A DNA stretch of 64,000 nucleotides from Alphaproteobacteria bacterium (GTDB taxonomy: Bacteria > Pseudomonadota > Alphaproteobacteria > Micropepsales > Micropepsaceae): NCBI GenBank assembly GCA_017308475.1, contig JAFKEU010000005.1:434001-498000 (forward strand). The letters are read 5' to 3'. Both the position numbers and the translations under genes were made by a program. Under the pieces are notes generated by a model. That model searched no databases. It worked only from the letters and a program-made list of their open reading frames with translations, and was not told the origin of the DNA. Positions within the stretch are counted from its first letter, which is position 1, and every line of letters starts with the position of its first letter. Positions 1 through 64,000 of the stretch are shown here, piece by piece.

Positions 1-34
1 ATGCTCAAGGAATAATCACGATTGGAGCAAAATT

Positions 35-1285
35 GTGAGCGAGGACCGATCAGCGAACGCTCCAGCCCGAAATGTCGACGTCATCATCGCGGGCGGCGGT
101 CTGGTGGGACTTCCCCTTGGAATTGCGCTGGCACGGGGTGGGCTGAGGGTGGCCGTGGCCGATGTCGCCCCTCCCGCCCGGGTGCTCGAACCGCGCTTCG
201 ACGGCCGGGTTTCGGCCCTGGCCTATGCCAGCGTGCGCATGCTGGCGGCGCTGGGGGTATGGCAGCATCTGGCCCATGCCCAGCCCATCCATGAAATCCT
301 GGTGACCGACGGCGCCATCGGCCGGGCACCCTCGCCCTTCTCGCTGCATTTCGATTCATCAGAGGTGGGGACCGGCGCGCTCGGCCATATCGTCGAGAAC
401 CGCCACATCCGCCTGGCGCTCTATGAGGCGGTGGCCGCCACGGCGAACCTTGCGCTGATTGCCCCCAATGCGGTGAGGAACGTCACGGTGGAAGCCGGCA
501 GCGCTGTCGCCACCCTGGGCGACGGCCAGGCCATTGCCGCGCCGCTGGTCATCGCCGCCGACGGGCGCGCCAGCCCGCTGCGCGAGCAGGCAGGCATCGG
601 CAAGGTGGGCTGGTCCTATCCCCAGACCGGTATCGTGGCGACCGTCGAACACGAAAAGCCGCATAATGGCGTGGCATACGAACATTTCCTGCCGTCGGGG
701 CCGTTTGCGATCTTGCCGTTGCCGGGCAACCGGTCCTCGCTGGTATGGACCGAGACGAAGACAAAAGCGCCGGGCCTGCTGGCGCTGGACGAGGCGGGCT
801 TCAACGCCGAACTGGCGCGCCGCTTCGGCGACCATCTGGGCGCCACCAAAGCCGATGGGCCGCGCTGGTCCTATCCGCTCTCCTTCCATATCGCCCGCGA
901 TTTCGTGCGGCCGCGTTTTGCGCTGGCGGGCGATGCCGCGCACGGTATCCATCCCATCGCGGGGCAGGGGCTCAACCTGGGCCTGAAGGATGCCGCCGCC
1001 CTGGCCGAAGTGCTGCTGGATGCGGCGCGGCTGGGCCAGGATATCGGCGCGCTGGATGTGCTCAAGCGCTATGAGCGCTGGCGGCGGTTTGACAGCTTTA
1101 CGCTTGCGGCTTCGACCGACGCGCTGAACCGTCTCTTCTCCAACGACATCGCGCCCATCCGCGCCATTCGCGACCTGGGGCTGGGCATCGTGGACTCCAT
1201 CGGTCCGGCGCGGCGCTTCTTCATGCGCCATGCCGGCGGCGATGTGGGCAAGCTGCCCCGATTGATGAAGGGCGAAGCGGCCTAG
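35..1285 (+). CDS. UbiH/UbiF-family FAD-dependent ubiquinone-ring hydroxylase
   Basis: A 416-aa flavoprotein monooxygenase of the UbiH/UbiF/Coq6 family, whose members hydroxylate the ubiquinone precursor ring at the inner membrane using FAD and O2. The N-terminal dinucleotide fold GGGLVG is at residues 20-25, a 'VIAADG' DG motif lies near residue 180, and the FAD-ribityl motif GDAAHGIHPIAGQGLNLGL is near residue 300. Length matches the family (about 400 aa). The start is a GTG preceded by GGAG eight bases upstream; no in-frame ATG is better placed. Which ring carbon is hydroxylated cannot be told, because alphaproteobacteria use several paralogues (UbiH, UbiF, UbiL, UbiM). The stop overlaps the stop of a small antisense gene. 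Confidence 0.9.
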   Translation: MSEDRSANAPARNVDVIIAGGGLVGLPLGIALARGGLRVAVADVAPPARVLEPRFDGRVSALAYASVRMLAALGVWQHLAHAQPIHEILVTDGAIGRAPSPFSLHFDSSEVGTGALGHIVENRHIRLALYEAVAATANLALIAPNAVRNVTVEAGSAVATLGDGQAIAAPLVIAADGRASPLREQAGIGKVGWSYPQTGIVATVEHEKPHNGVAYEHFLPSGPFAILPLPGNRSSLVWTETKTKAPGLLALDEAGFNAELARRFGDHLGATKADGPRWSYPLSFHIARDFVRPRFALAGDAAHGIHPIAGQGLNLGLKDAAALAEVLLDAARLGQDIGALDVLKRYERWRRFDSFTLAASTDALNRLFSNDIAPIRAIRDLGLGIVDSIGPARRFFMRHAGGDVGKLPRLMKGEAA

Positions 1286-1422
1286 CCCTTCAGCCGCCGT
1301 AGGATTCGCAAGAATTCGCCAACTCCAAAACGCTTCGACGCGCCGGACTTCCTACGGGCCATAATGGCTCTCTCGAATTCCGCTTTGGTATAGATTTCGC
1401 GGTTGGGCTTAACGAATTTCAT
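1282..1422 (-). CDS. small basic hypothetical protein, 46 aa
   Basis: A short reading frame convergent with the UbiH-family gene, overlapping its stop codon by three bases. It begins MKFVKPNREIYTKAEFER, and the predicted 46-aa product is very basic (many Lys/Arg) and ends RILRRLKG. An AAGGA ribosome-binding sequence sits eight bases before the ATG, which is the main reason to believe it is translated. The DNA is AT-richer than its neighbours at the 5' end. I do not recognise the family. The charge suggests nucleic-acid or ribosome binding, but that is only inference. Confidence 0.5.
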   Translation of the reverse strand: MKFVKPNREIYTKAEFERAIMARRKSGASKRFGVGEFLRILRRLKG

Positions 1423-1530
1423 TTTGAAAATTCCTTAAATAATAAGAGGCGGACCTAAGTTCACAACCTTTGTTGTTCAAGTCTTCGCCTGCTCGCCAGG
1501 TGGGGAATTTGACTGTCCAAAAACCCAACT

Positions 1531-1617
1531 GTCATGGCCCACTTTACGTGGGCCATCCAGGGCAACATGCGCCGGCGCCTGGCGGCTCTGGATGGCCCGG
1601 GCGAGCCGGGCCATGAC
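1531..1617. repeat. intergenic four-arm palindromic element
   Basis: Four arms ATGGCCC (1534), GGGCCAT (1550), ATGGCCC (1592) and GGGCCAT (1608) are arranged so that the RNA or single strand can fold either as two side-by-side hairpins (1534:1550 and 1592:1608) or as one nested structure, in which GGGCCATCCAG (1550-1560) pairs with CTGGATGGCCC (1588-1598) inside an outer GTCATGGCCC/GGGCCATGAC stem. It lies between the 46-aa gene and the minus-strand membrane-protein operon, so it may also end transcription of that operon. Confidence 0.6.
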
Positions 1618-1624
1618 ATAGAAA

Positions 1625-1909
1625 CTAAGACGGCGCTCCTGCCCGCAGGATCATCGCCGCCGCCAGGCTCGCGCCCACCGCGCCCGCCAGCGCAGAGGTC
1701 GCCAGCGGCACGGCGATACCGCCACTAGTGAAGAAGGGAAGCTGCACCAGAGCGGTGAAGGTAAAAGCAACGGCACCGCCCATCGCGCCGGCCAGCGCCA
1801 CACGCCGTGCCCTTGCTGCCGGCACGCGCGCCAGCGCCACCATAAAGGCCAGCACGCCAAGCGCGGCGCCCGCGCCCAGGCCCAGCAGCACTATCATCAG
1901 CACGTTCAT
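1625..1909 (-). CDS. small hydrophobic membrane protein
   Basis: A 94-aa protein that is almost entirely hydrophobic, with three predicted transmembrane segments (about residues 2-26, 39-58 and 66-90) separated by a short basic loop AARARR. It is the last gene of a minus-strand operon with zapE and the 138-aa gene; only one base separates its ATG from the upstream stop, implying translational coupling. No catalytic motif is visible and I do not recognise the family. Confidence 0.7.
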   Translation of the reverse strand: MNVLMIVLLGLGAGAALGVLAFMVALARVPAARARRVALAGAMGGAVAFTFTALVQLPFFTSGGIAVPLATSALAGAVGASLAAAMILRAGAPS

Positions 1910-1910
1910 C

Positions 1911-2327
1911 TCAATGGATCGTCCGCTTCCAGCGCGCGCTGGCGCGTTCGCGCGCCGACAGCGGCGAGCGCGGGCCGGATTCGCTCCGCGCCATCAGGGC
2001 GGCGGGCAGCTCGTCATAGAATCGCCGCGCCACCACGCCGACGCGGCGGGCGCGCATTTCCTCTGCCTCGTTGCGGGTGGCAAAGGCTTCGGCCTCGAAG
2101 ATGTAATGGGTAACGCTGCCCACCCTGACCTCCTGAACCTCCTCCACCTGCTCGTCGGCCACTTCCAGGGCGTGGCGGATATGGGCGTTGGCATCCTGCT
2201 TGTCGCGGAATTCCCGCTCGATGCGCGCGACATTCTCGGCATCGAACTTCTTCAGCCGCGGCAGGGCAAACTTGTAAAACAGAAGGCAGGCCAGCACGAA
2301 AGCGCAGGCCCAGTACACGCTGGTCAT
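1911..2327 (-). CDS. membrane-anchored hypothetical protein
   Basis: A 138-aa protein with one N-terminal transmembrane helix (residues about 3-20) followed by a charged, probably helical cytoplasmic region rich in Glu and Arg, including a possible coiled coil at residues 28-65 (many Glu/Asp/Arg). Its ATG overlaps the zapE stop in an ATGA arrangement, so the two are co-translated. A role next to the division-linked ATPase ZapE is possible from context only. The family is not recognised. Confidence 0.7.
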   Translation of the reverse strand: MTSVYWACAFVLACLLFYKFALPRLKKFDAENVARIEREFRDKQDANAHIRHALEVADEQVEEVQEVRVGSVTHYIFEAEAFATRNEAEEMRARRVGVVARRFYDELPAALMARSESGPRSPLSARERASARWKRTIH

Positions 2328-3415
2328 GAAAGCCCGTGAATTCCGTGTCCCCGCCTCAGATAATCCTCGCCCTGCATTTCGGCAAGGCGGGAGACGGTGC
2401 GCTGGAAAACATCCGCGCCATCCCCTTGCGGATACAGGCCGGCCGGCGGGGCGGCGGCGCTGGCGATCAGCTTGACCCCCTCGTCATACAGCGTGTCGAT
2501 CAGCAGGATGAAGCGCCGCGCCGCGTTGCGCATGTCCGGCGTCATCTGGGGCACGTGATCGATCAGCACGGTGTGGAAATCCCGCGCGAGCGCCAGGTAG
2601 TCGGCCGCGCCCAGCGGCTCTTCGCACAGTTCCGCAAAGCTGAAGCGCGCCACGCCCCTGGCCGCCTGCGGCACCACCAGCTTGCGGCCCAGCACGGTCA
2701 GGATTACCGGCCGGCCGGCGCGCGTGCCGGTCAGGCGATGCCACGCGCCGTTCATCGCCGCTTCGGCTTCATCGGACAGCGGCGCCATCCAGGTCCTGAT
2801 GCCCGTCAGTGCTCCGGTTTGCAGGCGGTAATCGGTCGGCCCGTTCAGCGCCACCACCTCCAGGTGCTGCCGGATCTCGGCAATGAAGGGCATGAAAAGC
2901 GGCCGGTTCAGGCCGCCCTCATAAAGACGCTCGGGCTCGATGTTGCTGGTCGCCACGATGGTCACCTTCCGGGCGAACAGCGCTTCGAACAGCCGGCCCA
3001 GGATCATGGCGTCGGCCACGTCGGTCACCTGGAATTCGTCGAAGCACAGAAGCCGCGCGCCATCCGCCAGTTCGCGCGCCACCGGGCCGATGGGATCGGC
3101 GGTGCCCGCGCGCCGGCGCATCGCATGGATGCGCGCATGAACGTCGACCATGAAGCTGTTGAAGTGGGCGCGGCGCTTCTGTTCCACCGGCACCCCGCCA
3201 AAGAACAGGTCCATCAGCATGGTCTTGCCGCGGCCCACATCGCCCCAGATGTAAAGCCCGCGCGGGACCGGTCGGGGGAACGGCAGAAAGCCCGGCTTCT
3301 GTGTCAGCGCGCGTGCAAGCTGTTCCAGCTTTTCGGCGGCGGCTTCCTGGGCGGCGTCGGGCTTCAGCTCGCCCTTCGCCACCGCCTGCCGATAGGCTTC
3401 CAGCATTTGCGGCAT
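2324..3415 (-). CDS. zapE: ZapE/AFG1-family cell division ATPase
   Basis: A 363-aa AAA-like ATPase of the ZapE/AFG1 family. Family members bind membranes or mitochondrial/respiratory proteins; in E. coli ZapE modulates the Z-ring. The Walker A motif GDVGRGKT is at residues 58-65 and Walker B is LLCFDEFQVTD; the TSN sensor and the 'MPFI' segment typical of the family follow. The chosen ATG (MPQMLEAYRQ) gives the usual family N-terminus; the open frame continues 41 codons upstream but would overlap the DUF1330 gene. Followed by two small membrane protein genes in the same operon. Confidence 0.88.
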   Translation of the reverse strand: MPQMLEAYRQAVAKGELKPDAAQEAAAEKLEQLARALTQKPGFLPFPRPVPRGLYIWGDVGRGKTMLMDLFFGGVPVEQKRRAHFNSFMVDVHARIHAMRRRAGTADPIGPVARELADGARLLCFDEFQVTDVADAMILGRLFEALFARKVTIVATSNIEPERLYEGGLNRPLFMPFIAEIRQHLEVVALNGPTDYRLQTGALTGIRTWMAPLSDEAEAAMNGAWHRLTGTRAGRPVILTVLGRKLVVPQAARGVARFSFAELCEEPLGAADYLALARDFHTVLIDHVPQMTPDMRNAARRFILLIDTLYDEGVKLIASAAAPPAGLYPQGDGADVFQRTVSRLAEMQGEDYLRRGHGIHGLS

Positions 3416-3443
3416 GCCCCGCGGCCTGCTGCCCAGGCGCGGT

Positions 3444-3734
3444 CTACTCGGCGCCTTCGACAAGGATGAATTCGCCTTCGCTGACGGACTGGCGGATGGC
3501 GCGCGCCGCGGTGTATTCCGGCGAATGATAGCAGTCATGTGCGTCCTGCAGCGAAGGAAATTCGATCAGCACATTGCGGGCGCGGGCCTGGCCCTCCAGC
3601 ATCTCGGTCCTGCCGCCGCGCGCCAGGAATCTGGCGCCATGACGCTCGAAGGCCGGCTTGGCCGTCTCGACATATTTCTTGTAGGTCTCCGGGTCGCGCA
3701 CATCGACGCGGGCAATCCAATAGGCTTTCGGCAT
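3444..3734 (-). CDS. DUF1330 family protein
   Basis: A 96-aa dimeric alpha/beta-barrel-type protein of the DUF1330 family, recognised by its N-terminal MPKAYWIARVDVRDPETY and the 'FPS..DAHDCYHSPEY' segment near residue 65. The biochemical role of the family is unknown; relatives are EthD/ABM-like. A strong AAGGGGAAG ribosome-binding site precedes the ATG. It sits 14 bases after asd and 28 bases before zapE on the same strand, so all three may be one transcript. Confidence 0.85.
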   Translation of the reverse strand: MPKAYWIARVDVRDPETYKKYVETAKPAFERHGARFLARGGRTEMLEGQARARNVLIEFPSLQDAHDCYHSPEYTAARAIRQSVSEGEFILVEGAE

Positions 3735-3748
3735 CTTCTTCCCCTTCT

Positions 3749-4768
3749 TCAGGCTGCAGTCAGCAGCTTGCGGTTGACCAGGCTTTCGGCGATCTGCACC
3801 GCGTTCAATGCGGCGCCCTTGCGCAGGTTGTCGGACACGATCCACAGCATCAGGCCGTTCTCGACGCTGGGATCCTTGCGGATGCGGCTGACGAAGGTGG
3901 CATCCTCGCCCGCGCACTCGATGGGCGTGACATAGCCGCCGTCCTCGCGCTTGTCGACGACCAGCACGCCGGGCGCCGCGCGCAGTACTGCCCGCGCCTT
4001 CTCGGCGGTCAGGGGCTGTTCGCACTCGATCGACACCGCCTCGCTATGGCCCACAAAGACTGGCACGCGCACGCAGGTCGCGGCGACCTGGATGTCCGGG
4101 TCCAGAATCTTTTGCGTCTCCACCATCATCTTCCATTCCTCCCTGGTGAAGCCGGAATCCAGGAAGACGTCGATATGGGGAATGACGTTGAAAGCGATCT
4201 GCTTGGGAAATTCCTCCACCACCACCGGGTCGGCCACGAAAATGGCGCGGCTCTGGCGGAACAGTTCGTCCATCGCCTCGCGCCCGGCACCGGATACGGA
4301 CTGATAGGTCGACACCACCACCCGCTTGATGGTGAAGGCGTCGTGCAGCGGCTTCAGCGCGACAACAAGCTGGGCGGTGGAGCAGTTCGGATTTGCGATG
4401 ATGCCCCTCGGCCGTTCCAGCAACGCGTCCGCGTTGACTTCCGGCACCACCAGCGGCACCTGCCGGTCCATGCGCCAGGCGCTGGAATTGTCGATCACCA
4501 CACAGCCCTGGGCGGCGATCCTGGGTGCCCATTCCTTGGCGATGGCACCACCCGCGCTCATCAGGCAGATGTCGGTGCCCTTGAAATCGTAATAGTCCAG
4601 CGCCTTGACCTTCAGGGTGCCCTCGCCGAAGGAAACCTCGGTGCCGACCGAGCGGGTCGAGGCCAGCGCCGCCACCTCCGAACAGGGAAATTGCCGCTGC
4701 GCCAGAACATTCAGCATCTCGCGCCCGACATTGCCGGTCGCACCCACAACAGCAATTTTATAAGCCAA
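3749..4768 (-). CDS. asd: aspartate-semialdehyde dehydrogenase
   Basis: Makes L-aspartate-4-semialdehyde from aspartyl phosphate with NADPH, the branch point to lysine/diaminopimelate, threonine and methionine. The 339-aa product has the Rossmann motif GATGNVGREML at residues 9-19 and the catalytic cysteine in NPNCSTAQ (Cys129), and is of standard length. The start codon is TTG, preceded by GGGG; the only upstream in-frame codons run into a TGA, and the next Met (residue 19) would remove the nucleotide-binding motif, so TTG is forced. First gene of the asd-DUF1330-zapE minus-strand group. Confidence 0.95.
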   Translation of the reverse strand: MAYKIAVVGATGNVGREMLNVLAQRQFPCSEVAALASTRSVGTEVSFGEGTLKVKALDYYDFKGTDICLMSAGGAIAKEWAPRIAAQGCVVIDNSSAWRMDRQVPLVVPEVNADALLERPRGIIANPNCSTAQLVVALKPLHDAFTIKRVVVSTYQSVSGAGREAMDELFRQSRAIFVADPVVVEEFPKQIAFNVIPHIDVFLDSGFTREEWKMMVETQKILDPDIQVAATCVRVPVFVGHSEAVSIECEQPLTAEKARAVLRAAPGVLVVDKREDGGYVTPIECAGEDATFVSRIRKDPSVENGLMLWIVSDNLRKGAALNAVQIAESLVNRKLLTAA

Positions 4769-4879
4769 GCCGCAATCCCCTTGTCATGGCCACCGCGAAA
4801 GCGGAGCCCTGTCGACGGCCAGAGGAATACTAGAAGGGGCCCGGATCGGAAAGGTGACGCAAAGCCCTTTGGAGCCCGC

Positions 4880-5176
4880 TCACCGCCACTGCAAGCGGAT
4901 CATGGCGCCGCCGCTGTCCACCCCGCCGCGAAGCGCGGGCATGAACGGGTCGGACGAGGAAGTTCCGGTGTCGAACGCGTCCCACCGCCCGCCGTGGACG
5001 CCCAGCGACTGGGCCGCCTCGTCGGCATAGTTCATGGCATAGGCCGGCCGTTCCTTGCCGGCCATGATCGAGGCCATCTGGTGCTCGCTGGGAATGGCGG
5101 GGGCGTAGGCCGGAAACCGCTGCCGCGCCATGGCGGGGGTGGCACAAAGCAGGAGAACCGCGAAAAGGCGCCACAT
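4880..5176 (-). CDS. secreted hypothetical protein
   Basis: A 98-aa protein with a clear Sec signal peptide (MWRLFAVLLLCATPAMA, cleavage about residue 17) and a small polar mature part ending in an aromatic-containing IRLQWR, which could be a beta-strand or outer-membrane-type end. No Cys at the cleavage site, so not a lipoprotein. Divergent from the next gene with about 170 bases between starts. Function unknown. Confidence 0.65.
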   Translation of the reverse strand: MWRLFAVLLLCATPAMARQRFPAYAPAIPSEHQMASIMAGKERPAYAMNYADEAAQSLGVHGGRWDAFDTGTSSSDPFMPALRGGVDSGGAMIRLQWR

Positions 5177-5345
5177 GGCAGGGCCTCACCTTCCGTCAAT
5201 AAAACGCGCTGAAAGACACCTGTATCCCCGCAATCTTTGGCTAACTGACAATAAAGTTCCCTTGTTACAGAGACTTGGCGGGCAGGCGGCGATCCGGTTA
5301 TGGTTCTTTGCCCGGCCCCCGCCGGCCCCCTTGGAGAGGACAACC

Positions 5346-5942
5346 ATGACCGCATGCAAGCTGGGCGCCTGCCTGCTCGCCTTCAGCGTGGCCGCAACCA
5401 GCGCCGCCGAGGCGCGCGGGTGCGCCTCGTCGGCGGAAGTCTCCGCCATCCAGATATCCGCCGTGCAGCAGGAACTGACCGACGCCGCGCTGGCCTGCGG
5501 CCCGCGCGAGGTGGCCCTGTTCAACCGCTTCCAGACCGTGTTCGGTCCTGAACTGCGCAAGTCCGACGCGCTGATGCTGCGCATGTTCAAGCGGCTCAAG
5601 GGCGTCGCGGCCGGCAACGCTGCCTACGACTCCTACAAGACGCGCGCCATCGCCCATGCCGAGCAGCGCCGCACCAAGCCTGGCGCGCATGACAATTTCT
5701 GCAAGACCGCCGATGTGGTTTTCGCCGCGGCGCTGGCCCCCGACAAGCCGATGCTGGGTGATCTGGTGTCCGGCATCGAGGTGAAGGAAGCTTCGCCCGT
5801 CGATGCCTGCGAAATCCGCGTTGCGGTCACGCTGGAAGGGGTGAAGTCGGGCGCCGAGGTCGTGCCCACCCCGCGTCCGGCCCTGCCCGGCGATCCCCCG
5901 GCGGAAAGCGGCACGCAACCCGCTGTGCGGCTGCTGCAGTAG
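5346..5942 (+). CDS. secreted hypothetical protein
   Basis: A 198-aa exported protein: signal peptide MTACKLGACLLAFSVAATSAAEA, then a helical region with four Cys (CASS, ACGPRE, NFCKT, DACEI) that could form two disulfides, and a proline-rich C-terminus. The ATG was chosen because it follows GGAGAGGAC and starts a good signal peptide, though the frame is open further upstream. I do not recognise the family. It is followed by a good intrinsic terminator. Confidence 0.7.
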   Translation: MTACKLGACLLAFSVAATSAAEARGCASSAEVSAIQISAVQQELTDAALACGPREVALFNRFQTVFGPELRKSDALMLRMFKRLKGVAAGNAAYDSYKTRAIAHAEQRRTKPGAHDNFCKTADVVFAAALAPDKPMLGDLVSGIEVKEASPVDACEIRVAVTLEGVKSGAEVVPTPRPALPGDPPAESGTQPAVRLLQ

Positions 5943-5967
5943 CAGGGGACGCAATTTCCAAAGGCCG

Positions 5968-5994
5968 GGCCGGAAGGTCCGGCCTTTTCGTTTT
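5968..5994 (+). terminator. intrinsic terminator after the secreted 198-aa protein
   Basis: A perfect 7-bp stem GGCCGGA/TCCGGCC with a 3-base loop, followed directly by TTTTCGTTTT. Confidence 0.8.
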
Positions 5995-6008
5995 GAAGCC
6001 GCGCGGAC

Positions 6009-6042
6009 AAAAGAAAAGGGCCGGTCTTTCGACCGGCCCTTT
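6009..6042 (-). terminator. intrinsic terminator of the ompA-like gene
   Basis: A 12-bp perfect stem AAAGGGCCGGTC / GACCGGCCCTTT with loop TTTC. Read on the minus strand it is followed by TTTTCTTTT, so it ends the porin transcript; the plus strand side also has a short T-run. Confidence 0.8.
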
Positions 6043-6062
6043 CCCGTTTCATTGGGCTGCCG

Positions 6063-7115
6063 TCAGCCGCCCAGATCGATGACAGCGCGACGGTTCTTGG
6101 GCTCGCGCACGCCCGGCCCGGTCGGAACCAGCGGGTCGTGGAAGCTCTTGCCCTCGATCGCGATCGAGTCGGCGGTCAGACCCTGACGCACCATCTCGTC
6201 CTTCACGGACTGGGCGCGGCGGACCGACAGCGCCTGGTTGTAGCGGTCCGAACCGACGGTGTCGGTGTGGCCGGTGACCATGACGCGGACCGAACCCAGC
6301 GTCTTGGCCGCGGCGACAGCCTCGGTAACCGTCTGCTGCGCTTCCGTGGTGAGGTCCGACTTATCGAAGTCGAAGAAGACGATGTACGTCTTCGCCGGCG
6401 GAGGCGGAGGCGGCGGGGGAGGCGGCGGCGGAGGCGGCGGCGGGGGAGGCGGCGGCGGCGGAGGCGGTGGCGGCGGGGGTGCCGGCGGGGTCATGTACCA
6501 GCGCACGCCGAACATCGCGACCTGCTCGGCCGCATTGTCCACATGCCAGGAGCTGACGCCGGGCAGCGACGCGCGATAGGTGTCGTTGACCTCGTTGCTG
6601 CGATAGCGGTATTCGCCGAACAGGTCCATGTCGGGCGCAACGGCATAGCTCAGGCCGATGATGCCCTGCCACTGGAAGCCCATCGGGGCGCCATCCAGCA
6701 ACCAGTAGTTGGGTTGGGCGTGCAGGTTGGCGATACCCACGCCGGCACCGCCACCCAGGGTCAGCTTCCACTGGTCCGACAGCGGGATGTCATAGAGGAC
6801 ATTGACCATGTCGGCCCAGTTGCTCGAATAGGCGTTGACCGTGCTGCCCCAGGCAGTCCCGGAATGCTCGGAGAAGCTGACTTCGTTCTCGATGCGCCAG
6901 TTGTTGCCGAACGAGTAGCCGATCGAGGCAACGCCGGCCCAGCCTTCCAGGGACGTCATGTTCAGGTTGGTGCCGCCGGGATTGGACGTCGCAGTGATGT
7001 CTTCCCCGTGGCTGTAGCCGGCTCCAAGACCCAGGTACCAACCCTCTGCGGCCATTGCCGGCGCGCTGAATGCCGTGGCGGCAACAGTCGCCAGAGCGAG
7101 CAAGCGAAGCTTCAT
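6063..7115 (-). CDS. OmpA-family outer membrane protein with polyproline linker
   Basis: A 350-aa outer membrane protein that links the envelope to peptidoglycan. Signal peptide MKLRLLALATVAATAFSAPAMA (22 aa), then an eight-stranded-type beta-barrel (about residues 23-215, starting EGWYLGLGAGYSHGED), a linker of about 28 consecutive prolines, and a C-terminal OmpA domain with FFDFDKSDLT and the peptidoglycan-binding TGHTDTVGSDRYNQALSVRR motif. The ATG follows a GAGGG ribosome-binding site; the open frame extends upstream but would destroy the signal peptide. Probably highly expressed and monocistronic, with its own terminator. Confidence 0.92.
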   Translation of the reverse strand: MKLRLLALATVAATAFSAPAMAAEGWYLGLGAGYSHGEDITATSNPGGTNLNMTSLEGWAGVASIGYSFGNNWRIENEVSFSEHSGTAWGSTVNAYSSNWADMVNVLYDIPLSDQWKLTLGGGAGVGIANLHAQPNYWLLDGAPMGFQWQGIIGLSYAVAPDMDLFGEYRYRSNEVNDTYRASLPGVSSWHVDNAAEQVAMFGVRWYMTPPAPPPPPPPPPPPPPPPPPPPPPPPPPPPPAKTYIVFFDFDKSDLTTEAQQTVTEAVAAAKTLGSVRVMVTGHTDTVGSDRYNQALSVRRAQSVKDEMVRQGLTADSIAIEGKSFHDPLVPTGPGVREPKNRRAVIDLGG

Positions 7116-7413
7116 TTTTCTACCCTCGTTGAAAATCACGGCGGGGGCAGTTCCCCCCGTCTGTTCGTCAGAAACTATGTGGCGTTTATAACGGCGATCC
7201 CCCGGAAAGTCTCCACGACAGGTGCTGCTTTGCGGAATCCGGTTGTATTTTGCCGGGGTTTTAGCAGTTACGTGTGACTGCGGCGCAACATGTAAACAGG
7301 GAAATGATCCCGTATTACCAATCCGTGCCACAATTCGGCCATTGGTGCGCCAGGCTCCATTATTTCCGTTTTCTGACAAAGTGTTGTGCCTGCTGCCCCG
7401 GCCGGAGTTCCGC

Positions 7414-8268
7414 ATGACCCAAACATCGCTTCAGAAACTTCTGTCCCTTCTGGATCTGGAGAAGATCGAGGAGAACATCTTTCGCGGCACGTCGGCCGAC
7501 CACCGGGTCCAGCGGGTGTTCGGCGGCCAGGTCCTGGGCCAGGCGCTGGTTGCGGCCACCCGCACGGTCGATCCGGCGCGGCTTTGCCACTCCCTTCATG
7601 CCTATTTCCTCCGGCCGGGCAATCCGGGCCGGCCGATCCTTTATCAGGTCGACCGCAGCCGGGACGGTGCCAGCTTCACCGCCCGCCGGGTGGTGGCCAT
7701 CCAGAACGGGGCGCCCATCTTCACCCTGGCAGCCTCGTTCCAGGTGGTCGAGGCGGGCTATGAGCACCAGGCGTCCATGCCCGAAGTCCTGCCGCCCGAG
7801 GTGCTGGAGGACGAGCAGCAGGTTCTGCTGCGCGATCCGGGCCTGTCGGCAGAGACGCGCGACTGGGTGGCGCGCGAGCGCCCGTTCGAGATCCGGGCTC
7901 CGGTCAGCCGCGGCTTGGGTGACCGGCAGCCGCGCCCGCCGGTGGACTATCTGTGGTTGCGCGCGCGCGGGACGCTGCCGGACGATCCGGCCATCCACCG
8001 GGGCGTGCTTGCGTTCGTCTCGGACATGACCCTGCTGGATACCGCGCTCCTGCCGCACGGCAAGAGCATCTTCTCCAACGTCCAGGTGGCCAGCCTGGAC
8101 CATGCGATGTGGTTTCACCGTGCCTTCCGGGTCGATGAATGGCTTCTCTACGCCCAGGACAGCCCCAGCGCCTCGGGAGCGCGCGGCTTCAACCGCGGCG
8201 CCATCTTCACGCGGGACGGCACGCTCGTCGCTTCGGTCGCGCAGGAAGGGCTCATAAGACCAAGATAA
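7414..8268 (+). CDS. tesB: acyl-CoA thioesterase II
   Basis: A 284-aa double-hotdog thioesterase that hydrolyses medium and long acyl-CoAs to free acid and CoA. Recognisable landmarks are the N-terminal FRGTSADHRVQRVFGGQVLGQAL segment (about residues 24-46), HSLHAYFLRPG, the catalytic aspartate in FVSDMTLLDTAL and the C-terminal ARGFNRGAIFTRDGTLVASV. Length is normal for TesB. The chosen ATG gives the family N-terminus; the frame continues upstream without support. Divergent from the porin gene. Confidence 0.95.
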   Translation: MTQTSLQKLLSLLDLEKIEENIFRGTSADHRVQRVFGGQVLGQALVAATRTVDPARLCHSLHAYFLRPGNPGRPILYQVDRSRDGASFTARRVVAIQNGAPIFTLAASFQVVEAGYEHQASMPEVLPPEVLEDEQQVLLRDPGLSAETRDWVARERPFEIRAPVSRGLGDRQPRPPVDYLWLRARGTLPDDPAIHRGVLAFVSDMTLLDTALLPHGKSIFSNVQVASLDHAMWFHRAFRVDEWLLYAQDSPSASGARGFNRGAIFTRDGTLVASVAQEGLIRPR

Positions 8269-8359
8269 CCCCCTCCGGTTTCAGCTTGCGCTCACCTCCC
8301 AAGAGGTCGGTTTCGCACGCAGACTTCCTCCCCCTTCGGCGCTGAAGCCGGAGGGGGTT
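8267..8359. repeat. long inverted repeat between convergent genes (likely bidirectional terminator)
   Basis: Arms AACCCCCTCCGG+TTTCAGC (8267-8285) and GCTGAAG+CCGGAGGGGGTT (8341-8359) are almost perfectly complementary over 19 bases, with a 55-base internal part. The left arm overlaps the tesB stop codon and the right arm ends just before the TadE-like gene. It shares the (A)CCCCTCC core with the elements near 34.75 kb and inside dnaX. Confidence 0.65.
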
Positions 8360-8367
8360 GACTTAAA

Positions 8368-8925
8368 TCAGGGACAGCTGCTGGGCCCGGTGATCTGGGC
8401 CACGCGCCGGGGTTTTGTATAGAAGGTGTTGGTCATGCTCATCGGCCCGGTGATGATCTTGGTGGTCGGAGAGGTATAGGAATAGGTGATCTCCGACATG
8501 ATCACGCTGCCGTTGGCCGTCATCAGCCCGCTGGGCAGCGTGACTGTGGCGTTGGTGCTGCGCGCGGTGCCGTTCTTCGAGCAGCTCCACGCCACCTTTC
8601 CCGAAGTCAGGCTCTTGGTTCCGGTGTCGTAGTTGATGCTGGTGACCGTTATCTTGGCCGTGCTGGTGTCATAGGGGTAAAGGATCGCGCCGGCGGCGTT
8701 GAACACATCCCCCATGCCGGTGGTCGAAATCGAACTGGACTGCGCCGTCAGGTCGGCGGCGGTGGAAGCGACGGCGGTGACGGCGGCGCGGCAGTTTATC
8801 GCCATGGAAAGTTCCACCACGCCGAAGAACATGGTGAGCATCACCGGCAGCAGGAAGGCGAACTCCACCGCGGCCAGCCCGCCCTGGGCCCTGGCAAACA
8901 GGCGCAGCCTGGCGATCGCGCCCAT
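8368..8925 (-). CDS. TadE-like pilus minor pilin
   Basis: A 185-aa pseudopilin-like protein. The N-terminus has a short basic leader, then GGLAAVEFAFLLPVMLTMFFGVVE, the hydrophobic helix with conserved Glu that marks the TadE/TadG family; the rest is a Thr/Ser-rich extracellular domain with a Cys pair (CSKNG near residue 125 and the terminal SSC). TadE-like pilins are processed by the prepilin peptidase and help Tad pilus assembly. The ATG overlaps the TGA of the upstream pilin gene (TGATG), favouring it over a TTG six bases earlier. Confidence 0.85.
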   Translation of the reverse strand: MGAIARLRLFARAQGGLAAVEFAFLLPVMLTMFFGVVELSMAINCRAAVTAVASTAADLTAQSSSISTTGMGDVFNAAGAILYPYDTSTAKITVTSINYDTGTKSLTSGKVAWSCSKNGTARSTNATVTLPSGLMTANGSVIMSEITYSYTSPTTKIITGPMSMTNTFYTKPRRVAQITGPSSCP

Positions 8926-9497
8926 CAGCAACCCGCCACGTTGTTGTTATAGGGCTCGTTGCGGAACGCCGCCGCCGCCGACAGAAGGTGAAAGTTGCCG
9001 GCCATGTTGGCCAGGAACCAGTCCAGGCCCGGCGTGAACACCGGCCAGGTGTAGAATCCGCGCACCAGCACCACGCTGCAGGGGGCTCCGGTTGAGAAAT
9101 TGTTCATGCCGGAATTCAGCGTGCCGCTGCCCGTCAGGGGCGAGCCGAAATTCACGCTGCCATAGCTGCTGAACGACTCCACGTCTATCATCAGCTTGCC
9201 GTCGCATGCCATCAGCGGCGCGACCAGGCTGCACACCTTGGCGCGGAAATCGGACTGGCTCATGTTTGCGGTCTGGACCTGGCCGGTACGGACCATGCGG
9301 CCCACTTCGTTGATCGCGTTCTGCAGCGTCGCCTGGGCGAAGAAGACGATGCCCGCTTCAATCGTGCCCATCAGCAGAATGAAGAAGACCGGCGCGACAA
9401 AGGCGAATTCGATCGCGGCCGAACCCTTGTCGGCATCGCGGCGCAGGCGCCCGAGGAATTTTCGGCAGCGCGATCGGAATTTCATGGCGAAGCGCAC
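8925..9497 (-). CDS. TadE-like pilus minor pilin
   Basis: A 190-aa TadE-family protein with DADKGSAAIEFAFVAPVFFILLMGTIEAGIVFFAQATLQNA at about residues 21-62, including the conserved Glu of the pilin-like helix, and a periplasmic domain with cysteines (VCSL, MACDG, PCSV, AGC). It is co-translated with the second TadE-like gene. The GTG start at 9497 has AAAGG about 15 bases upstream; an ATG four codons in (9485) is equally possible. Divergent from the vWA TadG-like gene across a region with CtrA-like boxes. Confidence 0.87.
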   Translation of the reverse strand: MRFAMKFRSRCRKFLGRLRRDADKGSAAIEFAFVAPVFFILLMGTIEAGIVFFAQATLQNAINEVGRMVRTGQVQTANMSQSDFRAKVCSLVAPLMACDGKLMIDVESFSSYGSVNFGSPLTGSGTLNSGMNNFSTGAPCSVVLVRGFYTWPVFTPGLDWFLANMAGNFHLLSAAAAFRNEPYNNNVAGC

Positions 9498-9680
9498 GGC
9501 ATCGTTAAGCCTTTACCCCGGGCGTATTTGTAGGCTCCCGGCGCCGGCAAGCGAAGACAAAGCCGCTTTCTTGCTCAATGGCCGGTTAACGCGGTTGATG
9601 GGCGGTTAACGGCATCCGGTGCCACGCGCGCCTTCGCCTAAATTCCGTTTAAACACCGTATTAACAGGGAACCGCTGTTG

Positions 9681-9696
9681 TTAAAGGCTGCATAAC
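9681..9696 (+). promoter_or_regulatory. CtrA-like box upstream of the TadG-like gene
   Basis: TTAAAGGCTGCATAAC fits TTAA-N7-TTAAC, the CtrA consensus, with one mismatch. Additional TTAAC half-sites occur at 9586-9590 and 9606-9610, and a TTAA-N8-TTAAC pair at 9649-9665, all in the divergent promoter region of the pilus genes. Prediction only. Confidence 0.45.
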
Positions 9697-9772
9697 CAAG
9701 CCCTGCGAAAGCAACGGCATTTTCACCACTTCGCGCCAATATGGATGCGCAACTGTGGGCGATGCTGCCGTC

Positions 9773-11434
9773 ATGGGCAAAACAATGGCTGGCTTCTTCA
9801 CGCGACTGCGCGATTTTGCGCTCTCGCGGCGCGGCAATGTGGCGATGATGTACGGGCTCGCGCTGGTGCCGCTGACCATCGCGGGCGGCGTCGGGCTGGA
9901 CCTGGCGCGCGGCATGATGGTGCGTTCGGCGATGAGCGAGGCGCTGGATTCGGCCGGCCTGGCGGTCGGTTCGAGCACGGGCCTCGATCACGACAGCGCG
10001 CTGGCCCTGGCGACCAAATACTTCAACGCCAACTACAAGGGCGATGCCGCCTACGGCACGCCCACCCTGTCGATCGCCGACAACGGCTACAACGCCAACG
10101 GCTCGGTGACGATCACCGCCACCGATCCCATGCCCACGACCCTGATGAAGGTCGCGGGCTTCCAGACCATACCGATCTCCACCACGACCACCGTGGTCTG
10201 GGGCCAGAGCAAATTGTGGGTGGCGCTGGTGCTGGACAATTCGGGCTCCATGGCCCAGGGCGACTCCAACGGCTCCAAGATGGACGCTCTGAAGAGCGCC
10301 TCGCAACAGCTCCTGACCACGCTGCAGGGCGCCTCCGCCAACGCCGGCGACGTGCAGGTGTCGATCGTGCCCTTCGACCGTATTGTCAATGTGGGCACCT
10401 CGAACGTCAATTCCAGCTGGGTCGGCTGGACCCCGTGGGAGGCGCAGCCCGCCAATGTCGACCTGGACGGCAAGACCGACCTGATCGGGCCCGGCGACGC
10501 CTGCCCCTTCACCACGTCCGGCAACAAGCTGATGAGCCCCTATGGGTTCTACTGCGTCAACGGCCCCAGCAACGGCTCCTCCAAAACCTCGACCATTCCG
10601 TCCAGCGGCAGCTACAAGGGCTACATCTGCCCCGGCATGGATTCCGGCGACTACAATACCGATCATCGGGACCAATATTACAACGGCTGCTACACCAGCA
10701 CCGCGACAGGCAGCACCAAGACCGTCTCGACCGGCACCTATGCGACGTGTAGCGGCTACGCCAACTGTTCCTGCTCGGGCAAGAACAGCAAACGGCAATG
10801 CAATGCCAGCTATTTCAAGCATGCCTGGGTGGTGAATGCCCACTCCACCTGGAAGGGCTGCATCATGGACCGCGACCAGGATTACGACATCGCCAACACC
10901 ACGCCCGGCAGCGGCGGCACGCTGTTCCCGGCCGTGAACGTGGCCAATTGCCTGCCCGCGACCATCACCACCCTGGGCTATGACTGGACCAGCCTGAGCA
11001 GCCAGATCGCCAACATGTCACCCAATACCTCCACCAACCAGGCCATCGGCGTCGCGCATGGCTGGCAGACGATCACGCCGGGCAATCCCTATGGCGCGCC
11101 GTCGGTTCCCGCCAACACCGCCCGCTACATCATCCTTCTGTCCGATGGCCTCAACACCCAGGACCGCTGGTGGGGCAACGGCTCGACCGAAGGCACCACC
11201 GAAGACGGCTATATCGACGACCGCGAAAAGAAGACCTGCGACGCCGCCAAGGCCGACGGCGTCATCATCTACACCATCTTCCTGGACATCGGTGGCGCCC
11301 ATGGCGATTCCGCGCCGCTGGAATATTGCGCCAGCGACAGCAGCAAATATTTCGACCTGACCAGCACCAGCGCTGTGGTGACCACCTTCAACCAGATCGC
11401 CGCCCAGATCACCAATGTCCGCGTGAGCAGATAG
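9773..11434 (+). CDS. TadG-like pilus assembly protein with vWA domain
   Basis: A 553-aa membrane-anchored protein. After a basic N-terminus comes RRGNVAMMYGLALVPLTIAGGVGLDLARG, a TadE/TadG-type helix, then from about residue 150 a von Willebrand A domain with the metal-binding motif DNSGSMAQG and ILLSDGLNTQD; a Cys/Ser/Thr-rich insert at about residues 245-375 interrupts it. Such proteins lie in Tad loci and are thought to assist adhesion or assembly. Start choice is uncertain: GTG 9755, ATG 9773 and ATG 9785 are all in frame and none has a clear ribosome-binding site. Confidence 0.85.
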   Translation: MGKTMAGFFTRLRDFALSRRGNVAMMYGLALVPLTIAGGVGLDLARGMMVRSAMSEALDSAGLAVGSSTGLDHDSALALATKYFNANYKGDAAYGTPTLSIADNGYNANGSVTITATDPMPTTLMKVAGFQTIPISTTTTVVWGQSKLWVALVLDNSGSMAQGDSNGSKMDALKSASQQLLTTLQGASANAGDVQVSIVPFDRIVNVGTSNVNSSWVGWTPWEAQPANVDLDGKTDLIGPGDACPFTTSGNKLMSPYGFYCVNGPSNGSSKTSTIPSSGSYKGYICPGMDSGDYNTDHRDQYYNGCYTSTATGSTKTVSTGTYATCSGYANCSCSGKNSKRQCNASYFKHAWVVNAHSTWKGCIMDRDQDYDIANTTPGSGGTLFPAVNVANCLPATITTLGYDWTSLSSQIANMSPNTSTNQAIGVAHGWQTITPGNPYGAPSVPANTARYIILLSDGLNTQDRWWGNGSTEGTTEDGYIDDREKKTCDAAKADGVIIYTIFLDIGGAHGDSAPLEYCASDSSKYFDLTSTSAVVTTFNQIAAQITNVRVSR

Positions 11435-11438
11435 CGCC

Positions 11439-12263
11439 GTGAAACTGTTCACCGACGTCAGCGAGCAGGTCTTTATCACCCTGTGGCATGTGCTGCCCTG
11501 GCTGGTGGGGCTCGGCGCCGTGTTCGCCCTTCTGTCGCGGCTTTCGCCCTGCAATGAAGGCCGGCCCTGGTGGCACAAGCGCGGGCTCTTCACCGACCTC
11601 TGCTACTGGATCTTCGCGCCGCTCTTCATGCGCTACATGCGCATCTGGGTGACGGTGCTTTTCACCATGTGGATATTCCATATCGTGGACGGCCGGAAGA
11701 TCGCCGACTTCTATCTGCACGGCCATGGGCCCATCGCCGCGCTGCCGCTGTGGCAGCAGGTCGTCCTCTACCTTGTGGCGACCGATTTCCTGCTCTACTG
11801 GAGCCACCGCATCTTCCACCGCGGCTTTTTGTGGAAGTACCACGCCGTGCATCATGCCTCGCGCGACGTGGAATGGATCAGTGCGGCGCGTTTTCATCCG
11901 GTGAACCTGGCGCTGGGCACGGTGGCGGTGGACATCGCCGCCCTGCTGGCCGGCGTGACGCCCGACATCTTCCTGTTCGTGGGTCCGTTCAACATCATCA
12001 CCTCCTGCATGGTGCATGCGAACCTCAACTGGACCTTCGGGCCTTTCGCGCGCCTGTTCGTCAGCCCGGTGTTCCACCGCTGGCATCACGCCATGGAGGT
12101 GCGCGACGTCAATTTCGCCAGCACCTTCTCGCTTTGGGACTGGATGTTCGGCACCTATCACATGCCTGAGGGCCAGGTGCCGCGGAACTACGGCATCGAC
12201 GATGCGGCCATGCCCGATGGGCTGATGCCGCAGCTGGTCTATCCCCTGCTGCAGAAGGCCTGA
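11439..12263 (+). CDS. sterol desaturase / fatty acid hydroxylase family membrane enzyme
   Basis: A 274-aa integral membrane di-iron enzyme of the fatty acid hydroxylase superfamily. The histidine clusters are present in order: HRIFH, HAVHH and HRWHH, in a background of four or more hydrophobic segments. The family hydroxylates or desaturates lipids such as sterols, carotenoids or sphingoid bases; the substrate here is unknown. It begins four bases after the TadG-like gene and is on the same strand, so they are probably co-transcribed, which is unusual company for a pilus gene. Confidence 0.88.
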   Translation: MKLFTDVSEQVFITLWHVLPWLVGLGAVFALLSRLSPCNEGRPWWHKRGLFTDLCYWIFAPLFMRYMRIWVTVLFTMWIFHIVDGRKIADFYLHGHGPIAALPLWQQVVLYLVATDFLLYWSHRIFHRGFLWKYHAVHHASRDVEWISAARFHPVNLALGTVAVDIAALLAGVTPDIFLFVGPFNIITSCMVHANLNWTFGPFARLFVSPVFHRWHHAMEVRDVNFASTFSLWDWMFGTYHMPEGQVPRNYGIDDAAMPDGLMPQLVYPLLQKA

Positions 12264-12287
12264 ACCAGGGCAATCGGGTCACGAAAA

Positions 12288-12315
12288 AGCCGCGCGGGGC
12301 GGGCCCCACGCGGCT
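12288..12315 (-). terminator. intrinsic terminator, mainly for the minus-strand pilus gene
   Basis: Stem AGCCGCG / CGCGGCT with an inner GGGGC/GCCCC helix. On the minus strand it is followed by CTTTTTC; on the plus strand it lies 25 bases after the desaturase-family stop and may serve both. Confidence 0.7.
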
Positions 12316-12336
12316 CTCTGTTGCCCCGAACCTCGA

Positions 12337-12816
12337 TCAGCTGCCGCTGGCGGCCGCCTTGCGGGCGACATCCTGATGGACGCCGATCTGGGTGTTCTGT
12401 GCGTCGAAGCTGTCCTTGCCGTCGCCGGGCATCGGCGTGGGCTCGCAGCGCGTTTCGGTGCAGCTGTAGGTCACGCGCTGGGCACCGCGGTTCAGCACCA
12501 CCATGTCATTATGCTCGGAGCCGATCACATTGATATAGGTGCCGAATACCTGGCTGCCGCTCTGGTTCAGCGCCACGATGTTGGTGCGGCCGTAGCCCTT
12601 GCCCTGCACGAAGGCGTGGCGGGCATCGACCATGGTGATGTCGGCGATCGAGGGATTTCCCACATAGACCGTCGTCACCGGGCTGCGGAAGGTGAGGGTA
12701 TGGACCTCGTCCAGCGTCAGGTTGACTTCGTCGCGGCCGGGCGCTGCCGGGCCGGCCGACGCGGGCAGGGCGGCGGCACTCAGGAAAAGCGTGGCGGCGA
12801 TGGCGATACGGCGCAT
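12337..12816 (-). CDS. secreted pilus-assembly N-domain protein (short CpaC-like)
   Basis: A 159-aa periplasmic protein consisting of a signal peptide (MRRIAIAATLFLSAAALPASA) and the T2SS/T3SS 'pilus formation N-terminal' domain, with VHTLTFRSPVTTVYVGNPSIADITMVD and GRTNIVALNQSG, the same fold that opens the CpaC secretin. It has no secretin beta domain. Stand-alone copies next to Flp pilin genes are common in Caulobacter relatives; the role is not established. An upstream ATG at 12846 is possible, but the internal ATG gives a proper signal peptide. Confidence 0.8.
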   Translation of the reverse strand: MRRIAIAATLFLSAAALPASAGPAAPGRDEVNLTLDEVHTLTFRSPVTTVYVGNPSIADITMVDARHAFVQGKGYGRTNIVALNQSGSQVFGTYINVIGSEHNDMVVLNRGAQRVTYSCTETRCEPTPMPGDGKDSFDAQNTQIGVHQDVARKAAASGS

Positions 12817-13258
12817 GGCGGCAAACCCGGCAAATTGCACGGTCATGCTAGGGGATGCGGCGTAAAGGAACGTTTAAGAGTGTGCCGCCGATTGCATGCA
12901 TGATTTGAGAGGGCTGCGTGGGCGCCGGTCCGCATTGCGCACGGCTCTTGCAATGGCCGCCATGCGTGCCGCGAAACGGCACAGCCGCAGGCGCGGAAAA
13001 ATTCCGCTGCGATTTTCGCCGCGCGCCATGCACCGCGGGCGCCGAATCTGCCCGCATGGTTAATGAAACTCCAAAAATTTACGGCAAGTACGGCATTTTC
13101 CGCATTTTCCGTACCGTCGCGATACGCACCGGCCTTGGCGCGCCGCCTTTCGATTAAGCCGCCATTAAGCGCTTGCATTCTACATTGCGTGCGTCCGGCA
13201 ACGACCGATGGGTGTCGAAGCGGGGCATCCTAGGGTGTCATTCAAATTGGAGACTCAC
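12817..13258. other. 442-base divergent control region of the Flp pilin gene
   Basis: No convincing gene. It holds an ATGGTTAA (reverse TTAACCAT) CtrA-type half-site at 13056-13063, the full box at 13154-13168, AT-richer repeats of CATTTTCCG around 13090-13112, and the pilin leader. A possible ATG at 12846 for the minus-strand gene lies at its left edge. Confidence 0.6.
13154..13168 (+). promoter_or_regulatory. CtrA box upstream of the Flp pilin
   Basis: TTAAGCCGCCATTAA is an exact TTAA-N7-TTAA, the spacing recognised by the cell-cycle regulator CtrA in alphaproteobacteria, 90 bases before the pilin ATG. In Caulobacter the pilin gene pilA is a known CtrA target, so the inference fits. The base after the second half is G rather than the consensus C. 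Confidence 0.55.
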
Positions 13259-13420
13259 ATGAACATTTTCTCGCGGTTTGTTCGCGATGAATCGGGCGCC
13301 ACGGCCATCGAGTATGGTCTGATCGCCGCTCTCATCGCCGTTGTTGTCATCAGCGCCGTCAGCCTGGTCGGCACCAACCTGTCGACCACCTTCACCACGA
13401 TCTCCGGCAACCTGAAGTAA
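13259..13420 (+). CDS. Flp/PilA-type major pilin
   Basis: A 53-aa Flp pilin, the main subunit of Tad pili. The leader MNIFSRFVRDESG is followed by the processing site G13/A14 and the hydrophobic helix ATAIEYGLIAALIAVVVISA, with the conserved Glu at position +5 of the mature protein (Glu18) and the neighbouring Tyr. The ATG follows GGAG. The gene is followed by a hairpin, so it can be made in excess over the assembly genes, and is preceded by a CtrA-like box. Confidence 0.95.
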   Translation: MNIFSRFVRDESGATAIEYGLIAALIAVVVISAVSLVGTNLSTTFTTISGNLK

Positions 13421-13440
13421 GGTTCGCTGCGATCGCATTC

Positions 13441-13483
13441 GCAAACGAGCGGCCGCCCCTCGAAAAGGCGGCCGTTCGCATTT
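13441..13483 (+). terminator. hairpin after the pilin gene
   Basis: GGCCGCC/GGCGGCC with flanking complementary bases GCAAACGA/TTCGCA, followed by a short T-run (CATTTG). Likely a partial terminator that lowers downstream cpa expression. Confidence 0.65.
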
Positions 13484-13523
13484 GAAGCCTCTGGGGCCTG
13501 GCCTGTGCCCCGCTGGACCGGAC

Positions 13524-14033
13524 ATGATCGCCGAGTTTCTTGTCCTTGTTGCCCTGCCTGCGCTCCTGGCCGCCGCCGCCGGCTGGGACCTGGCAAGCTT
13601 CACAATTCCAAACCGGCTCCAGCTGGCGCTGCTGGCAACCTTCATGCTGTTCGTTGCGGCGTCGGGCATGACGCTCGCCGTCCTGGGCTGGCACCTTGTG
13701 GCCGGCCTTGTCGGCCTTGCCATCGGCTTTGCCCTTTTCGCCGCCGGCTGGATCGGCGGCGGCGACGCCAAGCTTTTCGCCGCCACCGCGCTGTGGCTGG
13801 GCTTTCGCGACATGATGCCTTACGCCGTCATCGCTTCGGTGTTCGGCGGCGTTCTGACGCTGGGGCTGCTGGTGTTGCGCGGCTGGCCTCTGCCCGCCGC
13901 ATTCGCGCGCTATCCCTGGATAATGCGCCTGCACGATCGCCGGTCCGGCATACCCTATGGCGTGGCACTGGCGGCCGGCGTTTTCTTCCTTCTTCCGCAG
14001 ACGGATATTTTCCGTCTCGCCGCCGGCGCTTGA
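13524..14033 (+). CDS. cpaA: CpaA/TadV prepilin peptidase
   Basis: A 169-aa type IV prepilin peptidase of the short Tad type. It has about six hydrophobic segments; the first catalytic aspartate is in GWDLASFTIPNR (about residue 25) and the second in the GGGDAKL motif (about residue 81), as expected of aspartyl prepilin peptidases. It should cleave the Flp pilin and TadE-like pilins at the inner membrane. First of the cpaA-F, tadB-C series on the plus strand. Confidence 0.9.
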   Translation: MIAEFLVLVALPALLAAAAGWDLASFTIPNRLQLALLATFMLFVAASGMTLAVLGWHLVAGLVGLAIGFALFAAGWIGGGDAKLFAATALWLGFRDMMPYAVIASVFGGVLTLGLLVLRGWPLPAAFARYPWIMRLHDRRSGIPYGVALAAGVFFLLPQTDIFRLAAGA

Positions 14034-14036
14034 GTT

Positions 14037-14055
14037 AACGGTTTCACAAACCGTC
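14037..14055. repeat. short perfect hairpin between cpaA and cpaB
   Basis: ACGGTTT-CAC-AAACCGT, a 7-bp perfect inverted repeat just after the cpaA stop. There is no following T-run, so it may be a processing or protein-binding site rather than a terminator. Confidence 0.45.
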
Positions 14056-14136
14056 GACTCGCGCATTCCGCAGCTTCTTATTAAGCAATTTCTAAAGGGT
14101 TGCGTGGTGAATTAGCGTCAAAGGGAGCTGCCACGC

Positions 14137-14952
14137 ATGAACACCCAACGCATGATCGTACTCGGCCTTGCCCTTGTGGCAGCGGCTGGCGCGGCTTTTC
14201 TGGTGCGCGGCATGCTTGGCGGCGGAACGCCCGCCGTGGATGCCAAGCCCGCGCCGGCGATCGCCATGAGCGAAGTGCTGGTCGCATCCGAGAATCTTCA
14301 GCCCGGCCAGGCAGTGCAGCCCGAACAGGTGCGCTGGGAAAAATGGCCGGCCGGCGCCGTCGACTCCAGCTTCATCACCCATAACGGCGAGGCCAGCGCT
14401 GCCGATGCTATAAAAGGCACGGTGGTGCGCAGCCCCATCCTGGCGGGCCAGCCGGTGGTCAACACCGCGATCGTCCATGCCGACGCCGCCGGCTTCATGG
14501 CCGCGATGCTCACGCCCGGCATGCGTGCAGTCTCCATCGTCACCTCGCCGGAATCGGGCGCCGCCGGTTTTATCCTGCCCAATGACCGCATCGATGTAAT
14601 CCTGACCCGCAAGATCAACGGCGATCCGCCGCGCGTCTCTTCCCAGATGATCCTGTCGAACGTGCGTGTGCTGGCGGTCGATCAGACTTTCAAGCAGGAA
14701 AAGGACACCAAGACGGTGGTGGCCAAGACCGCCACACTCGAAGTGACGCCCCAGCAGGCCGAGATTCTGTCCACCGCCAGCCAGGCCGGCCAGCTTTCGC
14801 TTGCGCTGCGCGCGCTGGGCGACAATCAGGCCGTGAGCACCGGCGGGCGCCGCGGCGGCTATGCCACAGGCAACGGCCAGGTCTCGGTGATCCGCTACGG
14901 CGTCATCGCCGCCAACGGTTCGCGCGACCGCGCACAGGAGAGCCCCCAGTGA
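14137..14952 (+). CDS. cpaB: CpaB/RcpC pilus assembly protein
   Basis: A 271-aa periplasmic Tad pilus component anchored by one N-terminal helix (residues about 6-25). It contains an SAF domain (SEVLVASENLQPGQAVQPEQVRWEKWP) followed by the RcpC domain GMRAVSIVTSPESGAAGFILPNDRIDVILTR. CpaB is thought to help the outer-membrane secretin or modify the pilus. Preceded by GGGAGC; its stop overlaps the GTG start of cpaC by four bases (GTGA), implying coupling. Confidence 0.92.
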   Translation: MNTQRMIVLGLALVAAAGAAFLVRGMLGGGTPAVDAKPAPAIAMSEVLVASENLQPGQAVQPEQVRWEKWPAGAVDSSFITHNGEASAADAIKGTVVRSPILAGQPVVNTAIVHADAAGFMAAMLTPGMRAVSIVTSPESGAAGFILPNDRIDVILTRKINGDPPRVSSQMILSNVRVLAVDQTFKQEKDTKTVVAKTATLEVTPQQAEILSTASQAGQLSLALRALGDNQAVSTGGRRGGYATGNGQVSVIRYGVIAANGSRDRAQESPQ

Positions 14953-16499
14953 CAATCTCTGCGACCAGACACCCGGTGTTCTTTCTGCGCGGGTTCCTGT
15001 TTCTGGGCCTGCTGCTGGCAGCCGCGCCGGCGGCCGCCAAGCCGGAAATCGACGAAGCCAATGCGCGCCTTCTTTCCATCACCACCCACGGCGCTTCCGT
15101 CCACCAGCGCCTGACTCTTTCGCTCGACAAGGCCGCCATCGTGCAGCTGGATGCCGATGCGCGCGACGTTCTGGTGTCCAATCCCGACATGGTCGATGCG
15201 ATCGTGCGCACGCCGCGCCGCATCTTCCTTTTGGCCAACAAGGTGGGCCAGACCAACGCCTTCTTCTTCGACGCCAACGGCAAGCAGATCCTGTCCCTGG
15301 ACATCCGCGTCGAGCGCGACGTGACAGACCTGTCCACCCTGATGCATGCCTCCATGCCCAATTCCTCCATCAAGGTGCAGGCGCTGAACGACAATGTGGT
15401 GCTGACCGGCTCGGTCTCCAGCGCCATCGAGGCGTCCCATGCCGCGGACCTGGCGGCGCGCTTTGCCGGCGACCCCAAGAAAGTGGTCAACATGATCAGC
15501 GTGGCCGCCGGCCAGCAGGTGATGCTGAAGGTCCGCATCGCCGAGATGGACCGCAACATCGCCAAGCAGTTCGGCATCGACCTGACCGCCGCCGCCAAGA
15601 TCGGCGGCGTGCCCATGGTGACCTCCACTTCCAATCCCTATGGCCTTCTGGGCCGCGCGCTGTCCGACATGTCCGGCAGCCAGATTGGTTCGGTCTGCCC
15701 TCAGGCGTTCACCCCCACCGTCACGACGAATATCGCCACCAGCGCCACCACCGGCTCGCCCGCCACGACCACGACCAGTACCAACACCTCCATCCCCTGC
15801 TCGAGCCCCAACAACGCCCAGGGCGTGCTGAAGGCGCTGGAGCAGGTGGGCCTGGTGCACATGCTGGCCGAACCCAACCTCACAGCCGTCAGCGGCGAAA
15901 CCGCCAAGTTCCTCGCCGGCGGCGAATTTCCGGTCCCCGCCAGCCGCGACCGCGACGGCAACGTGACCGTGGTGTTCAAGCAGTTCGGCGTGGGCCTTTC
16001 CTTCACCCCGGTGGTGCTGTCGCCCGGCCGCATCTCCATCCAGCTGTCCAGCGAAGTGAGCGAACTGTCCAATACCGGCTCCTTCCTGCTGAATGGCTCC
16101 ACCTCCGGCAATGGCCTGAGCATTCCGGCCCTGTCGGTGCGCCGCACCGAGACCACGATCGAGCTGCCCTCCGGCGGCAGCTTCGCGGTGGCCGGCCTGA
16201 TGCAGCACAACACCAAGCAGGTGATCGACGGCTTTCCCGGCGTAAAGGATCTGCCGGTGCTGGGCGCGCTGTTCCGCAGCCGCGACTTCCAGAACGACGA
16301 AACCGAACTTGTGGTGCTGGTCAGCGCCTATCTGGTCGAGCCCACCGCCGAAGGCGCGCTGGCCGCGCCCACCGACGGCTTCGTGGCCCCGACCGATCCG
16401 GAAACCCTGCTGCTGGGCCGCCTGAACGCGGTCTACAGGAAGGACGCCAAGCCCGTAACGCCCCAGGCGGCCGCCCCCGTCGGCTTCGTGGTGCGATAG
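14949..16499 (+). CDS. cpaC: CpaC/RcpA outer membrane secretin
   Basis: A 516-aa secretin that forms the outer-membrane pore for the Flp pilus. Order: signal peptide (to about residue 34), pilus-formation N-terminal domain with LVSNPDMVDAIVRTPRRIFLLANKVGQTN, a BON-like segment, then the secretin beta domain with VLKALEQVGLVHMLAEPNLTAVSGETAKFLAGGEFP and GVKDLPVLGALFRSRDFQNDETELVVLVSAYLVEP. Start is GTG with AGGAG nine bases upstream. An insert of Thr/Ser (about residues 250-285) precedes the secretin core. Confidence 0.95.
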   Translation: MTISATRHPVFFLRGFLFLGLLLAAAPAAAKPEIDEANARLLSITTHGASVHQRLTLSLDKAAIVQLDADARDVLVSNPDMVDAIVRTPRRIFLLANKVGQTNAFFFDANGKQILSLDIRVERDVTDLSTLMHASMPNSSIKVQALNDNVVLTGSVSSAIEASHAADLAARFAGDPKKVVNMISVAAGQQVMLKVRIAEMDRNIAKQFGIDLTAAAKIGGVPMVTSTSNPYGLLGRALSDMSGSQIGSVCPQAFTPTVTTNIATSATTGSPATTTTSTNTSIPCSSPNNAQGVLKALEQVGLVHMLAEPNLTAVSGETAKFLAGGEFPVPASRDRDGNVTVVFKQFGVGLSFTPVVLSPGRISIQLSSEVSELSNTGSFLLNGSTSGNGLSIPALSVRRTETTIELPSGGSFAVAGLMQHNTKQVIDGFPGVKDLPVLGALFRSRDFQNDETELVVLVSAYLVEPTAEGALAAPTDGFVAPTDPETLLLGRLNAVYRKDAKPVTPQAAAPVGFVVR

Positions 16500-16508
16500 G
16501 AGGACAGG

Positions 16509-17198
16509 ATGAAGCTCGAAGACATCGTCCGCGCAACCGCCCTGACCGGGATGCTGGTCGCGGGAAGCTGCGCCGCCCCCACCGCCGATCCCAACGGCAT
16601 GATGGAAGACGGCGCGGTCAACCACCCGATCCTGGTGGAACCGTCCTTCCGCGACCTGAAAGTGAGCTATGGCGGCGCGGGGATGAGCGACCAGGATGCG
16701 GTCAAGTTCGACGCCTTCCTCGCCGACTATCGCGTGCACGGCAATGGCTCTTTGGGCATCAGCGTGCCCAATGGCGCGGCGGCCCGCGACGCTATCACCT
16801 TCTTCGCCGAGCGCGCCGCCGCCACCGGCATTTCCCGCGACAGGATACTGGTCTCCACCCGCGATGCCGCCAGCGGCGACAACCGCGTGGATGTCAGCTA
16901 CATCGCCTATACCGCCCGCACCGACAAATGCGGCGACTGGTCCGAGAACATCGCCTATACCGCCGACAACCAGACGCCCCGCAATTTCGGCTGCGCGACA
17001 CAGCAGAACATCGCCGCCATGGTCGCCGATCCGCGCGACCTCCTGGGGCCGCGCCCGATGGATGCCAGCGACACGAACCGCCGCATGACGGTGATGGGCG
17101 CTTACGAACAGGGCAAGATCACCTCGGCCGAAAAGCGCAAGGGCGACCTGGGCAACGAACAGTCCGCCAGCGTGACATCTGTGGGCACCGGCCAATGA
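16509..17198 (+). CDS. cpaD: CpaD pilus biogenesis lipoprotein
   Basis: A 229-aa CpaD protein. The N-terminus ends in LVAGSCAAP, a lipobox, so it is probably a lipoprotein; the middle has FGCATQQNIAAMVADPRDLLGPRPMDASDTNRR, the diagnostic CpaD segment. CpaD works with CpaC in the outer membrane. It starts nine bases after cpaC with AGGAGGACAGG as the ribosome-binding region. Confidence 0.93.
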   Translation: MKLEDIVRATALTGMLVAGSCAAPTADPNGMMEDGAVNHPILVEPSFRDLKVSYGGAGMSDQDAVKFDAFLADYRVHGNGSLGISVPNGAAARDAITFFAERAAATGISRDRILVSTRDAASGDNRVDVSYIAYTARTDKCGDWSENIAYTADNQTPRNFGCATQQNIAAMVADPRDLLGPRPMDASDTNRRMTVMGAYEQGKITSAEKRKGDLGNEQSASVTSVGTGQ

Positions 17199-17271
17199 CC
17201 GGGCGCCTGATCGGAGCTGAGTGCAACAAGGCCCGCGCGCGCGCGCCGGCAAGCGTATAGGGGACTGCCGC

Positions 17272-18525
17272 ATGGTCAAACCGCCTCCCGTGGAAAGCTT
17301 CGGCGCCTCGCCGCATGAGCGCCCGGTGCCGCGCATTTCCATCCATGCGTTCTGCGAGTTTCCCGACACCGGCGCTGCCCTGCAGCGCGCCGGCAGCGAC
17401 CGCCGTCTTTCCAAGGCGCACCTGACCGTGCAGCTGGGCGGCATCGCCGCGGCGGTGGAACATTACAAGGGCCAGGTCACGCCCAATCTTCTGATCGTGG
17501 AGACGCGGTTGAACGGCCAGGCCGCGCTGGACGACCTGGACCGCCTGGCCGAGGTCTGCGACCCGGCGACCAAGGTGGTCGTGGTGGGCCGCGTCAACGA
17601 CGTGGAACTGTATCGCGAGCTGATGCGCCGCGGCGCCAGCGAATACCTGGTGGCACCGCTCTCGCCGCTGCAGCTGATCGAGGTGATCTCGGGCCTCTAC
17701 CTGGACCCGGGCGCCACGCCGATCGGCCGCGTGGTGGCCTTTGTCGGCGCGCGTGGCGGCTCCGGTTCCTCGACCCTGGCGCACAATGTCGGCTGGTGCA
17801 TCGCCGAGGAGTTCGCGATCAACACCACCATCGTCGATCTGGACCTGCCCTTCGGCACCGCCGGCCTGGATTTCAACGACGAAGCCAGCCAGGGCGTCGC
17901 CGATGCCCTGACCGCGCCCGAGCGGCTGGACGATGTGCTGCTGGACCGGCTTCTGCTCAAGCGCGGCGACCGTCTTTCACTGTTCACCGCCCCGGCCACG
18001 CTGGAACGCGACTATGACGCGGTTCCCGAAGCCTATGAATCGGTGATCGACGCGGTGCGCCAGTCCACGCCCTGCGTGATCCTGGACGTGCCCCATGGCT
18101 GGCAGCCCTGGATCAAGAACACGCTGCTGATGGCCGACACCATCGTGGTGGTTGCCACACCCGACCTGACCTCGCTGCGCAACGCCAAGAACATCATCGA
18201 GCTGGTCAAGGCCGCCCGCCCCAACGACGCCCCGCCGCGCCTGGTGATCAACCAGGTGGGCATGCCCAAGCGCCCGGAAATTCCCGCCAAGGATTTCGCC
18301 GAGACCATGGGCCTGGAGCCCGCCGCGGTCCTGTCCTTCGATCCGGCCCTGTTCGGCCAGGCGGCCAATAACGGCCAGATGGTGATGGAAGTTGCGGCGC
18401 GGTCGGCCATCTCCGACTCCATCCGCGGCCTGTGCCGGTCGCTGACCGGACGCGCCGCCGCCGGCAACAGTGCACGCGGCGCAATCTCACTCCTGTCGTT
18501 CCTCAAGGGCCGGAAATCGGCGTAA
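17272..18525 (+). CDS. cpaE: CpaE/TadZ pilus localisation ATPase
   Basis: A 417-aa two-part protein: an N-terminal receiver-like domain (about residues 40-140, without clear phospho-acceptor chemistry) and a MinD/ParA-like ATPase domain beginning GRVVAFVGARGGSGSSTLAHNV, a deviant Walker A with GGSGSST, followed by VDLDLPFGTAGLDF. CpaE/TadZ directs Tad pilus machinery to the cell pole. The ATG (MVKPPPVESFG) follows AGGGGA; the open frame runs 17 codons further upstream with poorer signals. Confidence 0.93.
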   Translation: MVKPPPVESFGASPHERPVPRISIHAFCEFPDTGAALQRAGSDRRLSKAHLTVQLGGIAAAVEHYKGQVTPNLLIVETRLNGQAALDDLDRLAEVCDPATKVVVVGRVNDVELYRELMRRGASEYLVAPLSPLQLIEVISGLYLDPGATPIGRVVAFVGARGGSGSSTLAHNVGWCIAEEFAINTTIVDLDLPFGTAGLDFNDEASQGVADALTAPERLDDVLLDRLLLKRGDRLSLFTAPATLERDYDAVPEAYESVIDAVRQSTPCVILDVPHGWQPWIKNTLLMADTIVVVATPDLTSLRNAKNIIELVKAARPNDAPPRLVINQVGMPKRPEIPAKDFAETMGLEPAAVLSFDPALFGQAANNGQMVMEVAARSAISDSIRGLCRSLTGRAAAGNSARGAISLLSFLKGRKSA

Positions 18526-18530
18526 GGTCA

Positions 18531-20021
18531 ATGTTCGGCAAGCGATCCCAATCCGAGCCTGCTTTCGGCAAGACGCCCGGCGCCACCGCCAGGCCCCCGG
18601 CCGCTGCCGCTCCGGCATCCGTGGCGGCGCAGTCCGTCCCGTCTTCCGCCGCGGCCGCCCCGCCGCCGCCCGCATCCTTCCAGCCGTCCGTGCAGGCGGC
18701 GCCCCAGCCGTCCAGGTCCCAGCCGCGCGCCGTCGTCGATACCCGCTCCGAAGACTATTACCAGATCAAGTCGACCATCTTTAACGCCCTGATCGACACC
18801 ATCGACCTGGCGCAGCTGGCCCAGCTGGATCCGGAATCGGCGCGCGAGGAAATCCGCGACATCGTCAACGAGATCATCTCGATCAAGGCGGTGGTGATGT
18901 CCATCGCCGAGCAGGAACACCTGCTCCAGGACATCTGCAACGACGTTCTGGGCTATGGCCCGCTGGAACCGCTCCTGGCCCGCGACGACATCGCCGACAT
19001 CATGGTCAACGGCGCCAACCGCGTCTTCATCGAAGTGGCCGGCAAGGTCCAACTCACCAATATCCGCTTCCGCGACAATGCCCAGCTGATGAACATCTGC
19101 CAGCGCATCGTCAGCCAGGTGGGCCGCCGCGTCGATGAAAGCTCGCCCATCTGCGACGCCCGCCTGCTGGACGGCTCCCGTGTCAACGTCATCGGCCCGC
19201 CACTGTCGCTGGACGGTCCCACCCTGACCATCCGAAAATTCAAGAAGGACAAGCTGACGCTCGATGACCTGGTCAAGTTCGGCTCCATCAGCCCGGACGC
19301 CGCGCGCGTGCTTCAGGTGATCGGCCGCTGCCGCTGCAACGTGCTGATCTCGGGCGGCACCGGCTCGGGCAAGACCACCCTGCTCAACTGCATGACCGCC
19401 TATATCGACGCCGAAGAGCGCGTCATCACCTGCGAGGACGCCGCCGAACTGCAACTGCAGCAGCCCCATGTCGTGCGCCTGGAAACCCGCCCGCCCAACC
19501 TGGAAGGCCAGGGCCAGATCACCATGCGCGACCTGGTCAAGAACTGCCTGCGCATGCGTCCCGAACGCATCATCGTGGGCGAAGTGCGCGGCCCCGAAGC
19601 CTTCGACCTGCTGCAGGCCATGAACACCGGCCATGACGGCTCGATGGGCACGCTGCACGCCAACAGCCCGCGCGAGGCGATGGGCCGTCTGGAATCGATG
19701 ATCACCATGGGCGGCTATGCGCTGCCCATGCGCACCATCCGCGAAATGATCGTTGGCTCGATCGACATCATCATCCAGGCCGAACGCCTGCGCGACGGCA
19801 GCCGCCGCATCACCAAGATCACCGAGGTGATCGGCACCGAAGGCGAGGTGGTGATCACCCAGGACCTGGTCAACTACGAGGTCCAGGGCGAGGACGAAAC
19901 CGGCCGCCTGAAGGGCCGCCATGCCGGCACCGGCATCGTGCGCCCCAATTTCTGGGAGCGCGCCCGCTATTACAATCTGGAAAAAGAACTCGCCGACGCT
20001 CTCGACAAGGTCAATCAATGA
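18531..20021 (+). CDS. cpaF: CpaF/TadA pilus secretion ATPase
   Basis: A 496-aa cytoplasmic hexameric ATPase that powers Tad pilus extension and retraction. After an Ala/Pro-rich tail (to about residue 60) comes the helical N-domain, then the Walker [12 protein letters not shown], the Asp box [21 protein letters not shown], Walker [17 protein letters not shown] and the His box [17 protein letters not shown]. The ATG six bases after the cpaE stop is preceded by CGTAAGG. Its last codons overlap tadB by four bases (ATGA). Confidence 0.96.
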
Positions 20022-20986
20022 TCGTGATGGCCGCCATACTGGTCACGCTCGCGCTGGGGGGCGTGGCGTTCGCCTTTGCCGGCGGCGATGAAGCCTCGCG
20101 CAAGCGCGTGCAGGCCGTGGCCGGACCCGCAGGCAAGGCGCGCGGCCGCGGGCCTGCGCCGGAAAACGCCGCCCAGAAGCGCAAGAACGTCGCCGCCCTG
20201 CTCAAGGACATGGAAAAAAACCGCGCCGCCAAGCGCGAAAAGCCCACCATGCGCCGCCGCCTGGAACAGGCCGGCCTTGCCAAGACCAGCCCGCGCACCT
20301 TCTGGATGATCTGCGCCATCATGGCGGCGATTACCGCTGCGCTGTGCCTCCTCACCCGGCAGAGCCTCCTGGTCACGGCGATGATGGTGTTCGTGGTGGG
20401 CCTGGGATTGCCGCGCTGGGTGCTGGGCTTCCTCGCCGCGCGGCGCCGCAAGAAGTTCACCGAGAATTTCGCCAATGCGATCGACGTGATCGTGCGTTCG
20501 GTCAAGTCGGGCCTGCCCACCCATGAGGCGCTGCGCATTGTCGCGCGCGAGGCGCCCAACCCGGTGGGCAGCGAGTTCTCCACCCTGGTCGAAGGCATGA
20601 AGGTCGGCGTGACCATGGAACAGGGCCTCAAGCGCATGCTCGAATCCATGCCCACCGCGGAAGTGGGCTTCTTTTCCATCGTGATGACCATCCAGGCCAG
20701 GTCGGGCGGCAACCTGTCGGAGGCGCTAGGCAACCTGGCCGGCGTGCTGCGCGACAGAAGGCGCCTGCAGGGCAAGATCAAGGCGATGAGTTCGGAAGCC
20801 AAGGCCTCGGCCCTGATCATCGGCTCGCTGCCGCCGGGCGTCATGGCGATCGTCTACATCACCACGCCCAAATACATCTCGCTGCTGTTCACCGAGCGCG
20901 CCGGCAACCTGATGCTGGCGGCCTGCGCGGTCTGGATGTCGATCGGCATCATGGTGATGCGCAAGATGATCAACTTCAAGCATTGA
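20018..20986 (+). CDS. tadB: TadB inner membrane pilus platform protein
   Basis: A 322-aa GspF/T2SSF-domain membrane protein. One N-terminal helix, a basic cytoplasmic linker, two hydrophobic helices at about residues 92-140, then the T2SSF domain with NAIDVIVRSVKSGLPTHEALRIVAREAPNPVGSEF and TIQARSGGNLSEALGNL, and two C-terminal helices. TadB and TadC form the inner-membrane platform above the CpaF ATPase. Overlaps cpaF (ATGA). Confidence 0.94.
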   Translation: MIVMAAILVTLALGGVAFAFAGGDEASRKRVQAVAGPAGKARGRGPAPENAAQKRKNVAALLKDMEKNRAAKREKPTMRRRLEQAGLAKTSPRTFWMICAIMAAITAALCLLTRQSLLVTAMMVFVVGLGLPRWVLGFLAARRRKKFTENFANAIDVIVRSVKSGLPTHEALRIVAREAPNPVGSEFSTLVEGMKVGVTMEQGLKRMLESMPTAEVGFFSIVMTIQARSGGNLSEALGNLAGVLRDRRRLQGKIKAMSSEAKASALIIGSLPPGVMAIVYITTPKYISLLFTERAGNLMLAACAVWMSIGIMVMRKMINFKH

Positions 20987-20996
20987 GGAGGGGGCG

Positions 20997-21968
20997 ATGG
21001 TCCAGCACATCATGACGCTTCTCTTCGACCGCAACTTCCTCACCATGATGTTCGTGGGCGTCCTGGCCTTCGCCACCGTGGTGACGCTGGGCATTCCGCT
21101 GCTGGAACGCAGCAACCTGGACGATCGCCTGAAAACAGTGGCGCGCCGCCGCGAGGAGCTGCGCGCCCGCCACCACGCCGCCCTCAACAACAAGCGCGTC
21201 AGCCTCAGGGTCGAGCCGGTCAGCTTCATGAAGAACACGCTGGAAAGGTTCCGCCTCGCCAACATGCTGGAAAGCGAGAACACCCGCGAAAAGCTTGCCT
21301 CGGCCGGCTATCGCGGCCAGGCGCCGCTGATCGCCTTCATGTTCTTCCGCTTCGTGATGCCCTTCATCGTCCTGGCGGTGGGGCTTTTCTACCTGTTCGT
21401 GATGACCCACTTCCAGTGGACCGGCCTGCAGAAAGCCCTGGCGGCGGTGACCGGCGGCCTTCTGGGCTTCTACCTGCCCGATCTTTTCGTTTCGAACATG
21501 ATCACAAGGCGACAGCAGTCGATCATGCGCGCCTTTCCCGACGCCCTCGACCTGATGCTGATCTGCGTGGAATCGGGCATGTCGATCGAAAGCGCGTTCA
21601 CCCGCGTCGCCGCCGAGATCGGCACCCAGTCGCCCGAACTGGCCGAGGAACTGGCGCTTACCACCGCCGAACTTTCCTACCTGCCGGACCGCCGCCAGGC
21701 GTTCGACAATCTGGCCAAGCGCTGCGGTCATCAGGGCGTGAAGGCCGTGGCCATCGCCCTGAACCAGGCCGAAAAATACGGTACCCCGATGGGCCAGGCG
21801 CTGCGCGTCACCGCCAACGAGAACCGCGAGATGCGCATGCAGGATGCCGAGCGCAAGGCGGCATCGCTGCCCGCCAAGCTCACCGTGCCGATGATCCTGT
21901 TCTTCCTGCCCAGCCTGTTCATCGTGATTCTGGGGCCGGCGATCATCCAGATCAAACATATGATGTGA
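20997..21968 (+). CDS. tadC: TadC inner membrane pilus platform protein
   Basis: A 323-aa partner of TadB with the same T2SSF domain: RAFPDALDLMLICVESGMSIESAFTRVAAEIGTQSPELAEEL near residues 175-220 and KYGTPMGQALRVTANENREMRMQDAERKAASLPAKLTVPMILFFLPSLFIV near the end. A strong GAGGAGGGG ribosome-binding site precedes the ATG. It is the last gene of the run; the DNA after it changes to lower GC. Confidence 0.94.
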   Translation: MVQHIMTLLFDRNFLTMMFVGVLAFATVVTLGIPLLERSNLDDRLKTVARRREELRARHHAALNNKRVSLRVEPVSFMKNTLERFRLANMLESENTREKLASAGYRGQAPLIAFMFFRFVMPFIVLAVGLFYLFVMTHFQWTGLQKALAAVTGGLLGFYLPDLFVSNMITRRQQSIMRAFPDALDLMLICVESGMSIESAFTRVAAEIGTQSPELAEELALTTAELSYLPDRRQAFDNLAKRCGHQGVKAVAIALNQAEKYGTPMGQALRVTANENREMRMQDAERKAASLPAKLTVPMILFFLPSLFIVILGPAIIQIKHMM

Positions 21969-22090
21969 ATGTCACGCCGGCGAGTTCGTCGCGTTCGGAT
22001 GCTGTCGCTATGAACTCGCTCGTGGGTGTCTTGCCCACATCGCTCGTCGGCTAGCTGCGCAGATATTGAACATAGTGTGGGAGGCCAATT

Positions 22091-22738
22091 ATGCCGCCTG
22101 AAATTCTTGCGCTGGTAGCAAAGCCCTACTTGTTGTTTGCAGTAGTGGTTCTGGGCGTTCTCCTGGGGGTATTCGTCGAGCAGATTCGCACTGAAGTGCG
22201 CCGCAGAGCTTGGCTAAAGAGAAATGCACCGCGTTCACGCGGATCAAAAGACGACCGGCACATATCATGGCTGAAGCCGCAAGGCCGGTCATTTCAGCAA
22301 CTCGACGGCGCTGATCAACTTCGGATCGTCATGGAGTCGGACTTCACAATCCAACCACTTCTCAACAAGGGCGAAGCCCGGGTGTTCAGGGAACTGGACC
22401 GGATTGTGATTGGCTGCAATCCATCCTGGCAAGTTATGGCGCAAGTGTCGCTTGGCGAGGTCCTTCGATGTAAGGATGCTCAAGCCTACAGCTGCATCAA
22501 TTCAAAGCGAGTTGATTTGCTTTTGATGGACGAAGATTGTCAGCCACGGCATGCCATTGAATATCAGGGGGCTGGCCATCATCAAGGAACGTCGGCGGCG
22601 CGCGATGCCGTCAAAAGAGAAGCTCTCAGGCGTGCAGGCATCGGCTACCACGAGGTTGTGGCCGGGTCCACGACTCCCGCGGAGTTGCGACGGTTGGTTG
22701 AAAAACTGGTGGATAGGCCCGGCACCCGCAACTGGTAG
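22091..22738 (+). CDS. DUF2726 membrane-anchored protein, possible acquired gene
   Basis: A 215-aa protein with one N-terminal transmembrane helix (residues about 12-28), a basic linker, then a DUF2726 domain (about residues 85-205: LLNKGEARVFRELDR, SYSCINSKRVDLLLMDEDCQPRHAIEYQGAGHHQ), a fold related to restriction-endonuclease-like nucleases (the D..E.Q arrangement is visible). GGGAGG precedes the ATG. Its base composition is clearly lower in GC than the tad genes on its left, and it separates tadC from the TadD-like gene, so it may have been inserted. Function unknown. Confidence 0.75.
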   Translation: MPPEILALVAKPYLLFAVVVLGVLLGVFVEQIRTEVRRRAWLKRNAPRSRGSKDDRHISWLKPQGRSFQQLDGADQLRIVMESDFTIQPLLNKGEARVFRELDRIVIGCNPSWQVMAQVSLGEVLRCKDAQAYSCINSKRVDLLLMDEDCQPRHAIEYQGAGHHQGTSAARDAVKREALRRAGIGYHEVVAGSTTPAELRRLVEKLVDRPGTRNW

Positions 22739-22755
22739 AAATTTCCGCTCTGTTT

Positions 22756-22770
22756 GCGCCCCCAGGGCGC
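22756..22770. terminator. hairpin between convergent genes
   Basis: GCGCCC-CCA-GGGCGC, a perfect 6-bp stem between the DUF2726 gene and the TPR gene. No long T-run follows on either strand, so terminator function is weakly supported. Confidence 0.35.
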
Positions 22771-22799
22771 GATACAAAGCGAAAATTCGCCAGGCTGGG

Positions 22800-24272
22800 T
22801 CAGTAGGCGTTGGCACTCAGGCGCAGCGCCGGCACCGCATTCTTGTCGTTGATCTTGGCCTTGGCGTCGGGCTTGCCGGCGATCTTGTCGGCGACCTTGT
22901 CCGAATTCTTTTCAGAAGCCTCTGCCATCCGGGACCCCTGGCTCTTTGCGGGCGCAGGCTTGGGCGCTTCCATCCTGGCCAGCTGCGGCTTGGCGACTTC
23001 GGGCTTCTGCGTCTCCGGCTTTGCGGATCTGGCGGCTTGCGCCTTGGCGACCTGCGGCTTGACCGGCGCGGGCTTTGCCGGCCCGGGCTTCTCCGCCTTG
23101 GCCAGTTGAGGCTTCGGCGTTTCGGTCCTGGCCGTTTCCGCCTTGGGCATTTCCTTCGCGGGCTGGGCAACGGCCACGGCATGCGGGTCCTGGGCGGCTT
23201 TGTGCGCCACCGGACCGGCCAGCGGATCGACCGGCACCTTCTGCATCACCACGCCCCGCGGGGCCGGCGCGGCAGGATGGGCGGCGGCGATCGCGCTGTC
23301 CTGCACATGCGGCGTGATCGGACGCGGCGCGGCCGTGGCGACCGGCGCGCTTGCGGGGGGCAGGGCTGAGACCGAAACCGCATGAGGGGTGCTGACCGGC
23401 GCCGTCGCCTTGGCGATCTCGGGCTTGGCGGGGGTGGGCGCGGCGCCGGCAGTCGCCTTGACAGGCACAGGCGCGGAACTGGCCGACGCCTTCGCAGGCG
23501 CAGGCGCAGGCGCAGGCGCAGGCCGCTCGGTCTCGGCCACCGTTGGCTGCGGCGGGACGATGCTGCTCTTCTCCGGCGCCTTGTCCTCAGGTGCTTTCTC
23601 GTCCGCCCCCTTCTGGGCAGGCGCCATCTCATCGATCATGGCCAGGTTGCGCCTGATCTTGGGATCGGCATCGCCGCCGCTGGCGCGGGCCTCCGCGGCC
23701 AGCCGGCGCGCGGTTTGCGGGTCGTGCGCCAGAAGGCGCGACAGGGCATAATTGTTCAGCACGCTGGCCTCGCCCGGCTTCAGCGACAGCGCCCGCTGAT
23801 AGGCCGACTGGGCCTGGACCTGGGCGCCGATCTCGTCATACGCCACGCCCAGCGCGGAATAGATGGTCCAGTCCGTGCCGTTCAGCTGCTGGGCGCGGGT
23901 CAGGAACTGCACCGCATCCTGGGCGCGGCCCATCTGGGCCAGCGTCTTGCCATATTCGCCCACCACGCGGGCGTCGTCCGACGCCACCAGCATCAATTGG
24001 GACAGGTGGTGGATGGCTTCATCGTAATTTCCGGCCAGACGCAGCATCTGCGCCTGGCGAACATTGCCTTCGATATCGGCGGCCGGTACGGGCTTGGTCG
24101 ATGCCGGATCCTTCGGCGCCTCCGCCGTTTTCGCGGCGGGTGTCTTGGCGCTGTCGTCATCGCCGCCGAACAGCCATCCGGCATGGGCAGGCGCCGACAG
24201 CGCGGTACAGCCAAGCATCAGCGCGATCAGCGAGGGGGCGAATCGGCCCAGGCGGCTCGGGGTAGTTGTCAT
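22800..24272 (-). CDS. TadD-like TPR protein with Ala/Pro/Lys-rich tail
   Basis: A 490-aa exported protein. Signal peptide MTTTPSRLGRFAPSLIALMLGCTALSAPAHA, then tetratricopeptide repeats (about residues 60-205, e.g. AQMLRLAGNYDEAIHHLSQLM, AVQFLTRAQQLNGTDWTIYSALGVAYDE, SAYQRALSLKPGEASVLNNYAL), then a long low-complexity Ala/Pro/Lys tail with APAPAPA runs. TPR TadD proteins in Tad loci are assembly lipoproteins or pilotins; this one has no lipobox at the predicted cleavage site, although GCTALS precedes it. Opposite strand to the cpa operon. Confidence 0.8.
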   Translation of the reverse strand: MTTTPSRLGRFAPSLIALMLGCTALSAPAHAGWLFGGDDDSAKTPAAKTAEAPKDPASTKPVPAADIEGNVRQAQMLRLAGNYDEAIHHLSQLMLVASDDARVVGEYGKTLAQMGRAQDAVQFLTRAQQLNGTDWTIYSALGVAYDEIGAQVQAQSAYQRALSLKPGEASVLNNYALSRLLAHDPQTARRLAAEARASGGDADPKIRRNLAMIDEMAPAQKGADEKAPEDKAPEKSSIVPPQPTVAETERPAPAPAPAPAKASASSAPVPVKATAGAAPTPAKPEIAKATAPVSTPHAVSVSALPPASAPVATAAPRPITPHVQDSAIAAAHPAAPAPRGVVMQKVPVDPLAGPVAHKAAQDPHAVAVAQPAKEMPKAETARTETPKPQLAKAEKPGPAKPAPVKPQVAKAQAARSAKPETQKPEVAKPQLARMEAPKPAPAKSQGSRMAEASEKNSDKVADKIAGKPDAKAKINDKNAVPALRLSANAY

Positions 24273-24481
24273 GCAGCAGCAGCCTTCGAAAAACCGCTCC
24301 CGATCCTGCCAGCACCGGGTCAACAAACCCTTAAGCATATCGGGTGAATAATCCCCAATCATCGAACCCAGGCTCCATTCCGTTCAGGCCATTGCGTTCG
24401 AGAGATTTTCCGATCGTTCTGCAAAGTTTGGTCGGCACATGGCCGTGATCCTGACGCAATAGGGGGTTAACCTTTCTCATC

Positions 24482-25519
24482 ATGTCCCAGCGCGTCGCCG
24501 CCCTCATTGCCCTTTTCGGTTTTGCCGTTCTGGTGGTGGGTGCGCTGGTGACGGGTGGCAACCTGGGACTGGCCGACGCCTCCTCCGGCCGCATCTCCTT
24601 CCAGATCGCCACCGGCTCCACCGAAGGAATCTATTTTCCCGTCGGCCAGGCCATGGCCGGCCTGATCAGCCATCCTCCGGGCGTGGGCCGCTGCGAGACC
24701 GCCACCGTCTGCGGGCCTTCCAACGTGATCCTTTCCGCGCGCACCAGCGAGGGCGCCGCCGACAATCTGCGGGCCGTCAACCAGGGCCTGGTGGACAGCG
24801 GGCTGGCGCAGGGCGACACGGCCGCCGAAGCGGTGGCAGGCGAGGGCGCCTTCGCCAAATCCGGCAAGCTCAGCCACCTGCGCGTGATCGCCGCCCTGTT
24901 CAACGAGGAAGCCCAGCTGGTGGTGGCGTCGGATTCCAAAATCAACAGCGTCCAGGACCTGCGCGGCAAGCGCGTGATGCTGGGCACCGCGGGCTCCGGC
25001 GCGCTGGAACGTTCGCGCCGGATTCTCACCGCCTTCCATGTGCCCTGGTGGCGCGTAAAGGCCGTCTCGCCCGACCAGGGCGATCCCGCCCAGCTTCTGC
25101 GCGACGGCAAGCTGGATGCCTATTTCGTCGTCTCCGGCGTGCCGCTGGATTCGGTCACCGCCCTGATCCGCGACCGCAAGGCGCGGCTTGTCCCCATCGA
25201 CGGCGAGGGCCGCGACCGGCTGGTCGGGACGGTGCCCCAGCTTGTCCCGGCGGTAATCCCGGCGGGCGTCTATCCCGGTCAGGGCGCGGTCGAAACCGTG
25301 GCCACGCGCGCCTGGTGGGTAACGCGCGACAGCGAATCGGATGCGCTGATCTATGGCATCGCCCGCGCGCTGTTCAATCCCGCCAATCGCGGCCAGCTTG
25401 CCGGCAGCCATCCGGCGGCGCGCGATATCTCGCTGGCCTATGCCGCCGACAATCCGCCCGCGCCCATCCATCCCGGCGCGGTGCGCTTCTATCGCGAGAT
25501 GGGCAAATTGCCGCGCTAG
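24482..25519 (+). CDS. TAXI-family TRAP transporter solute-binding protein
   Basis: A 345-aa exported binding protein of the TAXI type, which feeds solutes such as glutamate-like acids to TRAP transporters. N-terminal hydrophobic anchor (residues 6-30), then ISFQIATGSTEGIYFPVGQAMAGLIS, the signature of the family, and VNQGLVDSGLAQGDTA plus INSVQDLRGKRVMLGTAGSG. No TRAP membrane subunit is found in the window, so its partner is elsewhere or it acts as a sensor. The ATG is close to a GGGGGTTAACC sequence. Confidence 0.85.
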   Translation: MSQRVAALIALFGFAVLVVGALVTGGNLGLADASSGRISFQIATGSTEGIYFPVGQAMAGLISHPPGVGRCETATVCGPSNVILSARTSEGAADNLRAVNQGLVDSGLAQGDTAAEAVAGEGAFAKSGKLSHLRVIAALFNEEAQLVVASDSKINSVQDLRGKRVMLGTAGSGALERSRRILTAFHVPWWRVKAVSPDQGDPAQLLRDGKLDAYFVVSGVPLDSVTALIRDRKARLVPIDGEGRDRLVGTVPQLVPAVIPAGVYPGQGAVETVATRAWWVTRDSESDALIYGIARALFNPANRGQLAGSHPAARDISLAYAADNPPAPIHPGAVRFYREMGKLPR

Positions 25520-25651
25520 CCGCGGAGCGCGGATTTGGCGGGAAAGTGCGCTGCATCATGCAAATTGCTGCGGCGCAGCCACGAATTCCCTTGTCGCGCC
25601 TCGAATTTCGGAAATTATCCGTGCCGAAAGTGTCACGAACACTGGGTGCGC

Positions 25652-25795
25652 ATGATGTCGATCACGACCGATTTCGCCCGCAAGACCCCACCCCGCACAA
25701 ACGAACTGTCGCCCCAGGCGGCCCGCCTGATCGTGTTCTGCGGCCTCCTGGCCTTCTGGATTGCGCTGGCGCTGGCCGTCACGGCCATCGCCTAG
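25652..25795 (+). CDS. small single-pass membrane protein
   Basis: A 47-aa protein: a polar N-terminal half (MSITTDFARKTPPRTNELSP) and one transmembrane helix LIVFCGLLAFWIALALAVTAIA to the end. Two adjacent ATG codons are possible starts. It is a weak case because the ribosome-binding site is poor, but the clear helix and in-frame stop argue for a real gene. Convergent with the GST gene, 12 bases apart. Confidence 0.5.
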   Translation: MMSITTDFARKTPPRTNELSPQAARLIVFCGLLAFWIALALAVTAIA

Positions 25796-25807
25796 GCGCC
25801 CCCCGGC

Positions 25808-26461
25808 TCAGGCAAGGCCGGATTCGACTTCTTCCTGTGCGCCCTTCGCCCAGGCCCGCATGGCCGGCAGTGCCATCACCCGGTCCATATAGGCGCCGAC
25901 GGCAGGTCCAACCTCCACGCCATAGGTGACGAAGCGCGACACCACCGGCCCGAACATGGCATCGGCGATGGTGAAACGCCCGAACAGGAACGGCCCGCCC
26001 GATCTCGCCAGCGCATCTTCCCAGGCTTCCAGGATGCGGGCGATCTGCCGGCTGGTCGCCTCGTGCAACTCCGGCAGCGGCAGGCGGCGCGCGAACTCCA
26101 TGGTCAGCTGCTCGCGAACGTCGGGATAGCCCGAATGCATCTCCGCCGACAGCGCGCGCGCACGGGCGCGCAGCTTCCAGTCGTCCGGCCACAGGCCCGC
26201 CTCGGGATGGCGCTCGGCCAAGGTCTCGCAGATCGCCAGGCTGTCCCAGACGACGACGTCGCCGTCATGGATCTTCAGCACCGGCACCTTGCCGGCGGGC
26301 GAATATCTCAGGATCTGCTCGCGGGTTGTGGGATGGTCGGCCTGGCGCAGCCGGATCACCACCGTCTCGAAGGATGCTCCGGTCGCATGCAGCGCCAGGA
26401 ACGGGCGCAGCGACCAGCTTGACCAGTTCCGCGTGCCCACCACCAGCGTATAATCTGCCAT
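25808..26461 (-). CDS. glutathione S-transferase family protein
   Basis: A 217-aa GST fold protein: thioredoxin-like N-domain (TLVVGTRNWSSWSLRPFLALHATG, and the cis-Pro/binding segment YSPAGKVPVLKIHDGDVVVWDSLAICE at about residues 52-80), then a helical C-domain with LFGRFTIADAMFGPVVSRF. The NWSSWSLRP start resembles the alphaproteobacterial beta/zeta-type or YfcF-like group; substrate is unknown. Divergent from the aminopeptidase gene. Confidence 0.88.
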   Translation of the reverse strand: MADYTLVVGTRNWSSWSLRPFLALHATGASFETVVIRLRQADHPTTREQILRYSPAGKVPVLKIHDGDVVVWDSLAICETLAERHPEAGLWPDDWKLRARARALSAEMHSGYPDVREQLTMEFARRLPLPELHEATSRQIARILEAWEDALARSGGPFLFGRFTIADAMFGPVVSRFVTYGVEVGPAVGAYMDRVMALPAMRAWAKGAQEEVESGLA

Positions 26462-26541
26462 GTTACACTCCCTGATCGACGCCTTGCGGCCGCCTGACCC
26501 GATTCATAAAGTCGATCGCGCCACAGCATAAGAGCCACCTC

Positions 26542-27921
26542 ATGCATGCGAGCCTTGCGCGCGCCCGACAGTCAGCCCAGGGCGCCATCCCCCTTCATGC
26601 GGTGAGCGCCGCCGACGCCGCAAGCTGGCTGGCGGCGCAAAAGCATGGCGCGCTCATCAAGGCATCCGGCTTTGCCGGGGCGGAAGGGGCGCTGGCCGCG
26701 CTGCCCGATACCAAAGGCGCAATCGCCGCCTGGGTGCTGGGCCTGGGAGAGAGCCGCGATGCCTTTGCCCTGGCGGCTGCGGCGGAAAAGCTGCCCGCCG
26801 GACTCTACCGTCTGGGCGACGTGCCGGACTGGTGCGGGGGCGCCAATGCGGCGCTGGCCTGGACGATGGGCGGCTACGGCTTTTCCCGTTACCGCAAATC
26901 GAAAAACCATCCGCTCGCCCGGCTGGTGCTGCCGTCCGGGGTGGACGGGGAAGAGGTCAGCCGCATCGCCGAGCACCTGTTCCTGGGCCGCGACCTGGTG
27001 AATACCCCCGCCAACGACATGGGTCCGGCGGAACTGGAAGCGGCCGCGCGCGCGCTGGCCCGCCGCCACGGCGCGAAGGTGCGGGTGATCTCCGCCGCGG
27101 CGCTGAAGCGCGGCTATCCGCTGATCGCGGCGGTGGGACAGGGCTCGGACCGCGCGCCCCGCCTGATCGAGCTGGTCTGGGGAACTGCCCGTGCGCCGAA
27201 AGTGACGCTGGTCGGCAAGGGGGTGTGTTTCGACACCGGCGGGCTGGACCTCAAGCCCTCCTCGGCGATGCTGACCATGAAGAAGGACATGGGCGGGGCG
27301 GCCTGCGTGCTGGCGGTGGCGGGCATGGCGATGGGCGCGAAACTCAAATCGCGCCTGCGCGTGCTGATCCCGGCGGTGGAAAATTCCGTCTCCGGCCGCG
27401 CCATGCGTCCGGGCGACGTGTTCGAAAGCCGCAAGGGCCTGACGGTGGAGATCGGCAACACCGACGCGGAAGGGCGGCTGGTGCTGGCCGATGCGCTGGC
27501 CGACGCCGACGCCGAAGCACCCGACCTGATGATCGACGTGGCGACCCTGACGGGGGCGGCGCGCATGGCCACCGGCATGGAAGTGCCGCCCTTCTTCACC
27601 GACGACAATAAACTGGCCGCCGACCTGATGCGGCTGGGCACGGCGGTTCAGGACCCGTTGTGGCGCCTGCCTCTGTGGCGCGGCTATGAGGACACGCTGA
27701 AAAGCCGCATCGCCGACCTCAACAACAATCCCGCCTACAATCTGGCGGGCGCCATCACCGCCGCGCTGTTCCTGAACCGCTTTGTCGAAAAGACGAAAAA
27801 CTGGGTGCATCTGGACATCCCCGCCTGGATCGACCGGCCGCGGCCCGGCCGCCCCCTGGGCGGCGAGGTCAACGCCGCGCGCGCGCTCTATGCGCTGCTG
27901 AAAGAGCGTTATGGCCGATAG
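26542..27921 (+). CDS. M17 leucyl aminopeptidase
   Basis: A 459-aa cytosolic metallo-aminopeptidase that removes N-terminal residues from peptides. The two-metal site is visible: GKGVCFDTGGLDLKPSSAMLTMKKDMGGAA (about residues 225-255) and NTDAEGRLVLADALADA (about residue 310), followed by IDVATLTGAARMA. N-terminal macro-like domain precedes it. Overlaps the NlpC/P60 gene by 11 bases in another frame, so the two are co-transcribed and may act together in peptide or cell-wall turnover. Confidence 0.93.
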   Translation: MHASLARARQSAQGAIPLHAVSAADAASWLAAQKHGALIKASGFAGAEGALAALPDTKGAIAAWVLGLGESRDAFALAAAAEKLPAGLYRLGDVPDWCGGANAALAWTMGGYGFSRYRKSKNHPLARLVLPSGVDGEEVSRIAEHLFLGRDLVNTPANDMGPAELEAAARALARRHGAKVRVISAAALKRGYPLIAAVGQGSDRAPRLIELVWGTARAPKVTLVGKGVCFDTGGLDLKPSSAMLTMKKDMGGAACVLAVAGMAMGAKLKSRLRVLIPAVENSVSGRAMRPGDVFESRKGLTVEIGNTDAEGRLVLADALADADAEAPDLMIDVATLTGAARMATGMEVPPFFTDDNKLAADLMRLGTAVQDPLWRLPLWRGYEDTLKSRIADLNNNPAYNLAGAITAALFLNRFVEKTKNWVHLDIPAWIDRPRPGRPLGGEVNAARALYALLKERYGR

Positions 27922-28744
27922 CTTCGACAAGAGAGTGACGCCCGCGCGGCTCGACCTGGCGGCGTCCTTTCTCAAGGACAAGGTCCAGGCCGAACGCTAT
28001 GCCGACGGACAGGCGTTCATCTCCACACGGGGCCACACGCCCCTGCGCGCCTGTCCCGAAAGCTATGCCGCGCAGGAAACCGAGCTGCTGTTCGGGGAAC
28101 TCTTCACCGTCTATGAGCAGAAGGACGGCTGGGCGTGGGGGCAGATCGCCTCGGACGGCTACGTCGGGTATCTCCACGCCCTGACGCTGGAGGCGCCCGT
28201 CATCGCCACCCATCGGGTCAGCGTGCCGGCGACGCCCGTGCTGGTGCGGTGCGACGCCAAGGCGGCGTCGCTGCAGCTGTTGCCCATGAATGCGCAGGTG
28301 CGCGTGGAACGCGTCATCGGCGATTTCTGCGAGACCAATGCCGGCTTCGTCTTCACAAAGCATCTGGTGCCGCTGGGCAGCCATGAATCCGATTTCACCG
28401 CCGTCGCCGAACGCTTTGTCGGCGCCCCCTATGTATGGGGCGGCAAGACCTTTGCGGGGCTGGACTGTTCGGGCCTGGTGCAGACGTCATTGGCAGCGTG
28501 CGGCGTCAGCGCGCCGCGCGACACCGACATGATGGAGCGTGCGCTGGGCACGCCTGTCGCCATCGCCGATGCACGGCGCGGCGATCTTGTCTTCTGGAAG
28601 GGCCATATGGGCATCGTGCTGGACGGCGCACGCTTCCTGCATGCCAACGCTTTCCATATGCAGGTGACGCTCGAGCCGCTGGCCGAAGCGCTGGCGCGCA
28701 ATGAAAAATTCTGCGGCCCCCTCACGTCGGTGAAGCGGCTATAG
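27911..28744 (+). CDS. NlpC/P60 cell-wall peptidase with SH3 domain
   Basis: A 277-aa peptidoglycan hydrolase. An N-terminal SH3-like region (about residues 35-145, RACPESYAAQETELLFGELFTVYEQKDGWAWGQIASDGYVGYL) precedes the NlpC/P60 domain with the catalytic Cys in GAPYVWGGKTFAGLDCSGLVQ and His in GHMGIVLDG. It likely cleaves gamma-D-Glu-diaminopimelate bonds in recycled or released wall peptides. No signal peptide, suggesting cytoplasmic peptide recycling together with the adjoining aminopeptidase. Confidence 0.93.
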   Translation: MADSFDKRVTPARLDLAASFLKDKVQAERYADGQAFISTRGHTPLRACPESYAAQETELLFGELFTVYEQKDGWAWGQIASDGYVGYLHALTLEAPVIATHRVSVPATPVLVRCDAKAASLQLLPMNAQVRVERVIGDFCETNAGFVFTKHLVPLGSHESDFTAVAERFVGAPYVWGGKTFAGLDCSGLVQTSLAACGVSAPRDTDMMERALGTPVAIADARRGDLVFWKGHMGIVLDGARFLHANAFHMQVTLEPLAEALARNEKFCGPLTSVKRL

Positions 28745-28771
28745 AATGAGGGCGGCAGCGGAGCCGGGGCA

Positions 28772-28789
28772 CTGTCCGCATTCGAACAG
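28772..28789. promoter_or_regulatory. 18-bp palindromic site 1 upstream of the FtsX/MacB permease
   Basis: CTGTCCGCATTCGAACAG; reading it on the other strand gives CTGTTCGAATGCGGACAG, so it is a palindrome with four mismatched positions. Placed about 115 bases before the expected sigma-54 start point. Confidence 0.5.
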
Positions 28790-28801
28790 GTGTCCGCCAA
28801 C

Positions 28802-28819
28802 CTGTACGGACGCGGACAC
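28802..28819. promoter_or_regulatory. 18-bp palindromic site 2 upstream of the FtsX/MacB permease
   Basis: CTGTACGGACGCGGACAC matches site 1 at CTGT-CG-A--CG-ACA positions. Its centre is 30 bases from that of site 1 (about three helical turns) and about 85 bases before the expected start point, as for an enhancer-binding activator. Confidence 0.5.
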
Positions 28820-28868
28820 TGCCCACGCACCGGCGGCATGTAATCTATTGATTCCATTATGCTCAACT

Positions 28869-28886
28869 TTGGCGTGTCGCTTGCAT
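28869..28886 (+). promoter_or_regulatory. sigma-54-type promoter of the permease gene
   Basis: TTGGCGTGTCGCTTGCAT has the -24 GG and -12 GC separated by exactly 10 bases, in TGGC-N7-TTGCA context. A transcript starting near 28896 would have a leader of about 70 bases, with a perfect hairpin, before the ATG. Confidence 0.6.
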
Positions 28887-28901
28887 GGATAACGATTGAG
28901 A

Positions 28902-28925
28902 GCCCAGGCGCAGCTTCGCCTGGGC
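28902..28925 (+). repeat. leader hairpin before the permease gene
   Basis: GCCCAGGCG-CAGCTT-CGCCTGGGC, a perfect 9-bp stem with 6-base loop in the predicted 5' leader. It has no T-run, so it is more likely structural or mRNA-stabilising than a terminator. Confidence 0.6.
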
Positions 28926-28964
28926 ACGAGCGGCGAAAGCCGCCAAGTCATTGCGGGGGGCGCC

Positions 28965-31439
28965 ATGTTTCGCAATTACCTGGTCACCGCGCTGCGCAAC
29001 ATCGCCCGGCACAAGCTGTACAGCTTCATCAATATCGCCGGCTTGGCCGTGGGCCTGGCCTGCGCGATCTTCATCATGCTGTTCGTGCGCGACGAGCTGT
29101 CCTACGACACCTGGCTTCCTGATACGCAGCACATTTATCGGGTGGAAAAGATTGCGCGTCCGCTGGGCCGCGACCAGCTCAATCTGGCGATCGCGCCTTT
29201 CATGTTGCCGACCACGATGCGTGACAGCCTGCCGGAAGTGACGGCAATGACGCGCATCTTCTATGCCCCCATGTCGATGTTCGCCGGTGACCGCCAGTTT
29301 CGCGAGAATGTGGCGTCAGTGGCCCCAAATTTTTTCACGGTCATCAGGTTTCCGCTGGCAAAGGGTGATCCGGCCACCGTATTCAGGAATCCGGAATCGG
29401 CGGTCGTCTCGGAAAGCGCGGCCCTGAAGTATTTCGGAACCACCGACGCCATCGGAAAGACGATAAAGACCACCGCCAATTGCGATGTCTCGGACAAGGC
29501 TTGCCTTGGACGGCTGATCCCCCTGAAAGTCACGGGCGTGATGCGGGACATTCCGCACAACTCCCAACTCGACGGCGATGTGTTCGTGCCCAGCACGTCC
29601 ATTACAGACCGGCTGTTTCAGCAGACCAGGCAGTCCTGGTATGGCAACTGTTGCTATAGCTATGTCGTGCTGGCGCCGGGCGTCACGCCGCAGGCCGTCG
29701 TCGCGAAGATGGCGCCCATACTTGACCGCATCGTTCCAAGTGAACCGGGCGACTCTCGCAAGGGCAGCCAGCGCTATGCCATTCACCTGACCCCGTTCAC
29801 GGATGTTCACCTCACCGCCGGCCGCTGGAGTTCCAGCGAAACGCCCGCCGGCAGTTGGCCCGCACTTTACGGTATGGGCGCTATTGGCTTTCTGATTCTG
29901 CTGATCGCCTGCTTCAACTTCATGAATCTGTCCACCGCGCGCGCGTTGCTGCGTGCGCGCGAGATCGGGTTGCGCAAGACCCATGGCGCCCGCCGGGGCC
30001 AGCTTGTCGCCCAGTTCCTGGGCGAGGCGGTTTTGATGGCGCTTCTGTCGCTGATCCTCGCTCTGGCGCTGGTGGAGATTCTGCTGCCATCCTTCGACCG
30101 CTTGCTGCAGCATCCGGTCGGACTGCACTATGCCGGCGACTGGCCTTTTTTGCTGATGATCGTCGGCGTTGCCGTCCTAGCAGGCTTGGGAAGCGGACTT
30201 TACCCTGCCCTCGTTTTGTCGGGCTTTCGTCCCGTGACAGCCATGCGCGCGGCCACCGGTGGGCTGGCCGGTTCGGGCCGGCTGCGGACCACCCTGGTCG
30301 TCCTGCAGTTCGCCGTATCCATCGGGCTGGGCGCAGCCGCCATCGTCATGTTCGCCCAGATCAGTTTTGCGCAAAGGATCGATCTGGGTTTTCGCAAGGA
30401 CAATATTCTGGTCATTGTCGGAAACGGTCTTCTGACGGTTGGCGGACAGGAAAGCTTCGTCCAGCGCCTGCGGTCCGATCCCGATATCCAGGATGTGGCG
30501 ATGATTGACTGGCCACCGCTCAACCGCAGCATGGCCCTGCTGACGGGCATTCACCTGTCCGGCAAATCCCAGGATGTTGCGCTGTACCGGCGCGTGATCG
30601 ATCCCCATGCCGCCCAGTTTCTGGGCATCAAGCTGCTGGCCGGACGTTATCTCTCCGACAGGCGGGCCCAGGACCGGATCGATATCCGGACGGTGTTGGA
30701 AGTGTCCGGCAATGAGGGGCACAACGTCCTGATCAATGCTGCCGCGGCCTCGGGCCTGGGGCTGACGCCGCACCAAGCGGTGGGCCAGACCATCGTTCTG
30801 AACACATTGCATCTGCACATCGTCGGCGTTCTTGCCGATGTCGAATTCAACGGCGCGCGCGAGTGGGCGGAGCCGTCGCTCTATATCTATGGCCCCGACC
30901 AGCCCGCCTATGCGCTGGTGCGCGTTCGCCCCGAAGCCATGTCCCGGGCCCTGACTTTCATAGACCGGGAATGGCACGTCTTCGCACCCACCAAGGCGGT
31001 GTGGCGCTATTTTCTGGATGAAAATTTCGCGCGGCTGTACCGGAGCGACGAGCGCCGCGGAGCGATGCTCGGCATTTTCGTCTGTATCGCCGTCCTGATT
31101 TCCGCGCTGGGGCTGTTTGGCCTTGCTGCCTTCACCGCCAGCCGACGGACCAGGGAAATCGGCATCCGCAAGGTGTTCGGCGCCCGCACGCGCGATCTAA
31201 CCCTGCTGCTGTTATGGCAGTTCACCATCCCGGTTTTGCTGGCCAATCTGATCGCCTGGCCCATAGCCTGGTATTACCTGCACCATTGGCTGCAGGGCTT
31301 CGCCTATCGCATCAGTCTCAGCCCGCTCTATTTCCTTACGGCAGGCGCGGTCGCGCTCGCCATCGCCTGGGCCACCATTTTCGTTCATGCCTGGCGGGTG
31401 GCCAGAGCCAATCCCGTCCACGCGCTTCGCACCGAATAA
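28965..31439 (+). CDS. FtsX/MacB-type ABC transporter permease
   Basis: An 824-aa permease with the duplicated layout of MacB/FtsX-like exporters: N-terminal helix MFRNYLVTALRNIARHKLYSFINIAGLAVGLACAIFIML, a large periplasmic MacB_PCD domain, FtsX helices at about residues 300-420 with FLILLIACFNFMNLSTARALLRAREIGLRKTHGARRGQL, a second periplasmic domain, and a second FtsX block (about 700-815) with ASRRTREIGIRKVFGARTRDL. Such permeases move lipids, peptides or antimicrobial compounds but need a separate ATPase, absent here. The ATG is placed after GGGGGG. Preceded by a sigma-54-like promoter. Confidence 0.9.
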   Translation: MFRNYLVTALRNIARHKLYSFINIAGLAVGLACAIFIMLFVRDELSYDTWLPDTQHIYRVEKIARPLGRDQLNLAIAPFMLPTTMRDSLPEVTAMTRIFYAPMSMFAGDRQFRENVASVAPNFFTVIRFPLAKGDPATVFRNPESAVVSESAALKYFGTTDAIGKTIKTTANCDVSDKACLGRLIPLKVTGVMRDIPHNSQLDGDVFVPSTSITDRLFQQTRQSWYGNCCYSYVVLAPGVTPQAVVAKMAPILDRIVPSEPGDSRKGSQRYAIHLTPFTDVHLTAGRWSSSETPAGSWPALYGMGAIGFLILLIACFNFMNLSTARALLRAREIGLRKTHGARRGQLVAQFLGEAVLMALLSLILALALVEILLPSFDRLLQHPVGLHYAGDWPFLLMIVGVAVLAGLGSGLYPALVLSGFRPVTAMRAATGGLAGSGRLRTTLVVLQFAVSIGLGAAAIVMFAQISFAQRIDLGFRKDNILVIVGNGLLTVGGQESFVQRLRSDPDIQDVAMIDWPPLNRSMALLTGIHLSGKSQDVALYRRVIDPHAAQFLGIKLLAGRYLSDRRAQDRIDIRTVLEVSGNEGHNVLINAAAASGLGLTPHQAVGQTIVLNTLHLHIVGVLADVEFNGAREWAEPSLYIYGPDQPAYALVRVRPEAMSRALTFIDREWHVFAPTKAVWRYFLDENFARLYRSDERRGAMLGIFVCIAVLISALGLFGLAAFTASRRTREIGIRKVFGARTRDLTLLLLWQFTIPVLLANLIAWPIAWYYLHHWLQGFAYRISLSPLYFLTAGAVALAIAWATIFVHAWRVARANPVHALRTE

Positions 31440-31475
31440 ACCATCGAGGCCGCCGGTCTCGGCAAAGGGGCACAA

Positions 31476-31871
31476 ATGAATCATGTCGCGGCCGCATGGA
31501 GGACGGCGCTTTTCTGGGGATGCCTTGGGGGCATCTTGGCAGTGGCGGGGTGCGCGACCGCACCCGGCCCCCAGATTGCGATGAAGCCCGAGGATCAGCG
31601 GACCGCGGAAAAGACCATCGCAAGCAGCCTGAAAGTCCCCGATGAGGCGCAGTTCAGGAATTTTCGCGCCTTCTCGACGCGCGAGGGCACACTCTTTTGC
31701 GGCGAAGTGACGAGCCGCAATTCCTTCGGCGGATATGCGGGGTTCGTTCGCTTCTTCCAGATCTGGAAGTCCGACGGCCAAGGCTATTTCCCGCAGCCGC
31801 CGGTCATGGAGCGCTCGCCTGACGGAAAGCTCGCCTCCGCCTGGGGGCGCGCGCACCTCGATTGCGATTGA
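31476..31871 (+). CDS. putative lipoprotein
   Basis: A 131-aa protein with a lipoprotein signal (WGCLGGILAVAGC at about residues 14-26, lipobox AVAGC). The mature part has KTIASSLKVPDEAQFRNFRAFSTREGTLFCGEVTSRNSFGGYAGFVRFF, typical of small periplasmic lipoproteins that carry a Cys pair (FCGEV and final DCD). Starts 36 bases after the permease and may share its transcript. A strong terminator follows. Confidence 0.75.
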   Translation: MNHVAAAWRTALFWGCLGGILAVAGCATAPGPQIAMKPEDQRTAEKTIASSLKVPDEAQFRNFRAFSTREGTLFCGEVTSRNSFGGYAGFVRFFQIWKSDGQGYFPQPPVMERSPDGKLASAWGRAHLDCD

Positions 31872-31910
31872 CCGGGCGCGGCCACGCCATCTTCAAGGGA
31901 TAAAAACAGG

Positions 31911-31947
31911 AAAGCCAGGTGACGCTCGCCGTCACCTGGCTTTCTTT
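31911..31947 (+). terminator. intrinsic terminator after the lipoprotein gene
   Basis: AAAGCCAGGTGAC/GTCACCTGGCTTT, a 13-bp perfect stem with loop GCTCGCC, followed by CTTTT. It can act in both directions, since the cytochrome gene converges on it. Confidence 0.85.
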
Positions 31948-31971
31948 TCCGGTTGATCCGAAGACCGAAGG

Positions 31972-32694
31972 TCAGTGACCGGCCTTGCCCGGCGCGGTGT
32001 TGTCGGCCGGCTTTTCGGCCGGCTTGGCCGCATCGGCGCCGGCCTTTGCGTCACCGGCCTTGGCGTCGCCAGCCTTCGCGGCATCGGCAGCCGGCGCGGC
32101 GCCGCCCGCCGGAGCAGCTTCTGCCTTCGGCTCTTCCTTCGGCTTGGGCGCGGGGATCGGCGCGGGTGTGTCGGCGTTGGTGCGCAGATAGGCGATCAGG
32201 TTGATGCGGTCCTTTTCGCTGCGCAGGCCCGCGAAGCTCATCTTGGTGCCGGGGATGTAGGAGCCCGGCGACTTCAGGAACTTGAACAGTTCGTCATAGG
32301 TCCAGGTGCCGCCCTTGGCCGCCATCGCCGAGGAGAAGCTGAAGCCGTTCCGGCCCGTTCCGCGCGGCTCATCAACCACGTTATAGAGGTTGGGGCCGAT
32401 CTTGTTGGGGCCGCCCTTGCTCAGATCGTGGCACTGCTCGCAGCGCACCGAGATCGACTTGCCGTCCGCCACATCGGCGGCGGGAAGCACGGTGCCCCAG
32501 TCGGGCATGGCTTCCTCGGCGGGCGCCGCCGCGCCGCCGGCAGCACCGGGCTCCACCACGCCTTCGACGACATAGCCGGGCTTGGCGGGATGTTCGGGCT
32601 CATAGACGATTTCGGCCACCGTCTTGACGACGAAGATGAAGATCGCCGTGCCCAGAACTGCACCGATGATCTTGTTCCACTCAAAGGAATCCAT
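31972..32694 (-). CDS. membrane-anchored cytochrome c (CycM type)
   Basis: A 240-aa c-type cytochrome held by an uncleaved N-terminal helix (about residues 8-25). Heme is attached at CEQCH (about residues 84-88) and the Met ligand is probably in PGTKMSFAGL (about residue 150). The C-terminal 60 residues are a low-complexity Ala/Lys/Pro tail with AKAGDAKAGDAKAG repeats. CycM-type cytochromes carry electrons from the bc1 complex to the aa3 oxidase in alphaproteobacteria. The kdsB-pheA context is conserved in the class. Confidence 0.92.
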   Translation of the reverse strand: MDSFEWNKIIGAVLGTAIFIFVVKTVAEIVYEPEHPAKPGYVVEGVVEPGAAGGAAAPAEEAMPDWGTVLPAADVADGKSISVRCEQCHDLSKGGPNKIGPNLYNVVDEPRGTGRNGFSFSSAMAAKGGTWTYDELFKFLKSPGSYIPGTKMSFAGLRSEKDRINLIAYLRTNADTPAPIPAPKPKEEPKAEAAPAGGAAPAADAAKAGDAKAGDAKAGADAAKPAEKPADNTAPGKAGH

Positions 32695-33008
32695 CTGCCG
32701 CCATGCTCCCCATTTGCGCGGCCCGCCGGCCGACAGCAGGACGCTGGCGGAAAGGCGCGCGACAACGAAAGGCCGGGTGTTGGGCCCGGCAAAATACGGG
32801 GCGACATTACCCGCCGGCACTGGCGCGTCATTGCGGCGAAGCGTCGCATAAAAGCCAGCCAGCGCCGTGGGTTGGCGAAAAATCGGGGGCGCGAAATGCT
32901 GCGCGGATTTGCCTCCCCGGCGGCCCCGCCCGGCTTCGGCGCTCTGGCCTTTTGGAGCCGTCCCGGCCTAGATGGCGCCCGCCCGCCTCAAAGATCCGTT
33001 CCCAGGCC
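32695..33008. other. 314-base divergent region between the cytochrome gene and kdsB
   Basis: No supported gene; GC-rich, with promoters for both flanking genes expected. A GCCGGGTGTTGGGCCCGGC inverted pair lies near 32770-32790. The stretch 32897-33012 keeps an open frame (MLRGFASPAAPPG) but has no good ribosome-binding site. Confidence 0.5.
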
Positions 33009-33737
33009 ATGAACCCGATATTGCTGATTCCCGCCCGCATGGCGTCGACCCGCCTGCCCGGCAAACCGCTCGCCGACATCGGGGGTGTTCCCATGATCGT
33101 CCGGGTCTGGGCCCGGGCGGCGGCGGCCGGGCTGGGCCCGGTGGTGGTGGCGGCGGGCGAGCCCCAGGTGGTCGCTGCCGTGGAACGGGCGGGCGGCCGG
33201 GCGGTGCTGACCGAGCCTGGCCTGCCGTCCGGCTCCGACCGCATCTGGGCGGCGCTGATGGCCATCGACCCGCAGGGACACCATGACGTGGTGGTGAACC
33301 TGCAGGGCGACCTTCCCGCCCTCGATCCTGCCGAACTCAGGCTGGTGGTGGACCTTCTGCACGAAAGCGGGGCCGACATCGCCACCCTGGCCGCGCCCAT
33401 CGACAACGAGGCCGACCGCATCAATCCCGCCGTGGTCAAGGCGGTCGCCGCCTGGAACGCGGACGAGACGCGGGGCCGCGCGCTCTATTTCACCCGCGCC
33501 ACCGCGCCCACCGGCGAAGGCACGCTGTGGCATCATGTGGGACTCTACGCCTATCGCCGCGCGGCGCTGGAACGGTTCGTTTCCCTGCCGCCCTCGCCGC
33601 TGGAACTGCGCGAGAAGCTGGAACAGCTGCGCGCGCTGGAGGCGGGCATGTCCATCGCCATCGCCCGCGTCGATGCCCCGCCCTTGTCGGTGGACACGCC
33701 CCAGGACCTGGCGCGGGCCCGCAGCCTGTTGCAGTAA
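33009..33737 (+). CDS. kdsB: 3-deoxy-manno-octulosonate cytidylyltransferase
   Basis: Activates KDO with CTP to CMP-KDO for lipid A core assembly. The 242-aa product starts MNPILLIPARMASTRLPGKPLADIGG, the nucleotidyltransferase P-loop-like motif, and has PSGSDRIWAAL and VVNLQGDLPALDP plus ETRGRALYFTRATAP, where the usual family segment is YFSRxxIP. Length is normal. The ATG was chosen over a long upstream open frame because it begins the conserved core. Confidence 0.93.
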   Translation: MNPILLIPARMASTRLPGKPLADIGGVPMIVRVWARAAAAGLGPVVVAAGEPQVVAAVERAGGRAVLTEPGLPSGSDRIWAALMAIDPQGHHDVVVNLQGDLPALDPAELRLVVDLLHESGADIATLAAPIDNEADRINPAVVKAVAAWNADETRGRALYFTRATAPTGEGTLWHHVGLYAYRRAALERFVSLPPSPLELREKLEQLRALEAGMSIAIARVDAPPLSVDTPQDLARARSLLQ

Positions 33738-33755
33738 GAAGAACAAGAGAGTCCC

Positions 33756-33878
33756 ATGGTCAAAGCCATCGAGAACGCCAAGCGTATCGCCTTCCAGGGC
33801 GAGCCCGGTGCCGGGAGCGACAGCCAGGCAAGCGCAGCGAAGCCGTCCGGCTGCGCGACCCAAAAAAGAGGACAATAA
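33756..33878 (+). CDS. 40-aa ORF copying the N-terminus of prephenate dehydratase
   Basis: MVKAIENAKRIAFQGEPGA resembles the first 19 residues of the downstream PheA (MVAAIQNAKRIAFQGEPGA), then diverges into a basic, Ser/Ala/Lys-rich tail ending TQKRGQ. The codons for the shared residues differ mostly at third positions, so the copy is old or has been kept at the peptide level. Its stop overlaps the pheA ATG (TAATG), so it may be translated and coupled. The 3' part contains a hairpin GCGCAGC/GCTGCGC (33832-33856). It may be a leader peptide, a relic, or a duplication by slippage. Confidence 0.55.
   Translation: MVKAIENAKRIAFQGEPGAGSDSQASAAKPSGCATQKRGQ
33832..33856 (+). repeat. hairpin just upstream of pheA
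   Basis: GCGCAGC-N11-GCTGCGC, 7 perfect pairs, ending 22 bases before the pheA ATG. It is followed by an A-run, not T, so it is not an intrinsic terminator; it could hide or expose the pheA ribosome-binding site (AGAGGAC). Confidence 0.5.
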
Positions 33879-34735
33879 TGGTTGCTGCAATCCAGAACGC
33901 GAAACGGATCGCCTTCCAGGGCGAGCCGGGCGCTTATGCCAACCTTGCCGCGCGCGAGGCGGTTCCGAACGCCCTGGCCATCCCCAAGCCCAGCTTCGAG
34001 GATGCGATCGAGGCGGTGAAGACCGGCGAAACCGACCTCTGCATCATCCCGGTGGAAAATTCGCTGATCGGCCGCATCGCCGACATCCATCACCTGTTGC
34101 CCGATTCCGGCCTGCACATCGTGGGCGAACATTTCCTGCCCATCCGCCACCAGCTTCTGGGGCTGAAGACCGCCACGCTGGAAAACCTCACTGATGTCTT
34201 CAGCCAGGCGCCCGCGCTGGCCCAGTGCCGCGGCATCATCCGCTCACGCAAGCTGAAGGTGCACAACTGGTACGACACGGCGGGGGCGGCCAAGCATGTC
34301 GCCGAGCTGGGCGACGCGCATGCCGGTGCCATCGCCTCGGTGCTGGCGGGCGAGATCTATGGCCTCAAGGTGCTGGCCCCGGATGTGGAGGACGAGCATC
34401 ACAATGCCACGCGTTTCCTCATCATGGCGCGCGACATGGAAATCCCGCCCATCGGCGGCAGGATCGTCACCACCTTCGTCTTCCAGGTGAAGAATGTGCC
34501 CGCCGCGCTTTACAAGGCACTGGGCGGCTTTGCCACCAACGGCGTGAACATGACCAAGCTGGAAAGCTACCAGATCGGCGGCTCGTTCAACGCCACCCAG
34601 TTCTATGCCGACATCCAGGGCCACCCGGACGAACCGGGCCCCGCCCGTGCGCTGGAGGAACTGGGCTTTTACACAACGCGGCTGACGATTCTCGGTGCCT
34701 ATCCTGCGCATCCTTTCAGAGAGGATATGCCTTGA
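33878..34735 (+). CDS. pheA: prephenate dehydratase
   Basis: Converts prephenate to phenylpyruvate in phenylalanine synthesis. The 285-aa product has an N-terminal PDT domain starting AKRIAFQGEPGAYANLAARE, with the catalytic region near NWYDTAGAAKHVAELGDAHAGAIAS, and a C-terminal ACT regulatory domain (TTFVFQVKNVPAALYKALGGFATNGVNMTKLESYQI). The ACT domain normally binds Phe for feedback inhibition. Typical length for a monofunctional enzyme. ATG preceded by AGAGGAC. Follows kdsB as in related genomes. Confidence 0.95.
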   Translation: MVAAIQNAKRIAFQGEPGAYANLAAREAVPNALAIPKPSFEDAIEAVKTGETDLCIIPVENSLIGRIADIHHLLPDSGLHIVGEHFLPIRHQLLGLKTATLENLTDVFSQAPALAQCRGIIRSRKLKVHNWYDTAGAAKHVAELGDAHAGAIASVLAGEIYGLKVLAPDVEDEHHNATRFLIMARDMEIPPIGGRIVTTFVFQVKNVPAALYKALGGFATNGVNMTKLESYQIGGSFNATQFYADIQGHPDEPGPARALEELGFYTTRLTILGAYPAHPFREDMP

Positions 34736-34793
34736 TTGAGTGAACCCCTCCGTCGGCAGCTTGGTCGGCTCCGCTGCCCCTGCGCTGCCGACA

Positions 34794-34828
34794 CCTCCCC
34801 TTTTATGCGCTTCGCGCAAAAGGGGAGG
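34794..34828. repeat. palindromic element, possible pheA terminator
   Basis: CCTCCCCTTTT...GCGC-TTC-GCGC...AAAAGGGGAGG: an 11-bp outer and a 4-bp inner helix. A second hairpin GTCGGCAGC/GCTGCCGAC precedes it (34752-34792). It belongs to the same ACCCCTCC-type family as the elements at 8267 and inside dnaX. Confidence 0.65.
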
Positions 34829-35031
34829 CGGGTCTGTGTCAGGTCCGCGCCGCAAAATCCTGTGCGGCGTTCTACTGATACCCACAACTCGTCATGGCCC
34901 GGCCTCATCCTGAGCCTGTCGAAGGAAGGCCGGGCCGTCGATACATCGCAAGCCGCGCATCGTTCGTTCCGCCTTGTCCACCTCCCATTCCGCCGCTGCT
35001 ACACTCGCACCGCGAGGTGACGATGCAGTGT

Positions 35032-35072
35032 TGGACAAAGGGGGGAGGGGTGAGAAAATTCGCCCAAAACGG
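35032..35072. repeat. dispersed 40-base repeat (first copy)
   Basis: See the copy at 63541; about 85% identical by eye. Here it sits between pheA and nudC. Confidence 0.6.
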
Positions 35073-35127
35073 GCGCGGCGTTCCGGCAAACCGCCGGTGC
35101 AAACCGCTGGACAGCCGAAAGCTTGGT

Positions 35128-36081
35128 TCAGCCCCCGGCCCAGTCGCGGATCAGGCGATGGGCGATGGCGATGGGCGTGGGCATGCGAACGCCGTCCTCG
35201 ATCGCACCCTCCAGCCTGGCGCGGGCCTCGGCCCTGCTCATCCAGCGCGCCTCGGCGATCTCCGCGCCATCCACGGTGAAATCCCGCGACAGAGCCTGGG
35301 CATAACAGCCGATCATCAGCGACGACGGAAACGGCCAGGGCTGGGAGGCGTGATAGGTCACCGCGCCTATCCTGATACCGGCTTCTTCTTCCAGTTCGCG
35401 CGCCACCGCGTCTTCCACCGTTTCGCCGGGCTCGATGAAGCCGGCGAAGGCCGAATGCAGGCCATTGGCGAAGCGGGCGTTGCGTCCCAGAAGGCAGTGA
35501 TCGTCCAAACCATCCGTCCCACGCAAAATGGGCAGCATGATCACCACCGGATCAGTGCGGGGGAAATGGTCGGCGCCGCAATGGGCGCAGTGCCGCCGAT
35601 AGCCGCCATCCTCGGCCGTGGTGGCGCCGCCGCAATTGGCGCAGAAGCCGTGGCGGTGATGCCAGTCGATCAGCGCCTTGGCCTGGCCGGCGATGGCGCA
35701 ATCGCGCGCCGGCAATATCATCGCGGCCGGCCGCATCTCCTGGAACGCGGCGCCCTCGAACACCGGCTTGGGATCGTCAGGCAGATCGACCGCGAACAGG
35801 GCCTCTTCGCCCTCCAGCCCCAGAAAGACGGTCAGGCAGTCTTCCCATTCGGGTTGCCCCGGCAGGAGGGCCGCGGCCTCGCCCGCAAGCAGCGGCTGGT
35901 TCTTCCAGAAGGGCAGGAACAGGCCGCGCACCCGCTGCGCCGCCAGCCAGGCGGCATTGCCGCGCTTTTCGCTGGCCCGATTCAGAGGATTGCCGCCAAA
36001 GGCGATGGACTTGGTCATCGGGACCCAGTTGGTAGAGCAGCCGGAACCGGCGCGGAAGCGGGAAAAGCGCAGGTCCGCCAT
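35128..36081 (-). CDS. nudC: NADH pyrophosphatase NudC
   Basis: A 317-aa Nudix hydrolase of the NudC type, cutting NAD(H) (and NAD caps on RNA) to NMN and AMP. A zinc ribbon CANCGG...CAHCG lies near residue 155, the Nudix box GFIEPGETVEDAVARELEEEAG at about residue 215 and the NudC-specific SQPWPFPSSLM just after. Start chosen at ATG 36081; an ATG 21 codons in (36018) is also possible, and the frame is open further upstream through the SRP-like relic. Confidence 0.9.
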   Translation of the reverse strand: MADLRFSRFRAGSGCSTNWVPMTKSIAFGGNPLNRASEKRGNAAWLAAQRVRGLFLPFWKNQPLLAGEAAALLPGQPEWEDCLTVFLGLEGEEALFAVDLPDDPKPVFEGAAFQEMRPAAMILPARDCAIAGQAKALIDWHHRHGFCANCGGATTAEDGGYRRHCAHCGADHFPRTDPVVIMLPILRGTDGLDDHCLLGRNARFANGLHSAFAGFIEPGETVEDAVARELEEEAGIRIGAVTYHASQPWPFPSSLMIGCYAQALSRDFTVDGAEIAEARWMSRAEARARLEGAIEDGVRMPTPIAIAHRLIRDWAGG

Positions 36082-36134
36082 GGCCCCGCCGGACTCGCAA
36101 TTCCCGCCACAACCCCCTATACCCCGGGCTGAAG

Positions 36135-36213
36135 CCGGCGGGCGAAGCTGTCGCCAACCCGGTCCGGTCGGGAACGGTGAGCGCGAAAAGCGGAAGCCCG
36201 ACAGGGCTTTCGC
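36135..36213 (+). repeat. partial second copy of the SRP RNA
   Basis: Bases 36135-36176 match 36283-36324 of the SRP RNA gene at 41 of 42 positions, 148 bases apart, in the same direction. The single difference (36165 C versus 36313 A) changes the invariant GTCAGGTC to GTCCGGTC, and the GAAGCAGC part of the asymmetric loop is missing, so it should not bind Ffh normally. Its 3' part instead forms another hairpin (36190-36213). It lies in the nudC 5' region. Confidence 0.75.
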
Positions 36214-36263
36214 CGCGCGAACGCCGTACCGAATTTGTGACTCGCAATCGTCCACCGCCAAAC

Positions 36264-36270
36264 CTATATA
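36264..36270 (+). promoter_or_regulatory. possible -10 element of the SRP RNA gene
   Basis: CTATATA ending four bases before GGGG, six bases before the predicted RNA start. No convincing -35 is seen at the normal distance. Low-confidence call. Confidence 0.3.
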
Positions 36271-36274
36271 GGGG

Positions 36275-36368
36275 TTGAGAGTCCGGCGGGCGAAGCTGTC
36301 GCCAACCCGGTCAGGTCGGGAACGAAGCAGCCGTAACGAATTGGCTTCGGGTCGCTCGGGCTCTCACC
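36275..36368 (+). ncRNA. ffs: 4.5S-type signal recognition particle RNA
   Basis: About 94 bases. Ends pair as TGAGAG (36276-36281) with CTCTCA (36361-36366). The conserved Ffh-binding hairpin is present: GTCAGGTC, GGAA tetraloop, then GAAGCAGCCGTAACGA, as in bacterial small SRP RNAs. The tetraloop is closed by G-C (GGGAAC) where C-G is usual. The RNA binds Ffh to target membrane proteins co-translationally. Location just before dnaX on the same strand is typical in alphaproteobacteria. Ends are estimated. Confidence 0.88.
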
Positions 36369-36420
36369 TGTCCACAATACATTTCGTATCGCGGGCGCTG
36401 CGCCTTGCTATAGTCGGTCC

Positions 36421-38127
36421 ATGGCCCCGCCTTCCGCCCCCTACCGCGTTCTGGCGCGCAAATACCGCCCCACTGACTTCACCGGCTTGATCGGGCAGGA
36501 GGCGCTGGTGCGCACCCTGTCAAACGCCTTCGCCACCGGCCGCATCGCCCATGCCTTCATGCTGACCGGTGTGCGCGGGGTGGGAAAGACCACCACCGCG
36601 CGCATCATCGCCCGGGCGCTCAACTGCATAGGCCCCGACGGCAAGCGCACCGAGCCCACCATCCATCCCTGTGGGCAGTGCGAGCCCTGCACATCGATTT
36701 CCGAATCGCGCAATGTCGATGTGCAGGAGATGGACGCGGCCAGCCGCACCGGCATCGACGATATCCGCGAGATCATCGAGGGCGTGCGTTATGCCCCGGT
36801 GGCGGCACGCTACAAGGTCTACATCATCGACGAAGTGCACATGCTGTCGAAACAGGCCTTCAACGGCCTGCTCAAGACGCTGGAAGAGCCGCCGCCGCAT
36901 GTGAAGTTCATTTTCGCCACCACCGAGATCCGCAAGGTGCCGGTCACGGTGCTGTCGCGCTGCCAGCGTTTCGACCTGCGCCGCATCGATTCCGCCGAAC
37001 TGGCGGCCTATCTGGCCACGCTGGCGCAGAAGGAAGATGTCGCGATCGAGGACGGCGCGCTGGCGCTGATCGCGCGCGCCGCCGAAGGATCGGCGCGCGA
37101 TTCGCTCTCCCTGCTCGATCAGGCCATCGCGCACGGTGAGGGCGGTATCATCAACGCGCAGGCAGTGCGCGCGATGCTGGGGCTCGCCGATCGTGGCCGG
37201 GTGCTGGACATATTCGAAAAGCTGATGGGTGGTGATGTCGCTGCCGCGCTTGCCGACCTGAAGACATTATATGACGCAGGCGCCGACCCCCTGGCGGTGA
37301 TCCAGGACTTGCTGGAAACGGTGCATTTCCTGACCCGCGTCAAGGTCGCGCCCGGCGCGCAGGGTTTTTTCGACGGCGGCTCGGGCGAGGCCAAACGCGC
37401 TGTCGCGCTGGCCGACAAGCTGTCGGTCGCCGCGCTCACCCGCGCCTGGCAGATCCTGATGAAGGGGCTGTTCGAGGTGCGCGACGCCACCCGTCCGATC
37501 CTGGCCTGCGAGATGGTGCTGATCCGCCTGGCCTATGCCGCCGAACTGCCGCCCACCGACAAGCTGGTGAAGGACCTGCTGGACAATCCCGGCGCTGCGC
37601 CGCGCATATCTTCGCCCCCGCCCCCTGCGGGAGGGGGCAATCGCGCGCCCAGCGCGCGATTGGGGGAGGGGGCTTCTGCCGCGCAGCGCCTGTCGCCGCA
37701 AAACATGCCCGAAGGCACGCCCAGCCTGCGCACCCTGGAAGACATCATCGCGCTGGCCGCGGCCAACAACGCGCCGATCCTGCGCGTGGCGCTTGAGAAC
37801 TACGTGCATCTGGTGCGGCTGGAGCCCGGGCACATTGAATTTCGTCCTCATCCGCGTGCGCCGCGCACTCTGGCCGGCGATCTGGCGCAGAAGCTGAAAG
37901 ACTGGACGGGTGTGCGCTGGAGCGTTTCCATCGCGCGCGAGGGTGGAGCACCCACCCTGTCCGAACAGAAACAGGCCGCAAAGACCGCGCGCTTCGAAAT
38001 CGCCGCGCAGGAACCGATGGTGCGCGCCGTGCTGGACCGCTTTCCCGGCGCCGAAATCGTCTCGGTGCGCGACATCGCCCGGGATGACATCGCCGCCGCC
38101 ATGCCGGAAGGCGATTCGGAAAGCTGA
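36421..38127 (+). CDS. dnaX: DNA polymerase III subunit gamma/tau
   Basis: A 568-aa clamp-loader ATPase. Domain I has [23 protein letters not shown], Walker [12 protein letters not shown] (about residues 50-60), a zinc site with CIGPDG..CGQCEPC, Walker [10 protein letters not shown], the sensor SRC and [17 protein letters not shown]; the tau-type C-terminal region follows. At residues about 401-420 a palindromic repeat is read in frame as a Gly/Pro/Ala-rich linker. The ATG is 52 bases after the SRP RNA; the stop overlaps the recR start. Confidence 0.95.
37616..37673 (+). repeat. palindromic element read in frame inside dnaX
   Basis: GCCCCCT/AGGGGGC around GCGGG, then a perfect 10-bp stem AATCGCGCGC-CCA-GCGCGCGATT (37639-37661) and GGGGGAGGGGGC. 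Encoded as [18 protein letters not shown], between domain III and the tau C-terminus, where length is tolerated. Its CCCCCTCCC arms resemble the intergenic elements at 8267 and 34.75 kb. Confidence 0.65.
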
Positions 38128-38720
38128 TGGCCGCAGGCTCTGAAATCGAACGGCTGATCCAGCTTCTGGCCCGGCTGCCGGGCCTCGGGCCCCGCTCGGC
38201 CCGGCGCGCCGCGCTGGTGCTTCTGAAAAAGCGCGATGTGCTGCTGGAGCCGCTGGCCCAGGCGATGCAGGATGCCGCCGCCGCCATCCGGCCCTGCGAA
38301 GTGTGCGGCAATCTCGATACGGTCAGCCCTTGTTCGATCTGCACCGACGCGCGGCGCGATCCCAATCTGCTCTGCGTGGTCGAGGATGTGGCCGACCTGT
38401 GGGCGCTTGAACGGGCCGGCGTCTTCCGCGGCCGCTACCATGTTCTGGGCGGGGCGCTGTCCGCGCTGGATGGCGTCACCCCCGAACGGCTGAACGTGGC
38501 CGCGCTGCTGGACCGGGTGAAGCACGGGATCGATGAAGTGATCCTGGCCATGAATGCCACCGTCGAAGGCCAGACCACGGCCCATTACCTGATGGACGTC
38601 CTGGAAGGCGGGGACTTAAAGATCACCCGCCTCGCCCATGGCGTGCCGGTGGGCGGCGAACTGGACTATCTGGATGAAGGCACACTGTCGGCGGCCTTCA
38701 AGGCAAGGCGCGGGCTCTAG
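38127..38720 (+). CDS. recR: recombination mediator RecR
   Basis: A 197-aa RecR that loads RecA with RecO/RecF at gaps. Helix-hairpin-helix [17 protein letters not shown], the four-cysteine zinc motif CEVCGN..SPCSIC (about residues 57-73), and a Toprim domain with [35 protein letters not shown]. Overlaps dnaX by one base (TGATG). Note that ybaB, which usually sits between dnaX and recR, is absent. Confidence 0.95.
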
Positions 38721-38744
38721 CGGTCATCGGCGGGAGGGCGCAGT

Positions 38745-41700
38745 TCAGTAGCTGTAGCGAAGACCGACGAAGAAGTTCCGGCCCGTCTGGTGCCAGTAGT
38801 AAAGCCGGTGCCCGACCGAGTCGGCATACTGGTATGTCGGCTGGTTGGTCAGGTTGATCGCGTCGAAGGTGGCGGTGAAATTCTCGTTGATCTTGTAGCT
38901 GGCCGAAGCGTCGATATTCAGGCTCGCCGCGTTGACGATGACGTCGTTCAGGTTGCCCGGATTGATGCTGGCCAGGTACTTGCTGCGGAACGAGGCGGTG
39001 CTGCGCAGCGAGAACACATTGTCGTCATAATACAGCGTGGCGCTGTAGGAGGTGCGCGACAGGCCGGTCAGGTCCGTCTTGGCCAGCACGGTGCCGTTGC
39101 TGTTGAAATAGGTCTGGGTCGCCTGCACGAAGGTGACGTTGCCCAGAAATCCGGTGTTGCTGAACACGCTGGGCAGGAAGTCGAAAGGCTGCTGCCAGGT
39201 GATTTCCGTGCCGTACAGCGGCGCCCCCTTGGAATTGACTGGCTGGGCGAAATTCCAGATTGCCGCCTCGTTGCAGCCGGTGGCGGGCGGCGCGACATAG
39301 CTGGTGCCGCAGGCCGCGATCGCCAGGCTGTTGGACACGCCGTCGGTATTCTGATTGAAGGCAATGCTCTGGCGCAACGTCTGGATCAACGTGTCCAAGT
39401 GCTTGTAGAAGAAGGCGACCGAGAACAGCGCGCCCTTGTGGTAATACCACTCAAACGACATGTCCGCCGTCTTCGCCCGGTAGGGCAGAAGGTTGGGATT
39501 ATTCTCCGTCACGTTGAAGTTGCTGCCCGTGACGGTGGCGGTGGCACCGCCCGGCAGCAGGTTGCCCAGGTCCGGCCGCGCCATCACATAGGCGCCGCTG
39601 ACGCGGATCAGGAAGTCATCGGTGGGTGAGAAGACCGCGTTGGCCGACGGCAGGAAGTCGTGATAGCCGCGCGAAAGCTGCGTGGTGACGATCGTCTTGG
39701 ATGCCGGATTGTAGCTGTAGCCGACCGTGCTCTGGTCGGTCTGCACATAGCGGCCGCCGATATTGCCGCGGAAGGGCACGCCATAGAACATCGCGTCCCA
39801 GTCCGCCTGTATCCAGTAGCTCAGGTCGTTTTCGCCGACGATGCCGTTCTGGCTGAGAAACTGGCCGGGCCCCTGCCTGAAGGCGGGATTGCTCTGGTCC
39901 CAGATGTTGAACTGCTTGTTGAAGGCGTTGATGTCCGGCACCGCCCAGGTGGTCGGCGTGCCCGCCCCGACACCCAGTCCGTGCATGTCGATGAGTTGGG
40001 AATTGGCCGCCAGAACCGCCGAGGTCTCCATCGCCGCCGGAATGACCAGGTCCTGGCTGGCGGTGGTGCCGTTGGTGCGCGCGGTGATCAGAGCCCGGTA
40101 GCCGTAATTCTTGTAGTCGATGCCGGCTTTCAGCGTCAGCCAGTCGAACGCCTTGTACTGGCCCTCGACCTGGGCGGTGCGGAAACCGTTGTTGACGTAG
40201 TTTTGGCGCTCGCGGATCTGCGACAGGAACCAGCCGTTGGTGGAGGTGACGTCGACATTGCCATAGGTGAGCGCGGGCAACCGGCCCAGGTCGCCGCGAT
40301 AATCGAAGGAATAGGGGTTGGCCAGGGTGCCGGCGCCGCCGCCTGCTCCGCCCGGACATCCCGACACCGCGCTGGTCGATGAGGTGGCGGCGGTGCAGTC
40401 ATAGTCCATCGTCAGCGTGGTCTGGATCGGGTTGCTGTGATGGGATTCCGACCACCCCAGAAGGCCGTGCACGCTGAAGGCGTCGGTAAAGTCGTGGTCG
40501 AAGTCCAGCGTCACCTGCTTGAAGCGGGTGTCCAGATGGTCCAGACGGTGTTCGGAGCGAAGGCCAACATTGACGGCCTGGACATAGTTCAGATTGTTGG
40601 TGGCCGGATCGACATTGTAGTTCAGCACGCCGATGCTGCCGGAACCCAGGATCGGCGCGTTCAGGCTGGCGGGAGAATTGCTGACATTGTTGTTCGAAAA
40701 GGATTCGGCTTCCAGATAGTATTCGTTGCGCACCACCGCGAAGTCGGCATAGAGCGCGTCCAGCGTGAACAGCGTGGCATCGTCCGGCTGGTACTGGATC
40801 GATCCGGTCAGGCCGAGGCGCTTTTCGTGATTGGTGATGTCGTCATAGCGCGGAAAGCGCGGCCGGAACGCCTCGTTCACCACGTCGTAATTGTTCGGCT
40901 TGGTGCTTGCGTTGTAGTTGGCGCCGTTGGGCACGGCGCCCGCCGTCTGGCGGTTCGGTGCGGTGGCCGTCGCCGGCAGGAAAGTCTGAGTGCCGGCGCT
41001 GCCCGCCAGCGGGCCGGGCGGATTGTAGGCGACATAGCCCAGCCGCTGGCCGGCGGCGCACTGCGAGCTGGCACCCGGAACATTGTTCACGCAGCCGGCG
41101 ATATAAGGCGAGGAATGGTTGCCCGTCTGGGCGGTGTTGTCGTTCTGCCAGCGCACGGTGCTCGAGCCGTTCTCAAGCCCGTTCTGGATCTGGTAGGCCC
41201 CCGACAAGAGCACCCCCAGCTTGCCGCCCAGGAAGGTATCAGAGACAAGACCCGCCACGCGCGGATTGAAGCCGCCCGACAAGTCGTTGTAGCCCGCCTG
41301 GGTCGAGGCCACCAGGTTGAAGCCCGGCTTGTCGAAGGGATGGGCGGTATGCAGGTCCACCGTCGCGCCCAGCGAGCCTTCCTCGACCTCGGCAGAAGCT
41401 GTTTTGTGCACTGTCAACTGGCTGAACAGTTCCGACGCGAACACATTGAAGTCAAAGGAACGCCCGCGGTTTGCCCCGCCCGACACGTCTTCCGAGCCGG
41501 TGGTTGCCAGCGCTTCCATGCCGTTGATGCGCACGCGCGTGAAGGTGGAATTGAGGCCGCGCACCGAGATCTGGCGGCCTTCGCCCTGGTCGCGCTGCAG
41601 GGTGATGCCGGGAATGCGCTGCAGCGATTCCGACACGTTCAGGTCCGGAAACTTGGCGATATCTTCCGCCAGGATGCTGTCCGACATGTCGTTGGCGGCG

Positions 41701-42125
41701 CGCTTCAGATCCAGCGCCTTTTCAACGCTGGAACGGAAGCCGCTCACCACCACCGTTTCGACTGGGGCGCCGCCTGCCGACAGGTCGGGAGCCTGGGTGA
41801 CGGCCTTGGTGAAAGGGGCGCGCACGATAAGTCCCGAGGGCCCGTCGGAAACCACCTGCAGGTTGGTGCCGCGGGTCAGCATGGCGACTGCCTGCTGGGC
41901 GTCCATTGGACCGGAAATGGCAGGCGCCCGGATGCCTTCCACCGATTCCGGCGTGAACAGGATATTCTCGCCCGTCCTCTGCGCGACCTTGCGCAGGGCG
42001 TCGGATAGCGGCTGCTCCTGCAGCATGAAATTGGCGGTCTGGGCTATCGCGGCGGTGTGGATGGCAACGACGGCCGCGCCGCCAAACAGAACCGGGCGCA
42101 ATGCGCCCCACCGCGAAATCCTCAT
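38745..42125 (-). CDS. STN-domain TonB-dependent receptor (signal-transducing)
   Basis: A 1126-aa outer membrane receptor of the Xanthomonas/Caulobacter (TIGR01782-like) type. Signal peptide (to about residue 29), then an STN domain (NFMLQEQPLSDALRKVAQRTGENILFTPESV...), a TonB box-like SGGAPVETVVVSGFRSSVEKAL, a plug with LAEDIAKFPDLNVSESLQRIPGITLQRDQGEGRQISVRGL, and a long beta-barrel ending in GLRYSY. The STN domain lets it signal to the adjacent FecR/sigma pair. The imported substrate is unknown. It ends 24 bases from the recR stop, converging. Confidence 0.92.
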   Translation of the reverse strand: MRISRWGALRPVLFGGAAVVAIHTAAIAQTANFMLQEQPLSDALRKVAQRTGENILFTPESVEGIRAPAISGPMDAQQAVAMLTRGTNLQVVSDGPSGLIVRAPFTKAVTQAPDLSAGGAPVETVVVSGFRSSVEKALDLKRAANDMSDSILAEDIAKFPDLNVSESLQRIPGITLQRDQGEGRQISVRGLNSTFTRVRINGMEALATTGSEDVSGGANRGRSFDFNVFASELFSQLTVHKTASAEVEEGSLGATVDLHTAHPFDKPGFNLVASTQAGYNDLSGGFNPRVAGLVSDTFLGGKLGVLLSGAYQIQNGLENGSSTVRWQNDNTAQTGNHSSPYIAGCVNNVPGASSQCAAGQRLGYVAYNPPGPLAGSAGTQTFLPATATAPNRQTAGAVPNGANYNASTKPNNYDVVNEAFRPRFPRYDDITNHEKRLGLTGSIQYQPDDATLFTLDALYADFAVVRNEYYLEAESFSNNNVSNSPASLNAPILGSGSIGVLNYNVDPATNNLNYVQAVNVGLRSEHRLDHLDTRFKQVTLDFDHDFTDAFSVHGLLGWSESHHSNPIQTTLTMDYDCTAATSSTSAVSGCPGGAGGGAGTLANPYSFDYRGDLGRLPALTYGNVDVTSTNGWFLSQIRERQNYVNNGFRTAQVEGQYKAFDWLTLKAGIDYKNYGYRALITARTNGTTASQDLVIPAAMETSAVLAANSQLIDMHGLGVGAGTPTTWAVPDINAFNKQFNIWDQSNPAFRQGPGQFLSQNGIVGENDLSYWIQADWDAMFYGVPFRGNIGGRYVQTDQSTVGYSYNPASKTIVTTQLSRGYHDFLPSANAVFSPTDDFLIRVSGAYVMARPDLGNLLPGGATATVTGSNFNVTENNPNLLPYRAKTADMSFEWYYHKGALFSVAFFYKHLDTLIQTLRQSIAFNQNTDGVSNSLAIAACGTSYVAPPATGCNEAAIWNFAQPVNSKGAPLYGTEITWQQPFDFLPSVFSNTGFLGNVTFVQATQTYFNSNGTVLAKTDLTGLSRTSYSATLYYDDNVFSLRSTASFRSKYLASINPGNLNDVIVNAASLNIDASASYKINENFTATFDAINLTNQPTYQYADSVGHRLYYWHQTGRNFFVGLRYSY

Positions 42126-42201
42126 GATGTTTCCCTCCTGTCAGGCCACTGGCGGGCCATTTTTGTGGAGAGACGTTCCAGGGGGCCTGTTTCCCCACCC
42201 C

Positions 42202-43155
42202 CTAACCTTGCTGATCGGCCACCAGCAGGTAGGAATCCCCGTCCCGGCGAACGGCGATGGGCAGAAGCTTGGCGATCGAACGGGCGAAGGCCTCGTTGTC
42301 CCCGACCCTGTATACGCCACTGACTTTGAGATCCGCCACGGAGGATGATACCTCCAGCCTGTCCATGCTGTAGCGGTTCATTTCCTGCACCGCGTCCGCT
42401 AGATTGGTATTTTCGAATACCACCGAGCCGCTCTGCCAGGCCAAGGCCCGGTTCAGATTGGGGCGGTCCCGCCGCTCCATGTCCACCGACGCCACAAGCC
42501 GCTCGCCCGAACGAAGGCGCTCGACCGGGCTGCCCCGTGAGGCCGAAACCGGCGCCACATCGGCCTCTCCGTGGATAAGCAGCACCTGAACTTCTCCGCC
42601 TACGCAGCGAACGTCAAAATTGCACTGGGTAGCGACGATCTTGCGCTGGGCCGCCTCCACGACGAACGGCCGGTTTATGTCTGGCGCAATGCGGAAATTG
42701 ACCTGTCCATAATCAAGACTGGCTGCACGGATTGTGTCGCTGAAATCCACCACCAGTCGCGTCCTGGCATCCAGGAACAGCTGGCTGCCATCATCCAGCG
42801 CGACATGCTTCTGCTCGCCCACGTCCGTCTCATAAACTCTGGCGGATGCCGATCGCCAGAAGGCCAAACTGCCGGCACCCGCCAGCAAGAGTGTGATACC
42901 CGCCATAGCCGCGCGGCGATCGAGTCGCGGGGCGCGCGCGGTGCGCACGCGAGCGAAATCATTGGTGCAATGCACTCCTCCTACCGCGCCCCACATCCGG
43001 TCGACCGCCTCAAAGGCAGTGGCATTGTCGGGACTGGCGGAAAGCCAAATGCGGAAGGCCTCCTCATCGGCGGGGGAGCGGTCGTCGGCATGCAGGCGGG
43101 CCAGCCAGGCCGCTGCCTCGGCCCTCACTTCGGCAGATGGCGGTGCGGAACCCAT
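42202..43155 (-). CDS. FecR-family transmembrane sensor (anti-sigma)
   Basis: A 317-aa FecR protein: cytoplasmic DUF4880 domain (AAAWLARLHADDRSPADEEAFRIWLSASPDNATAFEAVDRMW), one membrane helix (AAMAGITLLLAGAGSLAFW, about residue 100), a periplasmic FecR domain (YETDVGEQKHVALDDGSQLFLDARTRLVVDFSD) and a short C-terminal domain. It relays receptor occupancy to the sigma factor. ATG chosen at 43155 (GGAAGG seven bases before); it overlaps the sigma stop as TAATG, and an alternative ATG is 18 bases upstream. Confidence 0.9.
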   Translation of the reverse strand: MGSAPPSAEVRAEAAAWLARLHADDRSPADEEAFRIWLSASPDNATAFEAVDRMWGAVGGVHCTNDFARVRTARAPRLDRRAAMAGITLLLAGAGSLAFWRSASARVYETDVGEQKHVALDDGSQLFLDARTRLVVDFSDTIRAASLDYGQVNFRIAPDINRPFVVEAAQRKIVATQCNFDVRCVGGEVQVLLIHGEADVAPVSASRGSPVERLRSGERLVASVDMERRDRPNLNRALAWQSGSVVFENTNLADAVQEMNRYSMDRLEVSSSVADLKVSGVYRVGDNEAFARSIAKLLPIAVRRDGDSYLLVADQQG

Positions 43156-43637
43156 TACCAACCTTCCGTCCATTCGGTCAGGAATAGAGCGGCGCGCGCG
43201 ATATGTTTTTCCACTGCGCTCTGGCTGATCCCCAGGCGCAGGGCAATTTCCCGGTACTTCAGATTTTCCAGGCGGTGCATCAGAAAGACTTCCCGGGTGC
43301 GCGGTGTCAGGCGGGTTAGACCCTGCCTGACGCGTTCTAGACGAACGCGCGCGGCCAAAACCTCATCCTGCAACGGACAAATTTCCGCAATGGCGATGTT
43401 GTCGGGCACGGCTCCGGACAAGTGCCGGTCGTGGCGGAAATTGTCGACTCCGATATTCACCGCCGTCCGGACTAGAAAAGCTGGAACATTTTCAACGACA
43501 TGTTCCATGCGGTACTGGATGAGACGCAAGTACGCCGCCTGAAGCAGATCCTCGGCGTCAGTGCGACCCCTGACCCTTTGCCGCACCTGGCGGATCAGCC
43601 GATTCCAGAACTTCCGATCCAGCGCGTCGTCCGACAT
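43155..43637 (-). CDS. ECF sigma factor of the FecI type
   Basis: A 160-aa sigma-70 family ECF factor. Region 2 is seen in the segment DRKFWNRLIRQVRQRVRGRTDAEDLLQAAYLRLIQYRMEHVVENVPAFLVRTAVNIGVDNFRH and region 4 in LTPRTREVFLMHRLENLKYREIALRLGISQSAVEKHIARA. The MSDDALDRKFWN start fits the family; the longer open frame upstream has no support. With the FecR and STN receptor genes it forms a surface-signalling cascade; iron or heme control is usual for the family but not shown here. Confidence 0.92.
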   Translation of the reverse strand: MSDDALDRKFWNRLIRQVRQRVRGRTDAEDLLQAAYLRLIQYRMEHVVENVPAFLVRTAVNIGVDNFRHDRHLSGAVPDNIAIAEICPLQDEVLAARVRLERVRQGLTRLTPRTREVFLMHRLENLKYREIALRLGISQSAVEKHIARAALFLTEWTEGW

Positions 43638-44001
43638 GCTCCCCCGAGCCCGCGCATGGCAGCGCGAAAACGAGCCCCAGATATACAGACCGCAAGTTGT
43701 CAGGGTTTGCAAGAACGCCGAACTGCACAATCGTTCGAATGCCAGGTGACAACGCCGCCCTTGTGCCGGTGCCGAGCCTGCGAAAAGTGCAAACGTTTTT
43801 AATGTGTTACTTGGAGCCGGTGGGGCCTGCAGGGCAACACAGCTCAGATGGCAGTTGCCAGCCAGCGAAGCGCAATGCGCCGCGAGCATGGGCCGCGCGT
43901 TCGGTGTTGGTCAGCAGTCACGTTAGCCGGTGGCGTCGACAGAGGTCTTTACATTTCGCAAGACACGCGCTGAATCTCTACCAGCGAGAGAAGAGCCCGC
44001 T
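43638..44001. other. 364-base divergent region between the sigma factor and phosphofructokinase genes
   Basis: No supported gene; a minus-strand open frame continues from the sigma gene but has no good start. Lower GC than the surrounding genes. Promoters for both flanking genes are expected. No repeat or palindrome stands out. Confidence 0.5.
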
Positions 44002-45228
44002 ATGCCGAACTCCGGTGTCTCCAAGGTGCTGGTCGCCCAGGGAGGTGGCCCGACTGCCGTCATCAATCAGTCGATGGTGGGCGTGGTGCTTGAGGCGCGC
44101 AAATTCCAACAAGTCGAAAGAGTCTATGGCGCGCTTTACGGTATACGCGGTATCGTCGATCAAACTTTCGTCGATCTTACCCAGGAGACGACACAAAACC
44201 TGGAAATGGTCGCCGAAACCCCGTCCTCGGCACTGGGATCCACCCGCGACAAGCCGGATCTCAAATATTGTCAGGCAATTTTCCGCGCATTGAAAGCGCA
44301 TGGGATCGGATACTTTTTCTACATCGGTGGCAACGATAGCGCGGATACCGTGCGAATCGTGGCAGCCGAGGCGCGAGTTGCCGGCTATCCTCTGCGCTCG
44401 ATCCATATCCCCAAGACGATAGATAACGACCTCGTCGGAAACGATCATACGCCGGGGTTTCCTTCGGCCGCGCGGTTCGTCGCGCAGGCATTCATGGGGA
44501 TCAATCTCGACAACCGGGCACTCCCTGGAGTCTATCTCGGCGCCGTTATGGGGCGTCATGCCGGCTTCCTCACTGCAGCGGCGACAATCGGCAGAAAATT
44601 CGCGGACGACGGTCCGCACCTCGTCTACCTGCCCGAGCGGGCGTTCGAGATTGATCGGTTCCTCTCCAGCGTAAAGGCTACCGCGGACAAATATGGTCGT
44701 TGCGTGGTGGCGCTATCGGAAGGCATTTGCGACAATCAGCATGTCCCCATAGCTAATCTACTCGCCTCCACCGTCGAGAAGGACGCCCACGGGAACGTCT
44801 ATCTCGGCGGTGGCCCGCTGGCTGACCATCTCGCCAAGCTCGTAAAGGAGAAGCTCGGATATAAACGCGTGCGCGCCGATACCCTGGGATATCTGCAGCG
44901 CAGCTTTGTCGGCTGTGTCTCCGACGTCGATCAACGCGAAGCGCGAGAGGTAGGCGAAAAAGCGGTGCAATTTGCGCTCTGGGGCGATCGCGACGGTTCA
45001 ATTACCATCCACCGCACTGGCGACTACTTCGTCGAATACCGCCTCACGCCCTTGGACGAGGTGGCCGGAAAGACCAAGACGATGCCTGACGAATTCATCG
45101 ACGGGGCGGGTTGGGATGTAACCGATGCTTTTCGGGGCTATCTGCGGCCGCTTCTGGGCAAGGGCATGTCCGACGCCGGCCGTCTGCGCCATAGTGCCGT
45201 TCCCAAGATTGTCGATCAGGGCGATTGA
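44002..45228 (+). CDS. 6-phosphofructokinase, probably PPi-dependent
   Basis: A 408-aa phosphofructokinase. Motifs in order: QGGGPTAVINQS near residue 15, YIGGNDSADTV near residue 105, IPKTIDNDLVGNDHTPGF near residue 140 and YLGAVMGRHAGFLTAAATIG near residue 185. The GGNDS sequence in place of the ATP-type GGDGS points to the pyrophosphate-dependent group (family knowledge). GAGAGAAG precedes the ATG. It stands alone; a glycolytic or gluconeogenic role is likely. Its codon usage and lower GC differ slightly from the neighbours. Confidence 0.88.
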   Translation: MPNSGVSKVLVAQGGGPTAVINQSMVGVVLEARKFQQVERVYGALYGIRGIVDQTFVDLTQETTQNLEMVAETPSSALGSTRDKPDLKYCQAIFRALKAHGIGYFFYIGGNDSADTVRIVAAEARVAGYPLRSIHIPKTIDNDLVGNDHTPGFPSAARFVAQAFMGINLDNRALPGVYLGAVMGRHAGFLTAAATIGRKFADDGPHLVYLPERAFEIDRFLSSVKATADKYGRCVVALSEGICDNQHVPIANLLASTVEKDAHGNVYLGGGPLADHLAKLVKEKLGYKRVRADTLGYLQRSFVGCVSDVDQREAREVGEKAVQFALWGDRDGSITIHRTGDYFVEYRLTPLDEVAGKTKTMPDEFIDGAGWDVTDAFRGYLRPLLGKGMSDAGRLRHSAVPKIVDQGD

Positions 45229-45662
45229 TGTCTGCTCGCCTCCCGCTCTGTCGGGTCGTCACAGCCAGAACACCGATTTCCTTCATGGGTTGCGCATCAT
45301 AGAGCGCGCCCGACCACTTACGTGTCCCGGCCCATAGCGTCATTCGCGAGGCCGCGCGATTCCAAGTGCGATGAAGGCCATTGCCATCATCAGCAACGGC
45401 TGGAGGGAGCGTGTCGCGCCAGCGTCGCATCACGCACCAAGTCCCCATGCACAAGAATGGGGAGACGAGTACACGGAGTTCCCTTTTGCGGCGCAACAAG
45501 TTTGAATTGTGCCCGCGCGGCATCGCTGCGCTCTCATCTGTTGAGAGAGCGAGATGCTCTCCGTTTTGACACTGCCCGGAATGCGAGCCCAAGCTTTTCG
45601 AACATGGTCGCGAGCAACTCGCTGGATGACCTACGAAAAAAAATGTTCGAAGGGGAAGCGTC
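45229..45662. other. 434-base upstream region of the second TonB receptor
   Basis: No credible gene; an ORF at 45322-45666 has a non-protein-like composition. The region is AT-richer and holds the palindrome at 45531-45547. The receptor ribosome-binding site AGGGGAAG is at its end. Confidence 0.6.
45531..45547. promoter_or_regulatory. candidate operator palindrome CTCTCA-N5-TGAGAG (site 1)
   Basis: CTCTCA-TCTGT-TGAGAG, perfect 6-base arms, 116 bases before the TonB receptor start. The same arms and spacing occur upstream of the dehydrogenase-aldolase operon (53641-53657). The nearby IclR-family gene is the obvious candidate for the binding protein, but this is inference. Confidence 0.6.
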
Positions 45663-48566
45663 ATGACCAAACTTTCGCAGCAACTCAAGCTCGGCGGTTC
45701 AACCTTGGCATTGGTCGCGGTCGCGACGATAACGCCGGCATCGGCCCAGCCGGCAGGTGCGCCGGAAGCGGTGGAATCAGTTACCGTGACTGGCACCAAT
45801 ATCCGCGGCGTTGCCCCCGTTGGTTCCAACCTTATCACCATCGGCCCTGCCGACATCCAGGCGACCGGCGGCCAGACGATGGATGAAGTGCTCAAGAAAA
45901 TGCCGGCGCTGTCCGACGCCGGTCAGGTCGGCCAGGGCATTCACAACAGCACCTATTTCTCTCCCAACATTCATCAGCTGGGCGCAAGTTCCAGCAGTTC
46001 CACGCTCGTTGTGCTCGACGGGATGCGCGTCCCGCTCGGCGGCACTGTCCATTCGCAGCCCGATCCCAGCATCGTACCGGCCAATGCAATCCAGCGCGTC
46101 GATGTGCTCGCTGACGGATCGTCCTCGATCTACGGTTCGGATGCGGTCGCCGGCGTCGTCAACCTCATCACCCGCAAATCGTTCGACGGCCTGGAAATCA
46201 ACGCTTCAGGCGGCTACGCGGACAATTACAACAAGTGGAACGGAAGCCTGTTGTGGGGATATAATTGGGATGGCGGCAACGCAATGATCGCCTATCAGCA
46301 CTCGTATGCGAGTTCAATCGACAACGTCACGCGGCAGCCGGCGAGTTTCGATTTCCGTCCCCTGGGCGGCACCAACCAGAACAGCTTCAACTGCTCGCCG
46401 GCGTCGTTGCAGCCCAGTGGAAGCGCAAGCATATATCTGCCGCCGGGCTATACGACGTCGGTAACGAGCGCGGCGGCAAACGCGCCGTGCAACATTCTCG
46501 ACGGAAACTATCTGCCCAAGGAGAAGCGCGACAACGCGCTTGCCAAGCTGACTCAAACCTTCGGGAATTTCACCCTGTCAGCCACCATGATTTATGCGAT
46601 CCGCAACGACACGTCATTCAGCGAATCCGGCTCCATCACTGGCACCGCTTTCGGCCCCGGTTACGCCAACCCCGGCCAGGTCAACCCTTTCTTTCAGAAT
46701 CCGCCCGGCGTGGCTTCGAACAAGCAGACGGTTCGCTACAACCTGAAGGGCCTCTTGCCCCGCAGTCTGTCGCGGAATGGCGCCAACGACATCTATGCCC
46801 ATGTCAGCGGCAGCTACAACGTCAATGACGACTGGACGATCGATGCTGATTTCGTCGCCGGCCAGGATGCATCGGTTGATTGGACGTACAACGGCTTTTG
46901 CGCAAGCTGCGCCTATCTCGCGCTGAACGGCACCGTCAATACCGCCGGAAATACCACCACGCCCGCGGTCGTCGGCACAACTCTGGTGCCCCTGAATCTT
47001 CCCCTCACCCCCGAGAATGCGCTGGACGTGTGGAACCCTGCCGCGACCAACAAGACTTCGGCTGCCACGCGCGCGCGCATCGCCTCCTATGACCACGGCT
47101 CAACCGCCGACAACGCCTTTGTGCAATATCGGCTCTCGGCCAGCGGTACGCTTTTCCAGGGTCCTGCCGGCCCGGTCAAGCTGGCCCTGGGAGCCGAAGT
47201 CTATGCCAACAGCCTTGTCCAGAACGTCACCAAGACCAACGGAACGGGCCCGGCGGTTTATGGGTCCGGATTCGAAGATTTTCATTACGGCCGTGTGGTG
47301 CAGTCGGTCTATTCCGAAATCAATATTCCGATGATTTCGCCCGATATGGATGTGCCGCTCGCACAGAATGTCGTGATCGATATCTCCGGCCGATACGACA
47401 AGTACAGCGACGTCGGCTCCACGGCCAATCCGAAGTTCGCGATGGATTGGACGGTGATGGACGGGTTCAAGCTGCGTGGCAGCTATTCCACCTCATTCGT
47501 GGCGCCGCAACTCGACAGTATCGGCGATCCCAGAAAGGGCTACCGCGCATCCTATGCAAGCGCGGGAGGCACGACCGGCCACGTCGTCTTCCCGACCAGC
47601 CTCTATCCGGCGGCGGCGGGGGTGCTGCCGGGCTGTGCGGCAAACGCGGTTACCTGCGAGGTTGGCGGCGGTACCGGCCTGGACGGGTTCCAGGAGATTT
47701 CGGGCATCGGGCCCAGCGCCAAGCCGCAGCATGGCAACGGCTATACCGTCGGTTTCGACCTGGCCCCGGATTTTCTGCCGGGCTTCGTGGCCAACGTCAC
47801 GCTGTTCAATGCGGCGTTCAAGGGGGCGGTTACATCGGCAAACGTCAACGTCTATGCAAATGTGGCATCGCTCAACAAATACTTCCTCGTCTGCCCGACA
47901 GGATGCAGCCAGGCTCTCGTCAATACCTATGCGGGGCCGTTCCCCACGCTGACCAGCCCACTTCCGTCTACTGTTTACTACATCTACTCACATGACCAGG
48001 CCAACATCGAGAATCTCACCGCACAGGGGCTTGATATCAGTGCGACCTATGATTTCGATACCGATTTCGGCCATTTCAGGATCGGAGAGTTTGCCACCGA
48101 TTTCCTGAAATACACGATTTCGTTCGGGTACCCGGTGGCCGGCCCCACCTACAGCCTGCTCAACACCACGGGCCAGACGTCGCAATTCCCCGAGATCAAA
48201 TGGCACTCGCGTACGAACCTGGGATGGTCCATGGGCGGTCTGTCGCTCGATCTCTTCATGAACTATACCGGCAGCTACCACGATTGGGACGCCCCTGCCA
48301 CGCCCATCCTTCATGACGCCAACGGCAATCCAACCGGCGGCGGCGATGTTGTGGATTCCTATACCACCTTCGACCTGCACGCGTCCTACGACATCCCGGA
48401 CGGGTTCCTTTCCGGAAACCAGATCTATATCGACGGGAACAACATCTTTGATAGTCACCCGCCGTTCTACAATTCGCATGGGCAGTACGAGATCACCGGT
48501 ACAAATGATCTTGTTTCCAATCTCATCGGGCGTCTGATGACGTTGGGCATAAGAGTCAAATTCTAA
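45663..48566 (+). CDS. TonB-dependent receptor
   Basis: A 967-aa outer membrane receptor without an STN domain. Signal peptide (cleavage after PASA, about residue 28), TonB-box-like region ESVTVTGTNIRG, plug with TGGQTMDEVLKKMPALSDAGQ and NAIQRVDVLADGSSSIYGSDAVAGVVNLITRKS, then a large beta-barrel ending in LGIRVKF. The substrate is unknown; the linked aldolase, dehydrogenase and periplasmic propeller genes suggest an organic carbon source. AGGGGAAG precedes the ATG; a strong terminator follows. Confidence 0.92.
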   Translation: MTKLSQQLKLGGSTLALVAVATITPASAQPAGAPEAVESVTVTGTNIRGVAPVGSNLITIGPADIQATGGQTMDEVLKKMPALSDAGQVGQGIHNSTYFSPNIHQLGASSSSSTLVVLDGMRVPLGGTVHSQPDPSIVPANAIQRVDVLADGSSSIYGSDAVAGVVNLITRKSFDGLEINASGGYADNYNKWNGSLLWGYNWDGGNAMIAYQHSYASSIDNVTRQPASFDFRPLGGTNQNSFNCSPASLQPSGSASIYLPPGYTTSVTSAAANAPCNILDGNYLPKEKRDNALAKLTQTFGNFTLSATMIYAIRNDTSFSESGSITGTAFGPGYANPGQVNPFFQNPPGVASNKQTVRYNLKGLLPRSLSRNGANDIYAHVSGSYNVNDDWTIDADFVAGQDASVDWTYNGFCASCAYLALNGTVNTAGNTTTPAVVGTTLVPLNLPLTPENALDVWNPAATNKTSAATRARIASYDHGSTADNAFVQYRLSASGTLFQGPAGPVKLALGAEVYANSLVQNVTKTNGTGPAVYGSGFEDFHYGRVVQSVYSEINIPMISPDMDVPLAQNVVIDISGRYDKYSDVGSTANPKFAMDWTVMDGFKLRGSYSTSFVAPQLDSIGDPRKGYRASYASAGGTTGHVVFPTSLYPAAAGVLPGCAANAVTCEVGGGTGLDGFQEISGIGPSAKPQHGNGYTVGFDLAPDFLPGFVANVTLFNAAFKGAVTSANVNVYANVASLNKYFLVCPTGCSQALVNTYAGPFPTLTSPLPSTVYYIYSHDQANIENLTAQGLDISATYDFDTDFGHFRIGEFATDFLKYTISFGYPVAGPTYSLLNTTGQTSQFPEIKWHSRTNLGWSMGGLSLDLFMNYTGSYHDWDAPATPILHDANGNPTGGGDVVDSYTTFDLHASYDIPDGFLSGNQIYIDGNNIFDSHPPFYNSHGQYEITGTNDLVSNLIGRLMTLGIRVKF

Positions 48567-48591
48567 ATCCTGCCCCGCGATGGGCAGGGCA

Positions 48592-48632
48592 GCCTCCCGG
48601 CGCACCCCCCTCTTTGCCGGGAGGCATTTTTT
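48592..48632 (+). terminator. intrinsic terminator of the TonB receptor gene
   Basis: GCCTCCCGGC/GCCGGGAGGC, a 10-bp perfect stem, followed by ATTTTTTCG. It separates the receptor from the propeller genes, which therefore have their own promoter. Confidence 0.85.
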
Positions 48633-48691
48633 CGCGCCGGGAGCCGCCGGCAAACTTTTTGCTTTGCAGCAAGAAACTGCGCGGTTGCAAA

Positions 48692-48704
48692 CTCACCTGA
48701 TGAG
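48692..48704. promoter_or_regulatory. possible weaker third operator (CTCA-N5-TGAG)
   Basis: CTCACCTGATGAG keeps the inner four bases of each arm and the N5 spacing of the palindromes at 45531 and 53641, and lies about 90 bases before the first propeller gene. A short site, so chance is possible. Confidence 0.35.
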
Positions 48705-48794
48705 ATGCCCTCGCCGGGATCGGCTTTGAAAAAGCCGGAAGCTGGCGCAGCATCGGGGGCAACGGGGCCCGAACAGGGATTGGGGACAAGGATC

Positions 48795-49691
48795 ATGAAA
48801 ACCAGCAGAAGGTCGCTTCTGGCATACAGTCTGGGCGCTGTTGCGCTGGCCGCCAATTCCGCCATGGCCGAGAGGCCCGGGCGGATCACCTATGGTCCGC
48901 AGCGGCGGGCCGTTCCGCATGGCATGGTCAAGACCACGCGCCTGTTCAAGGCGCCGCCTGGCTACGTCAACGCGCTGGCCGTGGCGCCGCAGGGGCTATG
49001 GCTGGGCCAGCAGAAGCTATCGGGACGCGCCGCCCGGCAATATCACCTGCCGGACCCCAAGGATTTGCGCGAAGCGGCGTGGCTTGTGGACTGGAGCGGC
49101 AAACTGCTGAAGACGGTCGAAACCAATTCGCGCAACACTTCCGGCATGGCCTATGGAGACGGATGCGTCTGGATGATGGCGAACCAGGAGCCGGAAGGCT
49201 GCTTCCAGCACGATATGAGCGGGCGGCAGATCAGCCACCGGCAGATTCCGCTGGGCCTGCCCGGACAGGATGGCGGCGGCAGCCATGGCGCCCAATGGCA
49301 CAATGGCAAGCTGTGGATCGTCGCCAACCGTCCGCGACTTTTGCTGCGCGTCGATCCGAAAAGCTGGGCCCCCGAGGTCGCCATTCCCATCCACGTTACG
49401 GCGGAGAAGCCGCGCTGGCACGACATGACCTTTGATGCCGAAGGCAACATCTGGCAGGTCACCGGCAACGATAGCAAGAGCTACAGGGAAGGCAGGCCCG
49501 GCCTGGTCAAATACGATGGCAAGACGGGCGCTGTGATGGCCACCTATGATTTCGCGTCGGGCAGCTGTGATCCCCACGGGCTGGAATTCCACAACGGCAC
49601 GCTGATCAGCTGCGATGCCGGCATCCATCCGGGTTGGCCCAATGGAGACAGCCCGCATGCCGGCTGGGTGTTCAAGATCGAAATGGCCTGA
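48795..49691 (+). CDS. Tat-exported beta-propeller protein
   Basis: A 298-aa secreted protein. The N-terminus MKTSRRSLLAYSLGAVALAANSAMA is a twin-arginine-type signal (SRRSLLA). The mature part consists of repeated short beta units with NTSGMAYGDGCVWMMANQ, GAQWHNGKLWIVANRP and GNIWQVTGND, as in Vgb/SMP-30-like six-bladed propellers. Such folds act as lactonases, hydrolases or binding proteins; catalytic residues cannot be assigned. It is 25 bases before a related propeller gene. Confidence 0.8.
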   Translation: MKTSRRSLLAYSLGAVALAANSAMAERPGRITYGPQRRAVPHGMVKTTRLFKAPPGYVNALAVAPQGLWLGQQKLSGRAARQYHLPDPKDLREAAWLVDWSGKLLKTVETNSRNTSGMAYGDGCVWMMANQEPEGCFQHDMSGRQISHRQIPLGLPGQDGGGSHGAQWHNGKLWIVANRPRLLLRVDPKSWAPEVAIPIHVTAEKPRWHDMTFDAEGNIWQVTGNDSKSYREGRPGLVKYDGKTGAVMATYDFASGSCDPHGLEFHNGTLISCDAGIHPGWPNGDSPHAGWVFKIEMA

Positions 49692-49716
49692 AAAAACAAG
49701 TCAGGGAGTGAACCAA

Positions 49717-50652
49717 ATGCTCGAGAGACGCAATTTCCTGAAGCTGGCAGCGGCGGCGCCTGCCGCGGCCGCCGCTCCGGCGCTGGCACAGCCCGCCCGT
49801 CCCTCCTGCCTGCCAGGCTGGTCGTCCATTCCGTCGCGGCCTGCCAGCAAGATCGAGGTGCTCTACAAGACCAAGCACGGCCAGCCCAATGGCCTGGCGC
49901 TGGCCAGCACGCCGGGGCAGATGTGGGTTCTCGACCAGGGCGCCCAGCACTGGGTCACGCTGATCAACATCAAGGACGGCTCGACGGTGCGCGAATTCCA
50001 GGCCGATGTGGTGGGCCCGTCCGGTCTGGTCCAGGACGGCAACACGATGTGGATCACTTCCACCCACAATTCGATCATCGTGCATTGTGACCTGAACGGC
50101 AAAACCATAGCCAAGTATGTGACACCCGGGGCGGGGCGCATTTATGAGCGCGAGGACGACCCGCCCGCGCGCCGCAGCCCGCTCAAGCCGGCCTGGCCGG
50201 ACATGAAGCGCGGCATCGGCCCGGCCATGACCGGCAATGTCGGCAACAATACCGGCAAGGGCCTGCCTCCCGGCCAGCTGCCATTGGATGCGGAAGAAGG
50301 CTCGGGCGGTACAGGTGCGCACGCGATCCTGGTGGACGGCGATTATCTGATCTATGCCTGTCCGCCCGCGCGCCAAATCTTTACTGTCAACAAGAAGACC
50401 TGGAAGGTGAAGGCCTCATGGCCAGTGCCCGGCAACCGCACCCACGGCATGAGCTGGGGCAAGGACAGGTCGACCATCTGGTCGTCGGATTCCAATCTCA
50501 ACTGCTTCTTCCGGCACGATGCCGAAACGGGCAACATCCATGAGCGCGTCCAGCTTCCGTCCGACTCGCCGGTGATCCACGGCGCCAAGTTGGTGGGCGA
50601 CGACATGTATTTCTGCGACGATATGGGCTGGATGGCACGGTTCAGAATCTGA
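49717..50652 (+). CDS. Tat-exported beta-propeller protein (second)
   Basis: A 311-aa protein with a clear Tat signal: ERRNFLKLAAAAPAAAAAPALA. The mature part has propeller-like units such as GQPNGLALASTPGQMWVLDQG, GPSGLVQDGNTMWITSTHNSIIVHCD, HAILVDGDYLIYACPPARQIF and HGMSWGKDRSTIWSSDSNLN. AGGGAG precedes the ATG. The pair probably shares one transcript and may act in the periplasm on the compound taken up by the upstream receptor; function not proven. Confidence 0.82.
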   Translation: MLERRNFLKLAAAAPAAAAAPALAQPARPSCLPGWSSIPSRPASKIEVLYKTKHGQPNGLALASTPGQMWVLDQGAQHWVTLINIKDGSTVREFQADVVGPSGLVQDGNTMWITSTHNSIIVHCDLNGKTIAKYVTPGAGRIYEREDDPPARRSPLKPAWPDMKRGIGPAMTGNVGNNTGKGLPPGQLPLDAEEGSGGTGAHAILVDGDYLIYACPPARQIFTVNKKTWKVKASWPVPGNRTHGMSWGKDRSTIWSSDSNLNCFFRHDAETGNIHERVQLPSDSPVIHGAKLVGDDMYFCDDMGWMARFRI

Positions 50653-50725
50653 GCCGCGCGGGATTTCCGCCGTTCTGGGCCGCGCCGGGACGCCGTCCAC
50701 TTGCGGGCGGCCCCTCATTTGTTTT

Positions 50726-51547
50726 TCAGCCGAGCATGATCAGTTCAGTGGGAGCGGGGCCGCGACGCCGGATACGGCCGAGATCCGGGTCGGGCGGAAA
50801 GACCCGGCACTCCAGCAGCCGGACGGCGGCGATCAAAGCGCCCCGCACTTCGCCTTGGCGATCTTCGGTCATGCGTTCGGCATGATCGGTTGCCGACATC
50901 GATGCGATAGTGCGGCCTTCGCTGTCGTGGATCGGCACGGCCAGGCAGCGCATGTCGGGCCGGATCTCGCAATTATCCAACGCGTAGCCGCACTTCCTCA
51001 CCCGGTCCAGTTCCATGCGGAGCTGCATGCGGCTGGTGATGGTGTGCGGAGTCAGCGCCACAAGGTCGCCATCCAGGATGATGGCGTCCAGTTCTTCAAG
51101 CGGCAACGCCGCGAGCAACACTTTGCCCAGGCCTGAGCAATAGGCCTCAAGCTGCGCACCGGGCCTGGTATGCGGTGACAGCGAGGTCGGCGTGCAGACC
51201 TTGGCGATATAGGTGACCATGCCGCCTTCCAGCAGCCCGATGTGGACTGTCAGATCGAGCCGCTGGGCGACCTCAGTGATCAGGTCCAGGCTGGCTTCGC
51301 GCAGCAGATCGCCAATTGCCACGTTGCGCGACAGCGACACCAGCAGCATACCCGGCCGGTAACGTCCCCGTGGCCCGCGCACCACAGCGCCGATCTGTTC
51401 CAGCGTTTGCAGAAGGCGGTAGCCGGAGGCTTCCGGCAACCTCGCCCGACGGCTGAGCTCACTGCTGGTGAGCCATTCGTCCCGGTCGCGAAAGCACTTC
51501 AGAACTGCGAACGCTTTCAAAACGGACTGGTTCTTGGGCGTTGCCAT
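50726..51547 (-). CDS. IclR-family transcriptional regulator
   Basis: A 273-aa IclR regulator: N-terminal winged helix (SVLKAFAVLKCFRDRDEWLTSSELSRRARLPEASGYRLLQTLEQIGAVVRG, about residues 8-60) and a C-terminal effector domain with LLEGGMVTYIAKVCTPTSLSPHTRPGAQLEAYCSGLGKVLLAALP and the final AVPIHDSEGRTIASMSAT. IclR proteins usually bind short organic acids or aromatic intermediates. It is transcribed against the propeller genes and towards them, 29 bases before the aldolase gene's 3' end, in the same direction as that operon. Confidence 0.93.
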   Translation of the reverse strand: MATPKNQSVLKAFAVLKCFRDRDEWLTSSELSRRARLPEASGYRLLQTLEQIGAVVRGPRGRYRPGMLLVSLSRNVAIGDLLREASLDLITEVAQRLDLTVHIGLLEGGMVTYIAKVCTPTSLSPHTRPGAQLEAYCSGLGKVLLAALPLEELDAIILDGDLVALTPHTITSRMQLRMELDRVRKCGYALDNCEIRPDMRCLAVPIHDSEGRTIASMSATDHAERMTEDRQGEVRGALIAAVRLLECRVFPPDPDLGRIRRRGPAPTELIMLG

Positions 51548-51576
51548 GGTTGTCCCCTCCCGCCTATTGGTTATTG

Positions 51577-52614
51577 CTATTTTGAAACGGCGCCCTCTTT
51601 CTGCAGAAGGTCGAGCGCGACATCTGTGATCATGTCCTCCTGGCCGCCGACCATCCGTCTTCGACCCAATTCTACCAGAATTTCCCTGGTATCGATGCCG
51701 TAATCTTTCGACGCCTTCTCAGCATGGCGAAGAAAGGAGGAATAGACGCCGGCATAGCCCAGGCTCAGGGTTTCGCGATCCACGCGGACCGGGCGGTCCT
51801 GCAGCGGACGCACCAGATCCTCGGCTGCGTCCATCAACCGGAACAGGTCGCAGCCATGGTTCCATCCCTTGCGGTTCGCCGCGGCGATGAAAACTTCCAG
51901 GGGCGCGTTGCCGGCGCCCGCGCCCATGCCGGCCAGACTGGCGTCGATCCTGACGGCGCCCGCTTGTGCTGCGACGATCGAATTTGCGACACCCAGGGAC
52001 AGATTGTGATGGGCGTGAACGCCGCGCTGCGTTTGCGGGCCGAGCACCTGGTCATAAGCCTCCAGCCGCGCCCGGTAGCCGTCCATATCCAGTGCGCCCC
52101 CGGAGTCAGTGACGTAGATGCAGTGGGCGCCATAGTCTTCCATTTGCCTGGCCTGCTGCGCCAGCTCCTGTGGTCTGACCATGTGGCTCATCATCAGAAA
52201 CCCGGATACGTCCATGCCCAACTTCCGGGCGAACCCGATATGCTGGCGGGCGATATCTGCTTCCGTACAATGCGTGGCAATGCGAACCGAGACCACGCCC
52301 ATGTCGAAGGCGCGATCCAGGTCTTCTACCGTCCCGATTCCCGGCAGCAGCAAGGTTGTCAGGCGCGCGCGCCTGACAACCTTGGCAGCCGCGGCAATCC
52401 AGTCCCAGTCGGTGCAGGCGCCGAACCCATAGTTGAATGACGAGCCGCTGAGGCCATCGCCGTGGGCCACTTCGATCGCATCCACGCCTGCTGCATCCAG
52501 TGCCGCTGCAATGCGCGTGACGTGGTCGATGCCGTACTGATGCCGGATGGCATGCATGCCGTCGCGCAGGGTGACGTCCTGGATATACAGCCGGTCCGTA
52601 TCGGGGTTGAACAT
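51577..52614 (-). CDS. 4-hydroxy-2-oxovalerate aldolase
   Basis: A 345-aa DmpG/MhpE/BphI-type class II aldolase that cleaves 4-hydroxy-2-oxovalerate (or hexanoate) to pyruvate and an aldehyde. The TIM-barrel start carries [18 protein letters not shown] (Arg17, Asp18), with the metal-binding [12 protein letters not shown] near residue 200, and [17 protein letters not shown]. It is two bases after its partner dehydrogenase gene; the two enzymes normally form a channelling complex. The ATG ([12 protein letters not shown]) is favoured over an upstream open frame. Confidence 0.93.
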
Positions 52615-52616
52615 AC

Positions 52617-53570
52617 CTAGGCCATCCTCTGCGCCAACTTCCGTGCGGCTATCTTTTCGGCCGTGCGCAGCGCCGCCGATGTCATGATGTCGAGATTGCC
52701 GGCATAGGCGGGCAGGTAGTGCGCCGCGCCTTCGACTTCCAGGAACGTGCTGGCCTTTATGCCGCAAAATTCGCCAACGCCGGGCAGGGTGATGGGATTG
52801 TTGGCGCCGAAACGCTCGAACTGCACCTTCTGCTTTAGCCGGTAGCCCGGCACATAGGTCCGCACACGTGCAACCATCTCTTCAATTGCATCCCCGATTT
52901 CCTGTTCGCTGGCCCCTTCCGACAGGGTATAGACGGTGCCCCGCATCATCACCGGCGGTTCGGCGGGGTTCAGGATGATGATGGCCTTGCCCCTGGCGGC
53001 GCCTCCGACCTCTTCGATGCCACGCGCGGTGGTCTGTGTGAATTCGTCGATGTTCGCACGCGTGCCCGGACCGGCAGAACGCGACGAGATTGAAGAAACA
53101 ATCTCGCCATAATGAATCTTGGCGACGCTGCGCACCGCGGCGACGATCGGGATGGTTGCCTGGCCGCCGCAAGTCACCATGTTCACGTTGGCGGCATCCA
53201 GATGGGCATCGCCATTCACTTCCGGGATCACGTAGGGTCCGATGGCGGCCGGCGTCAAATCGACCATCACCTTGCCGGCCTCTGCGCAAGTATCGCTGTG
53301 CGCCTTGTGCGTCGCCGCGCTGGTGGCATCGAATACGATGTCGATATCGGAAAAGACCGGCATGCGGGTAAGCCCTTCAAGACCCTCGGACGTGGCCGCC
53401 ACACCCATCCGGCGCGCCCGCTCCAGCCCTTCCGACCGTGGATCAATGCCGGCCAGCGCGCTCATTTCCAATACCGAGGAGGTCTGCAACACCTTGATCA
53501 TCAGATCGGTGCCAATATTGCCCGACCCGATGATGGCAACTTTCAGCTTACTCTTTCGCTCGCCCGCCAT
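52617..53570 (-). CDS. acylating acetaldehyde dehydrogenase
   Basis: A 317-aa DmpF/MhpF/BphJ-type enzyme turning the aldehyde from the aldolase, CoA and NAD into acyl-CoA. Rossmann motif [22 protein letters not shown] (residues 7-28), catalytic Cys in [17 protein letters not shown] (about residue 132), and [27 protein letters not shown] near the C-terminus. First gene of the two-gene operon. The promoter region contains CTCTCA-N5-TGAGAG 71 bases before the ATG. Confidence 0.93.
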
Positions 53571-53640
53571 TCACTCTCCGCAGGTTTTTGGATGAGCTTA
53601 GGCAAAGCAGATTTGATCCCAAATCCCGCCCCAGTGTGAT

Positions 53641-53657
53641 CTCTCATCTTGTGAGAG
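53641..53657. promoter_or_regulatory. candidate operator palindrome CTCTCA-N5-TGAGAG (site 2)
   Basis: CTCTCA-TCTTG-TGAGAG, with the same arms and the same 5-base spacer length as site 1 (45531). It lies in the 291-base divergent region between the dehydrogenase (minus) and nasT (plus), nearer the dehydrogenase. Confidence 0.6.
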
Positions 53658-53861
53658 ATTGAGAGCTGGCACTGGGTTGCCTCACCGCGGCAGGATCCCT
53701 CTGCGCCCGTTCTTGAATTGTTCTTTTAAAGACTATGTCAGTTCGCTGGTGTCCTGCCAGCTCCCCTCAGGCTCTATGGCGAGAGTCGGCTACAGCTTAT
53801 CGGGATCATCTTGCATGGCATCTGTTGTCGAAGCGGCGCGCAGCTGGGTAGTAATTGTCTT

Positions 53862-54446
53862 ATGACCCTGCGCATCCTCCTGATCGATACGGACGCCGAA
53901 CGCGCACACGCGTTGGAGAAAACGCTGTCGGAATCCAGCTATGCTCAAGTCACGCGCGCTGGCGCTGAAGACCTGGCCGCCGCTGTCGATCGCTCCCGCC
54001 CGGACCTGATCATCATCGACATGGCTCTGCCTGACCGCGACGCGCTGGAAGACATCCGGGCGGTGGCGGCGGCCAATCCGATCGTCATGTTCGCCAGCAC
54101 CGACGATCCGACCTTCGCACAGGAAGCCATCGCGGCAGGCGTCTGCTCCTACAACCTGTCGGGTGTCGCCCTGGCGGATGTAAAGCCGATCATGGCGTCG
54201 GCCATCGCGCTGTTCCAGCGCTACCGCCATGTCGAAACCGAGCTCGCCGCGGTGCGCGCGCAGCTTGACGAGCGGCGCCAGATCGAACGCGCCAAAGCCA
54301 TCCTGATGAAAGACAGGCGGATGAGCGAACCGGAGGCGTATCGCTGGCTGCAGAAAAAGGCGATGGATGAGAGTCGCAAGCTTTCTCAAATCGTGGCGGA
54401 ATTCGTGGCGGCCCACGAGGCGCCGCGGCGGGAGAGAAAATCATGA
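53862..54446 (+). CDS. nasT: NasT-like ANTAR response regulator
   Basis: A 194-aa antiterminator regulator. Receiver domain MTLRILLIDTDAERAHALEKTL (residues about 1-120, with the acceptor-like Asp in LIIIDMALPDRDALE) and a C-terminal RNA-binding ANTAR domain (RQIERAKAILMKDRRMSEPEAYRWLQKKAMDESRKLSQIVAEFV). NasT relieves termination in nitrate-gene leaders when released by NasS. Its stop overlaps the nasS ATG by four bases. The leader of the nitrate transporter gene is the expected target. Confidence 0.92.
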   Translation: MTLRILLIDTDAERAHALEKTLSESSYAQVTRAGAEDLAAAVDRSRPDLIIIDMALPDRDALEDIRAVAAANPIVMFASTDDPTFAQEAIAAGVCSYNLSGVALADVKPIMASAIALFQRYRHVETELAAVRAQLDERRQIERAKAILMKDRRMSEPEAYRWLQKKAMDESRKLSQIVAEFVAAHEAPRRERKS

Positions 54447-55600
54447 ACGAGACGAGATTGCGCATTGGCCTGTTGCGGCTGACCGATTCCGCGCCCGCGA
54501 TCCTGGCGCAGGAATTCGGATATTTTGCCGAAGAAGGCGTCGATGCCGAACTGCATGTCGAACCGTCCTGGGCCAACATCGCGGACAAGCTGACCTATGG
54601 CTTCCTGGACGCCGCCGTCGTCGTGCCACCGCTGGCTTTCGCCGTCGAGACGGGGCTGCGCGGCCTCAACCAGCCGCTGATCATTCCATGCAACGTCTCG
54701 CTGGGCGGCAACACCATCACGCTGGAAATCCGGCTGGCCGAGAAGCTGCGGACAGCCGCTCCCGCCCTCTCCGTGCCGGCAGCGTTGCGCGGCCTTCTGG
54801 AAGGCCGCGGCGCGCCTTTGACGTTGGGCATCGTGCACGCCTATTCCACGCACAATCTTCTGCTGCGCTACTGGCTGGCCAGCGGCGGCGTCGATCCGGA
54901 ACGCGATGTCCGCCTGGTAGTAGTGCCGCCGGCGCGGGCAGTGGAGGCTCTGGCGTCCGGTCAGGTGGCAGGCTTCTGCGCGGGCGCGCCCTGGGGCGAG
55001 GTCGCGGCGCGCGAGGGCGTCGGCAGGGCCGTGGCGACCTCCGACGATATCTGGCGCAACGCCCCGGAAAAGGCCTTCGCCGTGCGCCGGCACTGGGCTG
55101 ACGATAATCCCGATGCCCTGAAGGGCGCGATCAGGGCCATGGCCCGCGCCGGGCAATTCTGCGATGCGCCGGAAAATGCATCCTATACGGGGGCGCTGCT
55201 TTCGCGGCGGCGTTACTTGGATGTCGACAGCCACGCCATCCTGTCGTCCCTGCCCGGCGGAGCCGTGGTCTCGCGCAACACATCGCGCTTCTGGCGCAAT
55301 GCCGCCACCTTTCCCTGGCTTAGCCACGCGCGCTGGTTCCTGGATCAAATGGCGCGCTGGAATCTGCTGGCGCGTGATGTCGACCAGGCTGCGCTGGCCG
55401 GACGGGTTTATCGTCCGGACATCTACCGCGAAGCCACCGCGGCGCTGGAGATCAGCGTGCCCGTCATCGACAGCAAGGCGGAGGGCGCGCACACCAATAC
55501 CTGGGACTTGGAGGCCACGCCGAACCCGATCGCCATGGATTCAGACACCTTCTGCGATGGGACAGTCTTCGCACCCGAAGGACAGCCTGCCGCCCAATAG
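54443..55600 (+). CDS. nasS: NasS-like nitrate sensor protein
   Basis: A 385-aa protein homologous to NrtA/CmpA-type nitrate-binding proteins (LRIGLLRLTDSAPAILAQEFGYFAEEGVDAEL; DAAVVVPPLAFAVETGLRG; GQVAGFCAGAPWGEVAAREG). It has no signal peptide, which indicates the cytoplasmic sensor NasS and not a periplasmic transporter component. With nitrate bound it should release NasT. Coupled to nasT by an ATGA overlap. Confidence 0.9.
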   Translation: MNETRLRIGLLRLTDSAPAILAQEFGYFAEEGVDAELHVEPSWANIADKLTYGFLDAAVVVPPLAFAVETGLRGLNQPLIIPCNVSLGGNTITLEIRLAEKLRTAAPALSVPAALRGLLEGRGAPLTLGIVHAYSTHNLLLRYWLASGGVDPERDVRLVVVPPARAVEALASGQVAGFCAGAPWGEVAAREGVGRAVATSDDIWRNAPEKAFAVRRHWADDNPDALKGAIRAMARAGQFCDAPENASYTGALLSRRRYLDVDSHAILSSLPGGAVVSRNTSRFWRNAATFPWLSHARWFLDQMARWNLLARDVDQAALAGRVYRPDIYREATAALEISVPVIDSKAEGAHTNTWDLEATPNPIAMDSDTFCDGTVFAPEGQPAAQ

Positions 55601-55869
55601 ATTGGCGCGTTGCACAAATATTAGACGCGAGCGCCGCGCCGGACCGCCAGAACCCCAGAAATTTCGTAACTTTTTCGCCCGTGGGCGGTGATTTCTGTCA
55701 ATTCGCACTTGCGAAGAAGGGGCTTGTTGCGTTGCCATGGAGTCCAGTCGGATGCGAGTCCGGCCTGGCACTGATCCAAAGGCGGGTCAGTTCCTGAAGT
55801 GTCCTTCTGAAACCCGCGGGCCAATGGCGGTTCGTATGTGGCGCGTATCGCGCCCCGGCGAGCCATTCG
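55601..55869 (+). other. 269-base leader of the nitrate transporter operon
   Basis: No gene. It is the expected site of NasT/ANTAR antitermination. Structures seen: CAGAAAT (55656-55662) with ATTTCTG (55691-55697) around a CGCC/GGCG hairpin; GTCGGA-TGCGAG-TCCGGC, a 6-base loop (55747-55764) nested in TGCCA/TGGCA; and GCGGGT/ACCCGC (about 55782-55816). None shows a U-run typical of an intrinsic terminator. Confidence 0.45.
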
Positions 55870-57075
55870 ATGAAAAGCGCGTTTCTGAAGTCCGGTCATC
55901 TTCCCACTCTCATCTCCTGCTTTCTTTATTTCGACTTCAGCTTCGCGGTGTGGGTGCTGCTGGGGCCGATGGCGGTCCTGATCGCTTCAGACCTCAATCT
56001 CGATGCCGGCCAGAAGGGCCTGATGGTCGCGGTCCCCGTTCTTGCCGGAGCGCTGTTGCGCATCGTCAATGGCGTGCTGGTGGGTCAGTGGAAGCCCTGG
56101 ATGACCGGCATTGTGATGCAACTGGTCGTCATCGCGGGGCTGATCGCAGCCTGGATGCTCGGCATCAGCAGCTTCCATCAGGTCCTGCTGCTGGGTGTGG
56201 TGCTGGGCGTGGCGGGCGCCAGCTTCGCCATCGCGCTTCCCATGGTTTCCTACTGGTATCCGCCAGAGCATCAGGGCACTGCCCTGGGCCTGGCCGGGGC
56301 AGGAAATTCCGGCACCGTCTTCGCATCGCTGTTCGCGCCCGCCGTGGCGCTGGCGCTGGGCTGGCGCAATGTCCTGGGCCTGGCCGCACTGCCGCTGATT
56401 GCGGTGTTCCTGCTGTTTGCCTTTGCTGCCAAGGACAGCCCCAATTGCCCGCCGAAGAAGCCCTTGGCCGACTATGCCCGCCTGCTGAACCGCGCCGATA
56501 GCTGGTGGCTGATGTTTTTCTATGGTGTCTGCTTCGGCGGCTTTGTCGGTCTGTCGTCCTTCCTGCCGATCTATTTCCATGACCAGTACGGCCTCTCGCC
56601 GGTCACCGCGGGCTACTTTACCGCGGCCTGCGTTTTTGCCGGTTCTTTCGCCCGGCCATTCGGCGGCTATCTGGCAGATCGCATCGGCGGCACCCGCGCG
56701 TTGGCCGTCGTTTATGCGATCGTCGCTCTGGTTCTGGTGACGGTCAGCGAAAGCGTCCTGCCCGCGCCGGCCGCGCTTGCCGTGCTGATCCTGGGCATGG
56801 CGACGCTGGGCATGGGCAATGGCGCGGTCTTCCAGCTTGTACCGCAACGCTTCCAGAGCGATGTCGGGTTGATGACCGGGCTGGTCGGAATGACCGGCGG
56901 CGTCGGCGGTTTTTATCTCGCTGCCAGCCTCGGCTATGCCAAGCAGTTCACCGGCAGCTATGCCTTCGGCTTCATGGTGTTCGCGGCCCTGTCGCTGATC
57001 GCTTGGGCCGGGATCAGTTCGGTGCGCCCGCGCTGGCGTCGCGAGGCGTCTGGCATGGCGCTTGTGCGCATCTGA
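55870..57075 (+). CDS. MFS nitrate/nitrite transporter
   Basis: A 401-aa NarK/NasA-type transporter with 12 predicted helices. Family signs are FDFSFAVWVLLGPMAV, GVLGVAGASFAIALPMVSYWYPPEHQGTALGLAGAGNSGTVFASLFAP (nitrate signature region) and GGFVGLSSFLPIYFHDQYGLSPVTAGYFTAACVFAGSFARPFGGYLADRIGG. The frame's ATG follows CGAGCCATTCG; it lies 12 bases before nirB. Likely nitrate uptake for assimilation, transported into the cytoplasm. Confidence 0.92.
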   Translation: MKSAFLKSGHLPTLISCFLYFDFSFAVWVLLGPMAVLIASDLNLDAGQKGLMVAVPVLAGALLRIVNGVLVGQWKPWMTGIVMQLVVIAGLIAAWMLGISSFHQVLLLGVVLGVAGASFAIALPMVSYWYPPEHQGTALGLAGAGNSGTVFASLFAPAVALALGWRNVLGLAALPLIAVFLLFAFAAKDSPNCPPKKPLADYARLLNRADSWWLMFFYGVCFGGFVGLSSFLPIYFHDQYGLSPVTAGYFTAACVFAGSFARPFGGYLADRIGGTRALAVVYAIVALVLVTVSESVLPAPAALAVLILGMATLGMGNGAVFQLVPQRFQSDVGLMTGLVGMTGGVGGFYLAASLGYAKQFTGSYAFGFMVFAALSLIAWAGISSVRPRWRREASGMALVRI

Positions 57076-57087
57076 AGAGGTGATTCA

Positions 57088-59550
57088 ATGAACATGATTG
57101 CCGATCCGCGCAAGCATCTGGTCGTCGTTGGCAATGGCATGGCCGGCATGCGGACGGTGGAGGAGCTGCTGAAGCTGGAAGGCGCCGGCCGCTATCGCAT
57201 CACGGTCTTCGGCGCCGAGCCGCACCCCAACTACAACCGCATCATGCTGTCCAGCGTGCTGGCAGGCGACAAGACGGTGGACGAGATCGTCATCAATCCC
57301 CGTGAATGGTATCAGCAGAACGGCATCGGCCTGGTCACGGGCGACGCGGTCGCCGGCATCCATCGCGGTGACCGATCGATCGCCACGGCCAGTGGGCGGG
57401 TTGTACCTTATGACAAGCTGCTGATCGCCACCGGCTCCAGGCCGCTGGCGCCGCCAATTCCGGGACTGGGCCTGCCCGGCGTATGCGCGTTCCGCGACAT
57501 CGCCGATGTCGACAAGATGCTGGCGGCGGCGCGCACGCACAAGCGCGCCGTGGTGATAGGCGGGGGTCTGCTTGGGCTGGAAGCGGCCTGGGGCCTGAAG
57601 CAGCGCGGCATGAGCGTTGCGCTGGTGCATCTGATGCCGACGTTGATGGAGCGGCAGCTCGACGCGCCATCCGGACAGATGCTGCAACGGGACCTGGACC
57701 GGCGCGGCATTGCCTTCTTCACCAACGGCCAGACCGAAGAGATTACCGGAACCGAACGGGCCGAAGGCGTGCAACTGGCCGACGGCCGCTTCATTCCCGC
57801 CGATCTGGTTGTGTTGGCTATCGGCATCCGGCCCAATATCGAGCTGGCCAAGATTGCGCAGCTTGACGTCAATCGCGGCATAATCGTCACGGACGACATG
57901 TGCACCTCCGATCCCGACATTTTCGCGGTCGGCGAATGTGTCGAGCATCGAGGCCAGACCTTCGGCCTGGTTGCTCCGCTATGGGATCAGGCCAAGGTCT
58001 GCGCCGCGCGGCTGGCCGGAGACGGCGAAGCGGCATTCCAGTCGCGCGCCCTGGCCACCAGCCTGAAAATCACCGGTATCGACGTCTTTTCAGCGGGTGC
58101 CCTGATGGCGGCTGACGAAAGCGACGACGAGATCACCCTGCGTGACGACGCCCGGGGCCTCTACAAGAAGATCGTGCTGCGCGAAAGCCGGCTTGTGGGT
58201 GCGGTCCTCTACGGCGATGTCGGTGACGGGCAATGGTACCTGCAGCTTATGCGCGACAAGACCGACATCGGCGCCCTGCGCGAGCGGCTGGTGTTCGGAC
58301 GCGCCTTCGCGGAGGCCGGGGGCATCGCGCCGGCGGGTCCGGACTTCGCCGCCATGCCGGACGACATGCAGATCTGCGGCTGCAACGGCGTGTGCAAAGG
58401 CGTCATCGTCAACGCCATCCGTGAAAAGCATCTGACCTCGCTTTCCGAGGTGCGAGCCCATACCAAGGCGTCCGCTTCCTGCGGCCAGTGTACCGGCCAG
58501 GTCGAAGCGCTGCTGGCCTTTGCCGCAGGCGCGGCTGCCCGGCCGGCGAAGAGGACCGTCTGCGACTGCACCGAGGCCAGCCATGACGAGGTTCGCCAGG
58601 GCATCCGGGACCAGAAACTCAAGAGCATGGATGCCGTGCGCGCGGCGTTCGGCTGGTCGAAGCCGGAAGGCTGCGCCAAATGCCGCCCGGCGCTGAACTA
58701 TTACCTGCTCTGTGCCTGGCCGCAGGAATATCGCGACGATGCCCGCTCGCGCTTCGTCAACGAACGGGTTCACGCCAATATACAGAAGGACGGCACGTAT
58801 AGCGTGATACCGCGCATGTGGGGCGGACTGACCAGCGCCAAAGAACTGCGTGCCATCGCCGATGTCGCCGACAAGTTCAACATCCCCACCGTGAAGGTCA
58901 CCGGCGGCCAGCGCATCGACCTGCTGGGGGTGAAGAAACACGACCTGCCCGGCGTGTGGGACGAACTGGGCAAGGCCGGCATGGTGTCGGGCCATGCCTA
59001 TGCCAAGGGCCTGCGCACCGTGAAGACCTGCGTGGGTAGCGAATGGTGCCGCTTCGGTACCCAGGATTCCACCGGTCTGGGAGTCAAGCTGGAGAAGATG
59101 TGTTGGGGCTCGTGGACCCCGCACAAGGTCAAGCTGGCCGTGTCTGGATGTCCGCGCAATTGCGCCGAAGCCACGATCAAGGATCTGGGCGTGGTCTGCG
59201 TGGAGGCCGGCTATGACATTCTGGTAGGCGGGAACGGTGGCGTCGATGTTCGCGTCACCGACCCGCTGGTTCGCGTGGCAACGGAGAGGGAAGTTCTGGA
59301 ACTGACCGGCGCCTTCCTGCAACTCTATCGCGAGGAGGCGCATTACCTCGAGCGGACTGCGCCCTGGATCGCCCGCGTCGGCATCGCCTATGTGAAAAAG
59401 CGAGTGGTGGAGGATGCGGACGGCCGTGCCGCGCTGCACGCCCGCTTCCTCGATTCCCAGCGTTTCGCCCAGATCGATCCCTGGACCGAACGGGTGATGG
59501 GCGTGGACGCATACGAATTTGCGCCCTTGCCCGAATTGGCGGGGGCCTGA
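57088..59550 (+). CDS. nirB: nitrite reductase (NADH) large subunit
   Basis: An 820-aa assimilatory nitrite reductase. N-terminal FAD/NADH domains (LVVVGNGMAGMRTVEELL and VIGGGLLGLEAAWGL), two BFD-like [2Fe-2S] domains (CGCNGVCKGVI...CGQC at about residues 430-475; CDCTEASHDEV...CAKC at about 490-530), and the siroheme/4Fe-4S region with CVGSEWC and SGCPRNCAEA (about residues 650-690). It reduces nitrite to ammonium in the cytoplasm with NirD. GAGGTGATTC is a modest ribosome-binding region. Confidence 0.95.
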   Translation: MNMIADPRKHLVVVGNGMAGMRTVEELLKLEGAGRYRITVFGAEPHPNYNRIMLSSVLAGDKTVDEIVINPREWYQQNGIGLVTGDAVAGIHRGDRSIATASGRVVPYDKLLIATGSRPLAPPIPGLGLPGVCAFRDIADVDKMLAAARTHKRAVVIGGGLLGLEAAWGLKQRGMSVALVHLMPTLMERQLDAPSGQMLQRDLDRRGIAFFTNGQTEEITGTERAEGVQLADGRFIPADLVVLAIGIRPNIELAKIAQLDVNRGIIVTDDMCTSDPDIFAVGECVEHRGQTFGLVAPLWDQAKVCAARLAGDGEAAFQSRALATSLKITGIDVFSAGALMAADESDDEITLRDDARGLYKKIVLRESRLVGAVLYGDVGDGQWYLQLMRDKTDIGALRERLVFGRAFAEAGGIAPAGPDFAAMPDDMQICGCNGVCKGVIVNAIREKHLTSLSEVRAHTKASASCGQCTGQVEALLAFAAGAAARPAKRTVCDCTEASHDEVRQGIRDQKLKSMDAVRAAFGWSKPEGCAKCRPALNYYLLCAWPQEYRDDARSRFVNERVHANIQKDGTYSVIPRMWGGLTSAKELRAIADVADKFNIPTVKVTGGQRIDLLGVKKHDLPGVWDELGKAGMVSGHAYAKGLRTVKTCVGSEWCRFGTQDSTGLGVKLEKMCWGSWTPHKVKLAVSGCPRNCAEATIKDLGVVCVEAGYDILVGGNGGVDVRVTDPLVRVATEREVLELTGAFLQLYREEAHYLERTAPWIARVGIAYVKKRVVEDADGRAALHARFLDSQRFAQIDPWTERVMGVDAYEFAPLPELAGA

Positions 59551-59553
59551 GCC

Positions 59554-59895
59554 ATGGCGGGCGCCAATTGGAAGAATATCGGGCCGCTGGCCAACATTCC
59601 CGTGCAGGGCGCGCGGCGGCTTTGCCTGAAGCACATGGGGCGGCCCGTGGCGGTGTTCCGCACATCGGCGAACGAGATTTTCGCCCTGGTCGATGAATGT
59701 CCGCACAAAAAGGGCCCGCTGTCGGAAGGAATTGTCGCCGGCCGCACTGTCACCTGTCCGCTGCACAGTTGGGTGATAGGCCTGGAGGATGGCATGGCGG
59801 TGGCGCCGGACGAAGGCTGCGCCCAGTCGATTTCCGTACGGCTGATCGGTGGCGACATCTACATCCATCTTCCGGAAGCGGCGAGCGCGGCGTGA
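59554..59895 (+). CDS. nirD: nitrite reductase (NADH) small subunit
   Basis: A 113-aa Rieske-fold protein that partners NirB. It keeps ECPHKKG and CPLHSWV, so the CxH and CxxH cluster ligands are both present. It begins four bases after nirB and overlaps the GTG start of nasA (GTGA). Confidence 0.93.
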   Translation: MAGANWKNIGPLANIPVQGARRLCLKHMGRPVAVFRTSANEIFALVDECPHKKGPLSEGIVAGRTVTCPLHSWVIGLEDGMAVAPDEGCAQSISVRLIGGDIYIHLPEAASAA

Positions 59896-62534
59896 CACGC
59901 ACCACCTGTCCCTATTGCGGCGTCGGTTGCGGCGTTCAGGTGGTGGATGGCATACCGCGGGGCGATGCCGCCCATCCTGCCAATTTCGGACGGCTGTGCT
60001 CCAAGGGGGCGGCACTGGGTGAGACGCTCGACCTGCCCGGCCGGCTGACCACTCCAGTTCTACATGGTCGCGCGGCGGAATGGGGCGAAGCGCTGGATTT
60101 CATCGCGGCCGAATTTGCGCAGATTCGCAAAACCCACGGTCCGGAGGCAATTGCATTTTATGTCTCGGGCCAGTTCCTGACGGAAGACTATTACGTCGCC
60201 AACAAGCTGATGAAGGGTTTTATCGGCGCAGGCAATATCGACACGAACTCGCGACTGTGCATGGCCTCATCGGTGGCGGGCCATGTGCGCGCCTTCGGCG
60301 AGGACGTGGTGCCTGGCTGCTATGAGGACCTGGAAGAGGCCGATCTTGTCGTGCAGGTCGGCAGCAACATGGCCTGGTGCCACCCGGTGCTCTATCAGCG
60401 GCTGATCGCAGCGCGCGCGAAGCGCGGCACAAAAACCGTCACCATCGATCCGCGCCGCACTGCCACGGCGGAAAGTGCCGATCTGCATCTGGCGATTGCA
60501 CCGGGCGGCGATGTGGCGCTGTGGAACGGCATGCTCGCCCATCTTGCCGATCATGACCTGCTGGATCGGGACTGGACTGCCCGTCATGTGACCGGTCTGG
60601 AGGAAAGCGTGGCCGCCGCCCGCGCCGCTGCGCCTTCGCTGGATTTTGTCGCCGCCGCCACGGGCTTGCGCGCCGGGGACGTGCGCCGCTTCTATGAAAT
60701 GTTCGCGGCGACCGAGCGGGTGGTGACGGTCTATTCCCAGGGTGTGAACCAGTCCGTCGTAGGCACGGACAAGGTCAATTCCATTCTCAATTGCCACCTT
60801 GCCATGGGCCGCATCGGTCGCCCGGGCATGGGTCCTTTTTCGCTGACCGGCCAGCCCAACGCGATGGGTGGGCGCGAAGTGGGCGGCTTGGCCAACCAGC
60901 TTGCCGCCCATATGGGCTTTACCCGCACCGACATCGAGCGGGTTGGGCGCTTCTGGAACAGCCCGGCCATGGCATCAAAACCGGGCCTGAAGGCCGTGGA
61001 CCTGTTCGAAGCCGTCGGCGATGGGCGCGTGAAAGCGATATGGATCGCCGCCACCAATCCCGCCGATTCCATGCCGCGCGCAGGACAGGTGCGCGAGGCG
61101 CTGAAGAAATGCCCGCTGGTGATCGTGGCCGATGCCTGGCACACCGACACCAGCGCGCTGGCCGATGTGGTTCTGCCCGCTGCAAGCTGGGCCGAGAAGG
61201 ACGGCACCGTCACCAATTCCGAACGCCGCATCTCGCGCCAGCGCGCCTTCCGCGCCGCTCCCGGCCAGGCGCGCCCCGACTGGTGGATGTTCGCCGAGGT
61301 GGCACGGCGCATGGGGTGGGATGACGCATTTGGCTGGCGCGGCCCCGCCGACATTTTCCGCGAGCACGCCGCCCTGTCCGCCTTCGAGAATGAAGGCGCG
61401 CGGCTGTTCGATCTCGGCGCCCTGGCCGATATCGACGATGCCGCCTATGACGCACTGGCACCGCTGCAATGGCCGGCGCGTCGCTTCGGCCAGGAAGGAT
61501 CGCGCCTTTTTGCCCGCGGCGGATTTCCCACGCCGGACGGCCGGGCACGCATGCTGCCCATTTCGCCGTGCGCACAACCAACGGCGGCAGAATTTCCCCT
61601 GACCCTCAACACCGGGCGAATGCGTGACCAGTGGCACACCATGACCCGCACCGGCCGCGTCGCCCGGCTGATGACCCATGCGGATGCCCCCACCTTGTCG
61701 CTGCATCCGCGCGATGCGGCCGCGCACGCAATCAAGGACGGCGCACTGGTGCGGATCGAAAGCGCCCACGGCCGCTCAGTGATCCGCGCGGCCATCGACG
61801 ATGGCGTGCGGCCCGGCACCGTCTTTGCGCCGATGCACTGGACCGACCAGTTTTCCTCCTCCGGTCCTATCGACGGTCTGGTGCACGCCCTGACCGATCC
61901 GATTTCCGGCCAGCCCGACCTCAAGGCCACGCCCGTTCGCATCAGTGCCATTGTCGAATGCTGGCGCGGCACGCTGATACGGCTGGACGATGCCGATCCG
62001 CCGTTCGGTGCCGCCGCCTGGTGGGCAAAGGCGCCGCTGGAAACCGGCGCCGGCTTCGCGCTGGCGGGTTGGAAGCCGCTGTCGGAGGAAATCGATGCCG
62101 AGCCGGTGCTGCGGCGCCTGCTGGGGATTTCCGCCGAAGCCGAATTGCTGACCTATTCCGATCCCCGCAGGGCGGTCTTCCGCTATGCTGGAATTGTCCT
62201 GGGCCGGCTGACGGCGTGCCTGTTCCTGGGCGCGCCAGGTGCAGACCTGACAGGCATCGAACAGGCAAAGCCGCTCTTGGGCCGGGAACTGTCCGCCGCC
62301 GAACGCATGGCGCTTCTGGCCGGCATTTCCGCACACGGCGCTGCGCCTGCTGGCCGCATCATCTGCGCCTGTTTCTCTGTCAGCGAAGGCAAAATCACCG
62401 CCGCGATCCGCGATGACGGCCTGGCAAGCCCTGCCCAGATTGGCGCGGCGCTGAAGGCGGGCACCAATTGCGGCTCCTGCATTCCCGAAATCCGCAAGCT
62501 GATCGGCGCGCAGTCGCCGGTCCTGGTGAGTTGA
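59892..62534 (+). CDS. nasA: assimilatory nitrate reductase catalytic subunit
   Basis: An 880-aa molybdopterin oxidoreductase reducing nitrate to nitrite. The N-terminus starts directly with the 4Fe-4S motif TCPYCGVGCGV; then SRLCMASSVAGH with the likely Mo-ligand Cys, VYSQGVNQSVVGTDKVNSILNCHLAMGRIGRPGMGPFSLTGQPNAMGGREVGG, and a C-terminal BFD-like domain with CACFSVSEGKI...NCGSC (residues about 830-870). GTG start, coupled to nirD. Cytoplasmic, since no Tat signal is present; electrons probably come from NADH through a separate reductase or the BFD cluster. Confidence 0.94.
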   Translation: MTRTTCPYCGVGCGVQVVDGIPRGDAAHPANFGRLCSKGAALGETLDLPGRLTTPVLHGRAAEWGEALDFIAAEFAQIRKTHGPEAIAFYVSGQFLTEDYYVANKLMKGFIGAGNIDTNSRLCMASSVAGHVRAFGEDVVPGCYEDLEEADLVVQVGSNMAWCHPVLYQRLIAARAKRGTKTVTIDPRRTATAESADLHLAIAPGGDVALWNGMLAHLADHDLLDRDWTARHVTGLEESVAAARAAAPSLDFVAAATGLRAGDVRRFYEMFAATERVVTVYSQGVNQSVVGTDKVNSILNCHLAMGRIGRPGMGPFSLTGQPNAMGGREVGGLANQLAAHMGFTRTDIERVGRFWNSPAMASKPGLKAVDLFEAVGDGRVKAIWIAATNPADSMPRAGQVREALKKCPLVIVADAWHTDTSALADVVLPAASWAEKDGTVTNSERRISRQRAFRAAPGQARPDWWMFAEVARRMGWDDAFGWRGPADIFREHAALSAFENEGARLFDLGALADIDDAAYDALAPLQWPARRFGQEGSRLFARGGFPTPDGRARMLPISPCAQPTAAEFPLTLNTGRMRDQWHTMTRTGRVARLMTHADAPTLSLHPRDAAAHAIKDGALVRIESAHGRSVIRAAIDDGVRPGTVFAPMHWTDQFSSSGPIDGLVHALTDPISGQPDLKATPVRISAIVECWRGTLIRLDDADPPFGAAAWWAKAPLETGAGFALAGWKPLSEEIDAEPVLRRLLGISAEAELLTYSDPRRAVFRYAGIVLGRLTACLFLGAPGADLTGIEQAKPLLGRELSAAERMALLAGISAHGAAPAGRIICACFSVSEGKITAAIRDDGLASPAQIGAALKAGTNCGSCIPEIRKLIGAQSPVLVS

Positions 62535-63347
62535 ATGGCGAAGCTGCACGGCCTGACCGTTCTGGTGCCGGAAAGCCGCGAGCTGGATCTGTTCGCGGCC
62601 ATGCTGGAGGCCGAAGGCGCGGCTCCTCTACGTTGCCCGCTGGTTCAGATCATGGACCTCGACGATACCGGAGCGGCGCAGACCTGGCTCGAACAGGCCA
62701 TTGCGGGCACCTTTCAGGACATCATCTGGCTGACCGGCGAGGGTTTGCGCCGCCTGCTGCCCATCGCCGAACAGATGGGCAGGCGCGAAGATTTCATTTC
62801 CGCCCTGTCCGGGGCGCGCAACATCACGCGCGGCCCAAAACCGGCCCGTGCTCTGCGCGAGTTGGGCCTGGCTTCAGGGTTGGCCGCCCAGACCCCGACC
62901 TCGCAAGGCGTGCTGGACGCGCTGGCCGGCGAAGACCTGAAAAGACGCGCCATCGGCGTGCAGCTCTATCCCGGCGACGGCGCCATTGCCCTGCCGGCGC
63001 AGCTTCGCGCCCGCGGGGCATGCGTCTGGCCGGTTACGCCTTATCGCTATGCCTCGCAGGCGCAGAACGACACCGTCGCCGCCAAAATTCGCAAGTTGGC
63101 TGATGGCGATATCGGCCTGATCGTTTTCACCGCCACGCCACAGATCGAGCGGCTGTTCGACGTGGCGGAGAAGACCGGCCTCAGGGCCGCGCTCGCCGCG
63201 GCGCTGACTCGCACGCCCATCGCCGTGATCGGCCCGGTCGCCGAAGACATGCTGCGCCGCCATGGCATTACGCCGGCGTTACGCCCCGAATCCAGCTTTC
63301 ACCTGAAGCCGCTTGTTCGTGCGATCATCGCCTGGAGGAACGCATGA
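62535..63347 (+). CDS. uroporphyrinogen-III synthase-like protein (HemD domain)
   Basis: A 270-aa protein with the alternating two-lobe HemD fold (LTVLVPESRELDLFAAMLEAEGA, DIIWLTGEGLRRLL, IGLIVFTATPQIERLFDVAEKTGL, PIAVIGPVAEDMLRRHGI). In this setting it would supply uroporphyrinogen III for siroheme of NirB. The ATG directly follows the nasA stop. The siroheme methyltransferase gene is not in the window. A regulatory role, as for some HemD-like proteins in nitrate operons, is an alternative. Confidence 0.85.
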   Translation: MAKLHGLTVLVPESRELDLFAAMLEAEGAAPLRCPLVQIMDLDDTGAAQTWLEQAIAGTFQDIIWLTGEGLRRLLPIAEQMGRREDFISALSGARNITRGPKPARALRELGLASGLAAQTPTSQGVLDALAGEDLKRRAIGVQLYPGDGAIALPAQLRARGACVWPVTPYRYASQAQNDTVAAKIRKLADGDIGLIVFTATPQIERLFDVAEKTGLRAALAAALTRTPIAVIGPVAEDMLRRHGITPALRPESSFHLKPLVRAIIAWRNA

Positions 63348-63348
63348 A

Positions 63349-63453
63349 TGCCGCCTTGCCGGCAACCGCACGCGGCTGACCTGGCCGAACGGCAACTACA
63401 TCCAATATACCCATGATGCCCTGAACCGGATGAAGCAGGTCCAGCAGAACGGT
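63349..63453 (+). pseudogene. Rhs/YD-repeat fragment
   Basis: Reads CRLAGNRTRLTWPNGNY then IQYTHDALNRMKQVQQNG, about 35 codons, which is a YD repeat of Rhs-type polymorphic toxin or wall-associated proteins. It begins one base after the hemD-like stop with no start, signal or rest of the protein, so it is a relic. Confidence 0.6.
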
Positions 63454-63510
63454 AATACGGGTAATACGGTGACATGCGCAGCGACGGGGCCGTGCGTTCT
63501 GCCCGCGTGC

Positions 63511-63540
63511 TGGACAGGCCGGTGGTGGACAGGCCGGTGG
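63511..63540. repeat. 15-base tandem repeat, two perfect units
   Basis: TGGACAGGCCGGTGG repeated twice, then the first seven bases (TGGACAA) with a change begin the dispersed 40-base sequence. Confidence 0.8.
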
Positions 63541-63580
63541 TGGACAAGGGGGAGGGGTGGAAAATTTCGCCCCCAAACGG
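63541..63580. repeat. dispersed 40-base repeat (second copy)
   Basis: Aligns with 35032-35072 as TGGACAA-GGGGG-AGGGGTG-GAAAAT-TTCGCCC-AAACGG with a few indels and substitutions. Both copies are intergenic. Confidence 0.6.
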
Positions 63581-63755
63581 CCGCCCATCTTGCGGCTTTC
63601 GTCCCGGCCGGACGGCGGATATCCGGACGGGGACAGCCGGCGAATATCGGCTGCGGCTCTCAGCGCCCCCTGGCGACGAAGCGTCGTGAATATAGGGTGG
63701 GAACGTTCACCGTCTTAAACACCGTCTTTCTAGAACGGCCAGACTGGCTAAGTCC

Positions 63756-63832
63756 TGGCGCGCCCGAAAGGATTCGAACCTCTGACCCCCAGATTCGTAG
63801 TCTGGTGCTCTATCCAGCTGAGCTACGGGCGC
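63756..63832 (-). tRNA. tRNA-Arg(ACG)
   Basis: Read on the minus strand: acceptor GCGCCCG/CGGGCGC, D-loop CAGCTGGAT, anticodon stem CCAGA-CTACGAA-TCTGG with anticodon ACG, T-arm GAGGTTCGAATCCTT, and an encoded CCA end (63756-63758). The body without CCA is 63759-63832. Confidence 0.95.
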
Positions 63833-64000
63833 GTTTGGAGGGCGCGAACCTATTGATGTGCCCTCCCAAAGGCAAGGACTTACCGTGGGGAGGCCTTTGG
63901 CGGCCCTTCTTTGCCCTCCAAGTCCCCGTAAAATCGTAAAATTCTCCCCGGAAGCGGCATACTGCTCCCTTGTCCCTGCCCGCTGCGCTGGTTAAGACTT
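63833..64000. other. right end, no gene recognised
   Basis: No supported gene or element. The sequence upstream of the tRNA on the minus strand should hold its promoter, but no clear box stands out. Confidence 0.5.

Follow-up and report, generated by a model that had tools for sequence, protein, structure and literature searches.

The window, which is the whole 64-kb stretch of DNA that was analyzed, contains an orphan gene for a fused MacB/FtsX-type permease. The gap between the stop of the preceding NlpC/P60-type gene (27911 to 28744) and the permease start (28965) is occupied by a predicted control region. The features of the locus are as follows.

28773 to 28788, no strand: UAS1, predicted distal enhancer, TGTCCGCATTCGAACA, an exact TGTNCGN4CGNACA that is conserved in related control regions
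28803 to 28818, no strand: UAS2, predicted proximal enhancer, TGTACGGACGCGGACA, 30 bp from UAS1
28787 to 28808, plus strand: UAS-spanning segment, CAGGTGTCCGCCAACCTGTACG, differing from sister locus L023 by one base
28841 to 28853, minus strand: putative IHF-type site, AATCAATAGATTA, read from the sequence, with the TTGAT position conserved in the alignment
28870 to 28885, plus strand: predicted sigma-54 -24/-12 element, TGGCGTGTCGCTTGCA, with GG at 28871-28872 and GC at 28883-28884 (N10)
28896 to 28964, plus strand: predicted 5' leader with hairpins at 28902-28925 and 28930-28943, not conserved; its start is predicted from the -12 position
28965 to 31439, plus strand: orphan fused MacB/FtsX-type permease, 824 amino acids, 4+4 transmembrane (TM) helices

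UAS1 and UAS2 are the only two exact matches to TGTNCGN4CGNACA in the 64-kb window, and their centers lie 30 bp apart. The initial annotation had described a pair of 18-bp palindromes at this distance; their number and spacing hold, while the unit is better taken as 16 bp, because the extension to 18 bp is found in UAS1 only. It had also placed and spaced the -24/-12 element correctly, and TGGCGTGTCGCTTGCA is a near-consensus sigma-54 promoter in which GG-N10-GC lies within TGGC-N7-TTGC. The distance from the center of UAS2 to the promoter GG is 61 bp, equal to that at sister locus L023. Together with the IHF-type site placed between the palindromes and the -24/-12 element, these parts make 28773 to 28885 a complete predicted NtrC-type sigma-54 control region, and the sigma-54 gene, rpoN, is present in the genome. 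The IHF-type site, missed in the initial annotation, agrees at every specified position with WATCAANNNNTTR, the IHF consensus.

Single -24/-12 matches with one mismatch allowed are not commoner in the window than expected by chance (13 found versus 13.6 expected). The combination of a palindrome pair with a promoter is a different matter, because 300 Markov-simulated 64-kb strands gave neither a palindrome pair nor a complete layout, so the combination is not a chance one. A sigma-70 promoter for the permease was looked for and none was found. TTG at 28896 could serve as an in-frame start for an 847-amino-acid open reading frame; it was rejected, given that transcription is itself predicted to start at this position and that the conserved protein starts at 28965. 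The hairpin at 28902-28925 does exist, and the leader folds modestly better than shuffled sequences (z = -2.0). Because the z score is no stronger than this, a comparable fold is absent from the leader of the second orphan permease described below, and there is no U run, we gave up the proposal that the hairpin is a regulatory RNA adding a post-transcriptional layer.

The description of the permease as a lone FtsX/MacB protein was borne out. It contains two MacB_PCD and two FtsX domain matches and consists of two MacB-like units in tandem, the halves of which align as profiles with 98.9% probability. The AlphaFold2 model is good (mean pLDDT of 83, pTM of 0.75), shows eight long membrane helices arranged 4+4, and has YbbP, MacB, and LolCDE as PDB matches. 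The coupling-helix motifs REIGLRKTHGA and REIGIRKVFGA are both present. The protein thus combines the features of type VII (MacB/FtsX) ABC permeases, namely, MacB_PCD and FtsX domains, 4-TM units, and a coupling helix. Its best NCBIfam matches are the ADOP family TIGR03434, matched over almost the whole length at 299.3 bits against a curated cut-off of 622.3, and the DarB darobactin exporter NF038008, matched over the N-terminal two thirds at 91 bits against a curated cut-off of 700; both scores fall far below the cut-offs. The ATPase of fused MacB-type permeases is said to be always a separate protein (PMC5985334). As noted beforehand, neither an ABC ATPase gene nor a gene for an enhancer-binding protein (EBP) was detected in the window, and the candidate partner ATPase is encoded at L023:8558-9244.

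Genome-wide palindrome counts were obtained by sequence searches of the contigs. The search for the palindrome that the initial annotation had recommended returned only one further exact pair with this spacing, at C15:276647-276692 of the same genome (G000), and the recommended search for a sigma-54 activator returned an NtrC-type EBP gene beside that pair. The pair sits between two-component genes and a divergent exporter operon (locus L023), composed as follows.

L023:12050-13402: histidine kinase, paired with the EBP
L023:10696-12060, divergent from the operon: NtrC-type response regulator (EBP) with a receiver domain, a sigma-54 AAA+ domain (Sigma54_activat), and a Fis-type HTH
L023:9262-10569, divergent operon: HlyD-type adaptor
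L023:8558-9244, divergent operon: ABC ATPase
L023:6057-8537 and 3547-6045, divergent operon: two permeases
L023:2118-3554, divergent operon: outer-membrane efflux protein (channel)

The EBP gene starts beside its own UAS pair, and TGGCACGCCGTTTGCG is the -24/-12 element of the pump operon. Across the segment spanning both palindromes (28787-28808), 21 of 22 bases are shared between the window and L023, and the window permease is the sister of the second operon permease, with 58% identity. Besides the C15 EBP, the genome holds four other strong EBP domain matches. Single palindromes occur elsewhere in this genome (L001, L002, L005, L006, L007, and L010), none with a second site nearby even when two mismatches were tolerated in it, and we treated them as background; two of them have a weak promoter-like match without the full layout.

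The conservation search covered 61 genomes; nine members of the genus, and a single genome from a different family, were found to have full-length relatives of the permease. Each of the nine genus members carries EBP, kinase, adaptor, ATPase, and permease genes together at this locus, and the paired sites at these nine loci are exact or have at most one mismatch per site. The alignment of related loci, which the initial annotation had offered as a possible refutation of its reading, demonstrates that the -24/-12 element and the palindromes are conserved, with 60 to 62 bp between the center of the proximal palindrome and GG in nine loci of the genus. The paired UAS lie 21 to 30 bp apart in the control regions of the genus, and the -24/-12 columns are conserved across 11 aligned control regions. 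A control-region model (alignment A1, model R1), which uses sequence only and was built from these same loci, gave strong scores to the nine EBP operons as well as to a pair of orphan permeases, that of the window and L069, and no further strong sites were found; since the model was built from these loci, it is the absence of further strong sites that counts. Hits of R1 at L084, L086, L087, L088, L129, and L130 were promoter-only or weak, without paired palindromes at the promoter, and were not counted. Other lone permeases (L024, L072, and L074) have no such control region.

At the second orphan permease, L069, which lies in another genome of the genus (G020:C59), the paired sites are 21 bp apart and the promoter lies at the same 61-bp distance. 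Its layout and the conservation at the EBP operons of the genus support the earlier proposal of an enhancer-binding-protein promoter. A tree of 23 permeases places the window protein as sister to operon permease 2 of the same genome (support 100/99), and L069 as sister to the operon permeases of G005 and G024 (support 100/100). Because each groups with different operon permeases, the two are independent spin-offs. The genes around the window permease keep their order (aminopeptidase, NlpC, cytochrome c, KdsB) in relatives without an intervening permease, with just 277 bp from the NlpC gene to the cytochrome gene at L113, so the permease and its control region look like an insertion in this lineage. 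No ortholog of the window permease was found in the 60 relatives, and the best match outside the genome has 52 to 53% identity.

The association extends to distant phyla. With the permease protein as the sole query, a scan of named genomes gave a set of 79 loci that span Bacteroidota, Gammaproteobacteria, Aminicenantes, Ignavibacteria, KSB1, Zixibacteria, and others; at many of them, EBP, kinase, adaptor, and ATPase genes again come together with one or more permease genes. In the 28.6 kb that precede the 72 first-in-run permeases, the palindrome was counted 9 times as an exact match and 26 times when up to one mismatch was allowed, compared with 0 and 3 times in a control of 171 kb of their coding sequence and averages of 0.03 and 0.45 in shuffled sequences. 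The 26 sites come from twenty permeases, including two pairs of congeneric near-duplicates (Adhaeribacter and Dyadobacter). Strict -24/-12 sites precede 7 of the 72 permeases versus none on the opposite strand; the -12 element appears looser in Bacteroidota, so not all promoters there were recovered.

When twelve genomes of this set were searched for the EBP, one clear ortholog was found in 11 (47 to 59% identity, 423 to 543 bits), well apart from the next-best EBP at 336 bits or less. A palindrome lies within about 170 bp of the ortholog start in 7 of the 11 and at none of 19 other EBPs, and the remaining four orthologs have no UAS at their own start. G445 has no clear EBP ortholog, and its lone permease (L141) has a degenerate UAS; this case and the four orthologs count against control by this EBP. 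The EBP orthologs have in common the C-terminal recognition-helix pattern LYRR-x-EK-Y/F-G. Since the permeases were chosen regardless of DNA motifs, this co-occurrence across phyla of the sites with orthologs of one EBP is the chief argument for binding of the sites by this EBP.

According to these comparisons, control of the window permease by a remote EBP is well supported, and a single remote regulator very probably switches on both the permease and the pump operon. We consider it likely that the window permease is under the C15 EBP and is co-produced with the L023 operon, where it probably acts as an alternative permease that selects substrates and works with the operon-encoded ATPase, adaptor, and channel. 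Signaling by the kinase (L023:12050-13402) would lead to phosphorylation of the EBP (L023:10696-12060), which would then bind the paired palindromes at both loci. Bending of the DNA by IHF between UAS and promoter may help to activate the sigma-54 RNA polymerase, which would start at about 28896, so that the pump operon and the orphan permease are made together. The orphan would draw on the L023 ATPase, adaptor, and channel and add to the substrate range exported; the lack of a nearby ATPase and the conserved coupling motifs are the two observations that suggest this sharing of the ATPase. Several permeases per ATPase would presumably be alternatives rather than extra subunits, because both membrane halves come from a single fused permease.

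A point against this scheme is that every EBP of the genus set has GAFTDA in place of GAFTGA in its sigma-54 contact loop, as do 10 of the 11 distant orthologs. GAFTDA is listed among the contact-loop variants expected to keep activity (PMC4641369), and the change to GAFTDA renders NorR constitutive (PMC2941729). In a VfmH study, sigma-54 was not recovered in a pull-down with the GAFTDA protein (PMC10714721).

The use of the L023 ATPase is where another reading has most room. The EBP control may hold while the permease works with a different, LolD- or FtsE-like ATPase, or is a non-transport envelope protein made in a common stress response; the type VII family includes non-transporters such as FtsEX (PMC8277102), and the case for sharing the L023 ATPase is an indirect one. 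We regard this as rather unlikely, though, because the window permease is a close paralog of the permease encoded with that ATPase, and several operons have a single ATPase gene for two or three fused permeases. It is improbable that the palindromes are bound instead by another EBP of the genome or by a non-EBP repressor, with the likeness to C15 reflecting common DNA ancestry only. Palindromic sites alone do not identify their binder, and the four other strong EBP matches could supply candidates, but the sites go together with this EBP's orthologs in different phyla, are absent at the 19 other EBP starts, and are accompanied by a conserved recognition-helix pattern.

A further reading takes the permease, together with its control region, for a recent non-functional duplicate with a working promoter and a dispensable or decaying protein; it would fit the lack of an ortholog among the relatives, with 52 to 53% identity at best outside the genome. 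This seems similarly improbable, however: the open frame is full-length with both coupling motifs kept, and the 58% identity to the sister implies that an intact frame and the UAS-promoter layout have been kept up over a long time. The invariant family positions are also present, by definition, as the window permease is the first row of alignment A2. A chance resemblance to a sigma-54 promoter has a negligible probability; single -24/-12 matches are indeed no commoner than expected, yet the simulated strands did not reproduce the layout, which is conserved in the genus and whose UAS recur in other phyla.

Neither NtrC-type control nor the type VII ABC exporter is new as a kind of system. The control region resembles NtrC-family promoters in part order and spacing, in having a two-component activator with Sigma54_activat and a Fis-type HTH, and in the sigma-54 of the genome; it differs in its own UAS (TGTNCG-N4-CGNACA), the GAFTDA contact loop, and a second target in the form of an orphan permease that is not linked to the regulator. 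Like MacAB-TolC and other type VII tripartite exporters, the L023 operon holds an adaptor, an ATPase, an FtsX/MacB permease, and an outer-membrane channel, and the window permease fold matches MacB and LolCDE, whereas here the ATPase gene is separate, two MacB units are fused, there are several permeases per ATPase, and an extra permease lies elsewhere. The model finds its closest PDB counterpart in YbbP of Escherichia coli YbbAP (9ge6_A, E value of 5.6e-19), which likewise has two permease units per chain and a separate ATPase. However, the TM-score is just 0.47, and the 4+4 helices of the model lack the two linking helices of YbbP (PMC5985334).

In the open-access papers searched, we found none on this UAS motif, its EBP, or the unlinked regulon. 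The nearest is a 2025 survey in PLoS One (PMC12316311), which reports a statistical enrichment of sigma-54 sites before COG0577 FtsX-like permeases in Gammaproteobacteria, Opitutia, and Bacteroidia and calls this the first evidence of such a link. Unlike the present analysis, the survey is statistical, and its passages on this link name neither a UAS nor an EBP nor unlinked orphan targets.

Several phyla have orphan fused MacB/FtsX permeases whose gene neighborhoods are silent on regulator and ATPase. Through a common enhancer that can be read from the sequence, many of them are linked to a single EBP and a single pump operon; therefore, the partner and the inducing signal of the orphans become testable, and regulon members may be predicted from sequence alone. 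It is conceivable, although we hold this only tentatively, that one ancient EBP/UAS code reaches from Alphaproteobacteria to Bacteroidota, Ignavibacteria, and Aminicenantes and equips one ATPase-adaptor-channel core with scattered, interchangeable orphan permeases. If this is true, unlinked permeases under one switch would widen the substrate range of one pump.

Throughout the group of enhancer-binding proteins (EBPs) typified by the NtrC-type response regulator of L023, the sigma-54 contact loop reads GAFTDA rather than GAFTGA. This holds at L023, at the loci in relatives (L062-L064, L066-L068, L070, L071 and L073) and in the orthologs from distant genomes (L211-L221), except for L213, whose loop is GAYTGA. 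GAFTDA is also found in a second Bacteroidota EBP subfamily of about 40% identity (L223, L225-L229), where weakly similar permeases adjoin the EBP genes and the TGTNCG-N4-CGNACA palindrome is absent; this subfamily possibly forms a parallel regulon using a different enhancer.

At L023 (10678-10698), and likewise at L062 and L063, the EBP start codon overlaps the distal palindrome or lies 2 nt past it, which suggests that the predicted EBP binding at this site may also shut off the EBP's own gene. On the adaptor side of L023, the predicted transcription start coincides with the adaptor ATG (10569), and therefore the transcript from it may be leaderless.

Elsewhere, the loci L138, L162, L206, L207 and L208 carry head-to-tail arrays of FtsX/MacB permeases, five to eight per array and either complete or partial, with few or no ATPase genes in the stretches examined around them. 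Near the lone permease of L072 (G020:C52; 6014-8431), a predicted protein (9477-10841) carries a CxxxCxxC-like motif of the kind that characterises radical SAM enzymes, and these surroundings are a possible peptide-modification neighbourhood. The genome of the window itself, G000, encodes another lone permease of the same family (L024:5396-7828, contig C8), which shares 49% identity with the window permease and lacks the control region; therefore, the orphans of G000 fall both inside and outside the proposed regulon of the L023 EBP.

Follow-up and report, generated by a model that had tools for sequence, protein, structure and literature searches.

A partial SRP RNA gene copy, split by a hairpin beside the intact gene in a Micropepsaceae genome, as the probable trace of a small DNA repeat

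SRP RNA is normally the product of a single-copy, essential gene, and a second, partial copy of that gene directly in front of the first raises the question of what the copy is and how it arose. It lies between nudC and dnaX in the window, the whole 64,000-nucleotide stretch of DNA analysed here (genome G000), and a first-pass annotation had proposed that it could be a decayed duplicate, a source of gene conversion or a regulatory RNA acting as a competitor of SRP RNA in the nudC leader. The observation as a whole proved to be real and its interpretation was partly supported: the copy is probably the remnant of a second, tandem SRP RNA gene whose tip was split by a hairpin related to a dispersed palindromic repeat (E) and whose 3' half was lost. 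The features of the locus are given in Table 1.

Table 1. Features of the SRP RNA locus in the window and partial duplicates beside E elements of the same genome (G000)
Feature	Position or locus	Length	Strand	Basis or remark
nudC (NADH pyrophosphatase), divergent neighbour	35131..36018		-	Pfam NUDIX, NUDIX-like, Zn_ribbon_NUD; first ATG of matched protein at 36018
SRP upstream region, probable relic copy: GACTCGCAAT 36092-36101, CCTATA 36116-36121	36092..36134		+	Direct repeat; 34/49 against 36239-36282
SRP RNA 5' part, probable relic, ending at GGAA tetraloop; GTCAGG to GTCCGG	36135..36176		+	41/42 against 36283-36324
Hairpin insert E' (GGTGAG..CGAACGCC) replacing AAGCA strand of Ffh-binding loop	36176..36225		+	Fold, covariation; inside R2 match 36161-36237; probable E kinship by shared ends and by G072
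SRP-derived tail GCCGTACCGAAT 3' of insert; first three bases common to insert end	36223..36234		+	Compare GCCGTAACGAAT
Upstream region of working SRP RNA gene (GACTCGCAAT ... CCTATAT)	36239..36273		+	Putative promoter
Small SRP RNA gene, presumably working	36274..36371		+	RF00169, 60.8 bits
dnaX, downstream neighbour	36421..38127		+	Pfam DNA_pol3_gamma3 and others
recR, next after dnaX	38127-38720			RecR domains
nadE duplicate	L191 (C13:307560-307654) and L193	63 nt
greA 3' end duplicate	L195 (C15:99042-99136)	100 nt		E between complete greA and partial copy
tRNA-Gly(ccc) 5' end duplicate	L194 (C3:12730-12825)	21 nt
Unnamed stretch, duplicate		70 nt

Lying 148 bases apart, the copy and the SRP gene share 41 of 42 bases, and the A-to-C change and the absence of the AAGCAGCC strand were both as first described. 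The doubled stretch, however, is longer than the 42-base block recognized at that stage: GACTCGCAAT precedes the gene as well as the copy, so that the doubled unit begins at about 36092, and the upstream parts of the two agree in 34 of 49 aligned columns. After GGGAACG the SRP gene continues with AAGCAGCCGTAACGAAT, whereas the copy continues with GTGAG..CGAACGCCGTACCGAAT, and a 50-nt hairpin stands where the Ffh-binding AGCA strand is expected. The copy had been said to be followed by a hairpin of its own; the fold is indeed strong (47 nt at 36176-36222, -28.5 kcal/mol, z = -4.6), but it is an insert within the copy, as SRP sequence resumes past it with GCCGTACCGAAT before the upstream region of the real gene begins at 36239. 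Tails similar to GCCGTACCGAAT are present in the copies of other genomes. The small bacterial SRP RNA (Bacteria_small_SRP, RF00169) is thus the source of the upstream region, the 5' part and the GCCGTAMCGAAT tail of the copy, which differs from it in lacking the 3' half, the AGCA strand and an Rfam match.

The Ffh-binding loop of SRP RNA consists of GTCAGG and AGCAGCC strands around a GGAA tetraloop. The copy has GTCCGG in place of the first strand and lacks the second, whereas the strict motif is present in 61 of the 62 working genes of the genus. A covariance-model search, proposed earlier with the expectation of one full and one truncated match, gave the full match, which passed the RF00169 gathering score, but the truncated one was absent: at the copy Rfam returned no SRP match even at an E-value of up to 1, and the working gene was the sole SRP match. 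When 36100-36270 was searched against its own genome (E-value up to 0.001) two places were found, the query itself and the SRP gene, ruling out a dispersed SRP-derived repeat. An assembly artefact is unlikely because the same layout occurs in other assemblies, including that of G028, which is a single contig.

The extent of this arrangement was determined in 69 genomes of the genus, 62 of which had an RF00169 match, one apiece under stricter search filters. The remaining seven (G004, G019, G031, G061, G078, G081 and G088), two of them more than 90% complete, gave no RF00169 match, and their SRP gene may be missing, unassembled, altered or lost to the filters. Of the 62 SRP loci, 34 were read fully and 10 partly and the other 18 were covered by motif and model scan alone; a model built from 11 split copies, that of the window among them (R2), was used to scan all 62. 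In 15 loci, and in none of the other 47, a partial SRP copy was found that is interrupted by an insert at one common site, which falls after the GGAA tetraloop and before the GCC closing the Ffh loop; the count refers to copies with an SRP core, since those without it escape the R2 and motif scans. Ten copies lie upstream of the SRP gene (G000, G010, G026, G028, G032, G062, G073, G077, G080 and G084) and five downstream (G017, G063, G069, G072 and G090, with a short upstream fragment in addition in G017), and mainly the 5' side of SRP RNA is retained in the former and the 3' side in the latter. No second insert-free SRP core was found in the 62 loci by the R2 scan, which detects such cores and gave one in each, the SRP gene. 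The window copy scored 71.2 bits for the R2 order of SRP tip, hairpin and GCCGTAMCGA, a match that follows by construction; weak R2 matches in G067 (E-value 0.21) and G030 (0.058) were by eye unlike SRP copies.

GTCAGG is intact in 61 of 62 working genes (GTCAGA in G085) and in 11 of 15 copies, the window copy being one of the four in which it is broken, indicating that the copies are drifting as SRP RNAs. Together with the lost Ffh site, the lack of an SRP family match and the recurrence of such relics at 15 of the 62 loci, this supports the earlier suggestion of a decayed duplicate. The split copy would then be unused as an SRP RNA and persist as a relic. Two further features of the copies were seen by eye or by position: in G084 (L129) three tandem hairpin-split SRP copies, spaced 149-155 nt, precede one SRP gene, and in G080 (L126) a second, different palindrome lies in the 5' domain of the upstream SRP copy.

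Outside the genus the arrangement was sought with R2 in 385 genomes sampled in the class (E-value up to 0.01). Matches were obtained in 21 genomes, 19 of them outside the genus, where 15 matches were 36 nt long, the length given by insert-free SRP genes; of these extra-genus matches, those of G053 and G038 were compared with SRP coordinates. Four were longer (G101, G435, G130 and G142), the first three without an Rfam SRP match. No credible split copy was found outside the genus in this class sample, in which strict filters may lose weak matches. An earlier pattern scan of contigs, with a gap limit of 34 that is too short for the inserts of the window and of G028, gave four matches, of which L096 and L097 are SRP loci and L094 and L095 are not.

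One observation against a relic is that the hairpin of the insert is better conserved than would be expected of a defunct copy. Its identity exceeds that of dnaX 4-fold sites in nine of nine species pairs (0.86-0.94 against 0.63-0.75; P from 7e-5 to 0.03, the pairs not being independent). The stems of the insert also covary. In an alignment of 11 copies, from which those of G010, G026, G032, G062 and G072, with their differing inserts, and a single G084 copy out of three were excluded, 10 cells are changed on both sides, a number reached in none of 500 shuffles; five pairs show such changes, none of them in helix 1, and that number was reached in 8 of 500 shuffles. In addition, GACTCGC, which in 54 of the 62 SRP genes of the genus stands no more than 110 nt 5' of the tip motif and is therefore read as a putative part of the SRP promoter, also precedes the copy in six (G000, G026, G028, G077, G080 and G084) of the ten loci whose copy is upstream. 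These data would suit a retained functional RNA with an SRP-derived core (GGTCAGG..hairpin..GCCGTAACGAAT) that would be made from an SRP-like promoter of its own and would act by protein binding or by pairing with another RNA. We consider this unlikely, as the SRP fold is lost, four of the 15 copies have a broken GTCAGG, a copy is absent from 47 of 62 loci, and copies lie on either side of the SRP gene with different ends lost. The identity comparison takes in recognisable copies only, and high identity is likewise expected if the insert spread recently; covariation by a weaker measure, further pair types, is ordinary (64 of 500 shuffles as high). A consensus scan revealed no promoter-like site and a single terminator-like site, at 35951, which is away from the copy and not after it. 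The more specific proposal of a competitor RNA in the nudC leader is unsupported on these grounds and because the copy, on the plus strand between nudC (-) and dnaX (+), is antisense to any nudC leader.

The reading of the copy as a split relic rests also on what the hairpin is. E is a dispersed palindromic repeat of about 83 nt that opens with GTGAG and a stem, continues with two hairpins and CGAACGCC, and closes with a final hairpin, GCCGCGAGC..GCGAGCGGC; four sample E loci gave no Rfam match at E-values up to 1. A model made from 20 copies (R1) gave 22 matches below an E-value of 0.01 in G000 and, across the genus at up to 0.001, 5-61 matches in 29 of 69 genomes, one match in ten and none in thirty. 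In an alignment of 69 copies fitted to the model, 98.5% of the cells pair and 196 are changed on both sides, compared with 59.6 in shuffles. Among 1305 cells there are 11 G-T and 6 A-C, and this low G-T excess would fit a DNA palindrome more than an RNA under selection.

The insert of G072 is a full E (76.7 bits, E-value 7e-19 with R1), including the 3' hairpin GCCGCGAGC..GCGAGCGGC. Most other inserts have the ends GGYGAG..CGARCGCC with a hairpin between them and lack the last E hairpin; the window insert is of this type, with GGTGAG..CGAACGCC and a closing hairpin at 36176-36225 and no GCCGCGAGC..GCGAGCGGC. R1 gave five weak matches in the window (E-values 0.029-0.41), none of them at the copy, and of all SRP-copy inserts detected that of G072 alone. 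Since R1 misses the short inserts and seven of the 15 copies are in genomes with at most one E match (G010, G026, G028, G032, G062, G077 and G084), the kinship of E' with E is probable, not proven. E' would be a shortened E, and a deletion between GCCG repeats would convert a full E insertion to the short form. E elements also lie just downstream of the SRP gene or copy in G001, G025, G035, G036 and G063 (L059, L081, L090, L091 and L137).

The short insert was itself considered as a dispersed repeat and rejected, the pattern GGYGAGN{14,44}CGARCGCCG having 5 matches in G000 against 3 in the control; the five include the SRP insert itself and, at C13:281452, one match that contains a short palindrome. 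The same pattern gave 65 matches against 17 in G028, 59 against 19 in G029 and 36 against 7 in G062, an excess that is perhaps due to coding bias, the listed matches being mostly coding-like by eye.

Outside the SRP locus E was found beside other partial duplicates. In G000, 4 of the 20 E elements tested adjoin partial duplicates (Table 1), and in these four cases the left duplicate runs exactly up to the first base of E and the right one follows 24-42 nt past the end of E. The tRNA-Gly and greA genes beside E are both complete and nadE is open to the limit of the locus (489 aa). At L191/L193 nadE is preceded by two E elements 214 nt apart, the second of which has a copy of the nadE start on either side; at L194 E follows right after the 21-nt tRNA copy and the complete tRNA gene starts 38 nt further on. 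In a search of 30 relatives for greA, 27 gave a match to nearly the whole gene, with no second piece of greA among the matches listed. Both greA copies of G000 are about equally close to the greA of 13 relatives, and the partial one is therefore not simply a fast-decaying pseudogene.

The flush position of the duplicates was then assessed in larger sets. In the first, 75 of 99 E rows were used, the rest being either an element already represented by another locus or a match that was weak, incomplete or irregular; duplicates were flush at the E 5' end in 7 of the 75, a set that includes the four G000 cases that prompted the rule. Seven of its eight best flank pairs were flush, the exception being L178 (score 105), a tandem locus that contributed two of the eight. 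The control for this set had its 99% point at 27, its 99.9% point at 49 and a top score of 262, which is taken to come from neighbouring E elements. In a fresh set of 60 elements, 2 were flush at a score of at least 30, against a fraction of 0.00028 of 3540 control pairs, and two of the three best flank pairs were flush, L333 being the one that was not. At the sensitivity used, 126 of the 135 elements had no flush duplicate. The bridge 3' of E was also considered as a copy of the gene's continuation and rejected, since for three of the four cases in G000 its score was similar to that of the alternative, with 25 to 20 in L199.

The SRP copy of the window has the same layout as these E cases, namely a gene part, a hairpin, a short bridge and an intact gene, with the one difference that its bridge is SRP sequence. 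Insertion may thus be tied to a local duplication that leaves one copy of the gene intact. Tentatively, and with less than even confidence, we suggest that E is a mobile palindrome whose insertion into genes is coupled to target duplication of variable length, so that an intact gene is kept, and that the SRP tip is a favoured site. REP elements, which are moved by RAYT, are likewise dispersed hairpins with a short conserved 5' word. A RAYT/Y1 transposase as the mover of E was rejected because Y1_Tnp (PF01797) had no match in G000; it is present in 3 of 29 E-rich genomes and in 15 of the other 40.

The intact neighbour of the remnant could be its former tandem partner or a newcomer. The origin of each remnant was taken as its best match over 61 working SRP genes, with G085 and the G062 copy left out. 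The downstream remnant of G072 is nearest to the working SRP gene of G073 (0.90) and ranks its own only 53rd of 61 (0.56), and the upstream remnant of G073 is nearest to G074, G072 and G014 (0.82-0.83) with its own at rank 25 (0.72). The remnants of G069, G063 and G090 are also closer to the SRP of other genomes than to their own, and those of G017, G080 and G032 have a foreign best match too, at low identity (0.59-0.68). Such affinities, and the G000 partial greA being about as close to 13 relatives as the intact greA, would fit xenologous replacement, in which a foreign SRP gene recombined in beside the native one and the displaced native gene became the relic. This origin, compatible with the copy being a relic, appears doubtful: it does not by itself explain the insert, the ranking in G000 is a tie (own 0.77, G025 0.77), and an ancestral tandem pair accounts equally well for G072 and G073, whose mirror-image remnants place both SRP types in the same chromosomal order. 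That order is what reciprocal loss from a tandem SRP pair would leave, with foreign replacement as the alternative. On the other hand, the copies of G028, G077, G084, G010 and G026 are nearest to their own SRP gene, as would be expected of in situ duplication more than of an old pair. The mixed affinities of the remnants (own, foreign and tied) make it likely that more than one event lies behind them.

A plain tandem duplication homogenised by gene conversion, with the hairpin there by chance, would account for these five own-nearest copies and for the contrast in the window between the 41/42 RNA block and the adjoining 34/49 upstream part (Fisher p = 5e-4), but it is very improbable, since among 71 cross-genome pairs of working SRP genes whose 42-nt blocks agree at 0.95 or better, 30 reach no more than 0.72 identity upstream, and a chance hairpin leaves the single insertion site in 15 of 62 loci unexplained. 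Gene conversion, for which the copy had been suggested as a source, is thus not required: the RNA block evolves slowly in all these genes, and a 41/42 match is within what may be seen between alleles of two species.

Palindromic repeats in RNA genes are a known kind, reported for Rickettsia in PMC2229807, which describes Rickettsia palindromic elements (RPE) fused in the tmRNA and M1 RNA genes and states that such inserts may be neutral for function. By this description RPE resemble E' as short palindromic repeats within an RNA gene; they differ in that RPE inserts are possibly function-neutral, whereas in the window the copy that is split is also incomplete and has an intact gene next to it. 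The same paper describes YPAL/RU-2 of Yersinia as a small repeat with internal inverted repeats, no terminal TA motif and target duplications of variable size, 3-26 bp (PMC2229807). E resembles it, again by description and in a different organism, as a small repeat with internal inverted repeats and putative target duplications, although the matched length of the flush duplicates beside E is 21-100 nt. In the open-licence PMC literature searched, no report came up of split bacterial SRP RNA genes, of repeats recurring at the SRP gene or of partial gene duplicates flush with a palindromic repeat.

The tip split at one site in 15 loci, with an intact gene adjoining, is a natural record of a palindrome meeting an essential RNA gene. 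If duplication is part of insertion, a tiny non-coding repeat would have a gene-sparing route of spread that can be tested, and E could enter essential genes such as those for SRP RNA, tRNA-Gly, GreA and NadE with the host spared. The case in the window appears to be a trace left by a small DNA repeat and not a novel regulator, and SRP-like fragments near an SRP gene should not by default be annotated as new regulatory RNAs. As a minor observation on E itself, many elements (L192, L260, L263 and L152) start, by eye, at an apparent stop codon (GGG TGA G), and at these apparent stops the 5' flank is very similar in G000, G073, G016 and G012, as if E supplied the stop.
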